From Ottowia sp. oral taxon 894 (GTDB lineage Bacteria > Pseudomonadota > Gammaproteobacteria > Burkholderiales > Burkholderiaceae_C), in the NCBI RefSeq assembly GCF_001262075.1, contig NZ_CP012073.1:558001-622000 (forward strand): a stretch of 64,000 nucleotides of DNA, read 5' to 3'. Below are positions 1 to 64,000 of this stretch, one piece after another. The first letter of the stretch is position 1. Each line of letters opens with the position of its first letter. The notes under the pieces are model-generated. The model was given only the letters and a program-made list of their open reading frames with translations, was not told where the DNA came from and searched no databases. Position numbers and translations under genes: made by a program.

Positions 1-101
1 TCGGCGGGCGCTTCGCTGAAGGTGGTGGCCTGGGCCATGTCGCCTTGCTTGAGGCGCACGCAGTGGCCGTCTTTCAGATCAATTGCGGGGATGAGAAGCA
101 T
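1..101 (-). CDS. hisA: HisA, N-terminal part (cut by window edge)
   Basis: The minus strand from 101 reads [20 protein letters not shown], the signature N-terminus of phosphoribosylformimino-AICAR-P isomerase (HisA), including the catalytic Asp of the AIDLKDG motif. HisA opens the ProFAR ring to PRFAR in histidine synthesis, and PRFAR is then used by HisH-HisF. Only about 33 codons lie in the window and the rest continues to the left. It sits downstream of hisH and a membrane-protein gene on the same strand, so it is probably part of the his operon. Identity is recognised from the motif and supported by the hisH, hisB and hisC neighbours. Confidence 0.93.
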
Positions 102-207
102 GGATGCTGCTGGGAAAGAAGAGAAAACCGGTGCATTCTGGCGCGCGCGTCAGCGGGCGCAATGAGTGTTTTCCTGCAAGAAACGCGCCAATGGCCGGCA
201 GCCTGGC

Positions 208-936
208 TTATTGCCGCTGCCATTGCTGGATGGCCACGGCCATTGAATCGGCCTCGCGGCGCTCCTCGCCATAAGGAACGGCCACCCACCCGGGTGCGGC
301 CGCGCCTTCGCGCTGGTAGTGAATCTCCAAAAAAGCGCGCTCGATGGTGACGGACTTGGACTTGGAGCGGCTGCCGAACTGGTAGCCCCAGCCGCCGGAG
401 GAAAAGATGGCGAAGCTGCCGCCATGCTTCGTATCGGTATGGATTTCAGACTCTCGCTCCACCTTCACGCCAATGACTTCGCGCGGCGAAAGCAGCAAGC
501 GCTCGTAGCCGTTGCCCCAGACACAGGCGAACAGCGCGTTGTTCTGCCTGTCCAGCGCCAGCACGCCGGGCTGCGGCCACGTCCACTGATGGGCGGCGAC
601 AGGGCGCAGGCCGTTTTGCTGCGCCTCGGCGGCCATGCGCTTGGCGCAGGCGCTGTAGCGCACGGCCTTCCAGGGCTTGAAAACCAGCAGCTCCAGCAGC
701 TTGGTGACGCCCACAAAGACCAGGCACAGCACCACGCCCACAAGCAGCAGCGCCAAAATGGCCTCGCCTATGCCATGTTTGAAAAACGAGCTGAGCACAT
801 TGGCAATGAGCACGAGCAGCAAAAAGCCGCCAATGCCCAGCACCGTCCATGCGCAGATTTGCTCGGTTTGGCGCACGGCGTGAAAAGTGCGGCTGTCTTG
901 CGTGGAGCCGTATTGAATGAGCGCATTGTTTTCCAT
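208..936 (-). CDS. two-TM membrane protein of unknown function in the his operon
   Basis: This 242-residue protein has two adjacent membrane segments, at about residues 27-52 and 57-83, followed by a soluble domain of about 150 residues with a Gly/Ser/Tyr-rich patch. I chose the ATG at 936 because AGGAG precedes it at good spacing; the longer reading to 1113 has no such signal and is low-complexity. I do not recognise the family. It lies between hisH and hisA, where a non-his gene is unexpected, and may simply be an insertion that is co-transcribed with them. No enzyme motif is visible. Confidence 0.75.
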   Translation of the reverse strand: MENNALIQYGSTQDSRTFHAVRQTEQICAWTVLGIGGFLLLVLIANVLSSFFKHGIGEAILALLLVGVVLCLVFVGVTKLLELLVFKPWKAVRYSACAKRMAAEAQQNGLRPVAAHQWTWPQPGVLALDRQNNALFACVWGNGYERLLLSPREVIGVKVERESEIHTDTKHGGSFAIFSSGGWGYQFGSRSKSKSVTIERAFLEIHYQREGAAAPGWVAVPYGEERREADSMAVAIQQWQRQ

Positions 937-1511
937 GTTGAATCTCCTGAGCGGGTTGAATGAACGGGGTGAATGAAAGCGAATAAGGCGTTGAATGGGC
1001 GTCTGCACTTTCACGGATTTCGGCGCCGGCCGCCGCCACCGGTTTGGCCTGCCATTGGCGCGGCCGTCTTGGCCTCCAATGGCGGCGGCGACTGACTTTA
1101 TCGCAGCTGGCACTGGGGGGGCTTCTGGCCGTTCAGGGCTTGCCCAGTCATGGGTGCGGCGGGCGTTGCCGCCCCATGAAATACCAAGCCGGAATACTTC
1201 ATGGATATTTTCAGAATATTGCTGCGGATTTCAGGCCGGAAAGTTTGTCTGCTTATTTGGAGAATCCTGCAAAGACATGCCTATGACCCGAAAATCCGCA
1301 GTCCATTCAAAAAAAATCAAGGAAGCATCGCCGCAAACCTGATAGAAAATACCTGAAAAACCAGTGTTTATTCTTGGCAGTCCCGGCTCCAGAGGCCCGC
1401 TGGATGTGGATGCTGAAAGGCGCGAGATGCCCTGCGCAATGCGGGCAGGCGTAGTCATTTACTCGCCCGTTTTCCGGGCGCGCTGCTGAATGAGCGCCGC
1501 CCTCGCGGCCT
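937..1511. other. gap between the membrane-protein gene and hisH
   Basis: No convincing gene lies in these 575 bases. Short open frames exist on both strands but lack ribosome sites and recognisable products. The stretch around 1190-1350 is more AT-rich than its surroundings and may carry a promoter for the downstream gene, but no clear -35/-10 pair is evident. Confidence 0.5.
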
Positions 1512-2243
1512 TCACGGATTCCAGCGCAGGAAATTGCGAAACAGGCGCAAGCCCTGTTCCGCGCTTTTTTCGGGGTGGAACTGCGTGGCGAACAGGTTGC
1601 CGCGCGCGATGGCGCTGGCAAAGCGCAGGCCGCCATATTCGGTCTGGCCCGCTACGTCTTCGGCGCGGGCACAGCAGGCGTAGTAGCTGTGAACGAAGTA
1701 GAACCACGGGTCGCCGCCATCCGCTTCTTCGGCCCCGGCGGCCCTGCCCTCGCCCGGCGCGGGCGGGTTGCGCACGCCTTCCCAGAGCGGGTGCCGGACG
1801 CCTGAATGCGTGCAGGGGCGCACGCGGTTCCAGCCCATCTGCGGCACTTTGTAGGCGCTGCCGTCAGGCGCGCGGCGGCCCGCGAAGTCGAATTTCAGCA
1901 CTTCACCCGGCAACAGCGCCAGCCCTGGCGTGCCAGCAGCGGTGTGGCCTTCGGCACTGTGCTCCAACAGCATTTGCATGCCCACGCAAATGCCCAGAAG
2001 CGGTTTGCTGGCAGCAGCTTGCAGCACGGCTTCCTGCAAGCCGCTGGCTCGCAGGGCGGCCATGCAGTCGCCCATGGCTCCCTGGCCGGGGAGGATGACG
2101 CGCGCGGCATCGCGCACGGCCTGCGGCTGGCTGGTAACGGCCACGCTCACGGGCAGGCCCTGTGCAGCATGCAGCACGGCTTGCGCCACGGAGCGCAGAT
2201 TGCCCATGCCGTAATCAACAATAGCGACGGAAGTAGAGGTCAT
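1512..2243 (-). CDS. hisH: imidazole glycerol phosphate synthase, glutaminase subunit HisH
   Basis: HisH releases ammonia from glutamine for HisF, which makes imidazole-glycerol phosphate and AICAR. The N-terminus has [13 protein letters not shown], the nucleophile elbow is GICVGMQ with the catalytic Cys, and the C-terminal His-Glu pair is in FHPEKS. At 243 residues it is longer than the usual 200-215; the excess is a Gly/Ala/Glu-rich insert around residues 160-180 (near [12 protein letters not shown]), probably a surface loop. It lies downstream of the inserted amidase and immunity-like genes, whose terminator at 2315-2343 separates it from them. It must therefore be read through that hairpin or use its own promoter. 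Confidence 0.96.
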
Positions 2244-2314
2244 GGCACATCAAAAAGAGAAGTCAATCTGCATGGTCTGTATATGCAAATTTGGGCCCCA
2301 TTATCCCAATAAAA

Positions 2315-2343
2315 ATCGCCTTCACGCGCCACATGAAGGCGAT
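2315..2343 (-). terminator. hairpin terminator after the second immunity-like gene
   Basis: Imperfect inverted repeat ATCGCCTTCA / TGAAGGCGAT with AAAAA on the left flank, which is a T-run for leftward transcription. It lies 18 bases past the stop of the gene ending at 2362 and before hisH. Confidence 0.75.
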
Positions 2344-2361
2344 TGTTGAAATGGCCGCTTG

Positions 2362-2835
2362 TTACCAGAATGGCGGGAAACCGCAATCCGCTTTCGAGCA
2401 AAAGAAGAAGAATTTCTGGTATGGTTTTTCTTCAATACTGACGAGTGCCGAGCGGTTGGGGCTAAGGCCCCAGCGCGCTTTGCGTCCATCTTGCAGCGTC
2501 ATTGAGCCAGAAGCCTCGCATGTAATCCAAGTGAGCTTATGCATCCAGTCTCGTTTGCTGATTTGCTGCGCTTTTGAGAAATAGCGCCGCACTGTGGCGG
2601 CATCTGGCCTGAATGTATTGCAGTCTGGCTCTTGCGCTTTTGCATCACCACGGCTGCCTTCCACATGAATGGTCTTGATAGGCGACATTGACGAGGGGCA
2701 TAGCGTGATCGTATCGTCTGCGAAATCCTCTTCCAATATATCCACGCAGGCATCATGAACAGGCATCTCTTGGGCCAAAGACATGACGCCAGACGTCAGA
2801 ATGAAAGGCAGGCAGACTAGCCATTTGAAATTCAT
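2362..2835 (-). CDS. putative periplasmic immunity protein, second copy
   Basis: This 157-residue protein has a classic signal peptide (MNFKWLVCLPFILTSG, cut near ...LAQE), so it is predicted to be periplasmic. It is a close paralogue of the protein at 3039-3515. The two share six cysteines in the mature part (DAC, LC, PDC, a TC/SC site, FFC, ADC), enough for three disulfides, and end in nearly the same FFFCSKADCGF tail. No family name comes to mind. Position downstream of a peptidoglycan-amidase-like gene, export and duplication fit an immunity protein that blocks a wall-cutting toxin in the periplasm. That role is inference. Confidence 0.7.
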   Translation of the reverse strand: MNFKWLVCLPFILTSGVMSLAQEMPVHDACVDILEEDFADDTITLCPSSMSPIKTIHVEGSRGDAKAQEPDCNTFRPDAATVRRYFSKAQQISKRDWMHKLTWITCEASGSMTLQDGRKARWGLSPNRSALVSIEEKPYQKFFFFCSKADCGFPPFW

Positions 2836-2841
2836 GACGGT

Positions 2842-2934
2842 TTATCTCCATTGAGCTGTCAGCGCTTCCGAACCTGTTTTGCGGGAAACTGTTGGATGAG
2901 CGAAGACTTCCGATTCTGGTATTGAATATTCATT
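2842..2934 (-). pseudogene. duplicated C-terminal fragment of the amidase gene
   Basis: About 30 codons (NEYSIPESEVFAHPTVSRKT onward, ending in QWR then stop) repeat almost exactly the last 30 residues of the amidase at 3522-4508. There is no start or upstream part of the gene. The fragment sits just ahead of the second immunity-like gene, exactly as the full amidase sits just ahead of the first. The unit (amidase tail plus immunity gene plus hairpin) has evidently been duplicated in tandem, leaving this stub. Confidence 0.85.
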
Positions 2935-2988
2935 GCGCGGATTTCTGGCGGGGTATTGGGGCTTATGCGTGTCATCGTCTCCAAAACA

Positions 2989-3021
2989 AATTGCCTTCAT
3001 GCACTGCGCATGAAGGCAATT
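2989..3021 (-). terminator. hairpin terminator after the first immunity-like gene
   Basis: Inverted repeat TTGCCTTCATGC / GCATGAAGGCAA, 18 bases beyond the stop at 3039. It is the sister of the hairpin at 2315-2343 and was duplicated with it. The A-run on its left is weak. Confidence 0.7.
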
Positions 3022-3038
3022 GTTGAAATGGCCGCCTC

Positions 3039-3515
3039 TCACCAGAATGGTGAGAAACCGCAATCCGCTTTCGAGCAAAAGAAGAAGTATTCCTGGTAGT
3101 CTCCTCCATCAATTCTGATGAGAGCCGCGCGGCTGGGTCTAATTCCCCAGCGCGCTTTGCGCCCATCTTCCAGCGTCATGGAGCCAGAAGCGCTGCATGA
3201 AATCATGGTTAGCTTATGCATCCAGTCCTGGCCGTTGATTTGCCACGCTTTTGAAAAATAGCGCCGCACCGTAGCGGCGTCCGGATGAAATGTATTGCAA
3301 TCCGGCTCCCCTATTCCCTTTTTGCTCTCACTATAACGTTCCACCTGAATGGTCTTGATGGGCGGCAGTGACGAGGGGCATAGCGTGATCGTGTCGTCTG
3401 CAAAGTCCTCTTCCAATATATCTACGCAGGCATCATGAACAGGCATTTCTTGGGCCAAGGACAAAGCGCTAGGCGTCAGAATGAAAGGCAGGCAGACTAG
3501 CCATTTGAAATTCAT
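3039..3515 (-). CDS. putative periplasmic immunity protein, first copy
   Basis: A 158-residue exported protein with a signal peptide (MNFKWLVCLPFILTPSALS, cut near LAQE) and six conserved cysteines in the mature chain. It starts only 6 bases after the amidase stop, so the two are translationally linked. It differs from the second copy mainly in the middle (ERYSESKKGIGEP versus EGSRGDAKAQEP), as expected if the copies had diverged to meet different toxin variants. Periplasmic location matches the compartment where a peptidoglycan amidase would act. Immunity is inferred from context, not from a known fold. Confidence 0.72.
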   Translation of the reverse strand: MNFKWLVCLPFILTPSALSLAQEMPVHDACVDILEEDFADDTITLCPSSLPPIKTIQVERYSESKKGIGEPDCNTFHPDAATVRRYFSKAWQINGQDWMHKLTMISCSASGSMTLEDGRKARWGIRPSRAALIRIDGGDYQEYFFFCSKADCGFSPFW

Positions 3516-3521
3516 GATGAT

Positions 3522-4508
3522 TTATCTCCATCGAGCCGTCAGCGCTTCCGAACCTGTTTTACGGGAAACCGTTGGATGAGCAAAAACTTCCGACTCTGGT
3601 ATTGAATATTCTCTGCGTAGCTGCTGCGTCAGCCATTGGAGGGACTCATTCTGCTGGTTTGTGACTTGCTCAAACACGGAATAATCGTCCCCATTCTTAC
3701 TTTCCTTGATTTCTTTCCGCATTTGACTTGCAACATCAGCCGACAGATTTTCATATTTCAGCGTCTTCCCGTCTGTGGTGGTGGTAATCAGGAAGTTGAA
3801 ACTGCCATCCGGATTACGGGTTTCCTGATGACTTTTGGCCTTGTAAGCCATGCCTACCAGTTCAATTCCAATGGAGTCGCTATTGGAGGGGAAGCGCTCC
3901 CCCGCTGGTTTCTTGCTTTCCCGCTGGTTTTCTTTTGTAGGGTTGTGTTTTTCATTCAGCTTCGTTTCTTCAGGCGAGCAACTCTTTTCTTGTGCGCAGC
4001 GGCTTCTAAGTGGCCCCACATGGTTTGTTTTCCGCTTCAGCGAAGCCGTCTGATAAATGGTTCCGTCCTTGTCAATCAGAAAGTGCGCGCCATTGGCCCC
4101 GTCCTGTGCGTAGCTGTTCAAGGTGGAATTGACAGAAGAAGACTGGGTCTGGTGGACGATCAGCCCATTCACCTCTGGCATTTCTCCGCGCTCAATCTTC
4201 GGGCTGATGGTTTCGCGCCCTGCCGCCGTTTTCAGCAGCACTCTTTCATGCTGGACGTGGCCTTTGTCGTCAATGTTGAGCTGGGAGGCGCCGATTGCCG
4301 CGCCTTTGGCGTTTGCCGCTGCGGCTTGCTGCTGGCCTGCCAGGGGCGGGCGGGCATCGCGCGCCATTCGCGTGAGCGTTTGGCTGTTGCCGGGCGTGGA
4401 GGGGCTGGAGGCTGGCTGCGGGCTGGCTGCGCCGGTGGGTTGCGGCTGGGGCGCATCGGGCAGGGATTGAAGGCTGCTGCGGGAGGCAGTGCTGGATATT
4501 CCGTTCAT
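3522..4508 (-). CDS. peptidoglycan amidase of Amidase_2/PGRP type, candidate secreted antibacterial effector
   Basis: Residues 1-75 are disordered and rich in Ser, Pro, Gln and Ala, with no signal peptide. From about residue 110 to 328 the protein follows the N-acetylmuramoyl-L-alanine amidase (Amidase_2) pattern: GLIVHQT (His119), GAHFLIDKDGTIYQ, NHVG (His163), SIGIELVG, and FAHPTVSRKT (His311). In AmpD-like enzymes the third zinc ligand is Asp or Cys about ten residues after the second His; here that place holds Glu321, so activity should be tested. A missing signal peptide, a disordered leader and linked exported partners suggest delivery by a secretion system as a wall-degrading toxin. 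A housekeeping amidase is less likely in this setting. Confidence 0.8.
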   Translation of the reverse strand: MNGISSTASRSSLQSLPDAPQPQPTGAASPQPASSPSTPGNSQTLTRMARDARPPLAGQQQAAAANAKGAAIGASQLNIDDKGHVQHERVLLKTAAGRETISPKIERGEMPEVNGLIVHQTQSSSVNSTLNSYAQDGANGAHFLIDKDGTIYQTASLKRKTNHVGPLRSRCAQEKSCSPEETKLNEKHNPTKENQRESKKPAGERFPSNSDSIGIELVGMAYKAKSHQETRNPDGSFNFLITTTTDGKTLKYENLSADVASQMRKEIKESKNGDDYSVFEQVTNQQNESLQWLTQQLRREYSIPESEVFAHPTVSRKTGSEALTARWR

Positions 4509-4819
4509 GGCCTGCTCCTTGATGAAAACCCTGACATTCGGGCAGGCCGAAGGTTATACGTAATATTTATTCCTTGCAATATATATGTTTCGTTTATGGC
4601 TGTTTTGTTTGTGAAGTTTGTTGGCCGTCATTTTTTGCAAACCATTCTGGCATTCAGCTTCTTTGCCACCGCTTTTGTGGAATTCGATTTCAAGGAGAAA
4701 AGGCGAAGGACTTGAATGGCAAGGCGGAAGCCGGACGGAACGCGCGCTGTCTGGCTCCATGTCGGGTGCCCTGCATCAATGACGCAAGGAGCGCCGGATA
4801 GCCGCGCGCAAGGCTGGCC
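4509..4819. other. AT-rich gap between hisB and the amidase gene
   Basis: No gene is seen in this 311-base stretch. Its right half is ordinary high-GC DNA after hisB. Its left half (about 4540-4700) is strikingly AT-rich and holds the candidate amidase promoter, marking the edge of the insert in the his operon. Confidence 0.55.
4553..4579 (-). promoter_or_regulatory. candidate promoter of the amidase-immunity unit
   Basis: On the minus strand TTGCAA (4579-4574) and TATAAC (4558-4553) lie 15 bases apart in AT-rich DNA about 45 bases upstream of the amidase start. The spacing is short of ideal, so this is a prediction only. It would free the inserted genes from his-operon control. Confidence 0.4.
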
Positions 4820-5416
4820 TCACAGGCTGCCCTTGGTGGAAGGCACGCTGCCTGCCGCGCGAGGGTCAGGGGCCACGGCCATGCGCAGGGCGCGGCCAAA
4901 AGCCTTGAACACGGTTTCGATCTGGTGGTGGGCGTTGTCGCCGCGCAGGTTGTCGATGTGCAGGGTGATGAAGGCGTGATTGGCCAGGGCCTGGAAAAAC
5001 TCGCGCACCAGCTGCGTGTCGAACTGGCCCACCATTGCACTGGTGAGCGGCAGGTGGGCGAAAAGACCAGGGCGGCCTGAAAGGTCGATGACTACGCGGC
5101 TCAAGGCTTCGTCCAGCGGCACGTAGGCATGGCCGTAGCGGGCAATGCCGCGCTTGTCGCCCACGGCGGCCTTGAGCGCCTGGCCGATGGCGATGCCCAC
5201 GTCTTCCACGGTGTGGTGACCGTCAATGTGCAAATCACCCACGCAGTCCACGTCCAGATCAATCAGGCCGTGGCGGGCGATTTGATCAAGCATGTGGTCA
5301 AAAAAGCCGATGCCGGTGGCCAGCCTGGCGCGGCCCGTGCCGTCCAGATTCAGGCGCACGGCAATGCGGGTTTCGGCGGTGTGGCGGGTAATTTCGGCGG
5401 TGCGGGCAGTATTCAT
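4820..5416 (-). CDS. hisB: imidazoleglycerol-phosphate dehydratase HisB
   Basis: HisB removes water from imidazole-glycerol phosphate to give imidazole-acetol phosphate. The 198-residue chain is the monofunctional type. It shows the two metal-binding His-rich motifs of the family: [16 protein letters not shown] with [15 protein letters not shown] near the N-terminus, and [16 protein letters not shown] with [19 protein letters not shown] in the second half. It is followed by the inserted amidase unit and preceded by a TfoX-domain gene. Confidence 0.97.
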
Positions 5417-5473
5417 GATCTCATCGTGATTCAGATTATTGAAAAATGCCGGTCAAAATATTCAGGCAGAAAT

Positions 5474-5848
5474 TTATTTTGACGGCGCTCCATTTTGACG
5501 GGCTTGCGTTTTCAGCGGCAGGTGGTTTTCTTTTTTGGATTTTGCCTTGGGCGCAGGCAATTCATCATGCAGGGCGGCTGCCAGCCGGGCCAGAAAGGGC
5601 CGGTTTTCAAGCTCCTGCACCAGCAGCATGGCTTTTGCGCCCGGGTAAGGTTTTTCACGCGGCGCATTGGGCATGAGCGATTGCGCCGATTTCGCCGGCT
5701 TGACGAGAAACCGGTTATCGTAAATGCCGCCGATAACCTTTCCCCGGCAGTAAATAATGTACTCTCCCATCATGGCCCGGTGGCTGATGCCTTCGGCTTC
5801 CGATAATTGGTCCAGCACAAAATCGAGATATTGCCTGCTTGATGGCAT
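5474..5848 (-). CDS. TfoX N-terminal domain protein
   Basis: A 124-residue protein matching the TfoX/Sxy N-terminal domain (LSEAEGISHRAMMGEYIIYC, then GGIYDNRFLVKP), with a Lys/Gln-rich tail and no TfoX C-terminal domain. Stand-alone members are common and mostly uncharacterised. Full-length TfoX/Sxy proteins help activate competence genes with CRP, but that cannot be assumed here. An AGGA ribosome site precedes the ATG. It lies between hisC and hisB, on the same strand and probably co-transcribed. Confidence 0.8.
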   Translation of the reverse strand: MPSSRQYLDFVLDQLSEAEGISHRAMMGEYIIYCRGKVIGGIYDNRFLVKPAKSAQSLMPNAPREKPYPGAKAMLLVQELENRPFLARLAAALHDELPAPKAKSKKENHLPLKTQARQNGAPSK

Positions 5849-5889
5849 GTTGACGATCCTGCCGCGCTTTCATTCAGTTTTGCATTCAT

Positions 5890-7095
5890 TCAGGCAGGCT
5901 GAATGGCCGCATTCAGGGCGTCAGCCAGCGCGGCCGTGAGGGCAGCGAGCATCCGCGCGTTGTCGCTGGCGCTGCCCACTGTCAGGCGCAGGCAGCCCGC
6001 CAGCATGGGGTGCATGGCAGACACATCGCGCACCAGCACGCCGCGCGCCTTCATGCCCTCGAACACGCAGCGGGCGAAGGCGGCGGCCTCGCTGGCGGGC
6101 GCGCCCTCAGGGGCCACGCGCAGCAGCACCATGTTGCCCTCGCTGGAGTAAGGGCGCGTGCCGGGCAGCCGGTGCAGGCTGGCTTGCAGGCGCTCGCGCT
6201 CCTGGCGAATCAGCCGCGCCTGCTCGTCAAACACGCCGGCATGCTCCAGCGCAAACAGCGCGCACTCAATGTTCAGGCTGCCCAGGTTGTAGGGCGGGCG
6301 GGCTTTGTCAATCTGGCTGATCAGGCGCTCATCGCCCATCAGATAGCCCACGCGAACGCCGGCCAGGCCGAATTTGCTCAAGGTGCGCATCACCAGCACA
6401 TGCGCGTGCTCGGCGGGGCGCTGGCGCGCGGCGTCCAGCCAGGTGCGCGCGGCAAAGGGCTGGTACGCCTCGTCAATGACCGCAATGCCGCCTGCGCGGC
6501 CCTGCGCCTCGATCAGGCGGGCCATCGCTGCCTCGTCCCACAGCGTGCCCGTGGGGTTGTTGGGGTGCGACAGCCACAGCAGCGCGGGGCGCAGCGATTC
6601 AATGGCGGCGAGCATGGCCGCTTCATCCAGCTGAAAGTCGGGCCGCAGCGGCACGGCGTGAAAGTCCATGTGATGCAGGTGCGCCGCCAGCGGGTACATC
6701 ACGAAGCTGGGCATGGGCGCCAGCATGGCGGCGGGCTGCTCGCCGTCCTGCCGCGAGCAGCACAGCGCCAGCAGGGTGATCAGCTCATCCGAACCATTGC
6801 CCAGCATCAGCGCCCAGCCCTCGGGCAGGCGTGCGTGGCGGGCCAGGGCCGCTTTCAGGTCATTGAAGCGCGTGCCCGGATAACGGTTGATGGCCACGCG
6901 CCCCAGCCGCTCGCCCAGCGCCTGCTGCAATTCAGGCGGCAAGCCGTAGGGGTTTTCCATGGCGTCCAGCTTCAGCAGCCCTTCGGAAGACTGAACCAGG
7001 TAGGCGTGCATGGCCTGCACATCGGCGCGGATGCGCTCCAGCGCGGGCAAAGGGGCGGAAAGGGCGGCAGAAGAAGAAGGCGTGGGCGAGGTCAT
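5890..7095 (-). CDS. hisC: histidinol-phosphate aminotransferase HisC
   Basis: HisC is a fold-type I PLP enzyme that converts imidazole-acetol phosphate to histidinol phosphate with glutamate. The 401-residue chain shows LDAMENPYGLP at the substrate end, LSHPNNPTGT, the Asp that pairs with the PLP ring nitrogen (VIDEAYQPF), and the Schiff-base Lys in TLSKFGLAGVRVGYL. The N-terminal 15 residues are a low-complexity Ser/Pro/Ala leader. It is the first his gene of this run within the window; an intergenic repeat and carB follow to its right. Confidence 0.96.
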   Translation of the reverse strand: MTSPTPSSSAALSAPLPALERIRADVQAMHAYLVQSSEGLLKLDAMENPYGLPPELQQALGERLGRVAINRYPGTRFNDLKAALARHARLPEGWALMLGNGSDELITLLALCCSRQDGEQPAAMLAPMPSFVMYPLAAHLHHMDFHAVPLRPDFQLDEAAMLAAIESLRPALLWLSHPNNPTGTLWDEAAMARLIEAQGRAGGIAVIDEAYQPFAARTWLDAARQRPAEHAHVLVMRTLSKFGLAGVRVGYLMGDERLISQIDKARPPYNLGSLNIECALFALEHAGVFDEQARLIRQERERLQASLHRLPGTRPYSSEGNMVLLRVAPEGAPASEAAAFARCVFEGMKARGVLVRDVSAMHPMLAGCLRLTVGSASDNARMLAALTAALADALNAAIQPA

Positions 7096-7210
7096 GGCAA
7101 GGCGCGCGAGACGGCAGTCAAAGAAACGAATGTTACAGAGGCAGCAGGCGCCAGCCGCCCAAAGGCGGGGTCAGCAGCGTTCGCACCGTCAGCCAGAACG
7201 AAGCAAAAAC

Positions 7211-7290
7211 AGGAGCAAATTTGATGGGGTTAAAAAGCCGTTCTGCGCAGGTTTCACTAGGACCTCATGCTATTTATTACAGAGCAAAAA
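7211..7290 (+). repeat. dispersed intergenic repeat A, copy 1
   Basis: Member of an interspersed element of about 78 bases found throughout the window. It begins AGGAGCAAAT, has a TAAAAAG-N-GCGCAG middle, then TTTCACTAGGACCTCATGCT and an AGAGCAAAA end. This copy runs straight into the carB terminator. Confidence 0.85.
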
Positions 7291-7319
7291 AGGGCTGCGG
7301 CCTTGCGGCCAGCAGCCCT
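7291..7319 (-). terminator. carB rho-independent terminator
   Basis: Stem AGGGCTG-GGCC / GGCC-CAGCCCT with an A-run on the left, which is a T-run for leftward transcription. It lies just past the carB stop at 7345 and overlaps the edge of repeat A copy 1. Confidence 0.85.
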
Positions 7320-7344
7320 TGTGTGCGGGAGGAGATGGCGCGGC

Positions 7345-10300
7345 TCAGGCCAGTTGCGCGTGCATTTCCTGCACGGAGATGACGCCGAGCTTGTCCATGA
7401 ATTTCATGCCTTCGACCACGGCTTCGGCGCCGGCGATGGTGGTGAAGGTGGTCAGGCGCGCCTGCAAGGCGCTGGTGCGGATGGCGCGGCTGTCGGCAAT
7501 GGCGTTGCGGCGCTCTTCCACGGTGTTGATGACCATGACGATTTCGCCGTTTTTGATGGCATCGACGACGTGCGGGCGGCCTTCGGTCACCTTGTTCACG
7601 GTTTCGCAGGGCAGGCCAGCGGCTTCAATGGCGGCGGCGGTGCCGCGCGTGGCGATGAGGGCAAAGCCCATTTCGTGCAGGGCGCGGGCGATTTGTACGG
7701 CTTGCGGTTTGTCGTGGTTTTTGACGGTGAGGAAGACTTTGCCGGGGGCGCTTGCTGGCGCGCCCTGTTCGCCGTGCGCGCGCGGCAGGCGCTCGCCCGC
7801 GCCGATTTGGGCCTTGACGTAGGCTTCGCCGAAGGTTTTGCCCACGCCCATGACTTCGCCGGTGGATTTCATTTCGGGGCCGAGGATGGGATCGACGCCG
7901 GGGAATTTGGCGAAGGGGAAGACGGCTTCCTTGACGCTGAAGTAGGGCGGCGTGATTTCGCGCGTCAGGCCCTGCTGCGCCAGGCTTTGTCCGGCCATGC
8001 AGCGTGCGGCCACTTTGGCCAGGGAGACGCCGGTGGCTTTGCTGACAAAGGGCACGGTGCGGCTGGCGCGGGGGTTGACTTCGAGCACGTAGATGACGTC
8101 GCGCAGGCTGCCGTCTTCGGTTTTTTGCTGCTGGATGGCAAATTGCACGTTCATCAGGCCAACCACATGCAGGGCCTGGGCCATGGCGCGGGTCTGGCGC
8201 TTGAGTTCTTCCACGGTGGCGGCGCTCAGGTAGTAGGGCGGCAGCGAGCAGGCGGAGTCGCCGGAGTGCACGCCGGCCTGTTCGATGTGTTCCATGACGC
8301 CGCCGATGAGCACCTGGCCGGCGGCGTCGCGCACGGCGTCCACGTCGCATTCGATGGCGTCGGAGAGGAAGCGGTCGAGCAGCACGGGCGAGTCGTTGCT
8401 GACTTTGACGGCTTCGCGCATGTAGCGCTCCAGGTCGCGCTGTTCATAGACGATTTCCATGGCGCGGCCGCCCAGCACGTAGCTGGGGCGCACGACGAGC
8501 GGGTAGCCCAGGGCGTCGGCTTTTTCCAGCGCTTCGCTTTCGGTGCGGGCGGTGGCGTTGGAGGGCTGGCGCAGGCCGAGCTGCTGGAGCAGCTGCTGGA
8601 AGCGCTCGCGGTCTTCGGCGGCGTCGATCATGTCGGGCGTGGTGCCGATGATGGGCACGCCCGCTTTTTCCAGGCCCAGCGCCAGTTTGAGCGGGGTTTG
8701 TCCGCCGTATTGCACGATGACGCCGGCGGGTTTTTCCTTGTCCACGATTTCCAGCACGTCTTCGAGCGTGAGCGGCTCGAAGTAGAGGCGGTCGGAGGTG
8801 TCGTAGTCGGTGGAGACGGTTTCGGGGTTGCAATTGACCATGATGGTCTCGTAGCCGTCTTCGCGCATGGCCAGCGCGGCGTGCACGCAGCAGTAGTCGA
8901 ATTCAATGCCCTGGCCGATGCGGTTGGGGCCGCCGCCGAGAACCATGATTTTTTTGCGGCTGGTGGGTTCGGCCTCGCATTCTTCTTCGTAGGTGGAATA
9001 CAGGTAGGCCGTGTGGGTGGCGAATTCGGCGGCGCAGGTGTCCACGCGCTTGTAAACAGGGCGCACGCCCAGCGCGTGGCGGCGCGCGCGCACGGCGTGC
9101 TCATCCGAGTGCAGGAGCTTGGCCAGGCGCCGGTCGGAAAAGCCTTTTTGCTTGAGGGCGCGCATGGCGGCGGCGTCCAGCGAGGCGAGGGCGGCCTGGC
9201 CTTTTTCGGCCACGAGGCGGTCGATGTCCAGCTCGATGCGCACGATTTGCTCGATTTGCACGAGGAACCATTTGTCGATTTTGGTGAGCTGGTGCACTTC
9301 ATCCAGCGTCCAGCCGGCGGCGAAGGCGTCGCCCACGAACCAGATGCGCTCCGGGCCGGGTTCGCCCAGCTCTTTTTCCAGCGTTTCGCGGTCTTTGGTT
9401 TTTTCGTTCATGCCGTCCACGCCCACTTCCAGGCCGCGCAGGGCTTTCTGGAAAGACTCCTGGAAGGTGCGGCCAATGGCCATGACTTCGCCCACGCTTT
9501 TCATTTGCGTGGTCAGGTGGCGGTCGGCCTGCGGGAATTTCTCGAAGGCAAAGCGCGGGATTTTGGTGACGACGTAGTCGATCGCCGGCTCGAAGCTGGC
9601 GGGCGTGGCGCCGCCGGTGATTTCGTTTTTCAGCTCGTCGAGCGTGTAGCCCACGGCCAGCTTGGCGGCGACTTTGGCGATGGGAAAGCCCGTGGCTTTG
9701 GAGGCCAGCGCCGAAGAGCGCGAGACGCGCGGGTTCATCTCGATGACGATCATGCGGCCGTCTTTGGGATTGAGGGCGAACTGCACGTTGGAGCCGCCCG
9801 TGTCCACACCGATTTCGCGCAGCACGGCAATGCTGGCGTCGCGCATGCGCTGGTATTCCTTGTCGGTGAGCGTTTGCGCGGGGGCGACGGTGATGCTGTC
9901 GCCGGTGTGCACGCCCATCGGATCGAGGTTTTCGATGGAGCAGATGATGATGCAGTTGTCCGCCTTGTCGCGCACCACTTCCATCTCGAACTCTTTCCAG
10001 CCCAGCAGCGACTCTTCAATGAGCAGCTCGCTGGTGGGCGAGGCTTCCAGCCCGCGTTTGGCGATGGTTTCAAACTCTTCGGGGTTGTAGGCCACGCCGC
10101 CGCCCGTGCCGCCCAGCGTGAAGCTGGGGCGGATGATGGTGGGAAAGCCTACGCTTTTTTGCACTTCCCACGCTTCGGCCATGCTGTGGGCGATGCCGCT
10201 GCGCGCCGATTCAAGGCCGATGCGCGTCATGGCGTCCTTGAACTTCAGGCGGTCTTCGGCCTTGTCGATGGCCTCGGGCGTGGCGCCGATCAGCTCGCAC

Positions 10301-10635
10301 TTGTATTTGTGCAGCACGCCGTTGCGCCACAAATCCAGCGCGCAGTTGAGCGCCGTTTGCCCGCCCATCGTGGGCAGGATGGCGTCGGGGCGCTCCTTGT
10401 CGATGATTTTTTCCACCGTCTGCCAGGTAATCGGCTCGATGTAGGTCACATCGGCCGTGGCCGGGTCGGTCATGATGGTGGCGGGGTTGCTGTTGATGAG
10501 GATGACGCGGTAGCCCTCCTCGCGCAGCGCCTTGCACGCCTGCACGCCGGAGTAGTCGAACTCGCACGCCTGCCCGATGACGATGGGGCCTGCGCCGATG
10601 ATGAGGATGCTTTTGAGGTCGGTTCTTTTGGGCAT
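7345..10635 (-). CDS. carB: carbamoyl-phosphate synthase large subunit
   Basis: CarB makes carbamoyl phosphate from bicarbonate, ammonia (from CarA) and two ATP, feeding arginine and pyrimidine synthesis. The 1096-residue protein has the two homologous ATP-grasp halves, each opened by a phosphate-binding motif ([20 protein letters not shown] near residue 10; [20 protein letters not shown] near residue 565), and [18 protein letters not shown] and [18 protein letters not shown] as ATP/metal sites. An MGS-like allosteric domain ends the chain ([12 protein letters not shown], then [13 protein letters not shown]). A terminator follows. The gene is preceded by a small ORF and carA on the same strand. 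Confidence 0.98.
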
Positions 10636-10701
10636 TTGATAGAAGTGGGCTGGGTCGTGTTGGGTTTCCGGCAGCGGGGCCGCGCATCCGTGGCAGGCAA
10701 A

Positions 10702-10727
10702 GCAAAGGGCGCCGCAGCGCCCTTTGC
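10702..10727 (-). terminator. perfect hairpin between the small ORF and carB
   Basis: An 11-base-pair perfect stem, GCAAAGGGCGC / GCGCCCTTTGC, with a CGCA loop. It lies between the stop of the 120-residue ORF and carB. Only a short TTTG follows it in the leftward direction, so it may attenuate or mark an mRNA end rather than stop transcription fully. Confidence 0.6.
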
Positions 10728-10738
10728 GCTTGTCCGCG

Positions 10739-11101
10739 TTACTCGTGCAAATCGCGCGTGAGCTTTTCCAGCAGCGCCTTGGCGCGTTCGGCGGGCATGT
10801 TTTTCTGCATCAGTTGCAGCAGGCCGTCGCCTTCCACCAGCGGGCGCAGCACCTGGGCTTCGGCTTCGTAGAACTTCACCGTCCAGGCGGCCAGCTCGGC
10901 GTTGAATTCCTCGTCTGTCCAGCTCTTGCCTTTGGCCAGCAAGGTGATCAGGGGCATGGCCTTGTGCTCGATGAAGGACTTTTTGTAGGGCTTTTGCGCC
11001 CAGCGTTCGGAAAACCATTCCTTGTAGGGTGAAGGCAGCGTGAGCATGCGCTTGGCAATGGCTTTTTCAAGCGGGGCCTGAGGGAAGGGGTAGAGCTTCA
11101 T
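10739..11101 (-). CDS. small conserved-looking protein between carA and carB
   Basis: A 120-residue soluble protein rich in Lys, Ala and Leu, predicted mostly helical, with no signal peptide or membrane segment. A strong AGGGAG ribosome site precedes its ATG. I do not recognise the family. It sits 42 bases after carA and about 100 bases before carB on the same strand, so it is probably co-expressed with carbamoyl-phosphate synthase. A catalytic role cannot be inferred. Confidence 0.75.
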
Positions 11102-11143
11102 GTTGTTGTGACTCCCTTGGGATGGTGGATGAAAACCGGGCGT

Positions 11144-12322
11144 TCAGGCCGCCGCCTGGCGCGCCTGCCGCATGCTGGCCGTGAAGCGGTCAAACAAATA
11201 GGCGCAGTCGTGCGGGCCGGGTGAGGCTTCGGGGTGGCCCTGAAAGCAGAAAGCGGGCCGGTCGGTGCGCTCCAGCCCCTGCAAAGTGCCGTCAAACAGG
11301 CTGATATGGGTGGCGCGCAAATTGGCGGGCAGCGTGGCGGCATCCACTGCGAAGCCGTGGTTTTGGCTGGTGATGATCACGCGGCCCGTTTGCAGGTCTT
11401 TCACGGGGTGATTTGCGCCGTGATGGCCGAATTTCATCTTGAAGGTGCGCGCGCCAAAAGCCAGCGCCATGAGCTGGTGCCCCAGGCAAATGCCAAAGGC
11501 GGGCACGCCCGCTTCAACGATTTCGCGCGTGGCGGCAATGGCGTAGTCGCACGGCTGCGGGTCGCCCGGGCCGTTGGAGAGGAAAACGCCATCCGGCTTC
11601 ATGGCCAGCACTTCGGCGGCGGGCGTTTGCGCGGGCACCACCGTCACCTTGCAGCCGCGCGCGGCCAGCATGCGCAAGATGTTGTATTTCACGCCGAAGT
11701 CATAGGCCACCACGCTGAACTGCGGCTCCTGCTGCGTGCCGTAGCCGCTGCCGGGCTGCCATTCGGTTTGCGTCCAGCCGTAAGGCTTGGCGGCGCTGAC
11801 TTTTTGGGCCAAATCCAGCCCGGCCATGCTGGGGGCGCTGCGGGCGGCGGCCAGCGCCTTTTGCGCATGTTCGGCGCTCAGGCTTTCGCCGGGGGCCAGC
11901 GCCAGCACGGCGCCGTTTTGCGCGCCCTGGGTGCGCAGCAGGCGGGTGAGCTTGCGCGTGTCAAGGCCTGCAATGGCAACCGTGCCCTGGCGCGCCAGGT
12001 ATTGCGGCAGCGTTTCGCTGCTGCGGAAATTGCTGGCCAGCAGCGGCAAGTCTTTGATCACCAGACCGGCGGCCTGCACGCGGGCGCCTTCCACGTCTTC
12101 GGCGTTCACGCCGTAATTGCCAATGTGCGGATACGTCAGGGTGACGATCTGCTGGCAGTAGCTGGGGTCGGTGAGGATTTCCTGATAACCGGTCATGGCG
12201 GTGTTGAACACCACTTCGCCCACGGTCATGCCGGCTGCGCCAATGGCCTGGCCGGTGAACACCGTGCCGTCGGCAAGCGCAAGAAGGGCTGGGGGGAATT
12301 TCGCCTGAAGGGAGGCTAGCAC
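11144..12322 (-). CDS. carA: carbamoyl-phosphate synthase small subunit (glutaminase)
   Basis: CarA hydrolyses glutamine and channels ammonia to CarB. Residues 1-180 form the small-subunit domain ([31 protein letters not shown]). The C-terminal class I glutaminase has [15 protein letters not shown], the nucleophile motif [23 protein letters not shown] and [14 protein letters not shown]. The start is GTG at 12322 with a GGAGA ribosome site. A terminator-like hairpin lies 50 bases upstream inside the leader, so expression may be attenuated. Confidence 0.97.
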
Positions 12323-12368
12323 TGGGTTTTCTCCGTTGAATGGGCACAGCAGACGCCCAGGCCAGATT

Positions 12369-12392
12369 CAAAAAAAGCCCTTGACGGGCTTT
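12369..12392 (-). promoter_or_regulatory. terminator-like hairpin in the carA leader (candidate attenuator)
   Basis: On the minus strand AAAGCCC / GGGCTTT form a seven-pair stem with a five-base loop, followed by a run of seven T residues. It lies between a strong -10 box (12468-12463) and the carA GTG, so it would end carA transcription early unless an antiterminator forms. No gene for it to terminate lies upstream on this strand. Confidence 0.65.
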
Positions 12393-12462
12393 CGGATGAT
12401 GCGGCGGGGATCGACAACGGGAAAATTGCGCTGGGCGGCCAAGTGTGCTGAAACAGCCGCCG

Positions 12463-12468
12463 ATTATA
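12463..12468 (-). promoter_or_regulatory. carA -10 box
   Basis: Perfect TATAAT on the minus strand, about 140 bases upstream of carA. No good TTGACA lies at 16-18 bases; the best is a weak CCTTCA. It predicts a leader of roughly 135 nt containing the hairpin at 12369-12392. Confidence 0.5.
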
Positions 12469-12627
12469 TGCGTGGGGTATATGCGTGAAGGCCTTGCGCT
12501 TCATCAAGCGCCGGCCTGCGGGCTGCTACCAGAATCGCCCGCAAGCCTTGGCGCAGCCAGCGCGGGCAGCTCTCTTTTTTGAAGTGACCGCGTTCATTTC
12601 CGCCTTCTCTGCCTTCTCCGCCGCTCC

Positions 12628-14526
12628 ATGTCCGAATCCGCTTCCGAAGTTTCCTTGTCCGCCCTGCCGGCCCACGCGGCCCGCTTCTTTGGGCAGGCGC
12701 CGCACTGGCATTTGCTGGCGGCCCTGCCCGCAGGCGATGCCGCCGGCGGCGCGCGCGCTCTGGCCCGCCTGCTGGCCTTGCTGCCCGCCGCGCGCCGCCT
12801 GCCGGAATGTCCTTCGCGCCTGACGCTAACCGCCGTGCTGCCTGCCGCTCCGGCGCTGGCGCAGGTGCGGGAGGCAGGCGGCGCGGCCATCGCCCCGCTG
12901 CTGCACCGCCTGGCGCCGCAATGGCATGGCCTGCTGCCGGGCCTGCATGCGCTGGATCTGGGCGGCGGCGACCGCCTGCTGCTGGCGCTGGGCGCGGCGG
13001 CGGATGCGCTGGCCGAGCTGCACGGCGCGGCGCATGGCCTGGCGCTGCTGGGCCACGGCTGGCCCGCCCTGCTGCCCAAGCTGCCGCCGCTGTGCCAGCC
13101 GCAAGCGGGCCTCTGGCTGGAAAACGCCGCTCAACCAGGGCTGCAACAAGCCCTGCGCGCCTGCGGCATGCAAGAGGCCGCTGATGGCTTTTGCCACTAC
13201 GCCCCGCAATGGCGGCCGCGCCCGCGCGTGGCGGACCGCATGGCCGCTCCCATGCCGCATGCCGCTGTGCCCGCGCGCTGCTTCATCGTGGGCGCGGGGC
13301 TGGCCGCCGCCAGCCTGGCGGGCAGCCTGGCCGCGCGGGGCTGGCAAGTGGCCGTTCTGGGCGCGGGCGCGCAGCCTGCCGATGGCGCAAGCGGCCTGCC
13401 AGCGGGCGTGGCCGCAGCGCATGTGTCGCCGGATGACTGTCTCCTCTCGCGCCTCACGCGCGCGGGCGTGCGCGCCACCCTGGCCCGCACCGCCTGCCTG
13501 CTGCCCGATGGTGAAGGCGCGAGCTGGGCCGTCAGCGGCGTGCTGGAGCGCCACGCCGCGCAAGACCGCCGCCTGCCCGAAAGCTGGGCCGCTTTCCTTG
13601 GCCCAGACGATCCGGCCAACCCCGGCGCGGCTCCCGCCAGCGCCGCGCAGCTGGCGCAGGCGGGCCTGGCCGGCGCGCCTGCCGGAGCGCCCGCCCAAGA
13701 CCTTTCTGAAGCCCTCTGGCACACCCATGCGGGCTGGATTCGCCCGCCCGCGCTCATCGCCGCGCAGCTGGCCGCGCCGGGCATTGAATGGCGCGGCGGC
13801 CAGCGCGTGGCCCGCATCCGCCGCGCGCCGCATGGCTGGCAGGCGCTGAACGAGCAGGGCGAACTGCTGGCCGAAGCTGATCTGGCCGTCATCGCCGCAG
13901 GCTTTGACACCCGCGCCCTGCTGGCCGCCTCTTTTCCGCAAGCCGCCGCCGTGCCCCTGACGGCCCTGCGCGGGCAGGCGGCCTGGGGGCATGCCGCAGA
14001 CCTGGCGGTGGGCGCGGCCGAAGGCGCGCTGCCGCCTTTTCCCGTCAATGGCCACGGCAACTTCATTCCCGATGCCGCAGGCATCTGGGTCACGGGCAGC
14101 ACCTTCGAGCGTGGCAGTGCCAGCGCCACCCCGACCGACGAGGGCCACGCCGCCAACTGGCAGCGCCTTGCCGAACTGCTGCCCGCTGCCGCCGCCCGCT
14201 TGCAGGCGCAGTGGCCCCAGGCCAGGCGCTTTGCCGCCGTGCGCTGCGCCGCGCCCGACCGCCTGCCTTTCATCGGCCCGCTGGCTCCCGCCTTCTGGCA
14301 GACGTCCGAAGCGTTTGAAGCGCCCGAAGCGCCCGCTCCCGCCTTTGAAGCGCCCTGGGTCTATGCGGGCCTGGGCGCGCGCGGCATTGCCCTCTCGGTT
14401 CTCGGCGCCGAGGTGGCCGCCTGCTGGCTTCATGGCGAGCCGCTGCCCATTGAAAAAAGCCTGGCGCGCCATTTACTGGCGGAGCGGCTCAAGGCTTCAA
14501 AGCGGCAGACGGATTGCGCGGCCTGA
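12628..14526 (+). CDS. mnmC: MnmC-like tRNA modification protein with degenerate methyltransferase half
   Basis: Bifunctional MnmC finishes 5-methylaminomethyl-2-thiouridine at tRNA position 34: its FAD domain removes the carboxymethyl group and its N-terminal domain methylates the amine. The C-terminal part (about 220-632) is clear: FIVGAGLAAASLAGSLAARGW, the FAD fold, then VRCAAPDRLPFIGPL and VYAGLGARGIALSVL. The first 210 residues align only loosely with Methyltransf_30: the glycine-rich SAM motif (GFGTGLNFL in E. coli) and the FLDGF-P-N-P motif are not seen. The oxidoreductase is likely active and the methyltransferase doubtful. It is divergent from carA. Confidence 0.85.
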   Translation: MSESASEVSLSALPAHAARFFGQAPHWHLLAALPAGDAAGGARALARLLALLPAARRLPECPSRLTLTAVLPAAPALAQVREAGGAAIAPLLHRLAPQWHGLLPGLHALDLGGGDRLLLALGAAADALAELHGAAHGLALLGHGWPALLPKLPPLCQPQAGLWLENAAQPGLQQALRACGMQEAADGFCHYAPQWRPRPRVADRMAAPMPHAAVPARCFIVGAGLAAASLAGSLAARGWQVAVLGAGAQPADGASGLPAGVAAAHVSPDDCLLSRLTRAGVRATLARTACLLPDGEGASWAVSGVLERHAAQDRRLPESWAAFLGPDDPANPGAAPASAAQLAQAGLAGAPAGAPAQDLSEALWHTHAGWIRPPALIAAQLAAPGIEWRGGQRVARIRRAPHGWQALNEQGELLAEADLAVIAAGFDTRALLAASFPQAAAVPLTALRGQAAWGHAADLAVGAAEGALPPFPVNGHGNFIPDAAGIWVTGSTFERGSASATPTDEGHAANWQRLAELLPAAAARLQAQWPQARRFAAVRCAAPDRLPFIGPLAPAFWQTSEAFEAPEAPAPAFEAPWVYAGLGARGIALSVLGAEVAACWLHGEPLPIEKSLARHLLAERLKASKRQTDCAA

Positions 14527-14570
14527 TGAATGGAGCCGCGCTTTCGGACTGGGCTGGAAGCATCAAAAAC

Positions 14571-14648
14571 AGAAGCAAATTCAGGGTGCAGAAAAGTGGG
14601 GCATGCGCAGTTTTCACTAGGACCTAATGCTACGAATAAAAGAGCGAA
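14571..14648 (+). repeat. dispersed intergenic repeat A, copy 2
   Basis: Begins AGAAGCAAATTCAGGG, has GCGCAGTTTTCACTAGGACC and ends ATAAAAGAGCGAAA. It lies 45 bases downstream of mnmC. Confidence 0.85.
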
Positions 14649-15007
14649 AAGAAGCACACCCAAACCTGCCCGCCCTGTTTCCCCCATTCATTGCCTGCCC
14701 CCGGTCCGGTCAGGGGTTTTCGCGGCCATTCGCGTGCAGCTTGCGCACGGCTTGTGCGCGGCTTGAATTGGGAGGGCTGACGCTGAGTGGACAGGGCAGT
14801 CAAAGCGCTGTTTTTGCCCAGGCTGGCTGCCTGAAGTTCAGCGGACTATGGCTTGCGGCGCTTTGGGAGTCTGTTCAAAGCCCGTCCGTGGGTGCGAAAA
14901 GCGAGGCCTTTGGCGCTGCAAATTCTCAATGGGCCGCAAGACTCCCGTTTGCGGCTTGCGGCCCATTCCAGTCTGAGGCCCCTTGCGGCCAGGTCGCAAG
15001 CAGGCTC
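14649..15007. other. gap downstream of mnmC with short repeat B
   Basis: No gene is seen in this 359-base stretch. At 14871-14896 it holds CTGTTCAAAGCCCGTCCGTG, a second short repeat (B). Related copies are at 55611-55634 and, inverted, at 44643-44670, each time beside a copy of repeat A. Confidence 0.6.
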
Positions 15008-15622
15008 TTATGGCTGGCGCTGGTGCCAGACGGTGCGGTTCAGGGCAGTGGGCCAGCCTTGGGCGTCGCGGGGCAGGCGGTCGTCCACGTTGTCGCCAAA
15101 GCCGGTGATGTAGAGGCGGTCGCCCTCAATGCGGGCCAAATCTTTGTCGCGATCGTTATCCGTGGTTTCCCATATATAGAGGCGGTCGGCCTGCGTGCCG
15201 TCGGACAGGGTAACGCGGTCGGCAATTTGCATGTAGCCGGTTTCCGTTTCGGTTTTCACGGGCTGGCCCTGACAGGCTTGCCCCAGATATTCACGCTCGG
15301 TTTCCGTCCACGCATAAAGGCCGTCGGGGCGGCGGGTAATGGTGACGTCGGAAATGGAGGATTTGTAGGCGACCTGGCCCGCCTGCACGCGGGAGGATGA
15401 AATATGGCAGGCCATTTGCCACCGGCCTTCATAGGCAAAACTGGCAGAGGGCGTTGAAGGCGTAGGCGTAGGCGCGGGCGTGGGCCTGGGCGTAGGCGTG
15501 GGTGTAGGCGTAGGCGTGGATGTAGGCGCTGGAGTGGGCGCATCGGACGAATCGCTGCCGCCGCAGCCTGCCATCAGCGCGGCGATGACGAGCGGGGCGA
15601 GGAAAAAGACTTTTTTGTTCAT
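15008..15622 (-). CDS. Pro/Thr-linker lipoprotein of unknown function
   Basis: A 204-residue predicted lipoprotein: signal peptide MNKKVFFLAPLVIAALMAGC with lipobox LMAGC, then GGSDSSD, a linker of about 30 alternating Thr-Pro residues, and a C-terminal domain of about 130 residues containing WQMACHISSSRVQAGQV and a later Cys. The two domain Cys residues could form a disulfide. The linker should hold the domain away from the membrane. The domain is not recognised. A similar linker occurs in the larger lipoprotein at 27543-29264, but the downstream domains do not resemble each other. Confidence 0.85.
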   Translation of the reverse strand: MNKKVFFLAPLVIAALMAGCGGSDSSDAPTPAPTSTPTPTPTPTPRPTPAPTPTPSTPSASFAYEGRWQMACHISSSRVQAGQVAYKSSISDVTITRRPDGLYAWTETEREYLGQACQGQPVKTETETGYMQIADRVTLSDGTQADRLYIWETTDNDRDKDLARIEGDRLYITGFGDNVDDRLPRDAQGWPTALNRTVWHQRQP

Positions 15623-15783
15623 GGCGCAACCTTTGCTGCATTGAAATGATTAAATGGATAATGAACAGGTTTTTCCATTCGTGGGCGAAATGGCTTCAAC
15701 CTGCGGCGGCGGATTCTATGGATAAAAATATTAAATGCACATTTATTTTTGTTGAATCGTCCGTGGCGCGCCAAAAATGAAAA

Positions 15784-15803
15784 AGGGCGCCTGAAAGCGC
15801 CCT
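15784..15803 (-). terminator. cphA terminator
   Basis: Stem AGGGCGC / GCGCCCT with loop CTGAAA and an AAAAA flank (T-run leftward), 30 bases beyond the cphA stop. Confidence 0.85.
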
Positions 15804-15833
15804 TGCAAATTCATGCGGCTGGCCGCGCGCCGC

Positions 15834-18536
15834 TTACGGCGCGGCTTTTTTGCCGGTTTTCGCGGCGGTTTTTTTCACGGCGGCTTTCCCGGCAGTTTTT
15901 GCAGCGGTTTTCGCAGCGGGTTTTTTGGGCGCGGCGGCCTTGGCGGCGCGCGGCTTGCGCGAGCGTTTGGCTTTGGCTGCGCGCTGCTGGATGTGGGCGA
16001 GCGCTTCTTGCACCTGGTCGATGAGGATGAGGCACAGATCGCCCGCTTGCAGGCGGTCGAGGGCGTGGTCGATGGCGATGAATTCGCCGTGGATTTCTTC
16101 CACGTGGCTGGCGCGTTCGGCGCCTTGCAGGCCCTGGCGCAGCAGGGCGAGCACTTCGCCGTCGGCGCGGCCGCGCTGGCAGGCGTCCTGGTAGAGGATG
16201 ACGTCGTCGAAGGCTGCGCCGAGGATGCGGGTTTGCTCGCGGATGTCTTCATCGCGCCGGTCGCCCGCGCCGCTGATGACGACGCTGCGGCGGCGCGCGG
16301 GCATGTTGCGGATGCCGCTGACCAGGGCGTTGATGGCGTCGGGGTTGTGCCCGTAGTCGGCGATGACGGTGGCGCCGGCGTAGTCGAAGATGTTGAAGCG
16401 GCCGGGCACGGCGCTTTGGTCGCTGGTGAAGGAGGCCAGGCCGCGCCGGATGGCGTTCCAGGGCAGGCCCAGGCTCCAGGCCGCGCCGACGGAGGCCAGC
16501 GCGTTTTCCACCTGAAAGCCGATGAGGCCCTTGTGGGTGATGGGCACGCGCGAGAGGGGCAGGCGTTTTTCAAAGCCGCGTTCGGCGCAAACGATGTCGC
16601 CGTCTTGCACATAGACCACGCGCTTGCCTTGCGCGAGGTGGGTTTTGATGACGGGGTGCTGGCCGTCTTGCGCGAAGAAGACGACGCTGCCGGGGCAGCG
16701 GGCGGCCATGGCGACGACGTTGGGGTCGGCGGCGTTGAGCACGGCGCTGCCGGTGGGTGCGACGTTGAGCACGATGACGCGCTTGAGCACCATCAAGTCT
16801 TCGAGCGTGGTGATGTAGTTCAGGCCCAGGTGGTCGCCCGCGCCGAGGTTGGTGACGATGGCGACGTCGCATTTGTCAAAGGCCAGTCCTTCGCGCAGCA
16901 GGCCGCCGCGCGCGGTTTCGAGCACGGCGGCGTCCACGTCGGGGTGGGCGAGCACGTTGCGGGCGCTGCGCGGGCCGGAGCAGTCACCGGAGTCGATCTG
17001 GCGGCCGTTGGCATAGACGCCGTCGGTGTTGGTCATGCCCACGCGCAGGCCGTGGGTGGCCAGCAGGTGGGCCGTCAGGCGCACGGTGGTGGTTTTGCCG
17101 TTGGTGCCGGTGACGGCCACGAGCGGGATGCGGCCATTGGCGCCGTCGCTGCCGCTGGGGAACATGTGCTCGATGACGGCTTTGCCCACGTCGCGCCCCT
17201 TGCCGAAGGAGGGGCTGACGTGCATGCGCAGGCCGGGGGCGGCATTGACTTCGACGATGCCGCCGCCTTGCTCTTCCAGCGGGCGCAGCACGCTTTCGCA
17301 GATGACGTCCACGCCGCAGATGTCCAGCCCCACGGTGAGCGCGGCTTCAATGGCGCGGGCGGCGACGTCGGGGTGCACGTTGTCGGTGACGTCGGTGGCG
17401 GTGCCGCCGGTGGAGAGGTTGGCGTTGTGGCGCAAGATGACGCGCTGGCCCCGGGGCGGCACGCTTTCGGGCGTGAGGTCTTGCCCCTTGAGGCAGGCGG
17501 CGGCGATGGCGTCGATGCGGATTTGCGTGAGCGAGGTGCCGTGGCCTTTGCCCCGGCGCGGGTCTTTGTTCACTTCGGCCACCAGTTCGCGCACGGTGTG
17601 CTTGCCGTCGCCGATGACCAGCGGCGGCTCGCGGCGGGCGGCGGCCACGAGCTTGTTGCCCACCACGAGCAGGCGGTAGTCGTTGCCGGAGAGGTATTTT
17701 TCGACCATGACGTCGCCGTACTGGGCCGCTTCCTGCCAGGCCAGCTCGAAGTGGGCGCGGCTGCTGATGCCGACGGTGACGCCTTTGCCCTGGTTGCCGC
17801 CTTGCGGCTTGACGACGACGGGCAGGCCTACTTCCTGCGCCACGGCCCAGCCGTCTTCCAGATCGGCGGCGGGGCGGCCCAGGGGCACGGGCACGCCAGC
17901 GGAGTGCAGCACTTTTTTGGTCAGGTCCTTGTCTTGCGCGATGGTTTCGGCGATGGCGCTGGTGCCGTCTTCTTCAGCGGCCTGGATGCGCCTTTGCCGC
18001 GCGCCCCAGCCCAGTTGCACGAGGCTGCCGCGCGTGAGCCGCCGGCAGGGAATGCCGCGCTTGAGGGCCGCTTCGACGATGGCGCCGGTGGAAGGCCCCA
18101 GGCGTTCGTCTTCGTCCAGATCGCGCAGCTCGGCCAGCGTGGCGGCGATGTCAAAGGCTTCGCCCGCGTAGGCGGCGCGGCACAGCTCTTGCGCGCGGGC
18201 GAAGGCCAGGCGCCCCACGGCTTCTTCGGTGTATTGCACCACCACCTGGAACACGCCCGGCTCTTCGGTTGGCGTGGTGCGGCTGAAGGTGACCTGGCAG
18301 CCCGCTTGCGTTTGCAGCGCCAGGGTGGCTTGCTCCAGCACATGCGCCATGGATACGGGCTTGCTGGAGCGGGGCACGTGCAGCGCGCCCACGCGGGGAA
18401 AGCGCTCGCGCAGGCGTTTTTCAAACGCCTTGTCCAGGCTGCGTTCGGATTCGTCGCATGACACCACGGCTTCAATGGCGGTGTGGCGGCTCCACAGGTT
18501 CGGCCCGCGCAGGGCGCGGATGCGGGTGACTTCCAT
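15834..18536 (-). CDS. cphA: cyanophycin synthetase CphA with a histone H1-like basic tail
   Basis: CphA adds Asp to the poly-Asp backbone and then Arg to each side chain, using ATP for each step. An N-terminal domain (1-200) is followed by an ATP-grasp domain (200-460: VVVKPQGGNQGKGV, NANLSTGGTATDVTD, IVEVNAAPGLRMHV) and a Mur-ligase domain with an intact P-loop (VAVTGTNGKTTT near 475), LETARGGLLREGL, NLGAGDHLG and ADYGHNPDA. All catalytic signatures are present. The last 49 residues (852-900) are almost wholly Lys, Ala, Pro and Thr, an H1-like tail not needed for the known chemistry. It is preceded by a degenerate paralogue on the same strand. Confidence 0.96.
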   Translation of the reverse strand: MEVTRIRALRGPNLWSRHTAIEAVVSCDESERSLDKAFEKRLRERFPRVGALHVPRSSKPVSMAHVLEQATLALQTQAGCQVTFSRTTPTEEPGVFQVVVQYTEEAVGRLAFARAQELCRAAYAGEAFDIAATLAELRDLDEDERLGPSTGAIVEAALKRGIPCRRLTRGSLVQLGWGARQRRIQAAEEDGTSAIAETIAQDKDLTKKVLHSAGVPVPLGRPAADLEDGWAVAQEVGLPVVVKPQGGNQGKGVTVGISSRAHFELAWQEAAQYGDVMVEKYLSGNDYRLLVVGNKLVAAARREPPLVIGDGKHTVRELVAEVNKDPRRGKGHGTSLTQIRIDAIAAACLKGQDLTPESVPPRGQRVILRHNANLSTGGTATDVTDNVHPDVAARAIEAALTVGLDICGVDVICESVLRPLEEQGGGIVEVNAAPGLRMHVSPSFGKGRDVGKAVIEHMFPSGSDGANGRIPLVAVTGTNGKTTTVRLTAHLLATHGLRVGMTNTDGVYANGRQIDSGDCSGPRSARNVLAHPDVDAAVLETARGGLLREGLAFDKCDVAIVTNLGAGDHLGLNYITTLEDLMVLKRVIVLNVAPTGSAVLNAADPNVVAMAARCPGSVVFFAQDGQHPVIKTHLAQGKRVVYVQDGDIVCAERGFEKRLPLSRVPITHKGLIGFQVENALASVGAAWSLGLPWNAIRRGLASFTSDQSAVPGRFNIFDYAGATVIADYGHNPDAINALVSGIRNMPARRRSVVISGAGDRRDEDIREQTRILGAAFDDVILYQDACQRGRADGEVLALLRQGLQGAERASHVEEIHGEFIAIDHALDRLQAGDLCLILIDQVQEALAHIQQRAAKAKRSRKPRAAKAAAPKKPAAKTAAKTAGKAAVKKTAAKTGKKAAP

Positions 18537-18626
18537 GAGGGGTTCCTCGAAAAAAACGGGGGCGGGGCGGAATGGACGCGGGGCAGAAACGATCAGGCCG
18601 GGGCGGGTCAGAAAAGCATCAGAAAG

Positions 18627-18703
18627 AGGAGCAAATTTAAGGGGCTAAAAAGCGGCCTTGCGCTGTTTCCACTAGGACATCATGCTATGGATTAAGGAGC
18701 GAA
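18627..18703 (+). repeat. dispersed intergenic repeat A, copy 3
   Basis: AGGAGCAAATTTAAGG, GGGCTAAAAAGC, TTTCCACTAGGACATCATGC and AAGGAGCGAA are all present. It lies between the two cyanophycin synthetase genes. Confidence 0.9.
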
Positions 18704-18792
18704 TACGGCTCTTCTAGCTTGTCCGGCGTGCGCCTTTGATTCTTCGTTTTGACCTTTCGCTTTGACCTTTCGGGTTCCTGCTTTCCGGTTTG

Positions 18793-20763
18793 TCAGTGAT
18801 AGGCCGACATGGCCACGCTCTTGCGCATGTGCAGCAGGCCCGCGTGCACCAGCTCGATGGGCAGGTTCAGTGCCCAGGCGGCGGCCACGGCGGCCAGGAT
18901 GTGGCGGCGCACGTCGTCAGGCGCGTCGCAGCCGATGCGCGTGCGCGTGGAAGGCGGCACGGAAAGCATTTGCTCCGGCCCGCTGCCTTGCGCCAGCACC
19001 ACGCCTTGCGGACGGGCGAAGACCACGCGGCCGCCGCGCGCGCGGTGGGCGGTGAGCGCGGGGTTTTGCTCGTCCAGGCTGAAGAGCAGCACTTCGCCGT
19101 CGCTGTATTCGGCCAGCGCCAGCACGGCGGGGTCATCGGCATTGAGCACGGCCGCGCCCGTGGGCAGCACCACATCGACTTGCGTGCGCGCCACGCCGGG
19201 CATTTGCTGCGCCTCGCTCACGTAGTGCTCCTGCAAGCCTTCGTGCGAGGGCATGGCCAGCACCACGCCCACCTGGCAGCGGTCATACGGCAGCCCTTCG
19301 GCCAGGATGTGGCGGGGCGTGGTTTCAAACACGGCGGCCTGCACGGTGCGGTTGATGAGCATGCGCTCGCCGGCGTCGTAACCGCGCGAGTCGCTTTTGG
19401 AGAGCTGGCGCGCGCCCAGAAACAGCCCCTCCTGGCAGGCCAGCGCGGTGCGCAGCCCGTGCAGGTGCAGCCAGGAAGACACCAGGCGCGGCGCGAACGA
19501 CGACGCGCCGCCGCCCAGCATGCCCACGATGGGGATGCGGCCGCTTTCGCCCAGCGGAAACAGGTGCTCCACGATGGCCTCACCCACGGGCGGCGGGTTA
19601 TAGACGCTGGGGCGCAGGTGCATCCGCAGATCCGGCCCGGCGTGCACGCCCACGATCACGCCCTGGCCGGGCAGGGGCGCGGCCAGGTCTTGCGCCACCA
19701 GGTCCACGCCTGCAATGTCCAGCCCCGTCACGCGCACGGCCAGCGCGGCCAGCGCGGCGGTGCCGGGGTGAATTTGCGACGTGGCGTCGCTGCCGTTTTG
19801 CGTGCTGTGGGCTTCGGCGTAGCGCGTGGCGGCCACCACCCTGCCGCCGGCCACCAGCAGGCGGCAGGCGTGGCCGGGAATGAATTTCTCGACGATCACG
19901 TCATCGCCCAGCGCGTCGGCGGCCTGCCAGGCGGCCATGACCTGCTCGCGCGTGGAAAGGTTCAGCGCCAGTCCGCGCTCGCGTCCGCCAATGGCGGATT
20001 TGACGGTGACGGGCAGGCCGATGTCTTCGGCGGCTTCCCAGGCGTCTTCGGCGCTGTTGGCTACGCGGCCTTCGGGCACGGGAATGCCCGCGCCTTTGAG
20101 CAGGCCGCGCAGCAGGTCTTTGTCGCGCGAGATGCCCGCTGCAATGGCGCTGGTGCGGTCCGTGGTGGTGGCCCAGATGCGGCGCTGCGCCGCGCCGTGC
20201 CCGAGCTGCACCAGATTGCTCTCGTTCAGGCGGATGCAGGGAATGCCGCGCGCCAGCGCCGCGTCCACGATGCAGGCGGTACCGGCGGAAAAGCAGCGCT
20301 GCTCGCCCAGCGCCTTCAGCCGGGCGATGGCGGCGGGCACGTCATACGGCGTGCCGTTGATGGCGGCCATGACCAGATCGCGCGCCGATTCCAGCGCCAG
20401 GCGGCCCACGGCTTCGTCAAACGCGCGGATCACCACTTTGTAAACCGCGTGCTCGCCCGTCATGCGGGTTTTGCCGAAGGCGGTGTTCATGCCCGCCTGC
20501 ATTTGCAGCTCCAGCGCCACGTGCTCCATCACGTGGCCGGGCCAGGTGCCTTCGCGCAGGCGCTGCAGGAAGCCGCCGCGCTCGCCCACGCCGCACTTGT
20601 GTTCCACCAGCCCCGGCAGCCAGGCCGTCAGGCGCTCGTAGTAGCCGGGGATGGTGTTGGAGGGGAAGTCTTCCAGCTCGCCGATATCGAGCACCGCCTC
20701 GATGATGGAGCGGTAAGTCCACACGCCGGGGCCGCGTACCCAGTTCATGCGCAGAATCTTCAT
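18793..20763 (-). CDS. cphA': catalytically degenerate cyanophycin synthetase paralogue (CphA')
   Basis: This 656-residue protein aligns along its length with CphA (GPGVWTYRS, HVALELQMQAG, RGIPCIRLNESNLVQLG, KDLLRGLLKGAGIPVPEGR). The active sites are altered. The Mur-ligase P-loop GTNGKTT is replaced by MLGGGASSF (near 415-423), ETARGG by ETTPRH, and the C-terminal Mur subdomain with the HNPDA motif is missing. In the ATP-grasp domain, a segment of about 70 residues is lost and EVNAAPG has become GVHAGPD (372-378). I chose ATG 20763 by alignment with CphA; ATG 20793 is possible. It may be a partial enzyme, a regulator or a polymer-binding partner. Confidence 0.88.
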   Translation of the reverse strand: MKILRMNWVRGPGVWTYRSIIEAVLDIGELEDFPSNTIPGYYERLTAWLPGLVEHKCGVGERGGFLQRLREGTWPGHVMEHVALELQMQAGMNTAFGKTRMTGEHAVYKVVIRAFDEAVGRLALESARDLVMAAINGTPYDVPAAIARLKALGEQRCFSAGTACIVDAALARGIPCIRLNESNLVQLGHGAAQRRIWATTTDRTSAIAAGISRDKDLLRGLLKGAGIPVPEGRVANSAEDAWEAAEDIGLPVTVKSAIGGRERGLALNLSTREQVMAAWQAADALGDDVIVEKFIPGHACRLLVAGGRVVAATRYAEAHSTQNGSDATSQIHPGTAALAALAVRVTGLDIAGVDLVAQDLAAPLPGQGVIVGVHAGPDLRMHLRPSVYNPPPVGEAIVEHLFPLGESGRIPIVGMLGGGASSFAPRLVSSWLHLHGLRTALACQEGLFLGARQLSKSDSRGYDAGERMLINRTVQAAVFETTPRHILAEGLPYDRCQVGVVLAMPSHEGLQEHYVSEAQQMPGVARTQVDVVLPTGAAVLNADDPAVLALAEYSDGEVLLFSLDEQNPALTAHRARGGRVVFARPQGVVLAQGSGPEQMLSVPPSTRTRIGCDAPDDVRRHILAAVAAAWALNLPIELVHAGLLHMRKSVAMSAYH

Positions 20764-21055
20764 GTCGGCGAATTTCCGTTGCGGCGCAGCCATTTGCGCG
20801 CCATTTTCTGATTTGCGCGCAGCGGCGGGAAGACCGGCGGTTTGGGCCTTGATCTGCAAAACGGGGCCAAAAACCGGGCCATAAAATGCGCCGCTTTCTT
20901 GCGGGCGGCCCTGGTCTGCATGCCGTTCGCCGCGCTGGGGGAGAAAACGCATTTCGTTCGTCCTTTGCCTGAGGTGTGGTTGTGTGCAAGGGCACGGATT
21001 GTCTCTATTTGCCGCGGCCGTGCCCTTGGCGGCTTTTGTTTCTTTTGTCACGAAT

Positions 21056-23368
21056 ATGTCTGCACACCAGCACGAAGCACGCCCCGGCGCCAGCATCAGC
21101 CTGACGGCGCTGGCGCAGGGCGCTTCCCTGCGGCCCGGAGAGAGCGTCTGGGCCGCCCTTGAAACCGATCTGGATGAGCGCCTGCGCTTTGGCAAAGGCG
21201 CTGTTTTGCTTACAAATGAGCGGATTCTGGCTTTTCAGGGCGATGAAAAAAAATGGCAAAGCCGTGACTTATTGCCCGGTCTGGCGCTTCAGCACACCGA
21301 CCACGCGGGCGTAGGCACGCTGCAATTGCGCGATGCCAGCGAGCGCCTGGCCGTCTGGCGCTTCACGCTGGGCCGCAACCCGGCCGCGCTGGCGCTGCTG
21401 GCGCAGTTCGAGCACCTGATGCAGCAGCTGGACTTGCCGCCGCAAAAGCGCCAGCCCCTGCCCGCCGAGCCGCAGGAAGACGCGCCGGAGGCCGAAGACG
21501 AAAAACCGCCTTCCACCTGGACGCTGTTTCGCCTGTGGCGCTTTGCCCGCCCCTACAAGAGCCGTCTGCTGGCGGGCTTTGTGCTGACGCTGGCGGCCAC
21601 GGCGGCCACGCTGGTGCCGCCTTACCTGACCATGCCGCTGATGGACAAGGTGCTCATCCCCTTCCAGAACGGGCAGGCCATCGACGCGGGCTACGTCGCC
21701 ATGCTGCTGACCGGGCTGCTGGGATCGGCCCTGCTGGCCTGGGCACTGGGCTGGAGCCGCACCTACATCCTCTCCGTCGTCTCCGAGCGCATGGGCGCCG
21801 ACTTGCGCACCACCACCTACGACCACCTGCTGCGCCTGTCGCTCGAATACTTCGGCAGCCGCCGCACGGGCGACCTCATGGCGCGCATCGGCTCCGACAC
21901 CGACCGCATCAACACCTTCTTGTCGCTGCACCTGCTGGACTTCGCCACCGACGTGCTGATGATGCTGATGACCGCCGCCATCCTCTTTTCCATCGACCCG
22001 AAGCTGGCGCTCGTCACCCTTGCGCCGCTGCCCGTCATTGCCTGGCTCATCCACACCGTGCGCGACCGCCTGCGCACCGGCTTTGAAAAAATGGCCCGCG
22101 TCTGGGCCGAAGTGACCAACGTGCTGGCCGACACCATTCCGGGCATCCGCGTTGTCAAGGCGTTTGCGCAGGAAGGGCGCGAAAGCGAGCGCTTCCGTAC
22201 CGCCAACCGCCACAACTTCATTGCCAACGACCGGCTCAACCGCCTGTGGTCGCTGTTCACGCCCACCGTCACGCTGCTCACTGAAATCGGGCTGCTCATC
22301 GTCTGGGCCTTTGGCATCTGGCAAGTCAGCCGCCACGCCATCACCGTGGGCGTGCTCACGGCCTTTGTGGCCTACATCGGGCGCTTTTACACGCGGCTGG
22401 ACTCCATGAGCCGCATCGTCTCCGTCACGCAAAAGGCGGCCACGGGCACGCGGCGCATTTTTGAAATCCTGGACCACGTCTCCAGCGTGCCCGAAGCGAA
22501 AAACCCCGTGCCGCTCGACAACGTGCAAGGCCGCATTGAAGTGCGCCACGCCGCCATGCGCTACGGCAACCGCTCCGTCATCCGCGACCTCAGCCTCACC
22601 ATCGAACCGGGCGAAATGGTGGGCCTGGTTGGCCACAGCGGCTCCGGCAAAAGCACGCTCGTCAATCTCATCTGCCGCTTTTATGACGTGACCGAAGGCG
22701 CCATCCTGGTCGATGGCGTGGACTTGCGCCAGGTGCGCGTGGCCGACTACCGCCGCCACATCGGCCTGGTGCTGCAAGAGCCATTTCTCTTTTTCGGCAC
22801 CGTGGCCGAAAACATCGCCTACGGCAAGCCTGAAGCCACGCGCGAGGAAATCGTGGCCGCCGCCCGCGCCGCCCATGCCCACGAATTCATCCTGCGCCTG
22901 CCGCAAGGCTACGACTCGCTCGTGGGCGAGCGCGGCCAGGGCCTGTCGGGCGGCGAGCGCCAGCGCCTGAGCATCGCCCGCGCGCTGCTCATCAACCCGC
23001 GCATCCTCATCCTTGACGAAGCCACCGCCTCGGTCGATACCGAAACCGAGCGCGAAATCCAGAAAGCGCTGGACAACCTCGTCAAAGGCCGCACCACCAT
23101 CGCCATCGCCCACCGCCTCTCCACCCTCAACAAGGCCGACCGCCTCATCGTCATGGACAAAGGCCAGAAAGTGGAAGAAGGCGCCCACGACGAACTCATG
23201 GCCCGGCGCGGCCACTACTGGCGCCTCTACCAGGCCCAGGCGCGGCAGGAAAAAGCCGAGCGCGAACGCATGCTGGCGGGCGCCGATCACGCCCATCTGG
23301 CCGCCGTTTTGGCCGCAGACGCGCCCCCCGACACATTCCCCAACCCACCCCAAGAGGCCGCGCAATGA
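21056..23368 (+). CDS. cyanophycin-associated ABC transporter, fused permease-ATPase
   Basis: A 770-residue half-transporter of exporter type. About 150 N-terminal residues are soluble and Glu/Pro-rich toward the end, a six-segment membrane domain spans about 175-450, and the ATPase has Walker A GHSGSGKSTLVN, Q-loop LVLQEPFLFF, signature LSGGERQRLSIARAL, Walker B ILILDEATASVD and the switch His in IAHRLSTL. It is divergent from cphA' and overlaps the DUF1854 gene by ATGA. This pairing recurs next to cphA genes in Betaproteobacteria. The substrate is unknown; movement of cyanophycin precursors or breakdown dipeptides is plausible. The start at 21056 omits an unsupported 24-residue extension. 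Confidence 0.9.
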   Translation: MSAHQHEARPGASISLTALAQGASLRPGESVWAALETDLDERLRFGKGAVLLTNERILAFQGDEKKWQSRDLLPGLALQHTDHAGVGTLQLRDASERLAVWRFTLGRNPAALALLAQFEHLMQQLDLPPQKRQPLPAEPQEDAPEAEDEKPPSTWTLFRLWRFARPYKSRLLAGFVLTLAATAATLVPPYLTMPLMDKVLIPFQNGQAIDAGYVAMLLTGLLGSALLAWALGWSRTYILSVVSERMGADLRTTTYDHLLRLSLEYFGSRRTGDLMARIGSDTDRINTFLSLHLLDFATDVLMMLMTAAILFSIDPKLALVTLAPLPVIAWLIHTVRDRLRTGFEKMARVWAEVTNVLADTIPGIRVVKAFAQEGRESERFRTANRHNFIANDRLNRLWSLFTPTVTLLTEIGLLIVWAFGIWQVSRHAITVGVLTAFVAYIGRFYTRLDSMSRIVSVTQKAATGTRRIFEILDHVSSVPEAKNPVPLDNVQGRIEVRHAAMRYGNRSVIRDLSLTIEPGEMVGLVGHSGSGKSTLVNLICRFYDVTEGAILVDGVDLRQVRVADYRRHIGLVLQEPFLFFGTVAENIAYGKPEATREEIVAAARAAHAHEFILRLPQGYDSLVGERGQGLSGGERQRLSIARALLINPRILILDEATASVDTETEREIQKALDNLVKGRTTIAIAHRLSTLNKADRLIVMDKGQKVEEGAHDELMARRGHYWRLYQAQARQEKAERERMLAGADHAHLAAVLAADAPPDTFPNPPQEAAQ

Positions 23369-23832
23369 GCGCTGACTTCACCCTGGAGCGCGACGCCTTT
23401 GGCCGCCTCATCCTCACCGACGCGGCAGGCCGCGCCCACACGGGCGTGGCCGCCGTGCGCGCCTTTCCCATCCACGCCCCCGAAGAAGGCATCAGCCTGC
23501 TGGACGCCGACGGCCACGAATGCGCCTGGATCGCCCGCCTGGCCGATCTGCCCCCGGCCGCGCGCGCCCTCGTGACCGAAGCGCTGGAACAGCGCGAATT
23601 CATGCCAACCATCCAGCGCGTGCTGGCCGTCAGCAGCTTTGCCACCCCCAGCCACTGGCACGTGCAAACCGACCGGGGCGAAACCTGGCTCACCCTCAAA
23701 GGCGAAGAAGACATCCGCCGCCTGGGAGCCGACCTGCTCATCATCAGCGACGCCCACGGCGTGCAATACCTCATCCGCAAGCTGCAAGACATGGACCGGC
23801 AAAGCCGCAAGCTGCTCGACCGCTTCCTCTGA
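23365..23832 (+). CDS. DUF1854 protein, cyanophycin-associated
   Basis: A 155-residue soluble protein matching the DUF1854 family (GISLLDADGHECAWI, RREFMPxIxRV-like REFMPTIQRVL, TLKGEEDIRRL, GVQYLIRKLQDMDRQSRKLL). The start overlaps the transporter stop by four bases (ATGA), so translation is coupled. Members are known mainly by their link to cphA and this ABC transporter, and function is unproven. A regulatory or coupling subunit of the transporter is the simplest reading. Confidence 0.9.
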   Translation: MSADFTLERDAFGRLILTDAAGRAHTGVAAVRAFPIHAPEEGISLLDADGHECAWIARLADLPPAARALVTEALEQREFMPTIQRVLAVSSFATPSHWHVQTDRGETWLTLKGEEDIRRLGADLLIISDAHGVQYLIRKLQDMDRQSRKLLDRFL

Positions 23833-23869
23833 GCGCGCCCCGAACCGCCTGACGAGATGCCCCAAAAGC

Positions 23870-23949
23870 AGGAGCAAATTCAAAGGGGCTAAAAAGGCAT
23901 CTCGCGCACAGTCCACTAGGACATCATGCTCTGAATAAAGGAGCAAATT
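23870..23949 (+). repeat. dispersed intergenic repeat A, copy 4
   Basis: AGGAGCAAATTCAAAGGGGC, TAAAAAGGCATC, CCACTAGGACATCATGCTCT and AAAGGAGCAAA. It lies 37 bases after the DUF1854 stop. Its end reads GAGCAAATTCAGG, like the start of another unit, hinting at a former tandem copy. Confidence 0.9.
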
Positions 23950-24109
23950 CAGGGCATATCTGCCGCCTGCTCCATGCCCTCTTTCCCCTTGCGGCCGGGC
24001 GCTAGGCAAGCCTTGCAGCAGCCAACCACGGGCCTGCCCTGCTTCACCGCGCCCTCATGAGATGGGGCCAGCTTCCTTGCGCATCTGCCAGCGCCAGACC
24101 GGCGCGCGT

Positions 24110-24214
24110 TCAATGGCGCGAAAACACCGTTTCCAGTGGCCGATATGCACACCCCTTCGTGCTGACGCTCACCTTGTCCCAAGCTGCAATGGCATAAAAG
24201 CGCTTGGTGGCGTT
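24110..24214 (-). pseudogene. fossil C-terminus of a second lipoprotein copy
   Basis: The minus strand reads NATKRFYAIAAWDKVSVSTK, then CAYRPLETVFSRH and a stop. This matches the tail of the intact lipoprotein at 24261-24809 (KRFYAIATWDEVYSDIEG, RRYRPIRSVFSRH). There is no start or N-terminal part. It is a broken duplicate, in the same relation to its parent as the amidase stub at 2842-2934. Confidence 0.8.
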
Positions 24215-24260
24215 CAGCGTTAGTCCGCTTCACACGCCATTTGCAGCGGATTTTTTGTGC

Positions 24261-24809
24261 TCATTGTTTTGACAACCATGAAAATATTTTGCCTGCTGAA
24301 TGGCGTGAAAATACCGATCGTATTGGACGGTACCGGCGGCCTTCTATATCAGAATAAACTTCATCCCAGGTTGCAATAGCATAAAAACGTTTATACCATC
24401 CCGTGGTTTCCCAGACCATGACGTGAATATGCGGCCTGCTGGAATGGAATCCCTCGCTGCGTTTCCAGCCTGGCCCCAGCCATTCATCCACGGAGCGGGC
24501 AATGTCTTCGTCGGTGGTTGTGGCATCGGTAATCAGCGACTGCCCATTGATGCCGCGCTTGGCTCCTCTGTCAATGAAATTTTCAGCCAGCTCATTCACC
24601 GCTTCCAAGATCCGAACCGAGGTTTCGCCCTCGTGGGGATAAAACTCTACACTCGGAATAGGCAATGATAATAAGTCGGTTTTGTCAGGTGGTGAACATG
24701 CGGACAGAGCGACTGTAATTAAAATAAAAGCAAGCAGGCGACATAATGAAATAAACACGACAACACCAAATATAGCATGCAAATAAAACGATTGTTTGCA
24801 GGCAACCAT
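24261..24809 (-). CDS. candidate immunity lipoprotein
   Basis: A lipoprotein of about 182 residues with a hydrophobic leader ending in the lipobox ALSAC (Cys38 from ATG 24809). The start is uncertain: GTG at 24758 would give a more usual 20-residue signal. The mature domain is predicted to lie in the periplasm, anchored to a membrane. The fold is not recognised; it contains WLGPGWKRSEGFHSSRPHIH and RFYAIATWDEVYSDIEG. It follows the effector-like gene by 43 bases, is AT-richer than the core genome and has a fossil second copy downstream. By analogy it may protect against the upstream product; that is inference. Confidence 0.6.
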   Translation of the reverse strand: MVACKQSFYLHAIFGVVVFISLCRLLAFILITVALSACSPPDKTDLLSLPIPSVEFYPHEGETSVRILEAVNELAENFIDRGAKRGINGQSLITDATTTDEDIARSVDEWLGPGWKRSEGFHSSRPHIHVMVWETTGWYKRFYAIATWDEVYSDIEGRRYRPIRSVFSRHSAGKIFSWLSKQ

Positions 24810-24852
24810 CCTCGCTAGAGCAAGGTTGGCTGCCAATTTCACCATTTCCGTT

Positions 24853-26256
24853 CTAGTGCCGACACATGTAGCCTGCTTTGGCATTGAAAGGGCCTTCAGC
24901 CGGGCCTTGATAGCGTTCGCCATCGGCATATACGGGCATGGCCAGTCCCTGTAATCCATGCAAAATCTTGGAGCGGTCGTCGTTGGCTTGTTTCACTACA
25001 TCATCCACCATAAAACTAGTTAGGCCAGAAACAATGCCAGAAGCGCGGCCAAGGCTGTTGGCGGCGCTGATGCCGGCGCTCAAAATGGATTTGACGATGG
25101 ATCCCGTTTCTGTGCTGTCAGCATTAAGCTGATCAACGCCTTTGCACATGCCCCCAACGTAATAGCCTAAATCTTGGGCATTACGGTAGTAAAGCTTATC
25201 GCTCCTGTTTCGAACCTGCTGCTCGAAAAAATCAGTAGGGGATTGGCCCGTGCCAGCGCCTTGCAACAGGGCCAGCTGTTGGCCCAGAATTTTTGAACCA
25301 CCCTCCAAATCATTACGCAAAATTTCTGAAATATAAGCACCTAATTCAGTGGCGACCCCAGCATCATCTGAATTATTGAGTTTTCTAATAATTCCTCGCG
25401 CATCCGTATTCATCAAAACCGTCATGCGCTCCGTGATGCCCCGGATATTGGAGTCGGTTGTCTTGGTGGCTAGGAGAATGTTATTTTGAACGGCACGCAT
25501 GCCGGATACGACATTTGCCGCAGATGAAAATATCTTTCCTTTGACGTAAGCATCTTCGCTTTTTGCAGCCCGCTCCAGCAGCTTGTTGGCGGTTTCGGTC
25601 CGGTAAGACACGGTATAGAAGCCTGTGCCGGAGTAAGCGGTCTTGTCCACTCCTGCCTTGAGCACATTGTTCAGCACGGACTGGGGCAGGCTGTTAATAG
25701 CCTGATCGAATGAAGCGCGGCCTTCGGATGTGCCCGTGTCAAAGCTGTTGAGCACGGTCAGGATGGCTTTGGCATCTTTGTCCACGTGTTCCGTTATGGC
25801 TACGCCAAGGGCAAAGGAGCGTCCGTAATCATTGTCAGCCGTGCGGGGCGACATGGCTTCGATATAGGCACTGCGGCTTTGCAGCGAACCCTTATTGGCA
25901 ACCGACTCGGCCAGCAGCTGCGTGTCGTCGCGGCTGTCAAAGGCGCTGGCCAGGCGGGCCAGGTCTTTGCCTGTGCTGCTTTCGGCCAGTGTGTCGAACA
26001 GGGTGCGCTTTTCGTCATGCGACAGGCCGCCAGCGCCCAAGATGCCTGCGGCATTGACGTCACTGGCCAATTCATTGAGGGCGGTATCCGACAGATTGGT
26101 CAGCACGCCTTCACGCTCGCCGGGCGGAAGCTGCCGGAGTTCATCCAGCGTCTTGTGCAGATTGCCATTGCGTGATACGCCCAAAATGCCGTCATCCAGG
26201 CTGCGGCTTTGAATGTTGTAAGCGGTCTGAAAGGTTGCCCTGGTCAGGGTTGCCAT
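24853..26256 (-). CDS. effector-like helical protein of unknown function
   Basis: This 467-residue protein has no signal peptide. The start at 26256 (MATLTRATFQ) is chosen because AGGGAG precedes it by seven bases; the upstream ATG at 26286 has none. The N-terminal 170 residues are Leu/Ala/Gly/Asp-rich helical repeats (LSHDEKRTLFDTLAES, LARLASAFDSRDD). The C-terminal part has Gly/Ser/Ala-rich hydrophobic stretches (SILSAGISAANSLGRASGI) that could insert into a membrane. I recognise the general style of secreted effectors of plant- and animal-associated Gammaproteobacteria and Betaproteobacteria but no named family. AT-richer DNA, a neighbouring IS and a linked lipoprotein suggest acquisition. 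Confidence 0.6.
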   Translation of the reverse strand: MATLTRATFQTAYNIQSRSLDDGILGVSRNGNLHKTLDELRQLPPGEREGVLTNLSDTALNELASDVNAAGILGAGGLSHDEKRTLFDTLAESSTGKDLARLASAFDSRDDTQLLAESVANKGSLQSRSAYIEAMSPRTADNDYGRSFALGVAITEHVDKDAKAILTVLNSFDTGTSEGRASFDQAINSLPQSVLNNVLKAGVDKTAYSGTGFYTVSYRTETANKLLERAAKSEDAYVKGKIFSSAANVVSGMRAVQNNILLATKTTDSNIRGITERMTVLMNTDARGIIRKLNNSDDAGVATELGAYISEILRNDLEGGSKILGQQLALLQGAGTGQSPTDFFEQQVRNRSDKLYYRNAQDLGYYVGGMCKGVDQLNADSTETGSIVKSILSAGISAANSLGRASGIVSGLTSFMVDDVVKQANDDRSKILHGLQGLAMPVYADGERYQGPAEGPFNAKAGYMCRH

Positions 26257-26503
26257 AGCGTTGCTCCCTGCTTGGGTTGAAAACATGGCTATTCAAACAT
26301 TTCACGTAGGTTTGCGATAGCCGGGGTAACTATGCAGATGCCCCGAAATGGAGGTGCGGACATAAGTGGATACCCTGGGTTTTGGCGCAGCGCCCGAGGA
26401 GCGGCCGAGGAGAAAGGGGCGGCTATCATGTAACAATTTAATGCGAATTGCCTTGCTTTCGCGCTAATTCGCATCAATTGACGGGCAACACGCCCTCAAA
26501 AGA

Positions 26504-27336
26504 CCTGAGAAGCCGTCCTCAAAGAGGGAATATGCGGCAAACAATCGTCATGTTCATTCAAGTGGCATGAGCGATAAGCAGTGGCAAGTGCTGGCCAAAC
26601 ACTTTGCTGAAATGAACAAGAGAGGACGTCCTCGGGAGCACAGCGCCCGAAACATGATTAACGCCATCTTCCATGTACAAGCCACGGGTTGCCAGTGGCA
26701 CGCACTACCCAAGGACTACCCGCCCTGCAAACAGGTCTGCAACACCTTTGCCCGCTGGCGTCAGCGCGGCGTGTGGGACGTTCTGCTGGCGCTGCTGCGC
26801 CAGCAAGTGCGCGCCAAGGCAGGAAGGCAGGCCATGCCCAGCACAGCCATCATCGACTCTCAATCGGTCAAGACCGTCTCAAAAGGAGGCAGCGCGGATA
26901 TGACACAGGCAAAAGAGTCAAAGGGCGCAAGCGCCACATAGCCTCAGACACAATGGGGTTGTTGCTGGCCGTAGTGGTGCACTCGGCTGGCATTCAAGAC
27001 CGGGCAGGAGTCAGGGCTTTGCAGATCAGGCTGTTCTTGTACTTTGAGAGTCTGAAGACCATCTTTGTCGATGGCAGCTACTCGTGCAGCCTGATCAATT
27101 GGGCACTGAGCATGTTGGGTTGGAACATGCAGGTGATCAAGCGCTGCCAGCAGCGCGTCTTCAGGGTATTGCCCAAGCGCTGGGTTGTGCAGAGGACTTT
27201 TGCCTGGCTGAGTCAATCTAGAAGAATGAGCAAGGACTACGAGGTCAGCGTGGCTTCAGCCGAAGCATTTATCAAGATTGCTTGCATTCGGCGCATGGTC
27301 AGGCCCTTGAGATGATTTTGGGGACAGCCTCTCAGG
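26504..27336 (+). mobile_element. IS5-family (IS427-like) insertion sequence
   Basis: An element of about 833 bases bounded by imperfect inverted repeats: CCTGAGAAGCCGTCCTCAAA on the left and the reverse complement of a CCTGAGAGGCTGTCCCCAAA-like sequence on the right. The transposase is split into two frames. Its right end cuts into a second IS fragment (27337-27527). A decayed relative lies at 29783-30427. Confidence 0.8.
26567..27315 (+). CDS. IS5-family transposase, two frames
   Basis: Frame one (26567-26941) carries the N-terminal part (MSDKQWQVLAKHFAEMNKRG, then the catalytic Asp region STAIIDSQSVKTVSKGG). The remainder (GYDTGKRVKGRKRHIASDTM to RRMSKDYEVSVASAEAFIKI) continues in the -1 frame to 27315, with the DGSYS catalytic region and the C-terminal Glu-containing part. 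The switch lies around 26880-26905 near CAAAAGG. Such elements often use programmed frameshifting, but a plain mutation cannot be excluded. The protein would catalyse its own DDE transposition. Confidence 0.75.
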
Positions 27337-27527
27337 CGGATCACGCCAAGGTATCTCAGCACGGCAGCGATAGAGTGCAGCATCGACAAACAGGCGAGAT
27401 TGACTGCAGGGCATCCCATATGGCCAGCCCTGCCGGACAAAAGGTCTTGGACGTGTGCCCATTGGACATCTGTCAAGGCGTGTCACGCTCCTGATCATGT
27501 TACATGATCAGGATTTGAGACACGCCC
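27337..27527 (-). mobile_element. left-end fragment of another IS5-family element
   Basis: The minus strand reads the start of a different IS5-type transposase (VQWAHVQDLLSGRAGHMGCP, then in the next frame RLFVDAALYRCRAEIPWRD). The outer end is GGGCGTGTCTCAAAT, followed by a perfect ten-pair palindrome CCTGATCATG / CATGATCAGG. The rest of the element is missing beyond the boundary with the IS at 26504-27336. Confidence 0.75.
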
Positions 27528-27542
27528 TAAATATAAGAAAGC

Positions 27543-29264
27543 CTAACGAATAAATCCCCATAAATTATAGTAACCATTCCTTAGAATTCCTCCTGATGTT
27601 TCAGTAGGCAACTGCTCATATGCAGAAGAAACAACTAATGCTGCTTCACCATTATTGTTGTATGCAGCAACCATTCTAGGTAGAACTTGAACAGGATCGA
27701 ATCCATTACGGCCATTAAGAGAGGGACCCGAAAAAGATCGAATTATCTTATTTGTTGCTGCACTGTACACACTCCAACGCCCCTCACCACTGATCGTAAG
27801 CAAATCTCCATTCCGATTAAATGTATTAACAAAAAAACCCGACCATTTTCCCAAGCAAGGAACGCCCTTAGGCAATTCTTGTTGGCTCCATTGGCCACCA
27901 ACCCCATCTTTTACATAAACATAACATTTGTCACTATTAGCATCCGCAAACTCACCCCCTGGCATCAAGTTGTATGCATAAACGCGCCCGCCATCCCCTA
28001 CGACCAAGGGAAAGACTTTGGCTGTATTCGCAATAAAACCTGCTGTATTATTGGCGCTTCCATCAAACCACGCGCGTCCAATATCGCTAACTTGCCAGTC
28101 ATTTCCTACATCAGCAACCGCAACGAATCTAATATCCGATGAACCAATAGTTTGCACCCATTGTACAGCAGCATATCCTTTGTTAATATGTGCAGCGCTT
28201 AAACTACCTCCACTTTGGCGCGAGTCCATAATTCGTACATCTTCAAACCCACCATCAAATGTTCCTCGAGAAACCATGACATTGACTCTACCAGTTTTTT
28301 GCTTAGCAGAAGAAGCCCAAATCATATTTCCGGAACTATCCATACTAAAAACTGATCGGTCTGCAACATTAATATTCTTGAAAATATGTCGTTGCCACTG
28401 TGTATGTCCCGCAGGCCGATAGCTAATCGCACGGCGCTCTACGATTTCACCTTTATCACTACCCTCCTTGGGTTCCCAATAAAGATGATGAATAGCAATA
28501 TTTCCCGCATCATCTATAGCAGGCTCATGCACTTGAGAAAATCCTAATAGATCAGGAAAGTCTGTTAACGGTTCTGGAGCAGACCAAGTGCCTGTCGTAT
28601 TTTCATACCGTGAAAACATAAGAAATGTACATAAAGCAGGAGGTTTCTCATAGCTATCTGATAAACAGTTATTTTTTCCAAGCCAAGTAACAATAACATT
28701 CCCATTTGGAGATCCCGCGATACTTCCAACAATGAATCGCGAATGACTACTCGTACTCTCTCCTAATAACAGAGGGGTGCTCCACGTAGCTACGCCATCA
28801 GCATTTACCTTGCCGCGTATCACATAAACAGACGATGCCATTCCTTGCGTATTTGATCTAGTGGCATAAAGCATAGTAGCATTTCCAGCGTCATCCAATA
28901 CAACGCCACTCCCTATTGTTGGCGTGTTTTGAGCTGTCTCTGCAGTAGCCGCAACTAATAATCGGCTGCTCCGCCACTTTTCAGCAATAACGGGCGCTTG
29001 AGGTTCAGGTGTTGGCGTAGCCGTTGGTGTTGGCGTAGCCGTTGGTGTTGGCGTAGCCGTTGGTGTTGGCGTAGCCGTTGGCGTTGGCGTAGCCGTTGGC
29101 GTTGGCGTAGCCGTTGGCGTTGGCGTTGGCGTTGGCGTTGGCGTTGGCGTTGGCGTAGCCGTTGGCGCTGGAACAGAATCTCCGCCACCGCCACAAGCAG
29201 CTAAAGCTGCAATCGCAGCAAGCATTAATAAATGCTTAGTACCAGGAATAGACTGAATCAACAT
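27543..29264 (-). CDS. large surface lipoprotein with Thr-Pro repeat linker
   Basis: A 573-residue lipoprotein with a lipobox (ALAAC) near residue 24, then [10 protein letters not shown], a stalk of about 60 residues of repeated TPTATP units, and a domain of about 480 residues. The domain has repeated short motifs of the type DDAGN, DSSGN and [10 protein letters not shown] spaced along the chain, as in beta-propellers; propeller folding is inference. No enzyme motif is recognised. The gene is clearly more AT-rich than its neighbours, is flanked by IS fragments and is probably acquired. A minisatellite encodes the stalk. Confidence 0.8.
29011..29169. repeat. minisatellite encoding the Thr-Pro stalk
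   Basis: Five 18-base units GTTGGYGTTGGCGTAGCC run from 29023 to 29112, followed by six-base GTTGGC units and a last GTAGCC. They encode TPTATP and TPTP in the lipoprotein. Unit number can change without breaking the frame, so stalk length may vary between strains. Confidence 0.9.
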
Positions 29265-29782
29265 TTTTCTCCTTCACAATATGCAATACAATAGAGTCGC
29301 TAACTTAGCGCAAACTGAATTTAAAAGCAAAATTAACATGCTCTCTCATCAATCTGCTATCGATAATAGCATTTTTGTCTACATGTCACCGATTGAGTGA
29401 CTACAATCCTGCACATGATCTCCTGCGCAGCTGGTACCGAGAATGTGAGATGCATGGACTGGAGGCTGATGCTGAGCGAGCGTTCGCAGTTTCCCCACAC
29501 CTTCCAGCTCTTCTCCAGCTAGATGAAGCTGTGTTCAACATTTTGCATGAGCCTAAAGGCGCGAAGTCCGTGTCTCTTGATAAGCTGTTACGTGCTCGCC
29601 CAAGACGTCCTCCAATCCCAAGCGCAAAGGTCGGTTCAGCGTAGCGACATCGCACAGCAGGTTTTGCTTTTGGTTCAAAATAGGTTCGCAAAGCTTGATA
29701 CATTCTAACAATTGCTTGCCTTAACTTTTCAATGCCTCGACGTGGGGCAAGCCTTGGATAGCTACCACAATGTGACGTTTGA
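29265..29782. other. unresolved stretch between the lipoprotein and the IS remnant
   Basis: About 518 bases. The part from 29265 to 29375 is AT-rich and probably holds the lipoprotein promoter. From 29376 to 29780 several short frames exist on both strands (the longest on plus, 89 codons) without ribosome sites or familiar products. It may be decayed mobile DNA. Confidence 0.5.
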
Positions 29783-30427
29783 CGTTTAAAGACTGTCCTC
29801 AAAGCCATTCCAGAAGCCTGCATATGCCGAATGCAAGCGATCTTGACGAAGGTTTCAGCTGATACCACGCTGATTTCGTAATCCTTGTACTGCTTTCCCA
29901 ATTGACTTATCTTGAGACGCCAAAAGTACATAAACAGCCTGATCAGCAAAGCCTTGGCTCCCACCCGGTCCTGAATGCCTGCTAAAGGCGCCGCCACGGC
30001 CAGCAGCAGTCCCATTGTGTCTACAGCAATATGGCGCTTGTGCCTTTTTGAGACGATCTTGACGGATTGGGAGTCGATGATGACCACGCTGGGTCTGGTC
30101 CGCCTGCTCGTCTTGGCGCGCACCTACTGGCGCAGCAGCGCCAGTAGCACGTCCCACACGCTGCGCTGGCACCAGCGAGCAAAGGTGTTGTAGACCCGTT
30201 TCCAGAGCGGATAGTTCTTGGGCAGCGCGCGCTACTGACAGCCAGTGGCTTGCATGTAGAAGATGAGAAGATGGCGTTAATCATGTCTCGGGCGCTGCGC
30301 ACCAGCAGCCTGCCTGCGCGTTTACCTGCCGGAAAGTACTTTTGCACAATCTCCAACTGTTCATCGCTCATGTCGCTTAGGCACATGACAATCGTTTGCC
30401 GCAAACTCCATTTTTGAGGACAGCCTC
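29783..30427 (-). mobile_element. internally deleted IS427-like remnant
   Basis: Read leftward from a TTTGAGGACAGCCTC end at about 30412-30427, the DNA encodes pieces of the same transposase type as the IS at 26504: SDEQLEIVQKYFPAGKRAGR, DSQSVKIVSK, RHIAVDTMGLLLAV and KDYEISVVSAETFVKIACIRH, ending at a TTTGAGGACAGTC repeat near 29783. About 60 codons between LRLKI-like and KDYE motifs are absent and the frame is broken, so it is dead. It lies 50 bases downstream of norD. Confidence 0.8.
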
Positions 30428-30480
30428 TAAAGAGGTGCCACGTCTTGATGAAGAAGCATGCCCAGGATTTGATGGCGGCG

Positions 30481-32490
30481 CTACCGGGCGGCGGCAGTGA
30501 GCTTTACATACACCTGTGTGAGCGCGCGGGCGAGTTGCTCGGGGCGGTGGATGAGGGCAAAGCCGCGTGAGCCGAAGAGGTGCGGCAGGTAGTCGTGCGC
30601 TTGCTGGTCGATGGTGACGCAGAAAGGCACGAGGCCGGCCTGGCGGGCTTCGTGCACGGCGTGGCGGGTGTCTTCCAGACCGTAGCGGCCTTCGTATTGG
30701 TCCAGGTCGTTGGGTTTGCCGTCGGAGAGGATGAGCAGCAGGCGCTGGCGTTCGGGCCGCTGGCTGAGGCGCTTGGTTCCGTGGCGGATGGCCGCGCCCA
30801 TGCGGGTGTAGTAGCCGGGTTTGATGGCGGCCACGCGCTCTTGCGCGGCGGTGTCCCAGCTTTCGCCAAAGCGTTTGAGTTCGTGGATACGCACGTTGCG
30901 GCGCACGGACGAGAAGCCGAGCATTTCAAAGGGGTCGCCCACGCTGTCGAGCGCGCCGCCGAAGACCAGCAGGCTGTCGCGGATGAGGTCGATGACGCGG
31001 TCGTCTTGTGTGGCGTAGGCGTCGGTGGAGAGCGAGATGTCGGCCAGCACGACGCTGGCCAGGCTGCGCTCGGTGCGCATGCGCTGCGAGAAGATGGGGG
31101 GCGATTCGCTGTGGCGGCTGCCGTGGTGGTCTACGCGGAAGCGCACCCAGGCATCCAGGTCCAGTTCTTCGCCTTGCAGCAGGCCGTGCAGCCAGCGGGG
31201 GCCGGCGCGCAGGGCTTCAAAGCGGCGGCGCACCTGGCGTTCGGTGGCGCGGAGTTTGTAGCGGTCGATGGCGCTCGGCTCGCGTTTTTTGGGGTCGTCG
31301 CCGGATTGCGCTTGCGCCGCCTGCTGGGCGGTGTCGGCCGTTGTGCCGCTGGCTTTTTCTGCGCTGGCTTCTGCGGTTTTGTCTTCGGTGCGGGGGCGCA
31401 GGCGCTGGGCGCGGCATACGTCGGGGCGCAGGGTGTGGGCTTTGAAGTCCCATTCGGGCAGGGGTTCACCTTCGCCCACGGGCAGATCGTCCCAGGCGGC
31501 GCTGGGCAGGTCGAGGTCGAACTTGACGCGCGCGGCCAGCGTTTCGCCGCCTTTGGCGATGGCGAGTTCGTCCATGTCGTCGGCCACTTTGGTGGCGTCG
31601 TGGTCGTCCTGGTCGTCGCCCGCACGATTGACGCGCACGAATTCGCCCCAGCTCAAGATGGATTCGGCGCGGAAGAACATCATCAGCCCGTTGCGGTTGC
31701 TGGTATCTTGCGTGCGGCTGGCGCGGCGGCGCTTGTTGTCTTGCTGGGTGTGTTTGTTGTTGCGCGGACGGGCGGCGTCGGGGTCGTCGTCGCGCGCGGG
31801 GCCGGCGGGCGGGGGGGCAGCATGAAGCAGCCAGAGCCAGACGGGCGCGGTATCGACGGCGTGGACGATGGCCGTGTTTTCCGGCACGCCGGGCAGCGGC
31901 TGGGCCGGGTCGCTCCAGGCTGGCGATTGGGGGCCGGCGGCGGCGAAGTCGCGCAGGGCCTTGAGCGTTTGCACGATGGCGCGCTCGGCCCGCTGGCCTG
32001 CCGTGCTTTTTACTTTTTCGGGCGGGGTGCGCTGGGCCAGGTGGGCATTCACTAGGCGGCAAAAGCGCTCGCGCAGGCCGGGGTAGGTGCGCAGGGCGCG
32101 GCGGGCAGCGGCCACGTTGTCGGCCAGCCAGCCCGCAGACGTGGTTTCATGACTGGCGGCAAGAGCGGCCAGCCACAGATAAAGGGCACGGTTGAGTTCG
32201 CGGCTGTCGAAGACGGCAATAGTTGGCGGCAAGGCCAGGGTTTCGCCGTCCAACGAAGTAACGGCGGCGCGCTCGCCATAACCCGCGATTTTCTGAACCC
32301 AGCTGCGCCGCCCGCCGATTTTTTGTGCCGAAGCGGTCGCCACGCGCACGGCAGCGTCGCCCCCGGCTGCGCGAAACAGCAATTCAACGGCACGGGTCAC
32401 GTCCTCCAGCGGCACGGCCGCTTCCATGAAGGAAGGGTCCGCCACGCGCATGATGAGGCGGTGCCAGCGTTCGCCCACCCACTCTTCCAT
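30481..32490 (-). CDS. norD: nitric oxide reductase activation protein NorD
   Basis: NorD is a von Willebrand A-domain protein that acts with the AAA+ NorQ to assemble or activate nitric oxide reductase. The 669-residue chain starts at MEEWVGERWHR (32490). The C-terminal third is the vWA domain with the MIDAS motif in VVLADISLSTDAYATQ and ILSDGKPNDLDQYEGRYG. The middle (about 250-420) is charged and low-complexity. It lies 38 bases downstream of norQ and is last in the operon. Confidence 0.95.
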   Translation of the reverse strand: MEEWVGERWHRLIMRVADPSFMEAAVPLEDVTRAVELLFRAAGGDAAVRVATASAQKIGGRRSWVQKIAGYGERAAVTSLDGETLALPPTIAVFDSRELNRALYLWLAALAASHETTSAGWLADNVAAARRALRTYPGLRERFCRLVNAHLAQRTPPEKVKSTAGQRAERAIVQTLKALRDFAAAGPQSPAWSDPAQPLPGVPENTAIVHAVDTAPVWLWLLHAAPPPAGPARDDDPDAARPRNNKHTQQDNKRRRASRTQDTSNRNGLMMFFRAESILSWGEFVRVNRAGDDQDDHDATKVADDMDELAIAKGGETLAARVKFDLDLPSAAWDDLPVGEGEPLPEWDFKAHTLRPDVCRAQRLRPRTEDKTAEASAEKASGTTADTAQQAAQAQSGDDPKKREPSAIDRYKLRATERQVRRRFEALRAGPRWLHGLLQGEELDLDAWVRFRVDHHGSRHSESPPIFSQRMRTERSLASVVLADISLSTDAYATQDDRVIDLIRDSLLVFGGALDSVGDPFEMLGFSSVRRNVRIHELKRFGESWDTAAQERVAAIKPGYYTRMGAAIRHGTKRLSQRPERQRLLLILSDGKPNDLDQYEGRYGLEDTRHAVHEARQAGLVPFCVTIDQQAHDYLPHLFGSRGFALIHRPEQLARALTQVYVKLTAAAR

Positions 32491-32527
32491 GATGCTTGCT
32501 CCGTTGTTGCGGCTTTTTTGAACGCGT

Positions 32528-33337
32528 TCAGTCTTGCGGCGCCCACACGGCCTGCACCACTTCGTCAAGGGCGGCGGCGGTGTCGTGGTCGTCGGTGAGG
32601 GCATCGACGATGGCGGCGCGGCAGGCGGTGCGCTCATCCAGCCCGGCCACGATCAGGCGGCCTGCCACCACCAGCAAGCGCGTGCTGACGGTTTCTTCAA
32701 GGTCTTGATCCGTCAGGCGGCGCAAGGCCGTGGCCAGCCGCACCAGGCGCGCGGCCAGCTCAGGGCTGGCATGGGCTTCTTTTTCGATGATGCGCTGCTC
32801 CACATCAGCCACGGGGTAGTCAAAGCCCAGGGCTACGAAGCGCTGGCGCGTGCTGGGCTTGAGGTTTTTGAGCAGGTTCTGATAGCCGGGGTTGTAGGAG
32901 ACGACCAGCATGAAGCCGGGCGGCGCTTGCAGCTGCTCGCCCGTGCGCTCGATGGGCAGGATGCGGCGGTCGTCGGTCAGCGGGTGGAGCACGACGGTGG
33001 TGTCTTTGCGGGCTTCCACCACTTCATCCAGATAGCAGATGGCGCCCTGGCGCACGGCGCGCGCCAGCGGGCCGTCAGACCAGACGGTGTTGCCGTCGCC
33101 GATGAGAAAGCGCCCAACGAGGTCGGCGGCCGTCAGGTCGTCATGGCAGCTCACGGTGATCAGCGGGCGGCCCAAGCGGGCGGCCATGTGTTCCACAAAA
33201 CGCGTTTTGCCGCAGCCCGTGGGGCCTTTGAGCAGCACTGGCAGGCGCTGCCGGAATGCGTGTTCAAACACGCGGCATTCATCGGCCTGTTCGGCATAAA
33301 ACGGAATGGCGGCCTGGGCCTGATCGGTTGCGGACAT
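32528..33337 (-). CDS. norQ: nitric oxide reductase AAA+ ATPase NorQ
   Basis: A MoxR-type AAA+ ATPase of 269 residues (start MSATDQAQAA at 33337). It has Walker A LLKGPTGCGKTRF, Walker B GAICYLDEVVEARKD, a sensor-1 region (FMLVVSYNPGYQNL) and the arginine-finger region PSTRQRFVAL. It couples ATP hydrolysis with NorD to metal-centre insertion in NorB. It is separated from norB by a terminator-like hairpin, so NorQD may be made in smaller amounts than NorCB. Confidence 0.95.
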   Translation of the reverse strand: MSATDQAQAAIPFYAEQADECRVFEHAFRQRLPVLLKGPTGCGKTRFVEHMAARLGRPLITVSCHDDLTAADLVGRFLIGDGNTVWSDGPLARAVRQGAICYLDEVVEARKDTTVVLHPLTDDRRILPIERTGEQLQAPPGFMLVVSYNPGYQNLLKNLKPSTRQRFVALGFDYPVADVEQRIIEKEAHASPELAARLVRLATALRRLTDQDLEETVSTRLLVVAGRLIVAGLDERTACRAAIVDALTDDHDTAAALDEVVQAVWAPQD

Positions 33338-33371
33338 CGGCTTTCTCTCTTGGTGAAACGACAAAAGGCTG

Positions 33372-33409
33372 AAAAAAAATCGCCGCTCCCTCTTGCAGGT
33401 TGCGGCGAT
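33372..33409 (-). terminator. terminator-like hairpin between norB and norQ
   Basis: Stem ATCGCCGC / GCGGCGAT around a 15-base loop, followed leftward by a run of eight T. It may partly end transcription after norB and set a ratio of subunits to assembly factors. Confidence 0.65.
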
Positions 33410-33489
33410 CGGGATCGTTAGACAGATGGGGGGCGCATCACGGGTTTTTCAACGCTCCGCGCATCTGTCATTGCTGGCGCACTGCGGTT

Positions 33490-35429
<1,940 letters not shown>

Positions 35430-35465
35430 GGTTCAATTTCTCCGAGGTTGAAAAACGACGGTGGA

Positions 35466-35505
35466 GCATAGCGAATCTCAAAAACCCATCCTTGAAACAA
35501 GTCAA
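35466..35505 (-). promoter_or_regulatory. norC promoter with FNR/DNR-type box
   Basis: TTGACTTGTTTCAA (35505-35492) matches eight of ten fixed bases of TTGAT-N4-ATCAA. A -10-like TATGCT follows at 35471-35466. The box centre falls about 40 bases upstream of the expected transcription start, the class II activator position used by FNR and DNR/NNR at denitrification promoters. The regulator gene is not in the window. Confidence 0.65.
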
Positions 35506-35553
35506 ATACGCCGGATTTCCATCGGTTCGGTCTCTGAAGGGGAAATTTATATT

Positions 35554-35572
35554 GATAATAACAATTCTCATT
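35554..35572. promoter_or_regulatory. Fur-box-like sequence
   Basis: GATAATAACAATTCTCATT matches about 13 of 19 bases of the GATAATGATAATCATTATC consensus. It sits between norC and the OmpA-type lipoprotein, neither an obvious iron gene. It may act on either gene or be left over from a lost one. Confidence 0.45.
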
Positions 35573-35740
35573 TGTGAATAAAGAGATGAATTCCTCCCGC
35601 CGCGATATACGCATTTGTGGCGCTTTTTCCGCGAAAGGCCATGCGCCTGGCCTTCCTGAGCAGCATGCGCCGGGCCGATACGCCAGCGCCCTGCCCTGCT
35701 AGCATGCCCGCCCCTGTTTCACTCGCAAAGGAGATTTGCC

Positions 35741-36475
35741 ATGACCTCATCCCCAAGCCCCTGCGCCGCCCGCCTGCTGGCCGCCGCCTGCACCGCCGCC
35801 GTGCTGGCTGGCTGCGCCAACGTCACTGAAGGGCAGCGCAACGTCATGATCGGCACAGGCGTGGGCGCGGCGGCGGGCGGCCTCATTGGCGATGGCCGGG
35901 GTGCGGCCATTGGCGCGGCCGTAGGCGCGCTGGGCACCTACGCCTGGACGCAGTACATGGAAAACAAGCGCCGCGACATGGAGCGCGTGACCGCAGGCAC
36001 CGGCGTCAGGGTGGAGCAGACGGCCGACAACCAGCTCAAGCTCAGCGTGCCCAGTGACATTTCCTTTGCCACCAACAGCGCGCAAATCGTCTCCGGCCTG
36101 CGCCCTGTGCTGGACACCTTTGCCAACGGCCTGAGCCAGCAGCCGGGCCTGGAAATCGTCATCGTCGGTCATGCCGACAGCAGCGGCAACGACGCCATCA
36201 ACGACCCCCTGGCCCGCAACCGCGCCGCCAGCGTACGCGACTACCTCGTCTCGCGCGGCGTCAGCAGCGCCCGCATCCAGACCGAAGGGCGCGGCTCGCG
36301 CGAACCCATCGCCAGCAACGCCACCGCCGAGGGCCGTGCGCGCAACCGCCGCGTGGAAATCTTCCTGGCCGAACGCGCCCAGCAGCAACCCGCCTACCAG
36401 CATCCAACACATCAGCAACCCGCGTATCAGCAGCAGCCCGGCTACTCCACTCCTGTCGGCACTCCCATGAATTGA
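35741..36475 (+). CDS. OmpA-family outer-membrane lipoprotein
   Basis: A 244-residue lipoprotein: lipobox VLAGC near residue 25, a glycine-zipper segment (GTGVGAAAGGLIGDGRGAAI, about 38-60), then an OmpA C-terminal peptidoglycan-binding domain (SFATNSAQI, IVIVGHADSSGNDAIND, LARNRAASVRDYL, TEGRGSREP, NRRVEIFL). A Gln/Pro/Tyr tail ends it. It resembles YiaD. It would tether the outer membrane to peptidoglycan. A strong AAGGAG ribosome site precedes the ATG. The next gene starts 10 bases on. Confidence 0.92.
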   Translation: MTSSPSPCAARLLAAACTAAVLAGCANVTEGQRNVMIGTGVGAAAGGLIGDGRGAAIGAAVGALGTYAWTQYMENKRRDMERVTAGTGVRVEQTADNQLKLSVPSDISFATNSAQIVSGLRPVLDTFANGLSQQPGLEIVIVGHADSSGNDAINDPLARNRAASVRDYLVSRGVSSARIQTEGRGSREPIASNATAEGRARNRRVEIFLAERAQQQPAYQHPTHQQPAYQQQPGYSTPVGTPMN

Positions 36476-36484
36476 TGAGGCCTC

Positions 36485-37303
36485 ATGAGCCGCCTCCCGC
36501 TGCCCGCAGACTGGCTCGTGCCGGACTGGCCCGCCCCGCCCGGCGTGCGAGCCGTCTGCACCACACGCGCTTGCCCAGCAGGTGACGCGCCGTCGGCCGC
36601 GCCCTGGGGCGGCTTCAATCTGGCGGATCACGTCGGCGACGCACCGCAGGCCGTGGCCTCACACCGCGCCGCGCTGGCCGCCTGCACGGGCGCGCGGCCT
36701 GTTTTTCTGGAGCAGGTGCATGGCTGCCACGTAGCGGAACTTGATGCGTATGCGCCTGACGGCCAGCCTGCTGATGCCGCCGTCACCGCCAGCTCCGGCG
36801 TAGCCTGCACCGTCATGGTGGCCGACTGCCTGCCCGTGCTGCTGGCCCGCGCGGATGGCGCGGCAGTGGCTGCCGCCCATGCGGGCTGGCGCGGGCTGGC
36901 GGGCGGCGTGATTGAGGCTGCGGCGCAGGCCGTGCGTCGCTTGGGGCCGCACCCGCCTGCATCTGCAGCGTCCGCCACATCCGCCGTTGAAGTCGTGGCC
37001 TGGCTAGGCCCCTGCATCGGCCCTGACGCCTTTGAAGTCGGCCCCGAAGTGCGCGCTGCCTTCACCGCCGCCCGCCCTGAAGCCGCCGCCTGCTTTTCCC
37101 CCCGCCCCGGCGGCAAATGGCTGGCCCATCTGCCCGCCCTCGCCCGCCAACGGCTGGCCGCGCTGGGCATTCCCACCTGGGGCAACGACGGCAGCCCCGC
37201 CTGGTGCACCTTCAGCCAGCCGCAGCTTTTTCACTCCTATCGCGCCCGTCCCGTCACGGGCCGCATGGCCGCCTGCGTCTGGCTGCAAGCCGGGCGCCCC
37301 TGA
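36485..37303 (+). CDS. pgeF: PgeF/YfiH-family multicopper-like protein
   Basis: A 272-residue member of the laccase-domain (DUF152) family, now called peptidoglycan editing factor in E. coli, where it limits L-Ser misincorporation by MurC. Signatures are WGGFNLADHVGD, PVFLEQVHG, TVMVADCLPVLLA, AAAHAGWRGLAGGV, GPCIGPDAFEV and CTFSQPQLFHSYR, containing the His and Cys metal ligands. Purine nucleosidase and polyphenol oxidase activities have also been described for relatives, so the substrate is uncertain. Confidence 0.92.
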   Translation: MSRLPLPADWLVPDWPAPPGVRAVCTTRACPAGDAPSAAPWGGFNLADHVGDAPQAVASHRAALAACTGARPVFLEQVHGCHVAELDAYAPDGQPADAAVTASSGVACTVMVADCLPVLLARADGAAVAAAHAGWRGLAGGVIEAAAQAVRRLGPHPPASAASATSAVEVVAWLGPCIGPDAFEVGPEVRAAFTAARPEAAACFSPRPGGKWLAHLPALARQRLAALGIPTWGNDGSPAWCTFSQPQLFHSYRARPVTGRMAACVWLQAGRP

Positions 37304-37361
37304 ATTCATCCCGCTCAGGTAACAACCGTGCGGCCCAGTGTCGCTCAGGCGTATTAAAAAC

Positions 37362-37440
37362 CGGAGCAAATCTAGCGGGTATAAAAATCCCGTTTGCGCC
37401 CGTTCCACTAGGACCAGCAGCTATGTATTTGATAGCTGAT
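37362..37440 (+). repeat. dispersed intergenic repeat A, copy 5 (diverged)
   Basis: CGGAGCAAATCTAGCGGGTA, TAAAAATCCCG, TTCCACTAGGACCAGCAGCT; the end differs (TATTTGATAGCTGAT). It lies 58 bases after pgeF. Confidence 0.8.
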
Positions 37441-37541
37441 TCAGGCTTCTTTCAGCGCCCGCCGCCTGCAATAACGCCCGCCGTTTACCAGTTTGGGTTG
37501 TTGCTGCCTACAAGATCGCAGAGACTCAATCGTTTGAAAGC

Positions 37542-38150
37542 ATGCTGCCTCTGAATTCGCATCATGCAGCCAGCATCCAGACTAGCTCATTAGGTGACAC
37601 AGCAATCTGTTTTGTAGGCGAGAATCCAGTCATTACAACCTACGAAATCAAAATGAAGTGCGTCACGCAAGACGACATTGGCGCGGCTGTAGCCAAAATA
37701 ACCAGAACGCCAATCAGAATTCACAACCGCCTGTTTGTCACCACGGATGCAATCAACCCTATGGTGACTGAATACACCGCAACGTTTTACGAAAACTGGC
37801 AGCATTGAGATTCTTATTTTTGATTGCATCGAATGTTTGCAGCACTTTCTGCACCATTCCATCGCATTCGAGAGAATTACCTCAAAGCTTATCAGAAACT
37901 GGTTTTAGACAAGCCAGATTCATCTGCCGGCCAAACGTTACAAGAAGCATTTCCGGGATTGCGCCAGACTGCGAAAGCAGTGAATAAATTCAGCGATTCA
38001 GAAATCTGCAAGACAATAAAAGAGCTTCGTCCAAGCATTACGCAAATCCCAAAGCACAGATTTGCCAAGCTATCCAGCCCGTACCTGGACGTCTCAGTCG
38101 TCAGACTCCTCAAACTCGCTTCAGAAACTAAAGCAAGATCAGTGTTTCCT
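37542..38150 (+). pseudogene. decayed restriction-endonuclease-like gene
   Basis: One frame carries two open blocks separated by in-frame stops near 37806-37823. Block one has LGDTAICF, then ITTYEIKMKCVTQDDIGAAV and HNRLFVTTDAI, the order of a PD-(D/E)XK nuclease core (Asp, then Glu-x-Lys) as in type II restriction enzymes. Block two (RENYLKAYQKLVLDKPDS onward) looks helical. No intact start or methylase partner is present. The DNA is markedly AT-richer than flanking genes. Identification rests on motif pattern only. Confidence 0.4.
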
Positions 38151-38154
38151 TGGT

Positions 38155-39192
38155 TCACGCCTGCGCCTTGCGCGGGTCCAGCGCGTCGCGCAGGGCGTCG
38201 CCCGTGAAGGTGAGCAGCAGCAGGGTGACAACCAGCACGCCGAAGGTGGAGAGGGAGATCCACCAGGCATCGATGTTGTTTTTGCCCTGGCTGAGCAGCT
38301 CGCCCAGCGAAGGGGTGCCGGGCGGCACGCCCAGGCCCAGGAAGTCGAGCGAAGTCAATGCCAGAATGGCCGCGCTCATGCGAAAGGGCAGGAAGGTGAC
38401 TACGGGCGTCAGGCTGTTGGGCAGCAGGTGCCGCCACACCAGCCGCCAGCGCGACACGCCCAGCGCGCGGGCGGCGCGCACGTAGTCCAGCTGGCGGTTG
38501 CGCAGGAATTCGGCGCGCACGTAGTCCGACAGGCCCATCCAGCCGAACAGGCCCAGCAGCACGATCAGCAAGCTCACGCTGGGCGAGAGCACGGCGCTGA
38601 AGATGATGAGCAGATACAGCTCCGGCATGGCGCTCCAGATTTCAATGAAGCGCTGGCCCGCCAAATCCACCTTGCCGCCAAAAAAGCCCTGCGCAGCGCC
38701 TGCCGCCACGCCCAGGGCCACGCCCAGGGCGGTAAGCGCCAGGCCAAAGAGCGCGCTGACGCGAAAGCCGTACAGCAGCTGCGCCAGCAAATCGCGTCCG
38801 CGATCATCGGTGCCCAGCCAGTTTTCGCGCGAAGGCGCGGCGGGCGCGGGCGCGTCTGAAAAGTAGTTGATGGTCTGCGCGCCATACGGATTGGGCGGAT
38901 AAATGGCCCAATTTCCGGGTTTTTCAAATTGCTGGCGAATATAGGGATCAAGATAATCGGTTTCCGTGTGGAAATCGCCGCCAAAAACCGTTTCCGGATA
39001 GCTTTTGAATATTGGAAAGTAATAAGCGCCTTCGTAGCGCAATATCAGCGGCTTGTCGTTGGAAAGCAGCTCCGCCAGCAGGCTGAGGGCCACCAGCACG
39101 GCAAAAGCCATCAGGCTCCAATACCCCAGCCGGTGGCGCTTGAAGCGCAGCCATGCGCGGCGGGCAGGGGAAAGCGAGGCGAAATCAGGCAT
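38155..39192 (-). CDS. yejE: peptide ABC transporter permease YejE
   Basis: A 345-residue binding-protein-dependent permease. The N-terminus has RLGYWSLMAFAVLVALSLLAEL and a long periplasmic loop (residues 45-135, PPNPYGAQTINYFSDAPA) typical of YejE. The inner-membrane domain carries the EAA-like loop (RAARALGVSRWRLVWRHLLP). With YejB, YejA and YejF, relatives import oligopeptides and microcin C. YejB lies two genes upstream; the binding protein and ATPase are not in the window. Confidence 0.9.
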   Translation of the reverse strand: MPDFASLSPARRAWLRFKRHRLGYWSLMAFAVLVALSLLAELLSNDKPLILRYEGAYYFPIFKSYPETVFGGDFHTETDYLDPYIRQQFEKPGNWAIYPPNPYGAQTINYFSDAPAPAAPSRENWLGTDDRGRDLLAQLLYGFRVSALFGLALTALGVALGVAAGAAQGFFGGKVDLAGQRFIEIWSAMPELYLLIIFSAVLSPSVSLLIVLLGLFGWMGLSDYVRAEFLRNRQLDYVRAARALGVSRWRLVWRHLLPNSLTPVVTFLPFRMSAAILALTSLDFLGLGVPPGTPSLGELLSQGKNNIDAWWISLSTFGVLVVTLLLLTFTGDALRDALDPRKAQA

Positions 39193-39469
39193 GAGTCAAA
39201 TGCGGGCCGCTTATTCCTCAAGACATTCTTATTCGAATTATCCGGAACAGACTCAAGGTTTATTTTCAGGCTGTTTTATTTAATTGTGAAGATGCCATGA
39301 TTGCTCACGAAGCCTTCCAAGTCCATCAAATAGCTTGCTCAAATTGGCACTGATAATTTCAGAGGTTTTGAAGGCGCCTGTCGTTTACATCATGTTTTCA
39401 AACTGCCATTTTCTGACCGTGGCGTTGTTCCATTGTTGAGCGCTGGCAGCTTTTGCGTCTTTTAATAAA

Positions 39470-39509
39470 AAGGCAGGAAACCGCCCTGCAAGGGCTGGCT
39501 TCCTGCCTT
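39470..39509 (-). terminator. terminator after the CoA-transferase gene
   Basis: Stem AAGGCAGGAA / TTCCTGCCTT with a 20-base loop that can itself pair (GCCCT/AGGGC), and an AAAA flank on the left. It stands between the CoA-transferase and yejE, so yejE is probably not in one transcript with yejB. Confidence 0.8.
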
Positions 39510-39523
39510 TTGGGTGGAGCGGT

Positions 39524-40819
39524 TTACAGCAGATTCATCTTCTTGGCCGCTTCGGTCAGTTCATCGCGGAATTTGGGGTGGGCGATGCTGATGAGCGCCT
39601 TGGCGCGGTGCTGGGCGCTCTGGCCGCGCAGCTGGGCGACGCCGTATTCGGTGACGACGTAGTCGATGTCGTTTTTGCTGGTGGTCACGTGCGTGCCGGG
39701 CGTGAGCGTGGGGGCGATGCGGGAGATGGTGTCGTCCTTGGCGGTGGAGGGCAGCACGATGAAGGCCTTGCCGCCACGGCTGCGGTTGGCCGCGCGCACG
39801 AAGTCGGCCTGGCCGCCGGTGCCCGAATAGGGCTTGATGCCTTGCGATTCAGAGCCGCACTGGCCCAGAAAGTCAATCTGCATGGTGGCGTTGATGGCAA
39901 TGAGCTTGTCGTTTTGCCCGGCCAGGTAGGGGTCGTTGGTGAAGTCCACGGGGTGCATTTCCACGGCGGGGTTACGGTCCATGAACTGGTAGAGCTTTTT
40001 GCTGCCCAGGCCGAAGGTGGCGATCATCTTGCCGGGCAGGTAGTTCTTGCGGCGGTTGGTGATGACGCCCGCTTCCACCAGGGTCATGATGCCGTCGCCG
40101 ATCATTTCGGTGTGCACGCCCAGGTCTTTCTTGTGGGTGAGCTGCATCACCACGGCGTCAGGAATGGCGCCGTAGCCGATTTGCAAGGTGGCGCCGTCTT
40201 CGATCATGTCGGCCACGTATTTGCCAATGGCTTCCTGCACGGGGCCGATCTTGGGCAGGCCCACTTCCAGCACCGGGTCTTCGCTTTCGGTCAGGGCCGT
40301 GACTTGCGAGATGTGGATGTGGCAGTTGCCAGCGGCGAAGGGCACGTTGGGATTGACTTCCAGCACCACCGCGCGCGCTTTCTTGATGGCGGCCATCGTG
40401 TAGTCAGGCCCCAGGCTCAAAGAGAACCAGCCGTGCTTGTCCATGGGCGAGGCCATGCTGAACACCACGTCGGACTTGACCAGGCCCTGCTCGATCAGCG
40501 CGGGCAGCTCGGAGAAGTAGGCCGGCACGTAGTCAATCCAGCCCGCTTGCGCGCCTGCGCGCGAAGGGCCGCCCACAAAGTAAGCCAGGTGGCGCACGTT
40601 GCGGCTCGTTTCGGGATCGAAGTAGTCGTATTTCTGGATGGGCAGGATCTGGCCCACCGTCACACCTTCAAACTCGCGGCGCTGATCGCTCAGCGCTTTG
40701 AGCAGCGTGGGCGGCTCGGCCACGCCCGTGGGCACGACGATGGCATCGCCGTTTTTCACGACGCGCACGGCGTCATGGGCGGAAAGGCGTTTTTGGGCAT
40801 ACAAAGCTTCAAAGCTCAT
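39524..40819 (-). CDS. acetyl-CoA hydrolase/transferase (Cat1/4-hydroxybutyrate CoA-transferase family)
   Basis: A 431-residue family I CoA-transferase. The N-terminal domain has NGDAIVVPTGVAEPPTLLKAL. The C-terminal domain has QIGYGAIPDAVV, HTEMIGDGIMTLVE and the GQCGSESQGIKPYSGTGGQ region, where a Glu in GSESQG is placed like the catalytic residue that forms the glutamyl-CoA intermediate. Likely reactions are acetyl-CoA:carboxylate CoA transfer or acetyl-CoA hydrolysis; the exact acid cannot be read from sequence. A strong AAGGAGAC ribosome site precedes it. It is placed between yejB and yejE and closed by its own terminator. Confidence 0.9.
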   Translation of the reverse strand: MSFEALYAQKRLSAHDAVRVVKNGDAIVVPTGVAEPPTLLKALSDQRREFEGVTVGQILPIQKYDYFDPETSRNVRHLAYFVGGPSRAGAQAGWIDYVPAYFSELPALIEQGLVKSDVVFSMASPMDKHGWFSLSLGPDYTMAAIKKARAVVLEVNPNVPFAAGNCHIHISQVTALTESEDPVLEVGLPKIGPVQEAIGKYVADMIEDGATLQIGYGAIPDAVVMQLTHKKDLGVHTEMIGDGIMTLVEAGVITNRRKNYLPGKMIATFGLGSKKLYQFMDRNPAVEMHPVDFTNDPYLAGQNDKLIAINATMQIDFLGQCGSESQGIKPYSGTGGQADFVRAANRSRGGKAFIVLPSTAKDDTISRIAPTLTPGTHVTTSKNDIDYVVTEYGVAQLRGQSAQHRAKALISIAHPKFRDELTEAAKKMNLL

Positions 40820-40869
40820 GGTTGTCTCCTTGAAAGGTTATGGAAAAAACAATCCTTGCCTTCATCAAC

Positions 40870-41895
40870 TCAGTCGAATTTGACGCGCGGATCCACCCAA
40901 ACGTAACACAGGTCAGACACCAGCCGCGTCACCAAGCTGATGAGGGTAAACAGATACAGCGTGCCCAGCACCACCGGGTAGTCGCGGCGGATCACGCTTT
41001 CATAGCTCAGCAGCCCCAGGCCGTCGAGCGAAAACAGCGTTTCAATCAGCAGCGCCCCCGTGAAAAACGCGCCGATGAACGCCGCCGGAAAGCCCGTGAC
41101 GATGGGAATGAGCGCATTGCGCAGCACGTGTCCATAGAGCACCTGCCGCTCGCCCAGCCCTTTGGCGCGCGCCGTGAGCACGTATTGCTTGCGGATTTCT
41201 TCCAGAAAGCTGTTGCGCGTGAGCATGGCCGTGGTGGCAAAGCTGCCCAGCACCATGGCCGTCACGGGCAGGGTCACGTGCCAGAGGTAATCGGCCACCT
41301 TGCCCCAAAGAGGCAGCTCGTCGAAGTAGGCCGACGTCAGCCCCCGCAGCGGAAACCACTGCAACTGCCCGCCAAACACCACCAGCAGCGCCACGCCCAG
41401 CACAAAGCCCGGAATGGCGTAGCCAGCCAGCAACAGCACGGTGGTCGCCAAGTCAAAGCGCGAACCCGCGCGCACCGCCTTGGCCACGCCCAGCGGCACG
41501 CTCACCAGGTAAGAGATGAAAAACGTCCACAGCCCCAGGCTGGCCGAAACCGGCAGCTTCTCGCGGATGAGCTGCCACACATCCTTGTTCTGAAAAAAAC
41601 TCGTGCCCAGATCAAAGCGCGCGAACTGCCGCAGCATGATGAAAAAGCGCTCGTGCGCGGGCTTGTCAAAGCCATAGAGCTTTTTGATCTGCGCCAGCCG
41701 CGCCTCATCCACGCCCTGGCCGCCCCGGTAAGTGAGCGCGCCGCCTTCGGCCGCGCCGCCCGCCGCCTTGGCCTCGGCCAGGTACTGCTCCACCGGCCCG
41801 CCCGGCACGAACTGCAAAACGATGAAAGTCAGCAGCAGCACGCCCAGCAGCGTGGGCAGCATCAGCAGCAGGCGTTTGGCAATGTAGGCAGGCAT
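40870..41895 (-). CDS. yejB: peptide ABC transporter permease YejB
   Basis: A 341-residue permease of DppB/YejB type with six membrane segments. MPAYIAKRLLLMLPTLLGVL opens the chain, LQFVPGGPVEQYL follows, and a YejB-type insert (AAEGGALTYRGGQGVDEARL, about residues 48-70) precedes LYGFDKP. The EAA loop is TARAKGLGERQVLYGHVLRN. It should pair with YejE, but a CoA-transferase gene separates them. Confidence 0.92.
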   Translation of the reverse strand: MPAYIAKRLLLMLPTLLGVLLLTFIVLQFVPGGPVEQYLAEAKAAGGAAEGGALTYRGGQGVDEARLAQIKKLYGFDKPAHERFFIMLRQFARFDLGTSFFQNKDVWQLIREKLPVSASLGLWTFFISYLVSVPLGVAKAVRAGSRFDLATTVLLLAGYAIPGFVLGVALLVVFGGQLQWFPLRGLTSAYFDELPLWGKVADYLWHVTLPVTAMVLGSFATTAMLTRNSFLEEIRKQYVLTARAKGLGERQVLYGHVLRNALIPIVTGFPAAFIGAFFTGALLIETLFSLDGLGLLSYESVIRRDYPVVLGTLYLFTLISLVTRLVSDLCYVWVDPRVKFD

Positions 41896-41954
41896 GGCAA
41901 GGCTGGCGGCCCGCCGCAGCGGCAGGCCCTGAATCCATCACGCCCCTAGCCTAC

Positions 41955-42003
41955 TCCATTTCACTTCATTTTTGATAGCTGCCCGCGCTGATTCCACGGG
42001 GAC
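41955..42003 (+). repeat. partial copy of repeat A (variant form)
   Basis: CTCC-ATTT, GATAGCTGCCCGCGC and TTCCACGGGGAC. The GATAGCTGCCCGCGC core is shared with the composite copy at 44110-44205. It lies in the gap between the divergent yejB and xthA genes. Confidence 0.6.
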
Positions 42004-42130
42004 TTGCGGCCGGTTTGGCCTTGAAACCCAGCGCCAGAGCCAGCCTTGCCGCCAGCGCGGCCCATCCGCCCTGCTCCGCCTGCACGCCGCATCCGTTAAA
42101 AACGCCGTTTTGCCCCGCCCCGCCCGCGCC

Positions 42131-42913
42131 ATGCGAATCGCCACCTGGAACGTCAATTCACTCACCGCCCGCCTGCCCCACGTGCTCGACTGGCTGGCCG
42201 CCAACCCCGTGCAGGTGCTGGCGCTGCAAGAGCTGAAGATGGCCGACGAAAAATTTCCGCACGATGCGCTGGCCGCCGCCGGCTACAGCGCCGCCGTTTA
42301 CGGGCAAAAAACCTACAACGGCGTGGCGCTGCTGCTGCGCCAGCCGCTGGCGGCTGAAGACGTGACGCGCGGCATCAGCGGCTTTGCCGACGACAACGCC
42401 CGCCTCATTGCCGCCACCGTGCCCGCGCCTGGCGGGCCGCTGCGCCTGGTCAATGGTTATTTCGTCAATGGGCAAGAGCCAGGCTGCGACAAGTTTGATT
42501 ACAAAATGCGCTGGCTCACCGCCCTGCACGGCTGGCTGCAAGCGGAGCTGGCGCGCCACCCGCGCCTGGCGCTGGTGGGCGACTTCAACATCGTGTCCGA
42601 AGACCGCGACAGCCATGACCCCGTGGGCCTGGCGGGCGCCATCCTGCACACCCCGGAAGAACGCGCGCACTTTCGCAGTCTGCTGAATCTGGGCCTGCAA
42701 GACGCCTTCCGCCTGTTCGAGCAGCCGCCGCAAAGCTTTTCATGGTGGGATTACCGCCAATTGAGCTTTCAGAAAAACCGTGGCCTGCGCATTGACCACA
42801 TTCTCATCAGCGCGGCGCTTGTGCCGCAAGCGCGCGCCTGCGCCATTGACCGCGCCCCGCGCAAATGGCAGCGCCCCAGCGACCACACGCCCGTGGTGCT
42901 CACGCTGGAATGA
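42131..42913 (+). CDS. xthA: exodeoxyribonuclease III
   Basis: A 260-residue AP endonuclease/3'-5' exonuclease for base excision repair. MRIATWNVNSLTARLPHVL, LQELKMADEKFP (metal-binding Glu), YNGVALLLR, LVGDFNIVSEDRDSHDP (catalytic Asp/Asn) and RIDHILIS with PSDHTPVVL (Asp-His pair) cover all family motifs. ATG 42131 is chosen because the conserved N-terminus begins there. Confidence 0.96.
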   Translation: MRIATWNVNSLTARLPHVLDWLAANPVQVLALQELKMADEKFPHDALAAAGYSAAVYGQKTYNGVALLLRQPLAAEDVTRGISGFADDNARLIAATVPAPGGPLRLVNGYFVNGQEPGCDKFDYKMRWLTALHGWLQAELARHPRLALVGDFNIVSEDRDSHDPVGLAGAILHTPEERAHFRSLLNLGLQDAFRLFEQPPQSFSWWDYRQLSFQKNRGLRIDHILISAALVPQARACAIDRAPRKWQRPSDHTPVVLTLE

Positions 42914-43008
42914 AAAACGGTTTTCTCCCCTTTTTCCGCTTATTGCCCGCCCGGCATTCGGCCCCGCTAAAATCCGCCCCCATTCACTATTGCCTTTCGG
43001 AAAACACC

Positions 43009-43530
43009 ATGAAAAAAACACTGGCGCTCGCCCTGCTGCTTTCGCTGCCCATGCTGGGGCAGGCGCAGGATGACGAGAAAAACAGCGGCCTCATCAAAAG
43101 CGTATCCGGCGCCGTCTCTGGCGCAGTGCAAAGCGGCAAAGACATCATCAAGGGCGTCAAGCAAGGCTGGGACGAAGGCCGCCAGGGCGGCACCAGCCTG
43201 GACGACGCCGTCATCATCCACGACCGCAAATTCAAGGATTACGTGGAAATCAGGATTTTCTCCGTCAATCTTGACGCCGGCGTGTACGCCGTGAATATCG
43301 GCATCAAGAATAAAACCGACCGCATCGTCCGCCTCACCAATCTGATGGAACAGAAAAACCTGCAATTGCTGGACCAAGACAAATACGTGGCTTATTCCGG
43401 CTCCGTGGACAATGACATCACGGTACCCAAAAGCGCCGCCATCAAATACACCTTTTATTTTCCCTCCAGCGCCCTTGTTTCAGCCGCGAAAACCCTGCGG
43501 CTGTACGAAGAAGACATTCCCCTGAATTAA
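43009..43530 (+). CDS. exported protein of unknown function
   Basis: A 173-residue protein with a signal peptide (MKKTLALALLLSLPMLGQAQ). The mature N-terminus is a Gly/Ser/Lys amphipathic stretch (LIKSVSGAVSGAVQSGKDII), followed by a beta-rich domain of about 110 residues ending in FYFPSSALVSAAKTLRLYEE, reminiscent of periplasmic immunoglobulin-like domains. The family is not recognised. It stands alone between xthA and the His-rich gene on the same strand. Confidence 0.8.
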   Translation: MKKTLALALLLSLPMLGQAQDDEKNSGLIKSVSGAVSGAVQSGKDIIKGVKQGWDEGRQGGTSLDDAVIIHDRKFKDYVEIRIFSVNLDAGVYAVNIGIKNKTDRIVRLTNLMEQKNLQLLDQDKYVAYSGSVDNDITVPKSAAIKYTFYFPSSALVSAAKTLRLYEEDIPLN

Positions 43531-43594
43531 GCGCCAGAAAACCGGGCGCCAAAAACCTTCATTTTCCCGCCTCAAACATCAAAGGAGAAACGCC

Positions 43595-43969
43595 ATGAGC
43601 ACCTGCGCCTGCGCCGCCGCTGCGGCCGCCGCCGCTGCCGCCAACCAGCCGCCCCACCAGCACGGCCCCGGCTGCGGCCACACCGCCATCCGCCACAACG
43701 GCCACGTGGACTACCTGCAAGAAGGCCACCTGCACCACCCGCATGAAGGCCGCGTGCAAGAGCACTCCATCGCCGTCTCCGACACCAACCCCGAAGGCTG
43801 CACGCCCCCCTGCGCCGGCCACGAGCCGGGCCACGTGCACGGCCCCGGCTGCGGCCACGAAGCCGTGCCGCACGGCAACCACATCGACTTTCTCGTCAAT
43901 GGCCGCCTGCACCACCCGCACGGCGACCACTGCGATGACCACGGCCCCGTGGAAGTTGTCCAGAACTGA
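43595..43969 (+). CDS. histidine-rich small protein with internal duplication
   Basis: A 124-residue protein with about 20 percent His. Two units repeat: HGPGCGHTAIRHNGHVDYLQ then HLHHPHEG, and HGPGCGHEAVPHGNHIDFLV then LHHPHGDHCDDHG. The Cys/His arrangement suggests zinc, nickel or copper binding. No signal peptide is seen, so it is probably cytoplasmic. Single-unit relatives are widespread small proteins without assigned function. A strong AAGGAG ribosome site precedes the ATG. Confidence 0.85.
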   Translation: MSTCACAAAAAAAAAANQPPHQHGPGCGHTAIRHNGHVDYLQEGHLHHPHEGRVQEHSIAVSDTNPEGCTPPCAGHEPGHVHGPGCGHEAVPHGNHIDFLVNGRLHHPHGDHCDDHGPVEVVQN

Positions 43970-44109
43970 CCCTCGCCTCATCGCCCAAGCACGCAAGCCA
44001 GCGCCTTTCATCGCGAAGGCGCTGGCTTCTTTCTTTCCGGCCCCGCCTTCGCCTGCTCTTCGCCGCTTCCTCAGAAACCTGCGCACCAGCACCTTCCAGT
44101 TGCGGCTCA

Positions 44110-44205
44110 TTCGCTCCTTTTCCGATAGCTGCCCGCGCACGTTCCACTAGGACCATCGTCATTTTCGAGGCTGATTTTTCGCTATTCAAACAGAAGCAAA
44201 ATCCA
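44110..44205. repeat. dispersed repeat A, composite copy
   Basis: Starts with the reverse-strand end of the element (TTCGCTCCTTTTCCGATAGC), passes into forward GTTCCACTAGGACCATCGTC, then has TTTTTCGCTATT and AGAAGCAAAATCCAGG. It looks like two copies recombined in opposite orientation. Confidence 0.6.
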
Positions 44206-44540
44206 GGCAAACGCCGCCGCATGCGCGCTGGCGCGCTCACCCGGGAACCTGTTCAGCGTCTGGCCGTGAGGGGCAAAAGAGCGTGAACGGCGCGCGAATG
44301 GCATCGCCAGCTCTGCGGCGGCAGACAGCAGCGCCTGATCCTGGCTCGCGCTCTGCGCCGCCCTGCCCTGCTCTTTCTGGATGAAGCCTCCGCCCTGATG
44401 CGCAGGCCCTGTCTGGCAAACGCGCCAATCTGATCCGCCTCATGCCAAATGCCCGCGCGGCGCTGCCCTCCCAAATGCGCGCGCCCGATGAACAAGGCGC
44501 AGCCTGCAAGCCGCTCCGCATGTCCGGCTACACCTGAAAA

Positions 44541-44619
44541 AGAAGCAAATTCAGGGGGTCTGAAATGCCATACCTCGCACATTCCATCGGGACTTCATGC
44601 TATCAAGAAAATAGCGAAA
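44541..44619 (+). repeat. dispersed intergenic repeat A, copy 7
   Basis: AGAAGCAAATTCAGGGGGTC, CGCACATTCCATCGGGACTT, CATGCTATCAAG and ATAGCGAAAT. It lies downstream of the convergent Nudix gene. Confidence 0.8.
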
Positions 44620-44673
44620 TAACGCTGCCTGTTCCATGCCTTGCGCGCCCACGGACGGACTCTGAACAGGCTC

Positions 44674-45345
44674 TCAAGCCATCAAAAAGCGATACAGGTT
44701 GCGCAGCATGCCTGCCGTTGCGCCCCAGATGTAGTGCTCGCGCCCCGCTTCGTCCGTGTACGGCATTGAAAACCACTGGCGGCCATCGGCCATCTGGTGG
44801 CGGCGGTGGTGGGACGGGTTCATCAAAAAGGCCAGCGGCGCTTCAAACACCTGCGCCACTTCATCCGGGTTGGGCCGCAGCGCAAAGCCTGGCTGCACCA
44901 GCCCCACCACGGGCGTGACGGCGTAGCGCGTGCCCGTCACGTACGCCGCCAGCTCGCCCAGCACCTGTACGTGGCGGCGCGCCAGGCCCACTTCTTCCTC
45001 GGCCTCGCGCAGCGCCGTGGCCGCCGCGCTGGCATCTTCCGCATCCGCCTTGCCGCCCGGAAAAGCCACTTGTCCGGCGTGGCTGGACAGGTGCGCCGTG
45101 CGCTGCGTCAGCAGCACTGTCACCCCTTGCGGGCGCTGTACCAGAGGCATCAGCACCGCCGCTGCAGCCAGCGGGCGGCTGGCGCCGGGCAGGTCAGGTT
45201 CGCGCCGCACTTCCGGCTGCCAGGCGGGCGGCGCGGCAAAGCGCTGGCGCAGCGCCTGCGGCGTCAGCCGGGCGGCTGCCACGGCGGGCAGGTGCGTGTC
45301 CACCCCGCACACCGGAATCTGGCGCGGATCAAACAATGCATGCAT
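44674..45345 (-). CDS. Nudix hydrolase, CoA pyrophosphatase type
   Basis: A protein of about 223 residues of the NudL/YeaB group. GQVAFPGGKADAEDASAAAT is followed by ALREAEEEVGL, together forming the extended Nudix box with Glu metal ligands, and SSHAGQVAFPGG is the CoA-pyrophosphatase signature upstream. It should cleave CoA or its derivatives to phosphopantetheine and ADP. MHALFDP at 45345 is the likely start; TTG at 45375 is an alternative. Neither has a strong ribosome site. Confidence 0.88.
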   Translation of the reverse strand: MHALFDPRQIPVCGVDTHLPAVAAARLTPQALRQRFAAPPAWQPEVRREPDLPGASRPLAAAAVLMPLVQRPQGVTVLLTQRTAHLSSHAGQVAFPGGKADAEDASAAATALREAEEEVGLARRHVQVLGELAAYVTGTRYAVTPVVGLVQPGFALRPNPDEVAQVFEAPLAFLMNPSHHRRHQMADGRQWFSMPYTDEAGREHYIWGATAGMLRNLYRFLMA

Positions 45346-45452
45346 GACGGGCTGTGTGATAGGAGCGCGGCACAAAGGGTGTGCGGAGCGCGGGCGCCGC
45401 CCCGCTCAAGCACATGGCAAGGCGCTGCGGCAATGGCTGGCTGGCGCGCGCC

Positions 45453-45770
45453 TCAGTCTTCAGGCACCAGGCAGGCTTGCACCACCTGCAAGTCATTGTC
45501 CCTGGCGAAATTCATCACGAAATCCCAGGCCATAGGTTCATGCTGGCGCAGGGCGACGCTCAGAACCACGCATTTGATGTTGTTCATGGTGGTCGGCACG
45601 CACCAGGGCGAGTAGCAAAGGCGCGCGTCAGACGGCGCGCTGCCCTTGGGGCGGAACTGGCTCATCACGCCAGCCAGGCGTTCGGCCCAGTCGCTGGGCC
45701 TGAAAGCGCGGCCCGAGCTGGTGATGCCCTGAATGAAAACCTGGCTGTCGGGTGAGCGGGGGGGTGCCAT
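45453..45770 (-). CDS. DUF3579 family protein
   Basis: A 105-residue protein matching DUF3579 (VFIQGITSSGRAFRPSDWAE, LAGVMSQFRP, YSPWCVPTTMNNIKCVVL, PMAWDFVMNFARDN). The family is found in Betaproteobacteria and has no known function. In this order it lies divergently next to argD, an arrangement I believe is common in the group. The start at 45770 is set by the conserved region. Confidence 0.85.
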   Translation of the reverse strand: MAPPRSPDSQVFIQGITSSGRAFRPSDWAERLAGVMSQFRPKGSAPSDARLCYSPWCVPTTMNNIKCVVLSVALRQHEPMAWDFVMNFARDNDLQVVQACLVPED

Positions 45771-45965
45771 TGCGTATGCGGTTGCGGCGGCAAACGGGCG
45801 CTGCCGCCTGTTGTTCGCCTGTTGTTTGATGTGGCGATGGGTGTAGCAGGGGTGCAAAACTGGCGGATTTTACGCGGCAAGCCAAGGAATCGGGCCTGCC
45901 CTAGAATTCACGCGCCGGGCCGCGCTGCAAGCGGCCCGGCGTCTTTTTTGCAAGGAATCGTTGCC

Positions 45966-47174
45966 ATGTCTGCCCCTGCCGAAGCGGCCTCGCCTCACAC
46001 CATGAACACCTACGCCCGCCTGCCGGTGGCCATGGAGCGCGGCGCAGGCTGCCGCCTGTGGGACGTGAACGGCAACCGCTATCTGGACGCGCTGGCCGGC
46101 ATTGCCGTGAACACGCTGGGCCACGCCCATCCGAAGCTGGTGCCCGCCTTGCAGGAGCAGGTGGGCAAGCTCATTCACTGCTGCAATTACTACCACGTGC
46201 CCGATGCCGAGCGGCTGGCGGCGAAGCTGGCCGCGCTTTCGGGCATGACCAACGTCTTTTTCTGCAACAGCGGGCTGGAAGCCAACGAGGCCGCCCTCAA
46301 GCTGGCGCGCAAATACGGCCACGACAAGGGCATTGCCAATCCGCAGATCGTGGTGTGCGAAAAAGCCTTTCATGGCCGCAGCATCGCCACGCTCAGCGCC
46401 ACGGCCAACCCGAAAGTGCAAAAGGGCTTCGAGCCGCTGCTGCCCGGCTTCATCCGCGTGCCGCTCAATGACATTGAGGCGCTGAAAAAAGCCACTGACG
46501 GCCATCCGGATGTGGTGGCCGTGTTCTTTGAAACGATTCAGGGCGAAGGCGGCGTGAACCCCGCGCGCGCCGAATACCTGCGCCAGCTGCGCCAGCTTTG
46601 CGACGAGCGCGGCTGGCTGATGATGATTGACGAAGTGCAGTGCGGCATGGGCCGCACCGGCAAGTGGTTCGCGCACCAGTGGGCGGGCATCACGCCTGAC
46701 GTGATGCCGCTGGCCAAGGGCCTGGCCTCGGGCGTGCCCGTCGGCGCGGTGGTGGCTGGCCCCAAGGCCGCCCACATCTTCCAGCCCGGCAACCACGGCA
46801 CCACTTTCGGCGGCAACCCGCTGGCCATGCGCGCGGGCGTGGAAACCATCCGCATCATGGAAGAAGAGGGCCTGGTGGCGCATGCCGGCGAGGTGGGCGC
46901 ACATCTGAAAGAGGCGCTGCAAACGGCGCTGGGCGGCACGGCGGGCGTGAAAGAAGTGCGCGGCCAGGGCTTGCTGATCGGCATCGAACTGGACCGCCCC
47001 TGCGGCGCGCTGGCGCTGCGCGCCTTGCAGGCGGGCCTGCTCATCAGCGTGACCGCCGAGCGCGTGGTGCGCCTGGCGCCGCCGCTCATCCTCACGCAGG
47101 CCGAGGCGGACGAAATCGTCTCCATCCTCGTTCCGCTGATCAAAACCTTTCTGAAAGAAAAAGCCGCGCCATGA
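45966..47174 (+). CDS. argD: acetylornithine aminotransferase
   Basis: A PLP enzyme that converts N-acetylglutamate semialdehyde to N-acetylornithine. The 402-residue chain has LDALAGIAVNTLGHAHP, NVFFCNSGLEANEAALKLAR, AFHGRS, LMMIDEVQCGMGRTGKWF (PLP Asp), and the Schiff-base Lys in VMPLAKGLASGVPVGA. AAGGA precedes ATG 45966. Its stop overlaps the argF start by four bases, so the two are co-translated. Confidence 0.95.
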   Translation: MSAPAEAASPHTMNTYARLPVAMERGAGCRLWDVNGNRYLDALAGIAVNTLGHAHPKLVPALQEQVGKLIHCCNYYHVPDAERLAAKLAALSGMTNVFFCNSGLEANEAALKLARKYGHDKGIANPQIVVCEKAFHGRSIATLSATANPKVQKGFEPLLPGFIRVPLNDIEALKKATDGHPDVVAVFFETIQGEGGVNPARAEYLRQLRQLCDERGWLMMIDEVQCGMGRTGKWFAHQWAGITPDVMPLAKGLASGVPVGAVVAGPKAAHIFQPGNHGTTFGGNPLAMRAGVETIRIMEEEGLVAHAGEVGAHLKEALQTALGGTAGVKEVRGQGLLIGIELDRPCGALALRALQAGLLISVTAERVVRLAPPLILTQAEADEIVSILVPLIKTFLKEKAAP

Positions 47175-48100
47175 CCGCACCCGCCCCCATCAGGCACTAC
47201 CTTCAGTTTTCCGATTTCACGGCGGACGAATACGCCTACCTGCTGGAGCGCGCCGCGCTCATCAAGCGCAAATTCAAGGCCTACGAAAAACACCACACGC
47301 TCACCGACCGCACGCTGGCGCTCATCTTTGAAAAAGCCAGCACCCGCACGCGCGTGAGCTTTGAGGCGGGCATGTACCAGCTGGGCGGCAGCGTGGTGCA
47401 TCTGACCTCGGGCGACAGCCAGCTGGGCCGCAGCGAGCCGGTTGAAGACACCGCGCGCGTCATCAGCCGCATGGTGGACGCCGTGATGATCCGCACCTTC
47501 GAGCAAGAGCGCCTGCAGCGCTTTGCCGCGCACTCGCGCGTGCCCGTCATCAATGGCCTGACCAACGAATACCACCCCTGCCAGATCCTGGCCGACATCT
47601 TCACCTACACCGAGCATCGCGGCTCCATCCGCGGCAAGACCGTGGCCTGGATAGGCGACGGCAACAACATGGCCAACACCTGGGCGCAGGCCGCCGCGCT
47701 GCTGGGCTTCGAGCTGCGCGTGTCCACCCCGCGCGGCTATGAAGTGGACACCGCGCTGGCCGCGCTGGACGGCGGCGGCAAGGGCTGGCAGAACTTCGCC
47801 GACCCCCGCCAGGCCTGCGCGGGCGCTGATCTCGTCACCACCGACGTGTGGACCAGCATGGGCTACGAAGCCGAAAACGAGGCGCGCCGCAAAGCCTTCG
47901 CCAACTGGCGCGTGGACGAAAGCCTGATGCGCATGGCCAAGCCCGACGCCCTGTTCATGCACTGCCTGCCCGCGCACCGTGGCGAAGAAGTCACCGCCGA
48001 AGTCATCGACGGCCCGCAATCCGTGGTGTGGGACGAAGCCGAAAACCGCATGCACGTGCAAAAGGCCCTGCTGGAATACCTGCTGCTGGGCCGCCAGTAA
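47171..48100 (+). CDS. argF: ornithine carbamoyltransferase
   Basis: It transfers the carbamoyl group (made by CarAB, also in this window) to ornithine, giving citrulline. The 309-residue chain has the carbamoyl-phosphate site ASTRTRVSFE, HPCQILADIFT, the ornithine-side region TDVWTSMGYE and FMHCLPAHRGEEV. The gap to the next gene, a metal-domain protein, is only 23 bases, so transcription may run on into the fez-like cluster. Confidence 0.97.
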   Translation: MTAPAPIRHYLQFSDFTADEYAYLLERAALIKRKFKAYEKHHTLTDRTLALIFEKASTRTRVSFEAGMYQLGGSVVHLTSGDSQLGRSEPVEDTARVISRMVDAVMIRTFEQERLQRFAAHSRVPVINGLTNEYHPCQILADIFTYTEHRGSIRGKTVAWIGDGNNMANTWAQAAALLGFELRVSTPRGYEVDTALAALDGGGKGWQNFADPRQACAGADLVTTDVWTSMGYEAENEARRKAFANWRVDESLMRMAKPDALFMHCLPAHRGEEVTAEVIDGPQSVVWDEAENRMHVQKALLEYLLLGRQ

Positions 48101-48123
48101 TTTCTCTGCCCTTCCCCGCTCTC

Positions 48124-48507
48124 ATGAGTTCCGCCGCCCTCGAAATCACCGCCGACACCCCGCCGGCCGCGCTGCTGGCGCACTTCGCGCCGCATCTGAA
48201 AATCGCCCACCAGCTTCCCGGGCGCGTGCGCCTGAAACTGAGCATGAAAGCATTGGACGGCATCAATTTCAGCGCGCTGGAAAGCAGCGCCGACGCTTTC
48301 TCCGCCGTGCTGGGGCAAATTCGCGGCGTGCGCGCCATCAAATGGAACCTGCTGGCGCGCTCCTGCACCGTGGAATACGACACGGCCATCATCCCTGATG
48401 CAGCCTGGCCCGACCTGCTCGCAGGCGCGGACAGCGCCGCCGCCCAGGCCCTGCACGCCATTCTTGAAGAAACCCATGCCAGCCTCCGCAGCGCCGCCCA
48501 TGCCTGA
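48124..48507 (+). CDS. fezC: HMA2-type metal-domain protein, FezC-like
   Basis: A 127-residue protein whose core (residues about 25-100) is a heavy-metal-associated-like ferredoxin fold of the HMA2 type: IAHQLPGRVRLKL, FSAVLGQIRGVRAIKWN, ARSCTVEYD. It lacks the CxxC of copper chaperone HMA domains. Small HMA2 proteins next to a P1B-6-type ATPase mark ferrosome (fez) loci, where iron is stored in membrane-bounded bodies. The ATPase of this cluster has a matching domain at its own N-terminus (LPGL-type RGRVRYRYRL). The assignment rests on domain and context. Confidence 0.62.
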   Translation: MSSAALEITADTPPAALLAHFAPHLKIAHQLPGRVRLKLSMKALDGINFSALESSADAFSAVLGQIRGVRAIKWNLLARSCTVEYDTAIIPDAAWPDLLAGADSAAAQALHAILEETHASLRSAAHA

Positions 48508-49183
48508 TGCAGCAGCCTGGCCGGCCACCGCCGCCGCGCTGCGCGCCGCGCTGCAAGACGAGCAGGCCGCCTACGCCTACTACAGCGCCGCCCTGGCCGC
48601 CTTTGGCAGCTACGCGCCCTGGCCCGCGCTGCACCAGGCGTGCGGGCAGCGCATCCAGTCGCTTGCGGCGGCTCTTGCCGCGCTGGGCCAGCCTGCGGGC
48701 ATCGCGCCCATGACTGCGCCCATCGCCCCGCCCCGGCTGGGCGCGGGCTGGCGCGCCAGCATCGAGCGCGCCATGAACGGCTGCATTGCCAGCGCCGGCC
48801 TTTACCAGCGCCTGCAAACGGCTCCCGTCAGCAGCGCAGCCGCCCGCCTGTTCCAGCGCGCGCAGTCTGATCTGCTCACGCGCCACCTGCCCGCCTTGCA
48901 GCGCGCCTGGCAGGCCGCCGCCGACCTGGAGCGCTACCACGCCCTGCAAGGCATTGCGCCCGCCCAGGCCCACACCCGCCACGGCCTCATTGGCGACACC
49001 GTGGAGCAGCTGCTGGCCCTGCTTTCCCGCCAGGGCGGCCTGTTCGGCCTGGCGGGCGCCTTGTTGCGCGCCGCCCATCCGGCGCTGCTGGCGGGGGCGT
49101 TCACCGGCAGCGCCGCCGTCCAGGGGATGCGACACGCGCGCACCCCAGCCCACCCACCGCAACCCCACAACCAGGAGAACTGA
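48476..49183 (+). CDS. helical, ferritin-like-looking protein of the fez-like cluster
   Basis: A protein of about 235 residues, overlapping the end of the preceding gene. ATG 48476 follows a GAAGAAA sequence; ATG 48500 is an alternative. It is Ala-rich and helical. The first helix has LQDEQAAYAYYSAALAAF and a later one LERYHALQGIAPAQAHTRHG, spaced as in four-helix bundles of the ferritin-like type, but I cannot assign di-iron ligands with certainty. The C-terminal part has a hydrophobic segment (LLRAAHPALLAGAFTGSAAV) that could sit on or in a membrane. Confidence 0.6.
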   Translation: MPASAAPPMPDAAAWPATAAALRAALQDEQAAYAYYSAALAAFGSYAPWPALHQACGQRIQSLAAALAALGQPAGIAPMTAPIAPPRLGAGWRASIERAMNGCIASAGLYQRLQTAPVSSAAARLFQRAQSDLLTRHLPALQRAWQAAADLERYHALQGIAPAQAHTRHGLIGDTVEQLLALLSRQGGLFGLAGALLRAAHPALLAGAFTGSAAVQGMRHARTPAHPPQPHNQEN

Positions 49184-49186
49184 CTC

Positions 49187-49693
49187 ATGTTGCCTTTGAT
49201 TCCCTTCATCGCAGGCGCAGCCGCCGGCGTCGCGGCCACCGAGCTGTGGCGGCGCGGCAAAGTGCAAAGCGCCGTTCAGGCCGCCAGCGGCAAGCTGCGC
49301 GCCAGCGCCGCCAGCGGCCTTGAAAGCGTGCGCCAGAGCAGCGCCAACCTGCGCGAAACCGTGGCCGACGCCCTGCACGACAAATGGCAGGCCCTGCGCG
49401 GCGGCAAGCACGGCCAGGAGCAGGCCGGCCAGGCCGACCCGGCCCAGCCCGCTGCCATACCCGCCCTGCCCGCGCCCGAAGACCAGGCCCGCCAGCCCGC
49501 CAAAGCGGACAAGGCGGCGCAGCCCAGCGCCCGCAAACCCAGGGCGGCTGGCAAGCGCGCCGCCAAGCCCGCAACGAGCGCCGCCGAAGCCAGCGCGCCT
49601 GAAGCCGCCAGCGAACCGGCGCGCGCCGCCAAGCCCGCCCGCCGCCGCCCGCCGCGCAAAAAGGCTGCCGCCCCGGACTCTGCTGCTGAATGA
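49187..49693 (+). CDS. small membrane protein with Lys/Ala/Pro tail, fez-like cluster
   Basis: A 168-residue protein with one N-terminal glycine-zipper membrane segment (LIPFIAGAAAGVAATELW), an amphipathic helix (residues 30-75) and a long Lys/Ala/Pro/Arg tail. It resembles YtxH-type proteins in layout only. AGGAG precedes its ATG. The basic tail might bind polyanions or other components on the cytosolic face of a vesicle. No family is recognised. Confidence 0.65.
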   Translation: MLPLIPFIAGAAAGVAATELWRRGKVQSAVQAASGKLRASAASGLESVRQSSANLRETVADALHDKWQALRGGKHGQEQAGQADPAQPAAIPALPAPEDQARQPAKADKAAQPSARKPRAAGKRAAKPATSAAEASAPEAASEPARAAKPARRRPPRKKAAAPDSAAE

Positions 49694-50175
49694 TGGCCGC
49701 CGCCCCGTTTGCCCCCGCCTTCGCCACGCCCTGGCCCGCTGCGGATGCCGCCGCAGGCGCGCCCTGGCCCGCGTCTGCCTTAGCGGCATGGCCCGCATCC
49801 GCGTGGCCTGCACCCGCATGGCCCGCGCCGTGGCAGGCCCCGCCTGCGCAGACAAGCGGCGCGCCCGTCGCCGTCGAGCAGCGCACCCTTGCCGATGAAT
49901 TCGTGCGCGGTTTCGTCACCAGCGGCCTGCTCGCCGCCTTGCAAAGCCAAGGCTGCCAGCCCCGGCTGGACCGCCGCACGCTGCGCTTGGCCGTGCAAGG
50001 CGGCGCGGCGCTGGCCAGCGGCGTGGCCGCCATGCGCGCCCTGCGCGGCGCGCAATATGCCCAGGCGCTGCTCAGCGTCGCCGCAGGCGCTGCCGCCGTG
50101 GCCGCTGCCGAATACTTTTTGCAAACACCTCACCCTTCCAACCAGGAAACCGCTCATGGCCAAGAACCAGACTAA
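49690..50175 (+). CDS. WPA-repeat membrane-associated protein, fez-like cluster
   Basis: A 161-residue protein overlapping the previous stop (ATGATG). The N-terminus (1-50) is low-complexity, with repeats of W-P-A (ALAAWPASAWPAPAWPAPWQ). The middle has RTLADEFVRGFVTSGLLAAL, and the C-terminal third is a hydrophobic Ala/Gly helix pair (AVQGGAALASGVAAM, YAQALLSVAAGAAAVAAAEY) with glycine-zipper spacing. No family is recognised. Aromatic-proline repeats suggest self-association. Confidence 0.62.
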   Translation: MMAAAPFAPAFATPWPAADAAAGAPWPASALAAWPASAWPAPAWPAPWQAPPAQTSGAPVAVEQRTLADEFVRGFVTSGLLAALQSQGCQPRLDRRTLRLAVQGGAALASGVAAMRALRGAQYAQALLSVAAGAAAVAAAEYFLQTPHPSNQETAHGQEPD

Positions 50176-50704
50176 CCGCGACAACACCCAGCAAACCTTC
50201 CAGAACAACGCCCAGCAGGGCGACTGGAACCAGTGGAGCGCCGCGCAGCAAGCCGCTGCACAGCAAGCCGCCCAACAGGCCGCTTACTGGGCCGCCCAGC
50301 AAGGCCAGATGCCCTGGGGCCAGCCCCAGCAGCCGTGGGGCCAGCAGCCCTGGGACGCCGCCTGGGCGCAAGGCGCGCCCGGCTACGCCCCGGGTGCTTT
50401 CCCCGGCGCTTATCCGGGCGCTTATCCGGGCGCTTTCCCCGCTGGCGCGGCCGCCCAGACGCACGGCACGGGCTGGCTGGGCTGGCTCAGCAACCGCCAG
50501 ATGGAGCAATTCATCATCGGCCTCGTGCTCGGCGGCGCGGCCGCCTACGTGCTGGGCGACGCGGACAAGCGCGCGCGCCTGCTGCGCATGGTGATGAAGC
50601 TCTATGCCGGCGTGGCCGGCAGCGTGGAAGAGTTCAAGGAGCAAATCGCCGACCTCAAGGCCGAAGTGGCCGCCGAACATGGCGGCTTTGCCGACGAAGA
50701 CTGA
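50156..50704 (+). CDS. Gln/Trp and GAYP-repeat membrane protein, fez-like cluster
   Basis: A 182-residue protein starting at ATG 50156 (AGGAAA site), overlapping the previous gene by 20 bases. The first 100 residues are Gln/Ala/Trp-rich, then PGAFPGAYPGAYPGAFP tandem repeats. One membrane segment follows (FIIGLVLGGAAAYVLG), and then an amphipathic acidic helix (VEEFKEQIADLKAEVAAEHG). Tyr/Pro/Gln repeats before a glycine-zipper anchor fit a scaffold or condensate-forming role on a vesicle surface. That is inference. Confidence 0.65.
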   Translation: MAKNQTNRDNTQQTFQNNAQQGDWNQWSAAQQAAAQQAAQQAAYWAAQQGQMPWGQPQQPWGQQPWDAAWAQGAPGYAPGAFPGAYPGAYPGAFPAGAAAQTHGTGWLGWLSNRQMEQFIIGLVLGGAAAYVLGDADKRARLLRMVMKLYAGVAGSVEEFKEQIADLKAEVAAEHGGFADED

Positions 50705-51038
50705 TCCTGCCCGCCCCGCAGGCGGCCTGCCGCATCTGGCCCGCTGCCTGCGGCCCGGCTCCAGCCCGCCCCCGCGCGCGCCGCTGTTCCACGCAGGCGC
50801 ATCGCTGGTCCTGGCAAGGCCTGCAAAGGCAAGGCAAAGGCTGTTTTCGCTCCTTGATTGATAGCATGACCTCGCCGCCAATAAAGCGACAACGGCCTTT
50901 TGGGCGCCCCTGAATTTGCTCCTTTTTTTGGTGTCCGTTTCGCCCGCCTGAAAGACCGCCGCCGCTGGCCCGCGCCTTCCGCCTTCTGCCACTCCGCCTG
51001 CGCGGCCCTCACCCACCCCCTGCCGACCCGCCCCCGCC
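50705..51038. other. gap within the fez-like cluster
   Basis: No gene is seen in these 334 bases. They hold repeat A in reverse orientation (50846-50923). No clear terminator or promoter is evident, so the ATPase gene may be read through or have its own weak promoter here. Confidence 0.55.
50846..50923 (-). repeat. dispersed intergenic repeat A, copy 8 (inverted)
   Basis: Reverse complement of the element: TTCGCTCCTTGATTGATAGC, CATGACCTC, then CCCTGAATTTGCTCCT. The CCACTAGGAC core is replaced by GCCGCCAATAAAGCG. It is the only near-complete copy on the minus strand. Confidence 0.8.
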
Positions 51039-53270
51039 ATGCCTTCCAGCCCCGCCTCCCGAAACCTGCCCGCGCAAGCCGCGCGCCTGTTCGCCTCGCT
51101 CACGCCCGCGCACCAGAGGCGCGGCCGCGTGCGCTACCGCTACCGCCTCACGCCCGGCCTGCCCGCGCTCGCGCCGCACGCGCTACAGCGCATGGCGCAA
51201 GAAATACCGGGCGTCACCCGCGTGCGCCTGAACACGGCGGCCCGCTCCATCGCCCTGCACTATGAGCCGGGGCGCACCGGCCCCGAAGCCATCGCCCAGG
51301 CCCTGCTGCGCCTGCCCGCGCTGGCTGCCACCGGCGCTTGCGGCACGGCGCTGGCCGCCGATTGCAGCCACGGCGAAAGCGGGGGCCTGATGGGCGCGGG
51401 CGGCGAAGTGCTCGCCAGCGCCGCCCTGCTGCTGACCACGCGCAAGATGCCCCAGTCGCTGGGCCGCCCCGCCACCCTGGCCGTCTCCCTGCCGCTGTAT
51501 GCCGACGCGCTCAAAGACCTGTTCACCGAAGGGCTGAACTCCCACGTGCTCGAAGCCCTGGCCGTGGCCATCTCCACCGCCAGCGGCGATCAGCTCGCCG
51601 CCAACACCACCCTGTTCATGCTGGCGCTGGGCGAATACCTGGAGCACTCCATCGCCCGCCGCTCTGATGATTTGCTCAAGCACCTGTTGCACCCTGACGC
51701 GGGCAGCGTCTGGGTCGAGCGCGAAGGCAACGAAGTGCAAGTGAGCGCCACCGACGTGCAAGTGGGCGACACCGTCATCTGCGCCGCCGGCAACCTCATC
51801 CCCGTGGACGGCACCGTGCTCGGCGGCGAAGCCACCGTGAACGAAGCCAGCATGACCGGCGAAAGCGTGCCCGTCGTGCGCCGCCGGGGCGACACCGTGC
51901 TCTCCGGCACCGTGGTCGAAGAAGGCCGCGTGCGCGTGTACGCCGAGCGCGTGGGCGCAGGCACCGCCAGCGCGCGCATCGCCAACTACGTGCAGCACGC
52001 CCTGCAAGTCAAAAGCGGCACGCAACTGGCCGCCAGCCGCCTGGCCGACAAGCTCGTGCCCGGCGTGCTGGGCCTGGCGGGCGCGGCCTGGCTTTTCTCG
52101 GGCGACTGGCGGCGCGCCGCCGCCGTGCTCCAGGCCGACTACGCCTGCGCCCTCAAGCTCGCCACGCCCGTGGCCTTCAAATCCGCCATGTACGCCGCCG
52201 GCCGCCAGGGCCTGCTCTTCAAGGGCGCCGACGCGCTGGAGCGCCTGGCCGAAGCCGACACCTTCGTCTTCGACAAAACCGGCACCCTCACCACGGGCCG
52301 CCTGGCTGTGACCGACACCTTCGCGTATGACCCCAACTTCGGCCCGGCCGACCTGATCGACCTGGCCGCCTCCGTTGAAGAACACTACTTTCACCCCCTG
52401 GCGCAAGCCGTGGTGGAAGCCGCCCGCCGCCAAAGCGGCCGCCATTTCGACCATGAAGAAGTGCGCTTCATCGCCGCCCACGGCGTGGCCAGCGTGGTGC
52501 AGGGCAAGCGCATCGTCGTCGGCTCGCGCCACTTCGTCGAAGAAGACGAAGGCATCGACATGAGCGCCTATCTGGACGACATCGGCCGCCTCATGCAAGA
52601 AGGCAAAACGCCCCTTTACATCGGCTTTGGCGGCAAGCTGCTGGGCATCATCGGCCTGAAAGACACCGTGCGCGACAACGCCGCCGAAACCGTCGCGCGC
52701 CTGCGCGCGCTGGGCGCCAGGCGCATCGTCATGCTCACCGGCGACCACGAAGACCGCGCCGCCGAACTCGCCCGCCACCTGCGGCTTGACGAATACCACG
52801 CCCAGCTCCTGCCCGAAGGCAAGGCCACCCTGCTCTCGCAAATGAAAGCGCAGGGCGCAAAAATCGCCTTCATCGGCGACGGCATGAACGACGCCCCCGC
52901 CCTGGCCGGCGCGCATGTGGGCATTGCCATGCAGCGCGGCGCCGACCTGGCGCGCCTGACCTCCGACATCGCCCTGCTCGAAGACGACGTAGGCCGCGTG
53001 GCCGACGCCAAGGCGCTGGCCGCCGCCACCATGCGCCGCATCGACGGCAACTTCAAATTCACCGTCGCCGCCAACACCAGCATCCTCGCCGCCGCCGCCG
53101 CTGGCTGGCTCACCCCCGTGGCCTCCTCCGTGCTGCACAACGGCAGCACCATCGCCATCTTGCTCAACGCCCTGCGCGGCGGACTGGCCAGCCAGGCCAA
53201 AAACGCCCAGGAAGCCAAAAACGCAGCCCGCGCCAGACGCGCAAAGCCAGCAGCCCCGGCCGCTGGCTGA
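51039..53270 (+). CDS. fezB: P1B-type metal ATPase of ferrosome type, FezB-like
   Basis: A 743-residue P-type ATPase. Residues 15-85 form an HMA2-like domain without CxxC. The actuator has MTGESVPV (near 275), the phosphorylation site is DKTGTLTTGR (Asp412) and the hinge is GDGMNDAPA (near 613). In the metal-site helix, the usual CPC or SPC is replaced by DYACALKLATP (367-377): one Cys, with Tyr, Asp and Lys around it. This non-standard motif, the HMA2 domain and the small partners fit the P1B-6 group, whose member FezB loads iron into ferrosomes. Another divalent metal is possible. A good terminator follows. Confidence 0.75.
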   Translation: MPSSPASRNLPAQAARLFASLTPAHQRRGRVRYRYRLTPGLPALAPHALQRMAQEIPGVTRVRLNTAARSIALHYEPGRTGPEAIAQALLRLPALAATGACGTALAADCSHGESGGLMGAGGEVLASAALLLTTRKMPQSLGRPATLAVSLPLYADALKDLFTEGLNSHVLEALAVAISTASGDQLAANTTLFMLALGEYLEHSIARRSDDLLKHLLHPDAGSVWVEREGNEVQVSATDVQVGDTVICAAGNLIPVDGTVLGGEATVNEASMTGESVPVVRRRGDTVLSGTVVEEGRVRVYAERVGAGTASARIANYVQHALQVKSGTQLAASRLADKLVPGVLGLAGAAWLFSGDWRRAAAVLQADYACALKLATPVAFKSAMYAAGRQGLLFKGADALERLAEADTFVFDKTGTLTTGRLAVTDTFAYDPNFGPADLIDLAASVEEHYFHPLAQAVVEAARRQSGRHFDHEEVRFIAAHGVASVVQGKRIVVGSRHFVEEDEGIDMSAYLDDIGRLMQEGKTPLYIGFGGKLLGIIGLKDTVRDNAAETVARLRALGARRIVMLTGDHEDRAAELARHLRLDEYHAQLLPEGKATLLSQMKAQGAKIAFIGDGMNDAPALAGAHVGIAMQRGADLARLTSDIALLEDDVGRVADAKALAAATMRRIDGNFKFTVAANTSILAAAAAGWLTPVASSVLHNGSTIAILLNALRGGLASQAKNAQEAKNAARARRAKPAAPAAG

Positions 53271-53277
53271 ACGCCGC

Positions 53278-53310
53278 AAGGCCGCTGCCTCCTCCGGCAG
53301 CGGCCTTTTT
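53278..53310 (+). terminator. terminator of the fez-like cluster
   Basis: Stem AAGGCCGCTGCC / GGCAGCGGCCTT followed by TTTTT, 8 bases after the ATPase stop. Confidence 0.92.
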
Positions 53311-53489
53311 CATGCCCGCCTCCGCCAGAGCCGCCAGAGCCGCCCGCGTTGAAGCCGCTCAGGCGCTTGGCAACGTGTCTTTGAGGCGCCGGAAATGGCC
53401 GCAGAATCGGCGCCAAGCATGAAAATTGCATGCTTCACCGGCTTGACGCGCCATCGCCGTCTGCCAAAAACGCCCGACAACCGCCGCCC

Positions 53490-55604
53490 ATGTCCTCCCG
53501 CCGCCTGGCCTTTCCCTTTCGCCTGCCCTGGCATCGCGCTTTCCTGGCCGCTGCGCTGCCGCTGGCGCTGGCCGGGCGGCAGCTGTGGCAGCTGCTGCAA
53601 GCGCCGCAGGAAGGCGAGGCGCCTGTTGCCGTGTCGCCCTGGAGCCTGCCGCTATGGGCGCTGGGGGCGGCTGCGGCCCTGCTGTGGCTGCTGTGGGTGC
53701 TGCGCTTTTGCCGCAAGGGCCGCGTCATCCTGGATGAAAACGCGCTCACCGTGCAGCACGCCGGTCAGACGCTGGTGGTGCCTTACGCCTGGATCCGCTC
53801 CATCAACTTGCTGCGCCGCGCGGGCTACCAGTGGCTGCGCGTGGAATACGAGGGCGGCATCGTGCGGCTGCCGCACGCCATGCTGCCCACCGGCAAGGCT
53901 TTCGACAAGCTGCGCCGCGGCCTGCGGCACATGGCCCGGCTCACGCGGCAGAGCACGCTCATGCAGGCCACCGATTCCTTCGTGGAAGTCGAAGACAACC
54001 TGCCCGCTCCCGCCTCCACCACGCCGCCCCGGCGCGCGCGCCTGCTGCTGTGGCTGAACGCCTGGCTGGCCCTCACGGCCCTGCTGTGGTGGGTGGCGCT
54101 GGCCTGGCTGCCCACCGCGCCCAGCTTTGACAACGCCGTGCGCGAGACGCTGGCCCAGCAGTCCCGCCAGGCCTCGCCCTTCGGGCCGCAGTCGCTGGAT
54201 GCCGGCCTGGGGCCGGTCTGTCTGGCGCTGGATGACGAACCCCGGCCCGATGGCCGCTCCGCCAGCCCAGGCGGCATGGCCTGGCATGAAGACTTCATTG
54301 ACGAAGCCGCCCGCCCGCAAGCCCAGGCCCAGGCCCGGCAAGCCGGCCAGACCGGCGCAGCCGGCGCGGCCAGCGCCGCTGGCGACGGCGGCGCGGCCCT
54401 GCCTGATAGCGCCGCCGCCCCGGGCCGCCGCCTCCAGCAGCTGCGCGCGCTGGCCGACGCGGGCGTGCTGGAGCGCACCCGCATCAACATCCCGCTCAAT
54501 GGCGCGCTCTACCCCGCCACGCGCTTTCGCCTCAGCCGCCAGGGCTGGGCCAGCAGCGGCTGGGACAGCCAGCCGCACTGCTTTGAACTCGGCTGGCGCC
54601 ACTACCTGGGCCTGACCGGCTGGCACAGCGAAACGCCCGACAGCAACCTGGAGCGCAGCTACTACGCCGTGCGCGTGCTCACCGGCCCCAACGCCAGCCA
54701 GACGCCCTACTGGGCCAGCCACCCCGCCGTGCAGCGCGCCTTTGCCGACACCTTGGGCCGGGCGCTGCGGCCCGAAATCCGGCAAATCGTCCTCGTGCGC
54801 GAAGCCAGCGGCTGGGCCGGCCAGCAAACGCGCGGGCGCGCCGCCCGCTCCGAAAGCGGCTGGAAATACTGGCAGCGCGAGCTGGAAATCCTCTACGGCA
54901 AGGCGCAGCGCCAGCTCCTGCTGGCCTGGATCGCCCTGCGCGGCGGCGGCGCGCCCAGCCAGACCGAGGCGCGCCAGGCCATCGAAAAAATCCACGGCGC
55001 GGCCGCCGCCAGCGCTGACGCCCAGAGCTGCCTGCACCTGCCCGGCCACCCTGACTGGCCGGTGGATGAAGAACTCAGCGCCCAGCCCGCGCGCTACAGC
55101 GTTGCCCTCTACGCCCAGGCCGAGCGCGCGCCCGAAAGCCGCGTCGTCACGCGCACCCTGCCCTACCTGCAACGCCTCAAGGAGCTGGGCGTGCTGCACA
55201 GCGAGCGCCGCAGCATCAGCGCCCGGCGCGGCCCGCAGGCCGGCCAGATGGTGGAAGCCGACGTGTACGAACTTACCCCCGCCATGCAGCCCGCCCAGCA
55301 CCGCGACTACGCCTGGTGCCTGCCCCTGGGCGAACCCAAACTGGACATCATCGACCTTGACATCGCGCCCCCCAGCGCCTCTTACGGCCTGCTGCCGCGC
55401 TTTCGCTACCGCCTGCTGCGCACCTACCCCCACCCGCCCGACTGGGCGCAGCGCAGCGATTTGCAGGCTCGCTGGCCCGAGTTGCGCGACGCGCTTGCGC
55501 GCGGCCAGTTCTGCGAGGGCGAATTCACCTACGACATGGCCCGCCACGAAACCGCTGGCGGCGGCGCACGCTGCCGCTGGGCGTATGACGCGAGCGCTTC
55601 CTGA
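53490..55604 (+). CDS. large membrane-anchored protein of unknown function
   Basis: A 704-residue protein (start MSSRRLAFPF). Two membrane segments (about 18-36 and 52-72) are followed by a PH-like small domain (VILDENALTVQHAGQTLVVP, YAWIRSINLLRRAGY). A further membrane segment lies near 187-205 (LLLWLNAWLALTALLWWVAL). After a Gln/Ala/Gly linker, the rest is soluble (about 330-704) with many Trp and Tyr. No catalytic motif or family is recognised. High GC and codon use match the genome. It is set off by the preceding terminator and the following repeat. Confidence 0.75.
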   Translation: MSSRRLAFPFRLPWHRAFLAAALPLALAGRQLWQLLQAPQEGEAPVAVSPWSLPLWALGAAAALLWLLWVLRFCRKGRVILDENALTVQHAGQTLVVPYAWIRSINLLRRAGYQWLRVEYEGGIVRLPHAMLPTGKAFDKLRRGLRHMARLTRQSTLMQATDSFVEVEDNLPAPASTTPPRRARLLLWLNAWLALTALLWWVALAWLPTAPSFDNAVRETLAQQSRQASPFGPQSLDAGLGPVCLALDDEPRPDGRSASPGGMAWHEDFIDEAARPQAQAQARQAGQTGAAGAASAAGDGGAALPDSAAAPGRRLQQLRALADAGVLERTRINIPLNGALYPATRFRLSRQGWASSGWDSQPHCFELGWRHYLGLTGWHSETPDSNLERSYYAVRVLTGPNASQTPYWASHPAVQRAFADTLGRALRPEIRQIVLVREASGWAGQQTRGRAARSESGWKYWQRELEILYGKAQRQLLLAWIALRGGGAPSQTEARQAIEKIHGAAAASADAQSCLHLPGHPDWPVDEELSAQPARYSVALYAQAERAPESRVVTRTLPYLQRLKELGVLHSERRSISARRGPQAGQMVEADVYELTPAMQPAQHRDYAWCLPLGEPKLDIIDLDIAPPSASYGLLPRFRYRLLRTYPHPPDWAQRSDLQARWPELRDALARGQFCEGEFTYDMARHETAGGGARCRWAYDASAS

Positions 55605-55692
55605 AAACCCGTTCAAAGCCTTTCCGTGAGTGCGCGGCCCCGGGCGCACGCCCCAGGCCTGGCCGCGAGGGCTGCCGGAAGGCATCAGAAAA

Positions 55693-55770
55693 AGGAGCAA
55701 ATTCAGGCGATCTAAAACGCCGCTCGCGCCCTTTCCACTAGGACCTCATGCTATGAAACAAGGAGCGGAA
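55693..55770 (+). repeat. dispersed intergenic repeat A, copy 9
   Basis: AGGAGCAAATTCAGGCGATC, TAAAACGCCGCT, CCACTAGGACCTCATGCTAT and CAAGGAGCGGAA. It lies about 90 bases after the membrane-protein gene. Confidence 0.9.
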
Positions 55771-55877
55771 TAAGGGGTCAGCAAGGGGGAAATGGCTTGC
55801 GGGCGGATGCCTGGCGCCGGGCTGTCATGCCCGCCCTGCTCTCCCACGGGAGACGGCGTTTCAGCAGCCTGCCGGGC

Positions 55878-55922
55878 GGAGCTGGCCGCCCGGGAGCTGG
55901 CCGCCCGGGAGCTGGCCGCCCG
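55878..55922. repeat. 15-base tandem repeat, three copies
   Basis: GGAGCTGGCCGCCCG occurs three times in direct succession with no mismatch, in non-coding DNA. Copy number may vary between strains. Confidence 0.9.
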
Positions 55923-56004
55923 GCGAGGACTGGCAAGGCCGCAGGAGCTGCCCGGAGCCGCTTTTTTCGCGCTCACGGGCGGACGCTGCGAACAGAAGGG
56001 TTTC

Positions 56005-56763
56005 TCACGCCTTGCCTTCGGGCCAGTAGTGCGAGTCAGGCAGGCTGCGCGCGCCGAAGATGGCCTGGCCCACGCGCACGGTGGTCGCGCCTTCTTCAAT
56101 GGCCCATTCAAAGTCGCCCGACATGCCCATGGACAGCTCGGCCAGGGCCGCGCCTTGCGGGGCGTCTTGCCGCAGGCGGTCGCGCAGATCGCGCAGCAGC
56201 GCAAAGCACTGGCGCACTTGCGGCTCGTCGGTGGTGTGCATGGCCAGCGTCATCAGGCCGCGCACGTTCAGGCTGGCGAAGGCGGGCAGCTCGCGCATGA
56301 AGGCCAGCGCCTCTTGCGGCGCCAGGCCGAATTTGCTGGCTTCGCCGGAAGTGTTGATTTGCACCAGCACGTCCAGGCTGCGGCCCAGCGCTTGCAGGCG
56401 CGCGTCCAGCGCCCGGGCCACGCGCAGGCTGTCGAGCGCGTGAAATTCGCTGGCGAATTCGGCCACCAGCCGGGCCTTGTTGGTTTGCAGGTGGCCAATC
56501 AGACACCAGCGCAAACCGGGCATGTCCTGGCGCATGGCCTGCCATTTGCCGTAGGCCTCCTGCACTTTGTTTTCGCCCATTTCGCGCACGCCGGCGGCCC
56601 AGGCCAGGCGCAGGCGCTCCTCGGGCACGGTTTTGCTCACGGGCAGCAGGCGCACGTCTTGCGGACTGCGGCCGCTGCGCTGGCAGGCGGCGTCCATGCG
56701 GGCGCGTATGGCGGCGATGTTGCGGCGCAGGTCTTCTTCGGTCAGGGCGGTGGTGTAGTTCAT
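56005..56763 (-). CDS. YggS-family PLP homeostasis protein
   Basis: A 252-residue fold-type III PLP-binding protein (PLPBP/YggS), thought to buffer pyridoxal phosphate. VRLLPVSKTVPEERL carries the PLP Lys, GENKVQEAYGKW and WCLIGHLQTNKA follow, VLVQINTSGEASKFG is typical, and the phosphate-binding end is LSMGMSGDFEWAIEEG, TTVRVGQAIFG. It lies 42 bases downstream of rapZ on the same strand. Confidence 0.95.
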   Translation of the reverse strand: MNYTTALTEEDLRRNIAAIRARMDAACQRSGRSPQDVRLLPVSKTVPEERLRLAWAAGVREMGENKVQEAYGKWQAMRQDMPGLRWCLIGHLQTNKARLVAEFASEFHALDSLRVARALDARLQALGRSLDVLVQINTSGEASKFGLAPQEALAFMRELPAFASLNVRGLMTLAMHTTDEPQVRQCFALLRDLRDRLRQDAPQGAALAELSMGMSGDFEWAIEEGATTVRVGQAIFGARSLPDSHYWPEGKA

Positions 56764-56805
56764 GGCTTTCGTGGGTGTTTTTTGAAGGGGGGAAGGGGCC
56801 GGGTT

Positions 56806-57687
56806 TCAGCCCAGCTCGCGGTGGCGCGCCAGCGTGCTCCAGCGGGGGGCGAACTGGCGGGCCAGCTGCTCGGCCAGATAGACGGAGCGGTGCTGCCCGC
56901 CCGTGCAGCCAATGGCCACGGTGACGTAGCTGCGGTGGTCTGCGGCCAGGCGCGGCAGCCAGGTTTGCAAGAAGCTGGCGATGTGCTCTTGCATCTGCGC
57001 CACTTCGGGCTGGCGCGCCAGGTAACCGGCCACGGGCGCGTCGCGGCCCGTGAGCGGGCGCAGGGCCGGTTCGTAGTAGGGGTTGGGCAGCATGCGCACG
57101 TCAAACAGGTAGTCGGCATCCAGCGGCGCGCCGCGCTTGAAGCCGAAAGACTCGAACACCAGCGTGAGGTGCGCGGCGGGCGCGGCGATCACGCTTTTGA
57201 CCGCCGAGGCCAGCTGCGCGGGGCGGATGTGGCTGGTGTCAATCACATGGGCGCGGCTGCGCAGGCCGTCCAGCATTTCGCGCTCGCGGGTGATGGCTTG
57301 CGCCAGGGCGGGCAGGGCGTCGGCGTCGGCAGGGTGGATGGCCGAGAGCGGGTGGCGGCGGCGCGTTTCGGAAAAGCGCCGCGTCAGCGTTTCGTCATTG
57401 GCGTCCAGAAAGATGACGCGCGCCTGCCCGCCCAGCGTTTTCAGCAGCGCGGGCAGCTGCGGCAGCGAGGTGCGGCTGCGCGCGTCAATGGCCACGGCCA
57501 CGCGCCCCGTGCCCTGCATGGCGGGCAGGGCCAGAAAAGCCTGAAGCAGCTCGGGCGGCAGGTTGTCCACGCAGTAGTAGCCCGCGTCTTCCAGCGCGCG
57601 CAGGGCCACGGATTTGCCGGAGCCGGACATGCCGGTGATGAGCACCAGATCGAGCGCAGCGGCAGGAGCATCAGAAGCGGCGGACAT
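56806..57687 (-). CDS. rapZ: RNase adapter protein / nucleotide-binding protein RapZ
   Basis: A 293-residue YvcJ/RapZ family P-loop protein: Walker [49 protein letters not shown] and the C-terminal [19 protein letters not shown] with [18 protein letters not shown]. In E. coli RapZ binds GlcN6P and guides RNase E to the sRNA GlmZ; GlmZ need not exist here, so the role in this organism is open. Confidence 0.94.
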
Positions 57688-57709
57688 GGGAGCCTTTCCG
57701 TATCAAAAA

Positions 57710-57788
57710 AGGAGCAAATTCAGGGCATCAGAAAACGGCATCTGCGCAGTTTCCACTAGGACATCATGCTATTGAACAAGGAGCGAAT
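57710..57788 (+). repeat. dispersed intergenic repeat A, copy 10
   Basis: AGGAGCAAATTCAGGGCATC, AAAACGGCATCTGCGCAG, TTTCCACTAGGACATCATGC and AAGGAGCGA. It abuts the recN stop codon exactly and ends 22 bases before rapZ, filling the whole gap. Confidence 0.92.
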
Positions 57789-59573
57789 TCAGGCTGCATC
57801 ATCCGCCACCCTATCCGCCGCACCGCCTTCCGCCCTGCCCTTTCGGGCGCGGGCTGTTTTCCGCGCGCCGCCCGCTTCAGGCGCTGCAAGCTCCGCAGCG
57901 GCCGGGGCCTGCCCGGCGGCCAGCATTTCGCGCGCGTGAGCCAGGGTGGCGGCTGATTGGGGGTCGCCGCCGAGCATGCGGGCGATTTCGGCGTCGCGCG
58001 CGTCGCCTTCGGCGGCTTGCACGCGGCTGCTGGCGCCTTCGGCGCTGCTTTGCTTGCTGACGACCAGCTGCTGGTGGGCGCAGGCGGCCACTTGCGCCAG
58101 GTGGGTGACGCACAGCACTTGCCGGTCTGCGCCCAGCTGGCGCAGCAGCTGGCCGACGGTGATGGCCACGGCGCCGCCCACGCCGGAGTCCACTTCGTCA
58201 AACACCAGCGTGGGCACGCTGCCCAGGCGGCTGGTGGTGACGGCGATGGCCAGCGCCAGGCGCGAGAGTTCGCCGCCGGAGGCCACTTTTTCGAGCGGCC
58301 GGGGGCTGACGCCCGCGTGGGCGGCCACGAGAAAGGCCACGTTTTCCAGCCCGTGCGCGGCGGCTTCTTCGGGCGCGAGGGGGGGCAGTTCGATGACGAA
58401 GCGCCCGCCGGGCATGCCCAGGCGCTGCATGGCCTGGGTGACGGCTTCGGCCAGCCGGGGGGCGGCGGCGGCGCGCGCGGCGCTGGCGCGGCGGGCTTCT
58501 TGCAGCCAGGCGGCGCGGGCGGCTTCGGCGCGCGCTTGCAGGGCGGCCAGGTCGGCGGCGCTGTCCAGCCGCGCCAGTTCGGCCTGCCAGGCGGCCAAGG
58601 TGGCGGGCAGTTCTTCTGGCGGGCGGCGCCAGCGGCGGGCCAGCGAGAGCCATTGGCTCAGGCGCTCATCGACTTCGCGCAGGGCTTCGGGGTCGGTTTC
58701 GGCGCGGGCCAGCCAGCCGCTGAGCGAGTGGGCCACGTCGCCCGCCTGGGCGATGGCCGCTTCCAGCAGCTCGGCCAGGGGGGCGAAGTCAGGCTCGATG
58801 TGGCTTTGCGCCTGCAAGGCCGCTTGCGCCTGCTCCAGCGCGGCCAGGGCGTTGCGGCCGCCGCTGTCGCTGTCGCCTTGCAGGGCTTCGCGGGCGGTTT
58901 GCGCGGCGTCGATGAGGGCCTGGGCGTGGGCCAGGCGTTCGTGGCGCTGGTTGAGTTCGGCCCATTCGCCTTCGCCGGGGGCGAGTTTTTCGAGTTCGCC
59001 GATTTGCCATTGCAGGCGCTCGCGCTCTTGCGCCAGGGTTTCTTGCGCGGCGCGGGCTTCGTCCAGCTGGCGGGCGGCGGCGCGCCAGGCGTGCCAGGCG
59101 GCAGCCAGCGGCGCGGTGTCCAGCCGCGCGTAGGCGTCCAGCAGGGCGCGGGTGGCAGCGGGCCGGGTGAGGCTTTGCCAGGCGTGCTGGCCGTGGATGT
59201 CCACTAGCCACGCGGCGGCTTCGCGCAGCTGGGCGGCGGTGGCGGCCGAGCCGTTGATCCACGCGCGGCTTTTGCCGCCTGCGTCCACGGTGCGGCGCAG
59301 CAGCAGCGTGGCTTCTGGCTCAAAGCCCGCTTCTTGCAGCCAGGCGGCCAGGGGCGCGGGGGTGTCGAATTCGGCAGCCACTTCGCAGCGGCTGGCGCCT
59401 TCGCGCACGGCCAGGGCGTCGGCGCGTGCGCCCAGGGCCAGTTGCACTGCATCGAGCAGGATGGATTTGCCCGCGCCGGTTTCGCCGGTGAGCGCCGTAA
59501 AGCCCGCTGAAAAGTCCAGCTCCAGCTGCTTGACGATGACGAAATCGCGCAGGCTCAGGTGTCGCAGTGCCAT
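57789..59573 (-). CDS. recN: DNA repair protein RecN
   Basis: A 594-residue SMC-like ATPase for double-strand-break repair. Walker A FTALTGETGAGKSILLDAVQ is near residue 30, a long Ala/Gln/Arg coiled-coil lies in the middle, the ABC signature is KVASGGELSRLALAI near 390, and Walker B is PTLVFDEVDSGVGGAVA. A divergent Ala/Arg-rich tail of about 50 residues ends the chain. The start is 4 bases from the nadK stop, so the two are co-translated. Confidence 0.96.
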   Translation of the reverse strand: MALRHLSLRDFVIVKQLELDFSAGFTALTGETGAGKSILLDAVQLALGARADALAVREGASRCEVAAEFDTPAPLAAWLQEAGFEPEATLLLRRTVDAGGKSRAWINGSAATAAQLREAAAWLVDIHGQHAWQSLTRPAATRALLDAYARLDTAPLAAAWHAWRAAARQLDEARAAQETLAQERERLQWQIGELEKLAPGEGEWAELNQRHERLAHAQALIDAAQTAREALQGDSDSGGRNALAALEQAQAALQAQSHIEPDFAPLAELLEAAIAQAGDVAHSLSGWLARAETDPEALREVDERLSQWLSLARRWRRPPEELPATLAAWQAELARLDSAADLAALQARAEAARAAWLQEARRASAARAAAAPRLAEAVTQAMQRLGMPGGRFVIELPPLAPEEAAAHGLENVAFLVAAHAGVSPRPLEKVASGGELSRLALAIAVTTSRLGSVPTLVFDEVDSGVGGAVAITVGQLLRQLGADRQVLCVTHLAQVAACAHQQLVVSKQSSAEGASSRVQAAEGDARDAEIARMLGGDPQSAATLAHAREMLAAGQAPAAAELAAPEAGGARKTARARKGRAEGGAADRVADDAA

Positions 59574-59576
59574 AGG

Positions 59577-60497
59577 TCAGACGGCTCCTTGGTTCCAGTG
59601 GAGTTTGTGGCGCAGGGTGTCGAAATAGCTCCAGCCTGCGGGGTGGAGAAAACGGGCCTGGTGCGGCGAGCGGCGCACCACGATGCTGTCGCCATGCTGC
59701 AAGGCGGCGACCGACTGGGTGTCAAAACTGGCGCTGGCTTGCGGGCCACCGACCACGCGGATGACGATTTCCGCCGGATCGGCCAGCACCACGGGCCGGT
59801 TGGAGAGCGCCTGCGGCGCAATGGGCGCAAGCACCCAGCCCGGCAGCTGCGGATGCAGGATGGGGCCGCCCGCCGCCAGCGAGTAGGCGGTGGAACCCGT
59901 GGGCGTGGCCACGATCAGCCCGTCGGCCCGGTAGCGGGCGATGAAGCGGCCATCGGCATGCGCTTCCAGCTCCACCATGCTGGCGGCCGCGCCCCGGTGC
60001 ACGACCACGTCATTGGCGGCCAGCGCCTCGAACACGCAAGCGCCTTCGCGCAGCACGCGGCCGTGCATGAGCGCGCGCTCGTCGCTTTCGTAGCGCCCTT
60101 GCAGCAGCATGGGCGGCAGCAGGTGGCGGTATTGATCCAGCGCGATGTCGGTCACAAAGCCCAGCCGCCCCTGGTTGATGCCGATGAGCGGCATGCCAAA
60201 CGGCGCCATCTGCCGCGCCAGCCCCAGCATGGTGCCGTCGCCGCCCACGGCCACGCCCACATCGGCGCGGCGGCCCAGCTCGTCCACGCGGGCCACGTCG
60301 CAGCCCACGGCTTCCAGCCACAGCGCGCGGGCGCATTCGGCTTCCACCAGCACGTGCAGGCCCAGCTCCTGCAAAAAGGCGTGCACGTCCAGCAGCGCCG
60401 CGCGCGAGGCGTGCAGGGCGCTGCCGCTGATTGATTCATGGTGCTTGCCCACCAGGGCCGCGCAGCGAAAAGGCGCAAAAGCAGGCGCTGTGCTCAT
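59577..60497 (-). CDS. nadK: NAD kinase
   Basis: It phosphorylates NAD to NADP. The 306-residue chain (start MSTAPAFAPFRCAALVG at 60497) has the GGDGTMLG signature with the catalytic Asp, GINQGRLGFVTD, the LAANDVVVHRG region, and DGLIVATPTGSTAYSLAAGGPILHP. The ATG shares one base with the darP stop (TGATG), so translation is coupled with darP. Confidence 0.96.
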   Translation of the reverse strand: MSTAPAFAPFRCAALVGKHHESISGSALHASRAALLDVHAFLQELGLHVLVEAECARALWLEAVGCDVARVDELGRRADVGVAVGGDGTMLGLARQMAPFGMPLIGINQGRLGFVTDIALDQYRHLLPPMLLQGRYESDERALMHGRVLREGACVFEALAANDVVVHRGAAASMVELEAHADGRFIARYRADGLIVATPTGSTAYSLAAGGPILHPQLPGWVLAPIAPQALSNRPVVLADPAEIVIRVVGGPQASASFDTQSVAALQHGDSIVVRRSPHQARFLHPAGWSYFDTLRHKLHWNQGAV

Positions 60498-61135
60498 CAC
60501 GCGCGTTCTTCGTTCAACATGCCGCGAATGAGCTGGAAAAGCTCGCGCCAGGCGCGGCCCTGCCGCACGCCCTGGCCGGGCGCGCTGGCCACGGCGGCGG
60601 CCTGCGCGCGGTCTTTGCGGGCCTGGCGGATGAGGGCGCGCAGCTGCTGCGCGTCGGTCTGCGCAAAGCGCGCCATCCACTCGTTCAGCGCGGCCTGGCT
60701 GGCGGCGGCATCCGGGGCGGCCAGGCGCTCGCGCCAGTCTTCGGCGGCGTGCAGCAGCAGCGTGTCTTGCGCCGCGCCCTGGCGCTGCTGCTCCAGCGCG
60801 GCGTGAATGGCGGCAATGCCGTCTTCATCCAGCTGGCGCATGAGCTTGCCCACGTATTGGCTCTGGCGGCGGCGGCCTTCAAAGTCGGTGATGCGCGCCA
60901 GCTCCGCCAGCGCCTCTTCCAGGCGCGCGGGCAGCGCCAGCGCTTCGCGCAGCGCCGGGCGCAGCGTCAGCAGCGCCTCGCCCAGCGCCTGCAACTGGGC
61001 GCTTTGCGCCTTCAGCTCGGTTTTGCTGGGCGCGTCGCCGCCTTTGAGGGCGCGCCGGTATTGCTCGTCCAGCTCGCTGCCTTCGGCCACGAACTGGCCG
61101 CGCACAAAATAGCCTTTTTTCGGTTTTCTCGCCAT
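60497..61135 (-). CDS. darP: ribosome biogenesis factor DarP (DUF615)
   Basis: A 212-residue basic helical protein of the YjgA/DarP family, which helps assemble the 50S subunit. PSKTELKAQSAQLQALGE and GRRRQSQYVGKLMRQLDED are the family motifs. The C-terminus has QLRALIRQARKD and WRELFQLIR. It heads the darP-nadK-recN run and is divergent from pmbA, an arrangement found in many proteobacteria. Confidence 0.93.
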   Translation of the reverse strand: MARKPKKGYFVRGQFVAEGSELDEQYRRALKGGDAPSKTELKAQSAQLQALGEALLTLRPALREALALPARLEEALAELARITDFEGRRRQSQYVGKLMRQLDEDGIAAIHAALEQQRQGAAQDTLLLHAAEDWRERLAAPDAAASQAALNEWMARFAQTDAQQLRALIRQARKDRAQAAAVASAPGQGVRQGRAWRELFQLIRGMLNEERA

Positions 61136-61440
61136 TTTTAAAAATCAGTTTCCATTCATTTTTGAAAGGGTATTCAAAATAATCTCCCGGGGCAGAATGA
61201 AACCCATGCCGAAAAGCCTGTTTGCATGCACTCTCCGGCCAGAAACATCATGTTTGCCAGCGCTGTTGCAACAGACCCCGCAACGGCTGAAATCCGGCAG
61301 GGCGCGCGCCCGCCTTCCGCATGAAAAGCGTGTATGCCCGTTAATGATGCCCGCCCCCGGAAAAACCCATTGCATAAATGCCTGCGGCAATACTTTCACC
61401 AAAAGAAACCATGAGAAACCGCAAGTATGATAGCCGCACC

Positions 61441-62874
61441 ATGCGCAAACCCGTGAACAAACCCGAAAAAACCGCTTCCGCCGCTTCTTCTTTTGCGCCT
61501 GCCGCCAGCGCGCAAACGCTGCCCGGCTTTACCCACAGCCGCGCCCAGTTTGAAGAACTGGCGGACGCCGCCATGAGCCATGCCCGCAAGCTGGGCGCCA
61601 GCGACGTGGCCGCCGACGTTTCCGAAAGCGCGGGCCTGTCGGTCAGCGCGCGCCAGGGCGAGCTGGAAACGGTGGAACACAGCCTTGACAAATCACTGGC
61701 CGTGACGGTGTACATCGGCCACAAAAGCGGCTCGGCCAGCACTTGCGACTTCTCGCCCCAGGCCGTGCGGCAAACCGTGCAGGCCGCCTACGACATCGCC
61801 CGCTACATCACCGAAGACCCGGCCAGCGGCCTGCCCGACGAAGCCGACGTGGCCGGCCCGCAGGCCGCCAGCCTGGACCTCGACCTGTTCCACCCCTGGA
61901 ACCCTTCCGTGGAACAGGCCCTGGCCCTGGCGCTGGCCTGCGAGCAGGCCGCGCTGCAAACCAGCCCGCACATCAGCAACAGCGAAGGCGCCGGCGTTTC
62001 GGCCCAGCAAAGCCACTTTTTCAGCGCCCACAGCCACGGCTTTCGCGGCGGCTACGCCAGCTCGCGCCACAGCTTTTCCGTCTCCGTCATCGCGGGCCAG
62101 GGCGATGCCATGCAGCGCGACGGCTGGTTCAGCGCCGAACGCAACGCCGCCCGCCTGGCCAGCCCCGAAGCCGTGGGCCGCTACGCCGCCGAGCGCGTGC
62201 TCAGCCGCGTGGGCGCGCGAAAAATCAGCACGCGCGAATGCCCCGTGCTTTTCGAGGCGCCCCTGGCGGCGGGCCTGCTGGGCCACTTCGTGCAAGCCGT
62301 CAGCGGCGGCGCGCTCTACCGCAAAAACACCTTCCTGGCCGGCTCTCTGGGCCAGCCCGTGTTCGCCGGACACGTGGAAATCACCGAAAACCCCTTCATT
62401 CCCGGCGGCCGTGGCAGCGCCCCGTTTGACGGCGAAGGCGTGCGCGTGACGCCGCGCCAGGTGGTGCAGGCCGGCCGCGTGGCGGGCTACTTTCTGGGCA
62501 GCTACTCGGCGCGCAAGCTGGGCATGAAAACCACCGGCAACGCGGGCGGCTCGCACAACCTGCGCCTGTACTCGCGCCAGACCAGCGCGCAAGACGATTT
62601 GCCCGCCATGCTGCAAAAGCTGGGCACGGGCCTGTTCGTGACCGAACTCATGGGCAGCGGCGTGAACTACGTGACCGGCGACTACTCGCGCGGCGCCAGC
62701 GGCTACTGGGTGGAAAACGGCCAGATCGCCTACCCCGTGCAGGAAGTCACCATCGCCGGCAACCTGCGCGAGATGTTCCTGAACCTGCAAGCCATCGGCG
62801 CCGACGCCTACACCTACGGCGCCAAAACCAGCGGCTCCGTGCTCATCGCCCGCATGAAGGTGGCTGGCTCCTGA
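61441..62874 (+). CDS. pmbA: TldE/PmbA metalloprotease subunit
   Basis: PmbA (TldE) works with TldD to degrade small peptides and mature microcins. The chain of about 477 residues shows the family pattern: ADVSESAGLSVSARQGELET, LDKSLAVTVYIGHKSGSAS, then ECPVLFEAPLAAGLLGHFVQ, GSLGQPVFAG, KTTGNAGGSHNL, and near the end LFVTELMGSGVNYVTGDYSR and NLREMFLNL. ATG 61441 lies 11 bases from a -10-like TATGAT and may be leaderless; ATG 61411 is the alternative. Confidence 0.94.
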   Translation: MRKPVNKPEKTASAASSFAPAASAQTLPGFTHSRAQFEELADAAMSHARKLGASDVAADVSESAGLSVSARQGELETVEHSLDKSLAVTVYIGHKSGSASTCDFSPQAVRQTVQAAYDIARYITEDPASGLPDEADVAGPQAASLDLDLFHPWNPSVEQALALALACEQAALQTSPHISNSEGAGVSAQQSHFFSAHSHGFRGGYASSRHSFSVSVIAGQGDAMQRDGWFSAERNAARLASPEAVGRYAAERVLSRVGARKISTRECPVLFEAPLAAGLLGHFVQAVSGGALYRKNTFLAGSLGQPVFAGHVEITENPFIPGGRGSAPFDGEGVRVTPRQVVQAGRVAGYFLGSYSARKLGMKTTGNAGGSHNLRLYSRQTSAQDDLPAMLQKLGTGLFVTELMGSGVNYVTGDYSRGASGYWVENGQIAYPVQEVTIAGNLREMFLNLQAIGADAYTYGAKTSGSVLIARMKVAGS

Positions 62875-63332
62875 AAGGCTGCTCAAAGCCCGGGAACCCA
62901 TCCGCCGCACCCGCCAGGCATCATCAAAAACAGAAGCAAATTCAGGCAGGTAAAAATGCCGCTCTGCGCAGTCTGCACTAGGACATCATGCTATGAATGA
63001 AGGAGCGAAATAAAGCCGCCCGCCCGCAGGCCTGCGGCGCATGCCCTGCCCGTTCCAATCCGCTTCCCCGCAGCCCGCCTTTGAACAGACGCTGAAAAGC
63101 CGCCCGGCTGGCGGCGGCGGAAACAAACCCGGCCTGCGCCCACAAAACACCGCGCCAGCTTCCAGCTCCATTGCCTGACTCCACCGCCCGGCTTCACCGC
63201 TGACTTCACCGCACAACTTCACCGCCTGACGCGCGGCAAGCGCGCGCCGCCCCAGCCGTACGCCCCAGCCGTACCATTCGCCCCTGCCTTTTTTCGCGCC
63301 GCGCGCTGCGGCGCTCCACGTTTTCTCAAAAA
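62875..63332. other. gap between pmbA and guaA
   Basis: 458 bases with no supportable gene. It begins with a degraded repeat B (GCTGCTCAAAGCCCGGGAAC at 62880), holds repeat A (62932-63010), and has a further B-like piece near 63080 on the reverse strand. The guaA promoter probably lies in 63200-63320, but no clear box is seen. Confidence 0.6.
62932..63010 (+). repeat. dispersed intergenic repeat A, copy 11
   Basis: AGAAGCAAATTCAGGCAGG, TAAAAATGCCGCTCTGCGCAG, CACTAGGACATCATGCTATG and AAGGAGCGAAA. It lies about 55 bases after pmbA. Confidence 0.92.
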
Positions 63333-64000
63333 ATGGCCCATCACAAAATCCTCATCCTCGATTTCGGCTCTCAGGTCACCCAGCTCATTGCCCGCCGCGT
63401 GCGCGAGGCGCACGTGTATTGCGAAGTCCACCCCTGCGACGTCAGCGACGAATGGGTGCGCCAATACGCGGCTGACGGGCAGCTCAAGGGCGTCATCCTC
63501 TCCGGCAGCCACGCCAGCGCCTATGAAGACAGCACCGACCACGCGCCGCAAGCCATCTTCACGCTGGGCGTGCCCGTGCTGGGCATTTGCTACGGCATGC
63601 AAACCATGGCCCAGCAACTGGGCGGCAAGGTGGAAGGCGGGCACAAGCGCGAATTCGGCTACGCCGAAGTGCGCGCCCACAGCCACACCGCGCTTTTGAA
63701 GGGCCTGCAAGACTTCTCCAGCCCCGAAGGCCACGGCATGCTCAAGGTGTGGATGAGCCACGGCGACAAAGTGGCCGAACTGCCGCCAGGCTTTGCGCTG
63801 ATGGCCAGCACGCCCACCTGCCCCATTGCGGGCATGGCCGACGAAGCGCGGCACTTTTACGGCGTGCAATTCCACCCCGAAGTCACGCACACCGTGCAAG
63901 GCCGGGCCATGCTGGAGCGCTTCGTGCTCGATATCTGCGGCGCCCAACCCGACTGGGTGATGCAAGGCCACATCGCCGAAGCTGTGGAATCTATCCGCCA
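63333..64000 (+). CDS. guaA: GMP synthase, N-terminal part (cut by window edge)
   Basis: The plus strand from 63333 reads [20 protein letters not shown] and stays open to the window end (about 222 codons). It is the class I glutaminase domain of GMP synthase: [12 protein letters not shown], the nucleophile motif [28 protein letters not shown], and the catalytic pair in [12 protein letters not shown]. The ATP-pyrophosphatase half lies beyond the edge. GuaA converts XMP to GMP. Confidence 0.97.

Follow-up and report, generated by a model that had tools for sequence, protein, structure and literature searches.

Structure of the locus

The analysed stretch ('the window') comprises 64,000 nucleotides of Ottowia sp. 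oral taxon 894 (NZ_CP012073.1, positions 558,001 to 622,000, forward strand), and all coordinates follow the window numbering. Between 48124 and 53270, six open reading frames (ORFs) are found on the plus strand, and their coordinates bear out the earlier description of five of them as packed closely or overlapping.

45966..47174, + strand: argD, a neighbour outside the system, named from sequence reading
47171..48100, + strand: argF, a neighbour outside the system, named from sequence reading
48124..48507, + strand: P1, an HMA2-domain protein of 127 aa in which GRVR replaces CxxC
48476..49183, + strand: P2, 235 aa, a ferritin-like (DUF2202-related) helical domain, then ExxH...H...E and, at the C-terminus, a predicted transmembrane (TM) stretch
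49187..49693, + strand: P3, 168 aa, an N-terminal glycine-zipper TM and an Ala/Lys/Pro-rich tail
49690..50175, + strand: P4, 161 aa, a Pro/Ala/Trp-rich N-terminus and an Ala/Gly-rich TM region
50156..50704, + strand: P5, 182 aa, a Gln/Ala/Pro/Gly-rich N-terminus, a glycine-zipper TM and a charged C-terminal helix, DUF5132/YtxH-like
51039..53270, + strand: FezB-like P1B-6-type ATPase of 743 aa, with a weakly HMA2-like N-terminus

P1 and P2 overlap by 32 nt, P3 and P4 by 4 nt and P4 and P5 by 20 nt, with gaps of 3 nt between P2 and P3 and of 334 nt between P5 and the ATPase. The end of argF (48100) is 23 nt upstream of P1; no match to argD or argF was found in the flanks of five Lautropia loci. 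All six reading frames are open, and the ORFs are not chance ones: each of P1 to P5 has counterparts ahead of the ATPase in named loci. Scans of the locus for promoters (0 found versus 0.4 expected) and for terminator-like sites (8 versus 5.7) were uninformative.

The ATPase

The first-pass annotation, which had proposed a ferrosome (fez) locus, took the ATPase for a P1B-6 pump, and this assignment was upheld by both its TM4 and TM6 motifs. The window ATPase carries ACA in TM4 and HN in TM6, with DKTGT kept. In the aligned ATPase family TM4 is [S/A]CA, presumably the P1B-6 motif, and not CPC; the latter, the hallmark of the P1B-1 and P1B-2 (Cu, Zn) groups, is absent from the window ATPase and present in E. 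coli CopA and ZntA and in the three other P1B ATPases of the genome. HN was found in 87 of the 92 aligned rows, the five exceptions being two truncated rows plus those three other ATPases, two of which have different TM6 residues while the third, unaligned there, has no HN after GDGxND. HN in TM6 is described as a P1B6 feature in PMC9374683. Phylogenetically, a 20-row ATPase clade (99/98) is separate from CopA and ZntA; it includes a Rhodococcus ATPase that adjoins a DUF1490 protein and has HN but CPC in TM4. The N-terminus had also been called HMA2-like, and such a likeness was seen, but weakly (Pfam E 0.025). The solved structures that the ATPase resembles in sequence are those of P-type pumps, copper and zinc ones among them, with no P1B-6 pump named among the best 60 of 95.

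P1 and the FezC-like protein

P1 was confirmed as an HMA2-type protein without CxxC: its match to Pfam HMA_2 is weak (E 1.1e-5; 25.8 bits, below the 30-bit cut-off), and an HMA_2 match recurs in all 21 of the 21 aligned family members at E≤0.1. Its equation with FezC was not borne out. No TM stretch was found in P1 by hydropathy scan and no DUF4405 among the matches listed for its family at E≤0.1, which rules P1 out as FezC; judged by its sequence, it is a soluble HMA2 protein. PMC10979944 describes the FezC of D. magneticus as a cytochrome that is DUF4405-like. A FezC-like gene encoding HMA2 plus a DUF4405-like hairpin is present in the same genome, unlinked and ~1.37 Mb from the operon. Its product matches the FezC-like profile at E 1.4e-47 (the profile includes that protein) and DUF4405 at E 0.15, below the cut-off, while 27 of 31 members of the FezC-like family match DUF4405 at E≤0.5 (best 1.9e-4). 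Such a gene was found in 46 of the 80 locus stretches.

The middle proteins P2 to P5

Hydropathy revealed one stretch above threshold in each of P2, P3, P4 and P5; the scan is insensitive, as the ATPase also shows only one. Together with their repeat-rich parts (N-terminal in P4 and P5, C-terminal in P3), this agrees with the earlier view of P3, P4 and P5 as three small membrane proteins with repeats. All four middle proteins had been placed in unknown families, which holds for P3 (no convincing Pfam family) and P4 (18 weak Pfam matches, so scattered that none recurs in over three of 22 members), but not for P5, whose family is DUF5132/YtxH-like, or for P2.

A ferritin-like four-helix fold was found for the head of P2. 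Among P2 members, 13 of 31 match DUF2202 in Pfam, with weak matches to Rubrerythrin (7), Coat_F (5) and COQ7 (4). The ferritin-like fold rules out an unknown helical protein. Taken alone, the window P2 gave no noteworthy Pfam match (OmdA, E 0.11), and the P2 profile retrieved only bacterioferritin (E 0.18) and flagellar FliS (0.31) from PDB sequences. By its sequence, P2 is ferritin-like and related to DUF2202; it has a TM predicted at the C-terminus and is probably membrane-anchored. All five ferritin ligands (E / ExxH / E / H) are kept in 12 of 30 P2 members, and are kept in the Thauera P2, whereas the corresponding window positions are E, C, R, C and H; the window P2 thus differs from the DUF2202 and ferritin-like families by the loss of three of the five ligands, as well as by the added ExxH...H...E segment and predicted TM. 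The same ligand losses are seen in the five Lautropia loci. All 30 of the 30 members have the same residues at E152, H155, H169 and E177 (window numbering). The genome has one PF00210 match, which reads as Dps. Among the literature matches listed, no title connects a fez operon with a ferritin-like protein, the two main ferrosome papers being outside that scope; PMC12574912 and PMC10669011, among those listed, contain both 'ferrosome' and 'ferritin-like'.

Conservation and regulation of the gene set

Homologues were counted by single-sequence searches upstream of the ATPase in the 72 loci, out of 80 ATPase loci, that have sufficient upstream sequence (L005 and L018 seem to be one contig counted twice, being equal in length and match size). 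P1, P2, P3, P4 and P5 were found in 68, 30, 35, 67 and 71 of the 72, respectively, and P3 in 68 by its profile; for P1 the single-sequence count was used because its profile also draws in ATPase N-termini. P3, P4 and P5 are common to most relatives, and P2 is the variable component.

The operon is kept across alpha-, beta- and gammaproteobacteria. Azospirillum and Aeromonas loci likewise consist of six genes (HMA2 plus DUF4405-like, HMA2, P3, P4, P5 and ATPase), and Rhodoblastus acidophilus, a member of the same taxonomic order as Rhodopseudomonas palustris, has P1, P3, P4, P5 and the ATPase in one row. In the five Lautropia loci the ATPase and the majority of the small genes are retained; Cereibacter has a divergent related cluster (ATPase 46% identical) that adjoins FeoA, TonB receptors and FecR.

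Of 29 congeneric genomes (17 of them at least 90% complete), only three have an ATPase of >60% identity. Of 299 family genomes, two, including that of the window, gave a match at E≤1e-100 (three candidates scored per genome); of 369 class genomes, that of the window was the only one with a match at E≤1e-130 (two candidates per genome). These low counts are odd beside 80 ATPase loci; the genomes are a sample, with few candidates scored in each.

When each of the 80 stretches was compared with 60 first-order resamples, Fur-like and FNR-like boxes were weakly enriched (9 and 10 stretches, respectively, at p≤0.05; ~4 expected). In the window neither box is conspicuous; for Fur, the best scores there were 9 and 10 of 19 positions. 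C. difficile ferrosome genes are described as being under Fur control (PMC12574912).

Discussion

The locus is best read as a ferrosome-type (fez) operon of the proteobacterial kind, a reading that we consider probable. Of the original fez proposal, the P1B-6-like ATPase and the conserved gene set with its likeness to fez operons of six genes have stood, and the identity of its HMA2 protein with FezC has not. The gene set and its conservation, the ATPase subgroup, the ferritin-like fold of the P2 head and the presence of a FezC-like gene are direct observations, from which we infer iron as the substrate, the vesicles, the membrane topology, the heme and the role of each protein. The ATPase would move ferrous iron from the cytosol into small inner-membrane vesicles, with P3, P4 and P5, as glycine-zipper membrane proteins with repeat-rich tails, gathering the pump and shaping the vesicle membrane. 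P1 may regulate the pump or feed it, and the unlinked FezC-like protein, putatively a heme protein, would adjust the redox state of iron. The ferritin-like head of P2 would be held beside the vesicle membrane; it may be catalytic in relatives with the ligands kept, and in the window genome might serve as a scaffold, or as a carrier via the invariant E152/H155/H169/E177. Counted in favour of the fez reading were HN in TM6, the separate ATPase clade, the breadth of conservation, the six-gene loci of Azospirillum and Aeromonas, the FezC-like gene, the ferritin-like P2, the FeoA, TonB receptor and FecR neighbours in Cereibacter and the Dps reading of the single PF00210 match. Counted against it were the weak boxes, the Rhodococcus ATPase with its DUF1490 neighbour in the clade, the FezC-like gene, which is unlinked, occurs in 46 of 80 stretches and has a DUF4405 match below the cut-off, and the lost P2 ligands.

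The fez operon of R. palustris is described as having six genes, RPA2333-2338; the window operon resembles it in gene number and in the architecture of relatives, from which homology is presumed, yet has a ferritin-like P2 inside the operon and its FezC-like gene elsewhere in the genome. The fez sets of D. magneticus and C. difficile, which we assume to be smaller, were compared by description: the FezB-type transporter is common to all and the DUF4405-like FezC of D. magneticus may have its counterpart in the FezC-like protein, but no ferritin-like part is mentioned in the descriptions at hand, unlike the window operon with its P2.

In M. tuberculosis, DUF1490 proteins serve zinc efflux. A plasma-membrane efflux platform, in which the ATPase expels Zn, Mn or Fe and P3-P5 act as PacL-like clustering or stabilising scaffolds with no storage vesicle, would share with the PacL-CtpC system the small repeat-bearing TM proteins encoded with a P1B6-like ATPase. 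PacL1, needed for CtpC-mediated zinc resistance, is described as combining a TM with a disordered region and a cytoplasmic part of Glu/Ala repeats, and DUF6110 relatives as typically encoded with P1B6 transporters (PMC9374683); the layout of P5 is comparable to PacL1, and the Rhodococcus ATPase beside DUF1490 has both clade and HN in common with the window family. We nevertheless regard the platform as unlikely: DUF1490 and DUF6110 are listed neither for the P3, P4 and P5 families at E≤0.1 nor for the six window proteins at E≤5, which rules out that identity for P3-P5, their sequences have no DLHDHDH motif, TM4 is [S/A]CA rather than CPC, and ferritin-like and heme-type partners would suit storage better than efflux. 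More improbable still is a set that has been relocated or is decaying, whose genes can be read but no longer make a working ferrosome in this genome. The lost P2 ligands, the unlinked FezC-like gene, the position behind argF and the sparse congeneric occurrence of the ATPase would suit such a set; against it stand the six open frames, the intact DKTGT, TM4 and TM6 motifs, the Lautropia loci, where the P2 losses are shared yet the ATPase and the majority of the small genes persist, and the four P2 residues invariant in every member.

Iron storage in ferritins and iron storage in ferrosomes are usually treated as distinct. The conserved, probably membrane-anchored ferritin-like protein in these ferrosome-type operons suggests that the two can be combined. 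As a tentative extension of the fez reading, which we hold to be somewhat less likely than its opposite, many beta- and some gammaproteobacterial ferrosomes may be hybrids of a pump-filled compartment and a ferritin-like ferroxidase or nucleator tethered by P2; in the window and Lautropia lineage the old ferroxidase site might have been given up and the membrane-proximal ExxH...H...E kept, turning P2 into an iron carrier or nucleator. For the oxidation or nucleation of iron at the vesicle, P2 is a concrete candidate. The core part list (HMA2, P3, P4, P5, FezB-like and FezC-like) consists of components that could be removed singly in a tractable host, for instance Azotobacter vinelandii, whose cluster contains P2.

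Gene content and conservation of the locus

Six genes lie on the + strand at 48124-53270, bearing out the gene arrangement claimed in the first-pass annotation:

48124-48507, +: P1, an HMA2 protein
48476-49183, +: P2, a ferritin-like, DUF2202-related protein with a predicted C-terminal transmembrane (TM) segment
49187-49693, +: P3, a small protein with one hydrophobic stretch
49690-50175, +: P4, likewise
50156-50704, +: P5, likewise
51039-53270, +: P0006, a FezB-like, P1B-6-type ATPase

P1 to P5 overlap or almost touch, with P1 starting 23 nt after the end of argF; 334 nt then precede the ATPase, and a second promoter could lie in this gap (50705-51038). The source genome is a single contig of 2.93 Mb and is 99.96% complete.

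Loci of relatives were collected by scanning named genome contigs with the ATPase; 130 were confirmed in this way, and the best 80 were retained. The denominator for the small genes is the 72 of these in which 2.6 kb or more of sequence precedes the ATPase match. With each window protein used singly as query (E<=1e-3), P1, P2, P3, P4 and P5 were found upstream of the ATPase in 68, 30, 35, 67 and 71 of the 72 loci, respectively, while a family profile recovered a P3 distinct from P5 in 68. The loci take in Lautropia, Thauera, Azoarcus, Aromatoleum, Rhodocyclus, Azotobacter, Azomonas, Aeromonas, Ectothiorhodospira, Magnetospirillum, Azospirillum and Rhodoblastus; being ATPase-drawn, the sample is uninformative on small-gene copies located elsewhere. 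The ATPase was rare in further genome samples.

Subgroup of the ATPase

P0006 matches heavy-metal P-type ATPase models and contains DKTGT. In a 92-row alignment (window copy counted twice), its TM4 motif is ACA and that of many relatives SCA (S in 72 rows, A in 17), and HN is found in TM6 of 87 rows; the other five are two truncated rows and the three other P1B ATPases of the same genome, which carry CPC in TM4. The TM6 HN is given as a P1B6 feature (PMC9374683, excerpt). A 28-row tree, with long branches on several rows, placed P0006 within a 20-row clade (99/98) that excludes CopA and ZntA of E. coli. Grouping with copper, zinc or cobalt P1B ATPases, the first outcome named at first pass as refuting a ferrosome locus, was not seen. 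The 20-row clade also holds Deinococcus ATPases (adjoining DUF6110), one Fusobacterium ATPase and one Rhodococcus ATPase adjoining DUF1490, which has HN too, but with CPC.

P1 and a FezC-like protein

P1 had earlier been equated with FezC. This equation is withdrawn, as P1 shows no TM stretch in a hydropathy scan and FezC of D. magneticus is a DUF4405-like cytochrome (PMC10979944, excerpt). Residues kept across the P1 family are GRxR, N75, S80, Y85, D86 and W95. Many loci encode a second HMA2 protein, with a hydrophobic C-terminal part and two invariant histidines (H162 and H176, numbered on the window-genome copy; 31/31); HMA_2 was matched in 31/31 members and DUF4405 in 27/31 at E<=0.5 (best 1.9e-4). 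This protein with a DUF4405-like part is here named FezC-like. Its gene is directly upstream of the cluster in Azospirillum, Aromatoleum and Aeromonas, and downstream on the opposite strand in Thauera, Azotobacter and three Lautropia loci. The protein occurs within the available stretch, sometimes short, of 46 of the 80 loci (five recognised by eye). In the window's genome the gene lies ~1.37 Mb from the operon (G000:C1:1985086-1985643), between what we take to be housekeeping genes.

P2 and the small hydrophobic proteins

In the P2 family the ferritin site is often lost, yet an ExxH...H...E set is invariant (residues 152, 155, 169 and 177 of P2; identical in 30/30 members) and is a candidate second metal site. 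Elsewhere in the genome, the PF00210 model at E<=0.001 found one match (G000:C1:1276429-1276845), from its sequence presumably Dps, and no other ferritin or bacterioferritin.

P3, P4 and P5 each have one glycine- or alanine-rich hydrophobic stretch. Weak matches were obtained for the P5 family to DUF5132 (17/28) and YtxH (13/28; best 1.9e-5), the window's own P5 matching no family at E<=0.1, and for the P3 family to ZapG-like (4/16) and YtxH (2/16) models. The P4 family gave no match of weight, and neither DUF1490 nor DUF6110 was among the matches listed for P3, P4 and P5.

Regulation and history of the cluster

Among 84 loci, 80 had enough sequence for a Fur/FNR scan, in which the best site per locus was compared with 60 resamples. 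At p<=0.05, Fur-like and FNR-like sites were found in 9 and 10 of the 80 loci, respectively, with ~4 expected for each. Good Fur-like sites lie upstream of the cluster in A. vinelandii (15/19 positions) and Telmatospirillum (16/19); none was found in the window. The gap at 50705-51038 holds an FNR-like site (8/10 positions matched).

Of 29 genomes from the genus, 17 with a completeness of 90% or more, only three carried an ATPase of >60% identity, namely that of the window and two more. A tree of 20 rows joined P0006 to the ATPases of Lautropia dentalis and another Lautropia (99/96) and not to those of the two congeners, one a partial row; this grouping suggests, and would fit, transfer between lineages. 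Neither argD nor argF was found in the flanks available for five Lautropia loci. Related clusters in Arcobacter, where a DUF2202 protein is included, and Cereibacter are plasmid-borne; the divergent Cereibacter cluster lies near FeoA, TonB receptors and FecR.

Overall reading

The six-gene set is best read as a ferrosome-type operon, which we consider probable. Ferrosomes of R. palustris are made from six genes (PMC12016538, excerpt), a set likened here to the window operon by description. What is new is that such an operon includes a ferritin-like protein.
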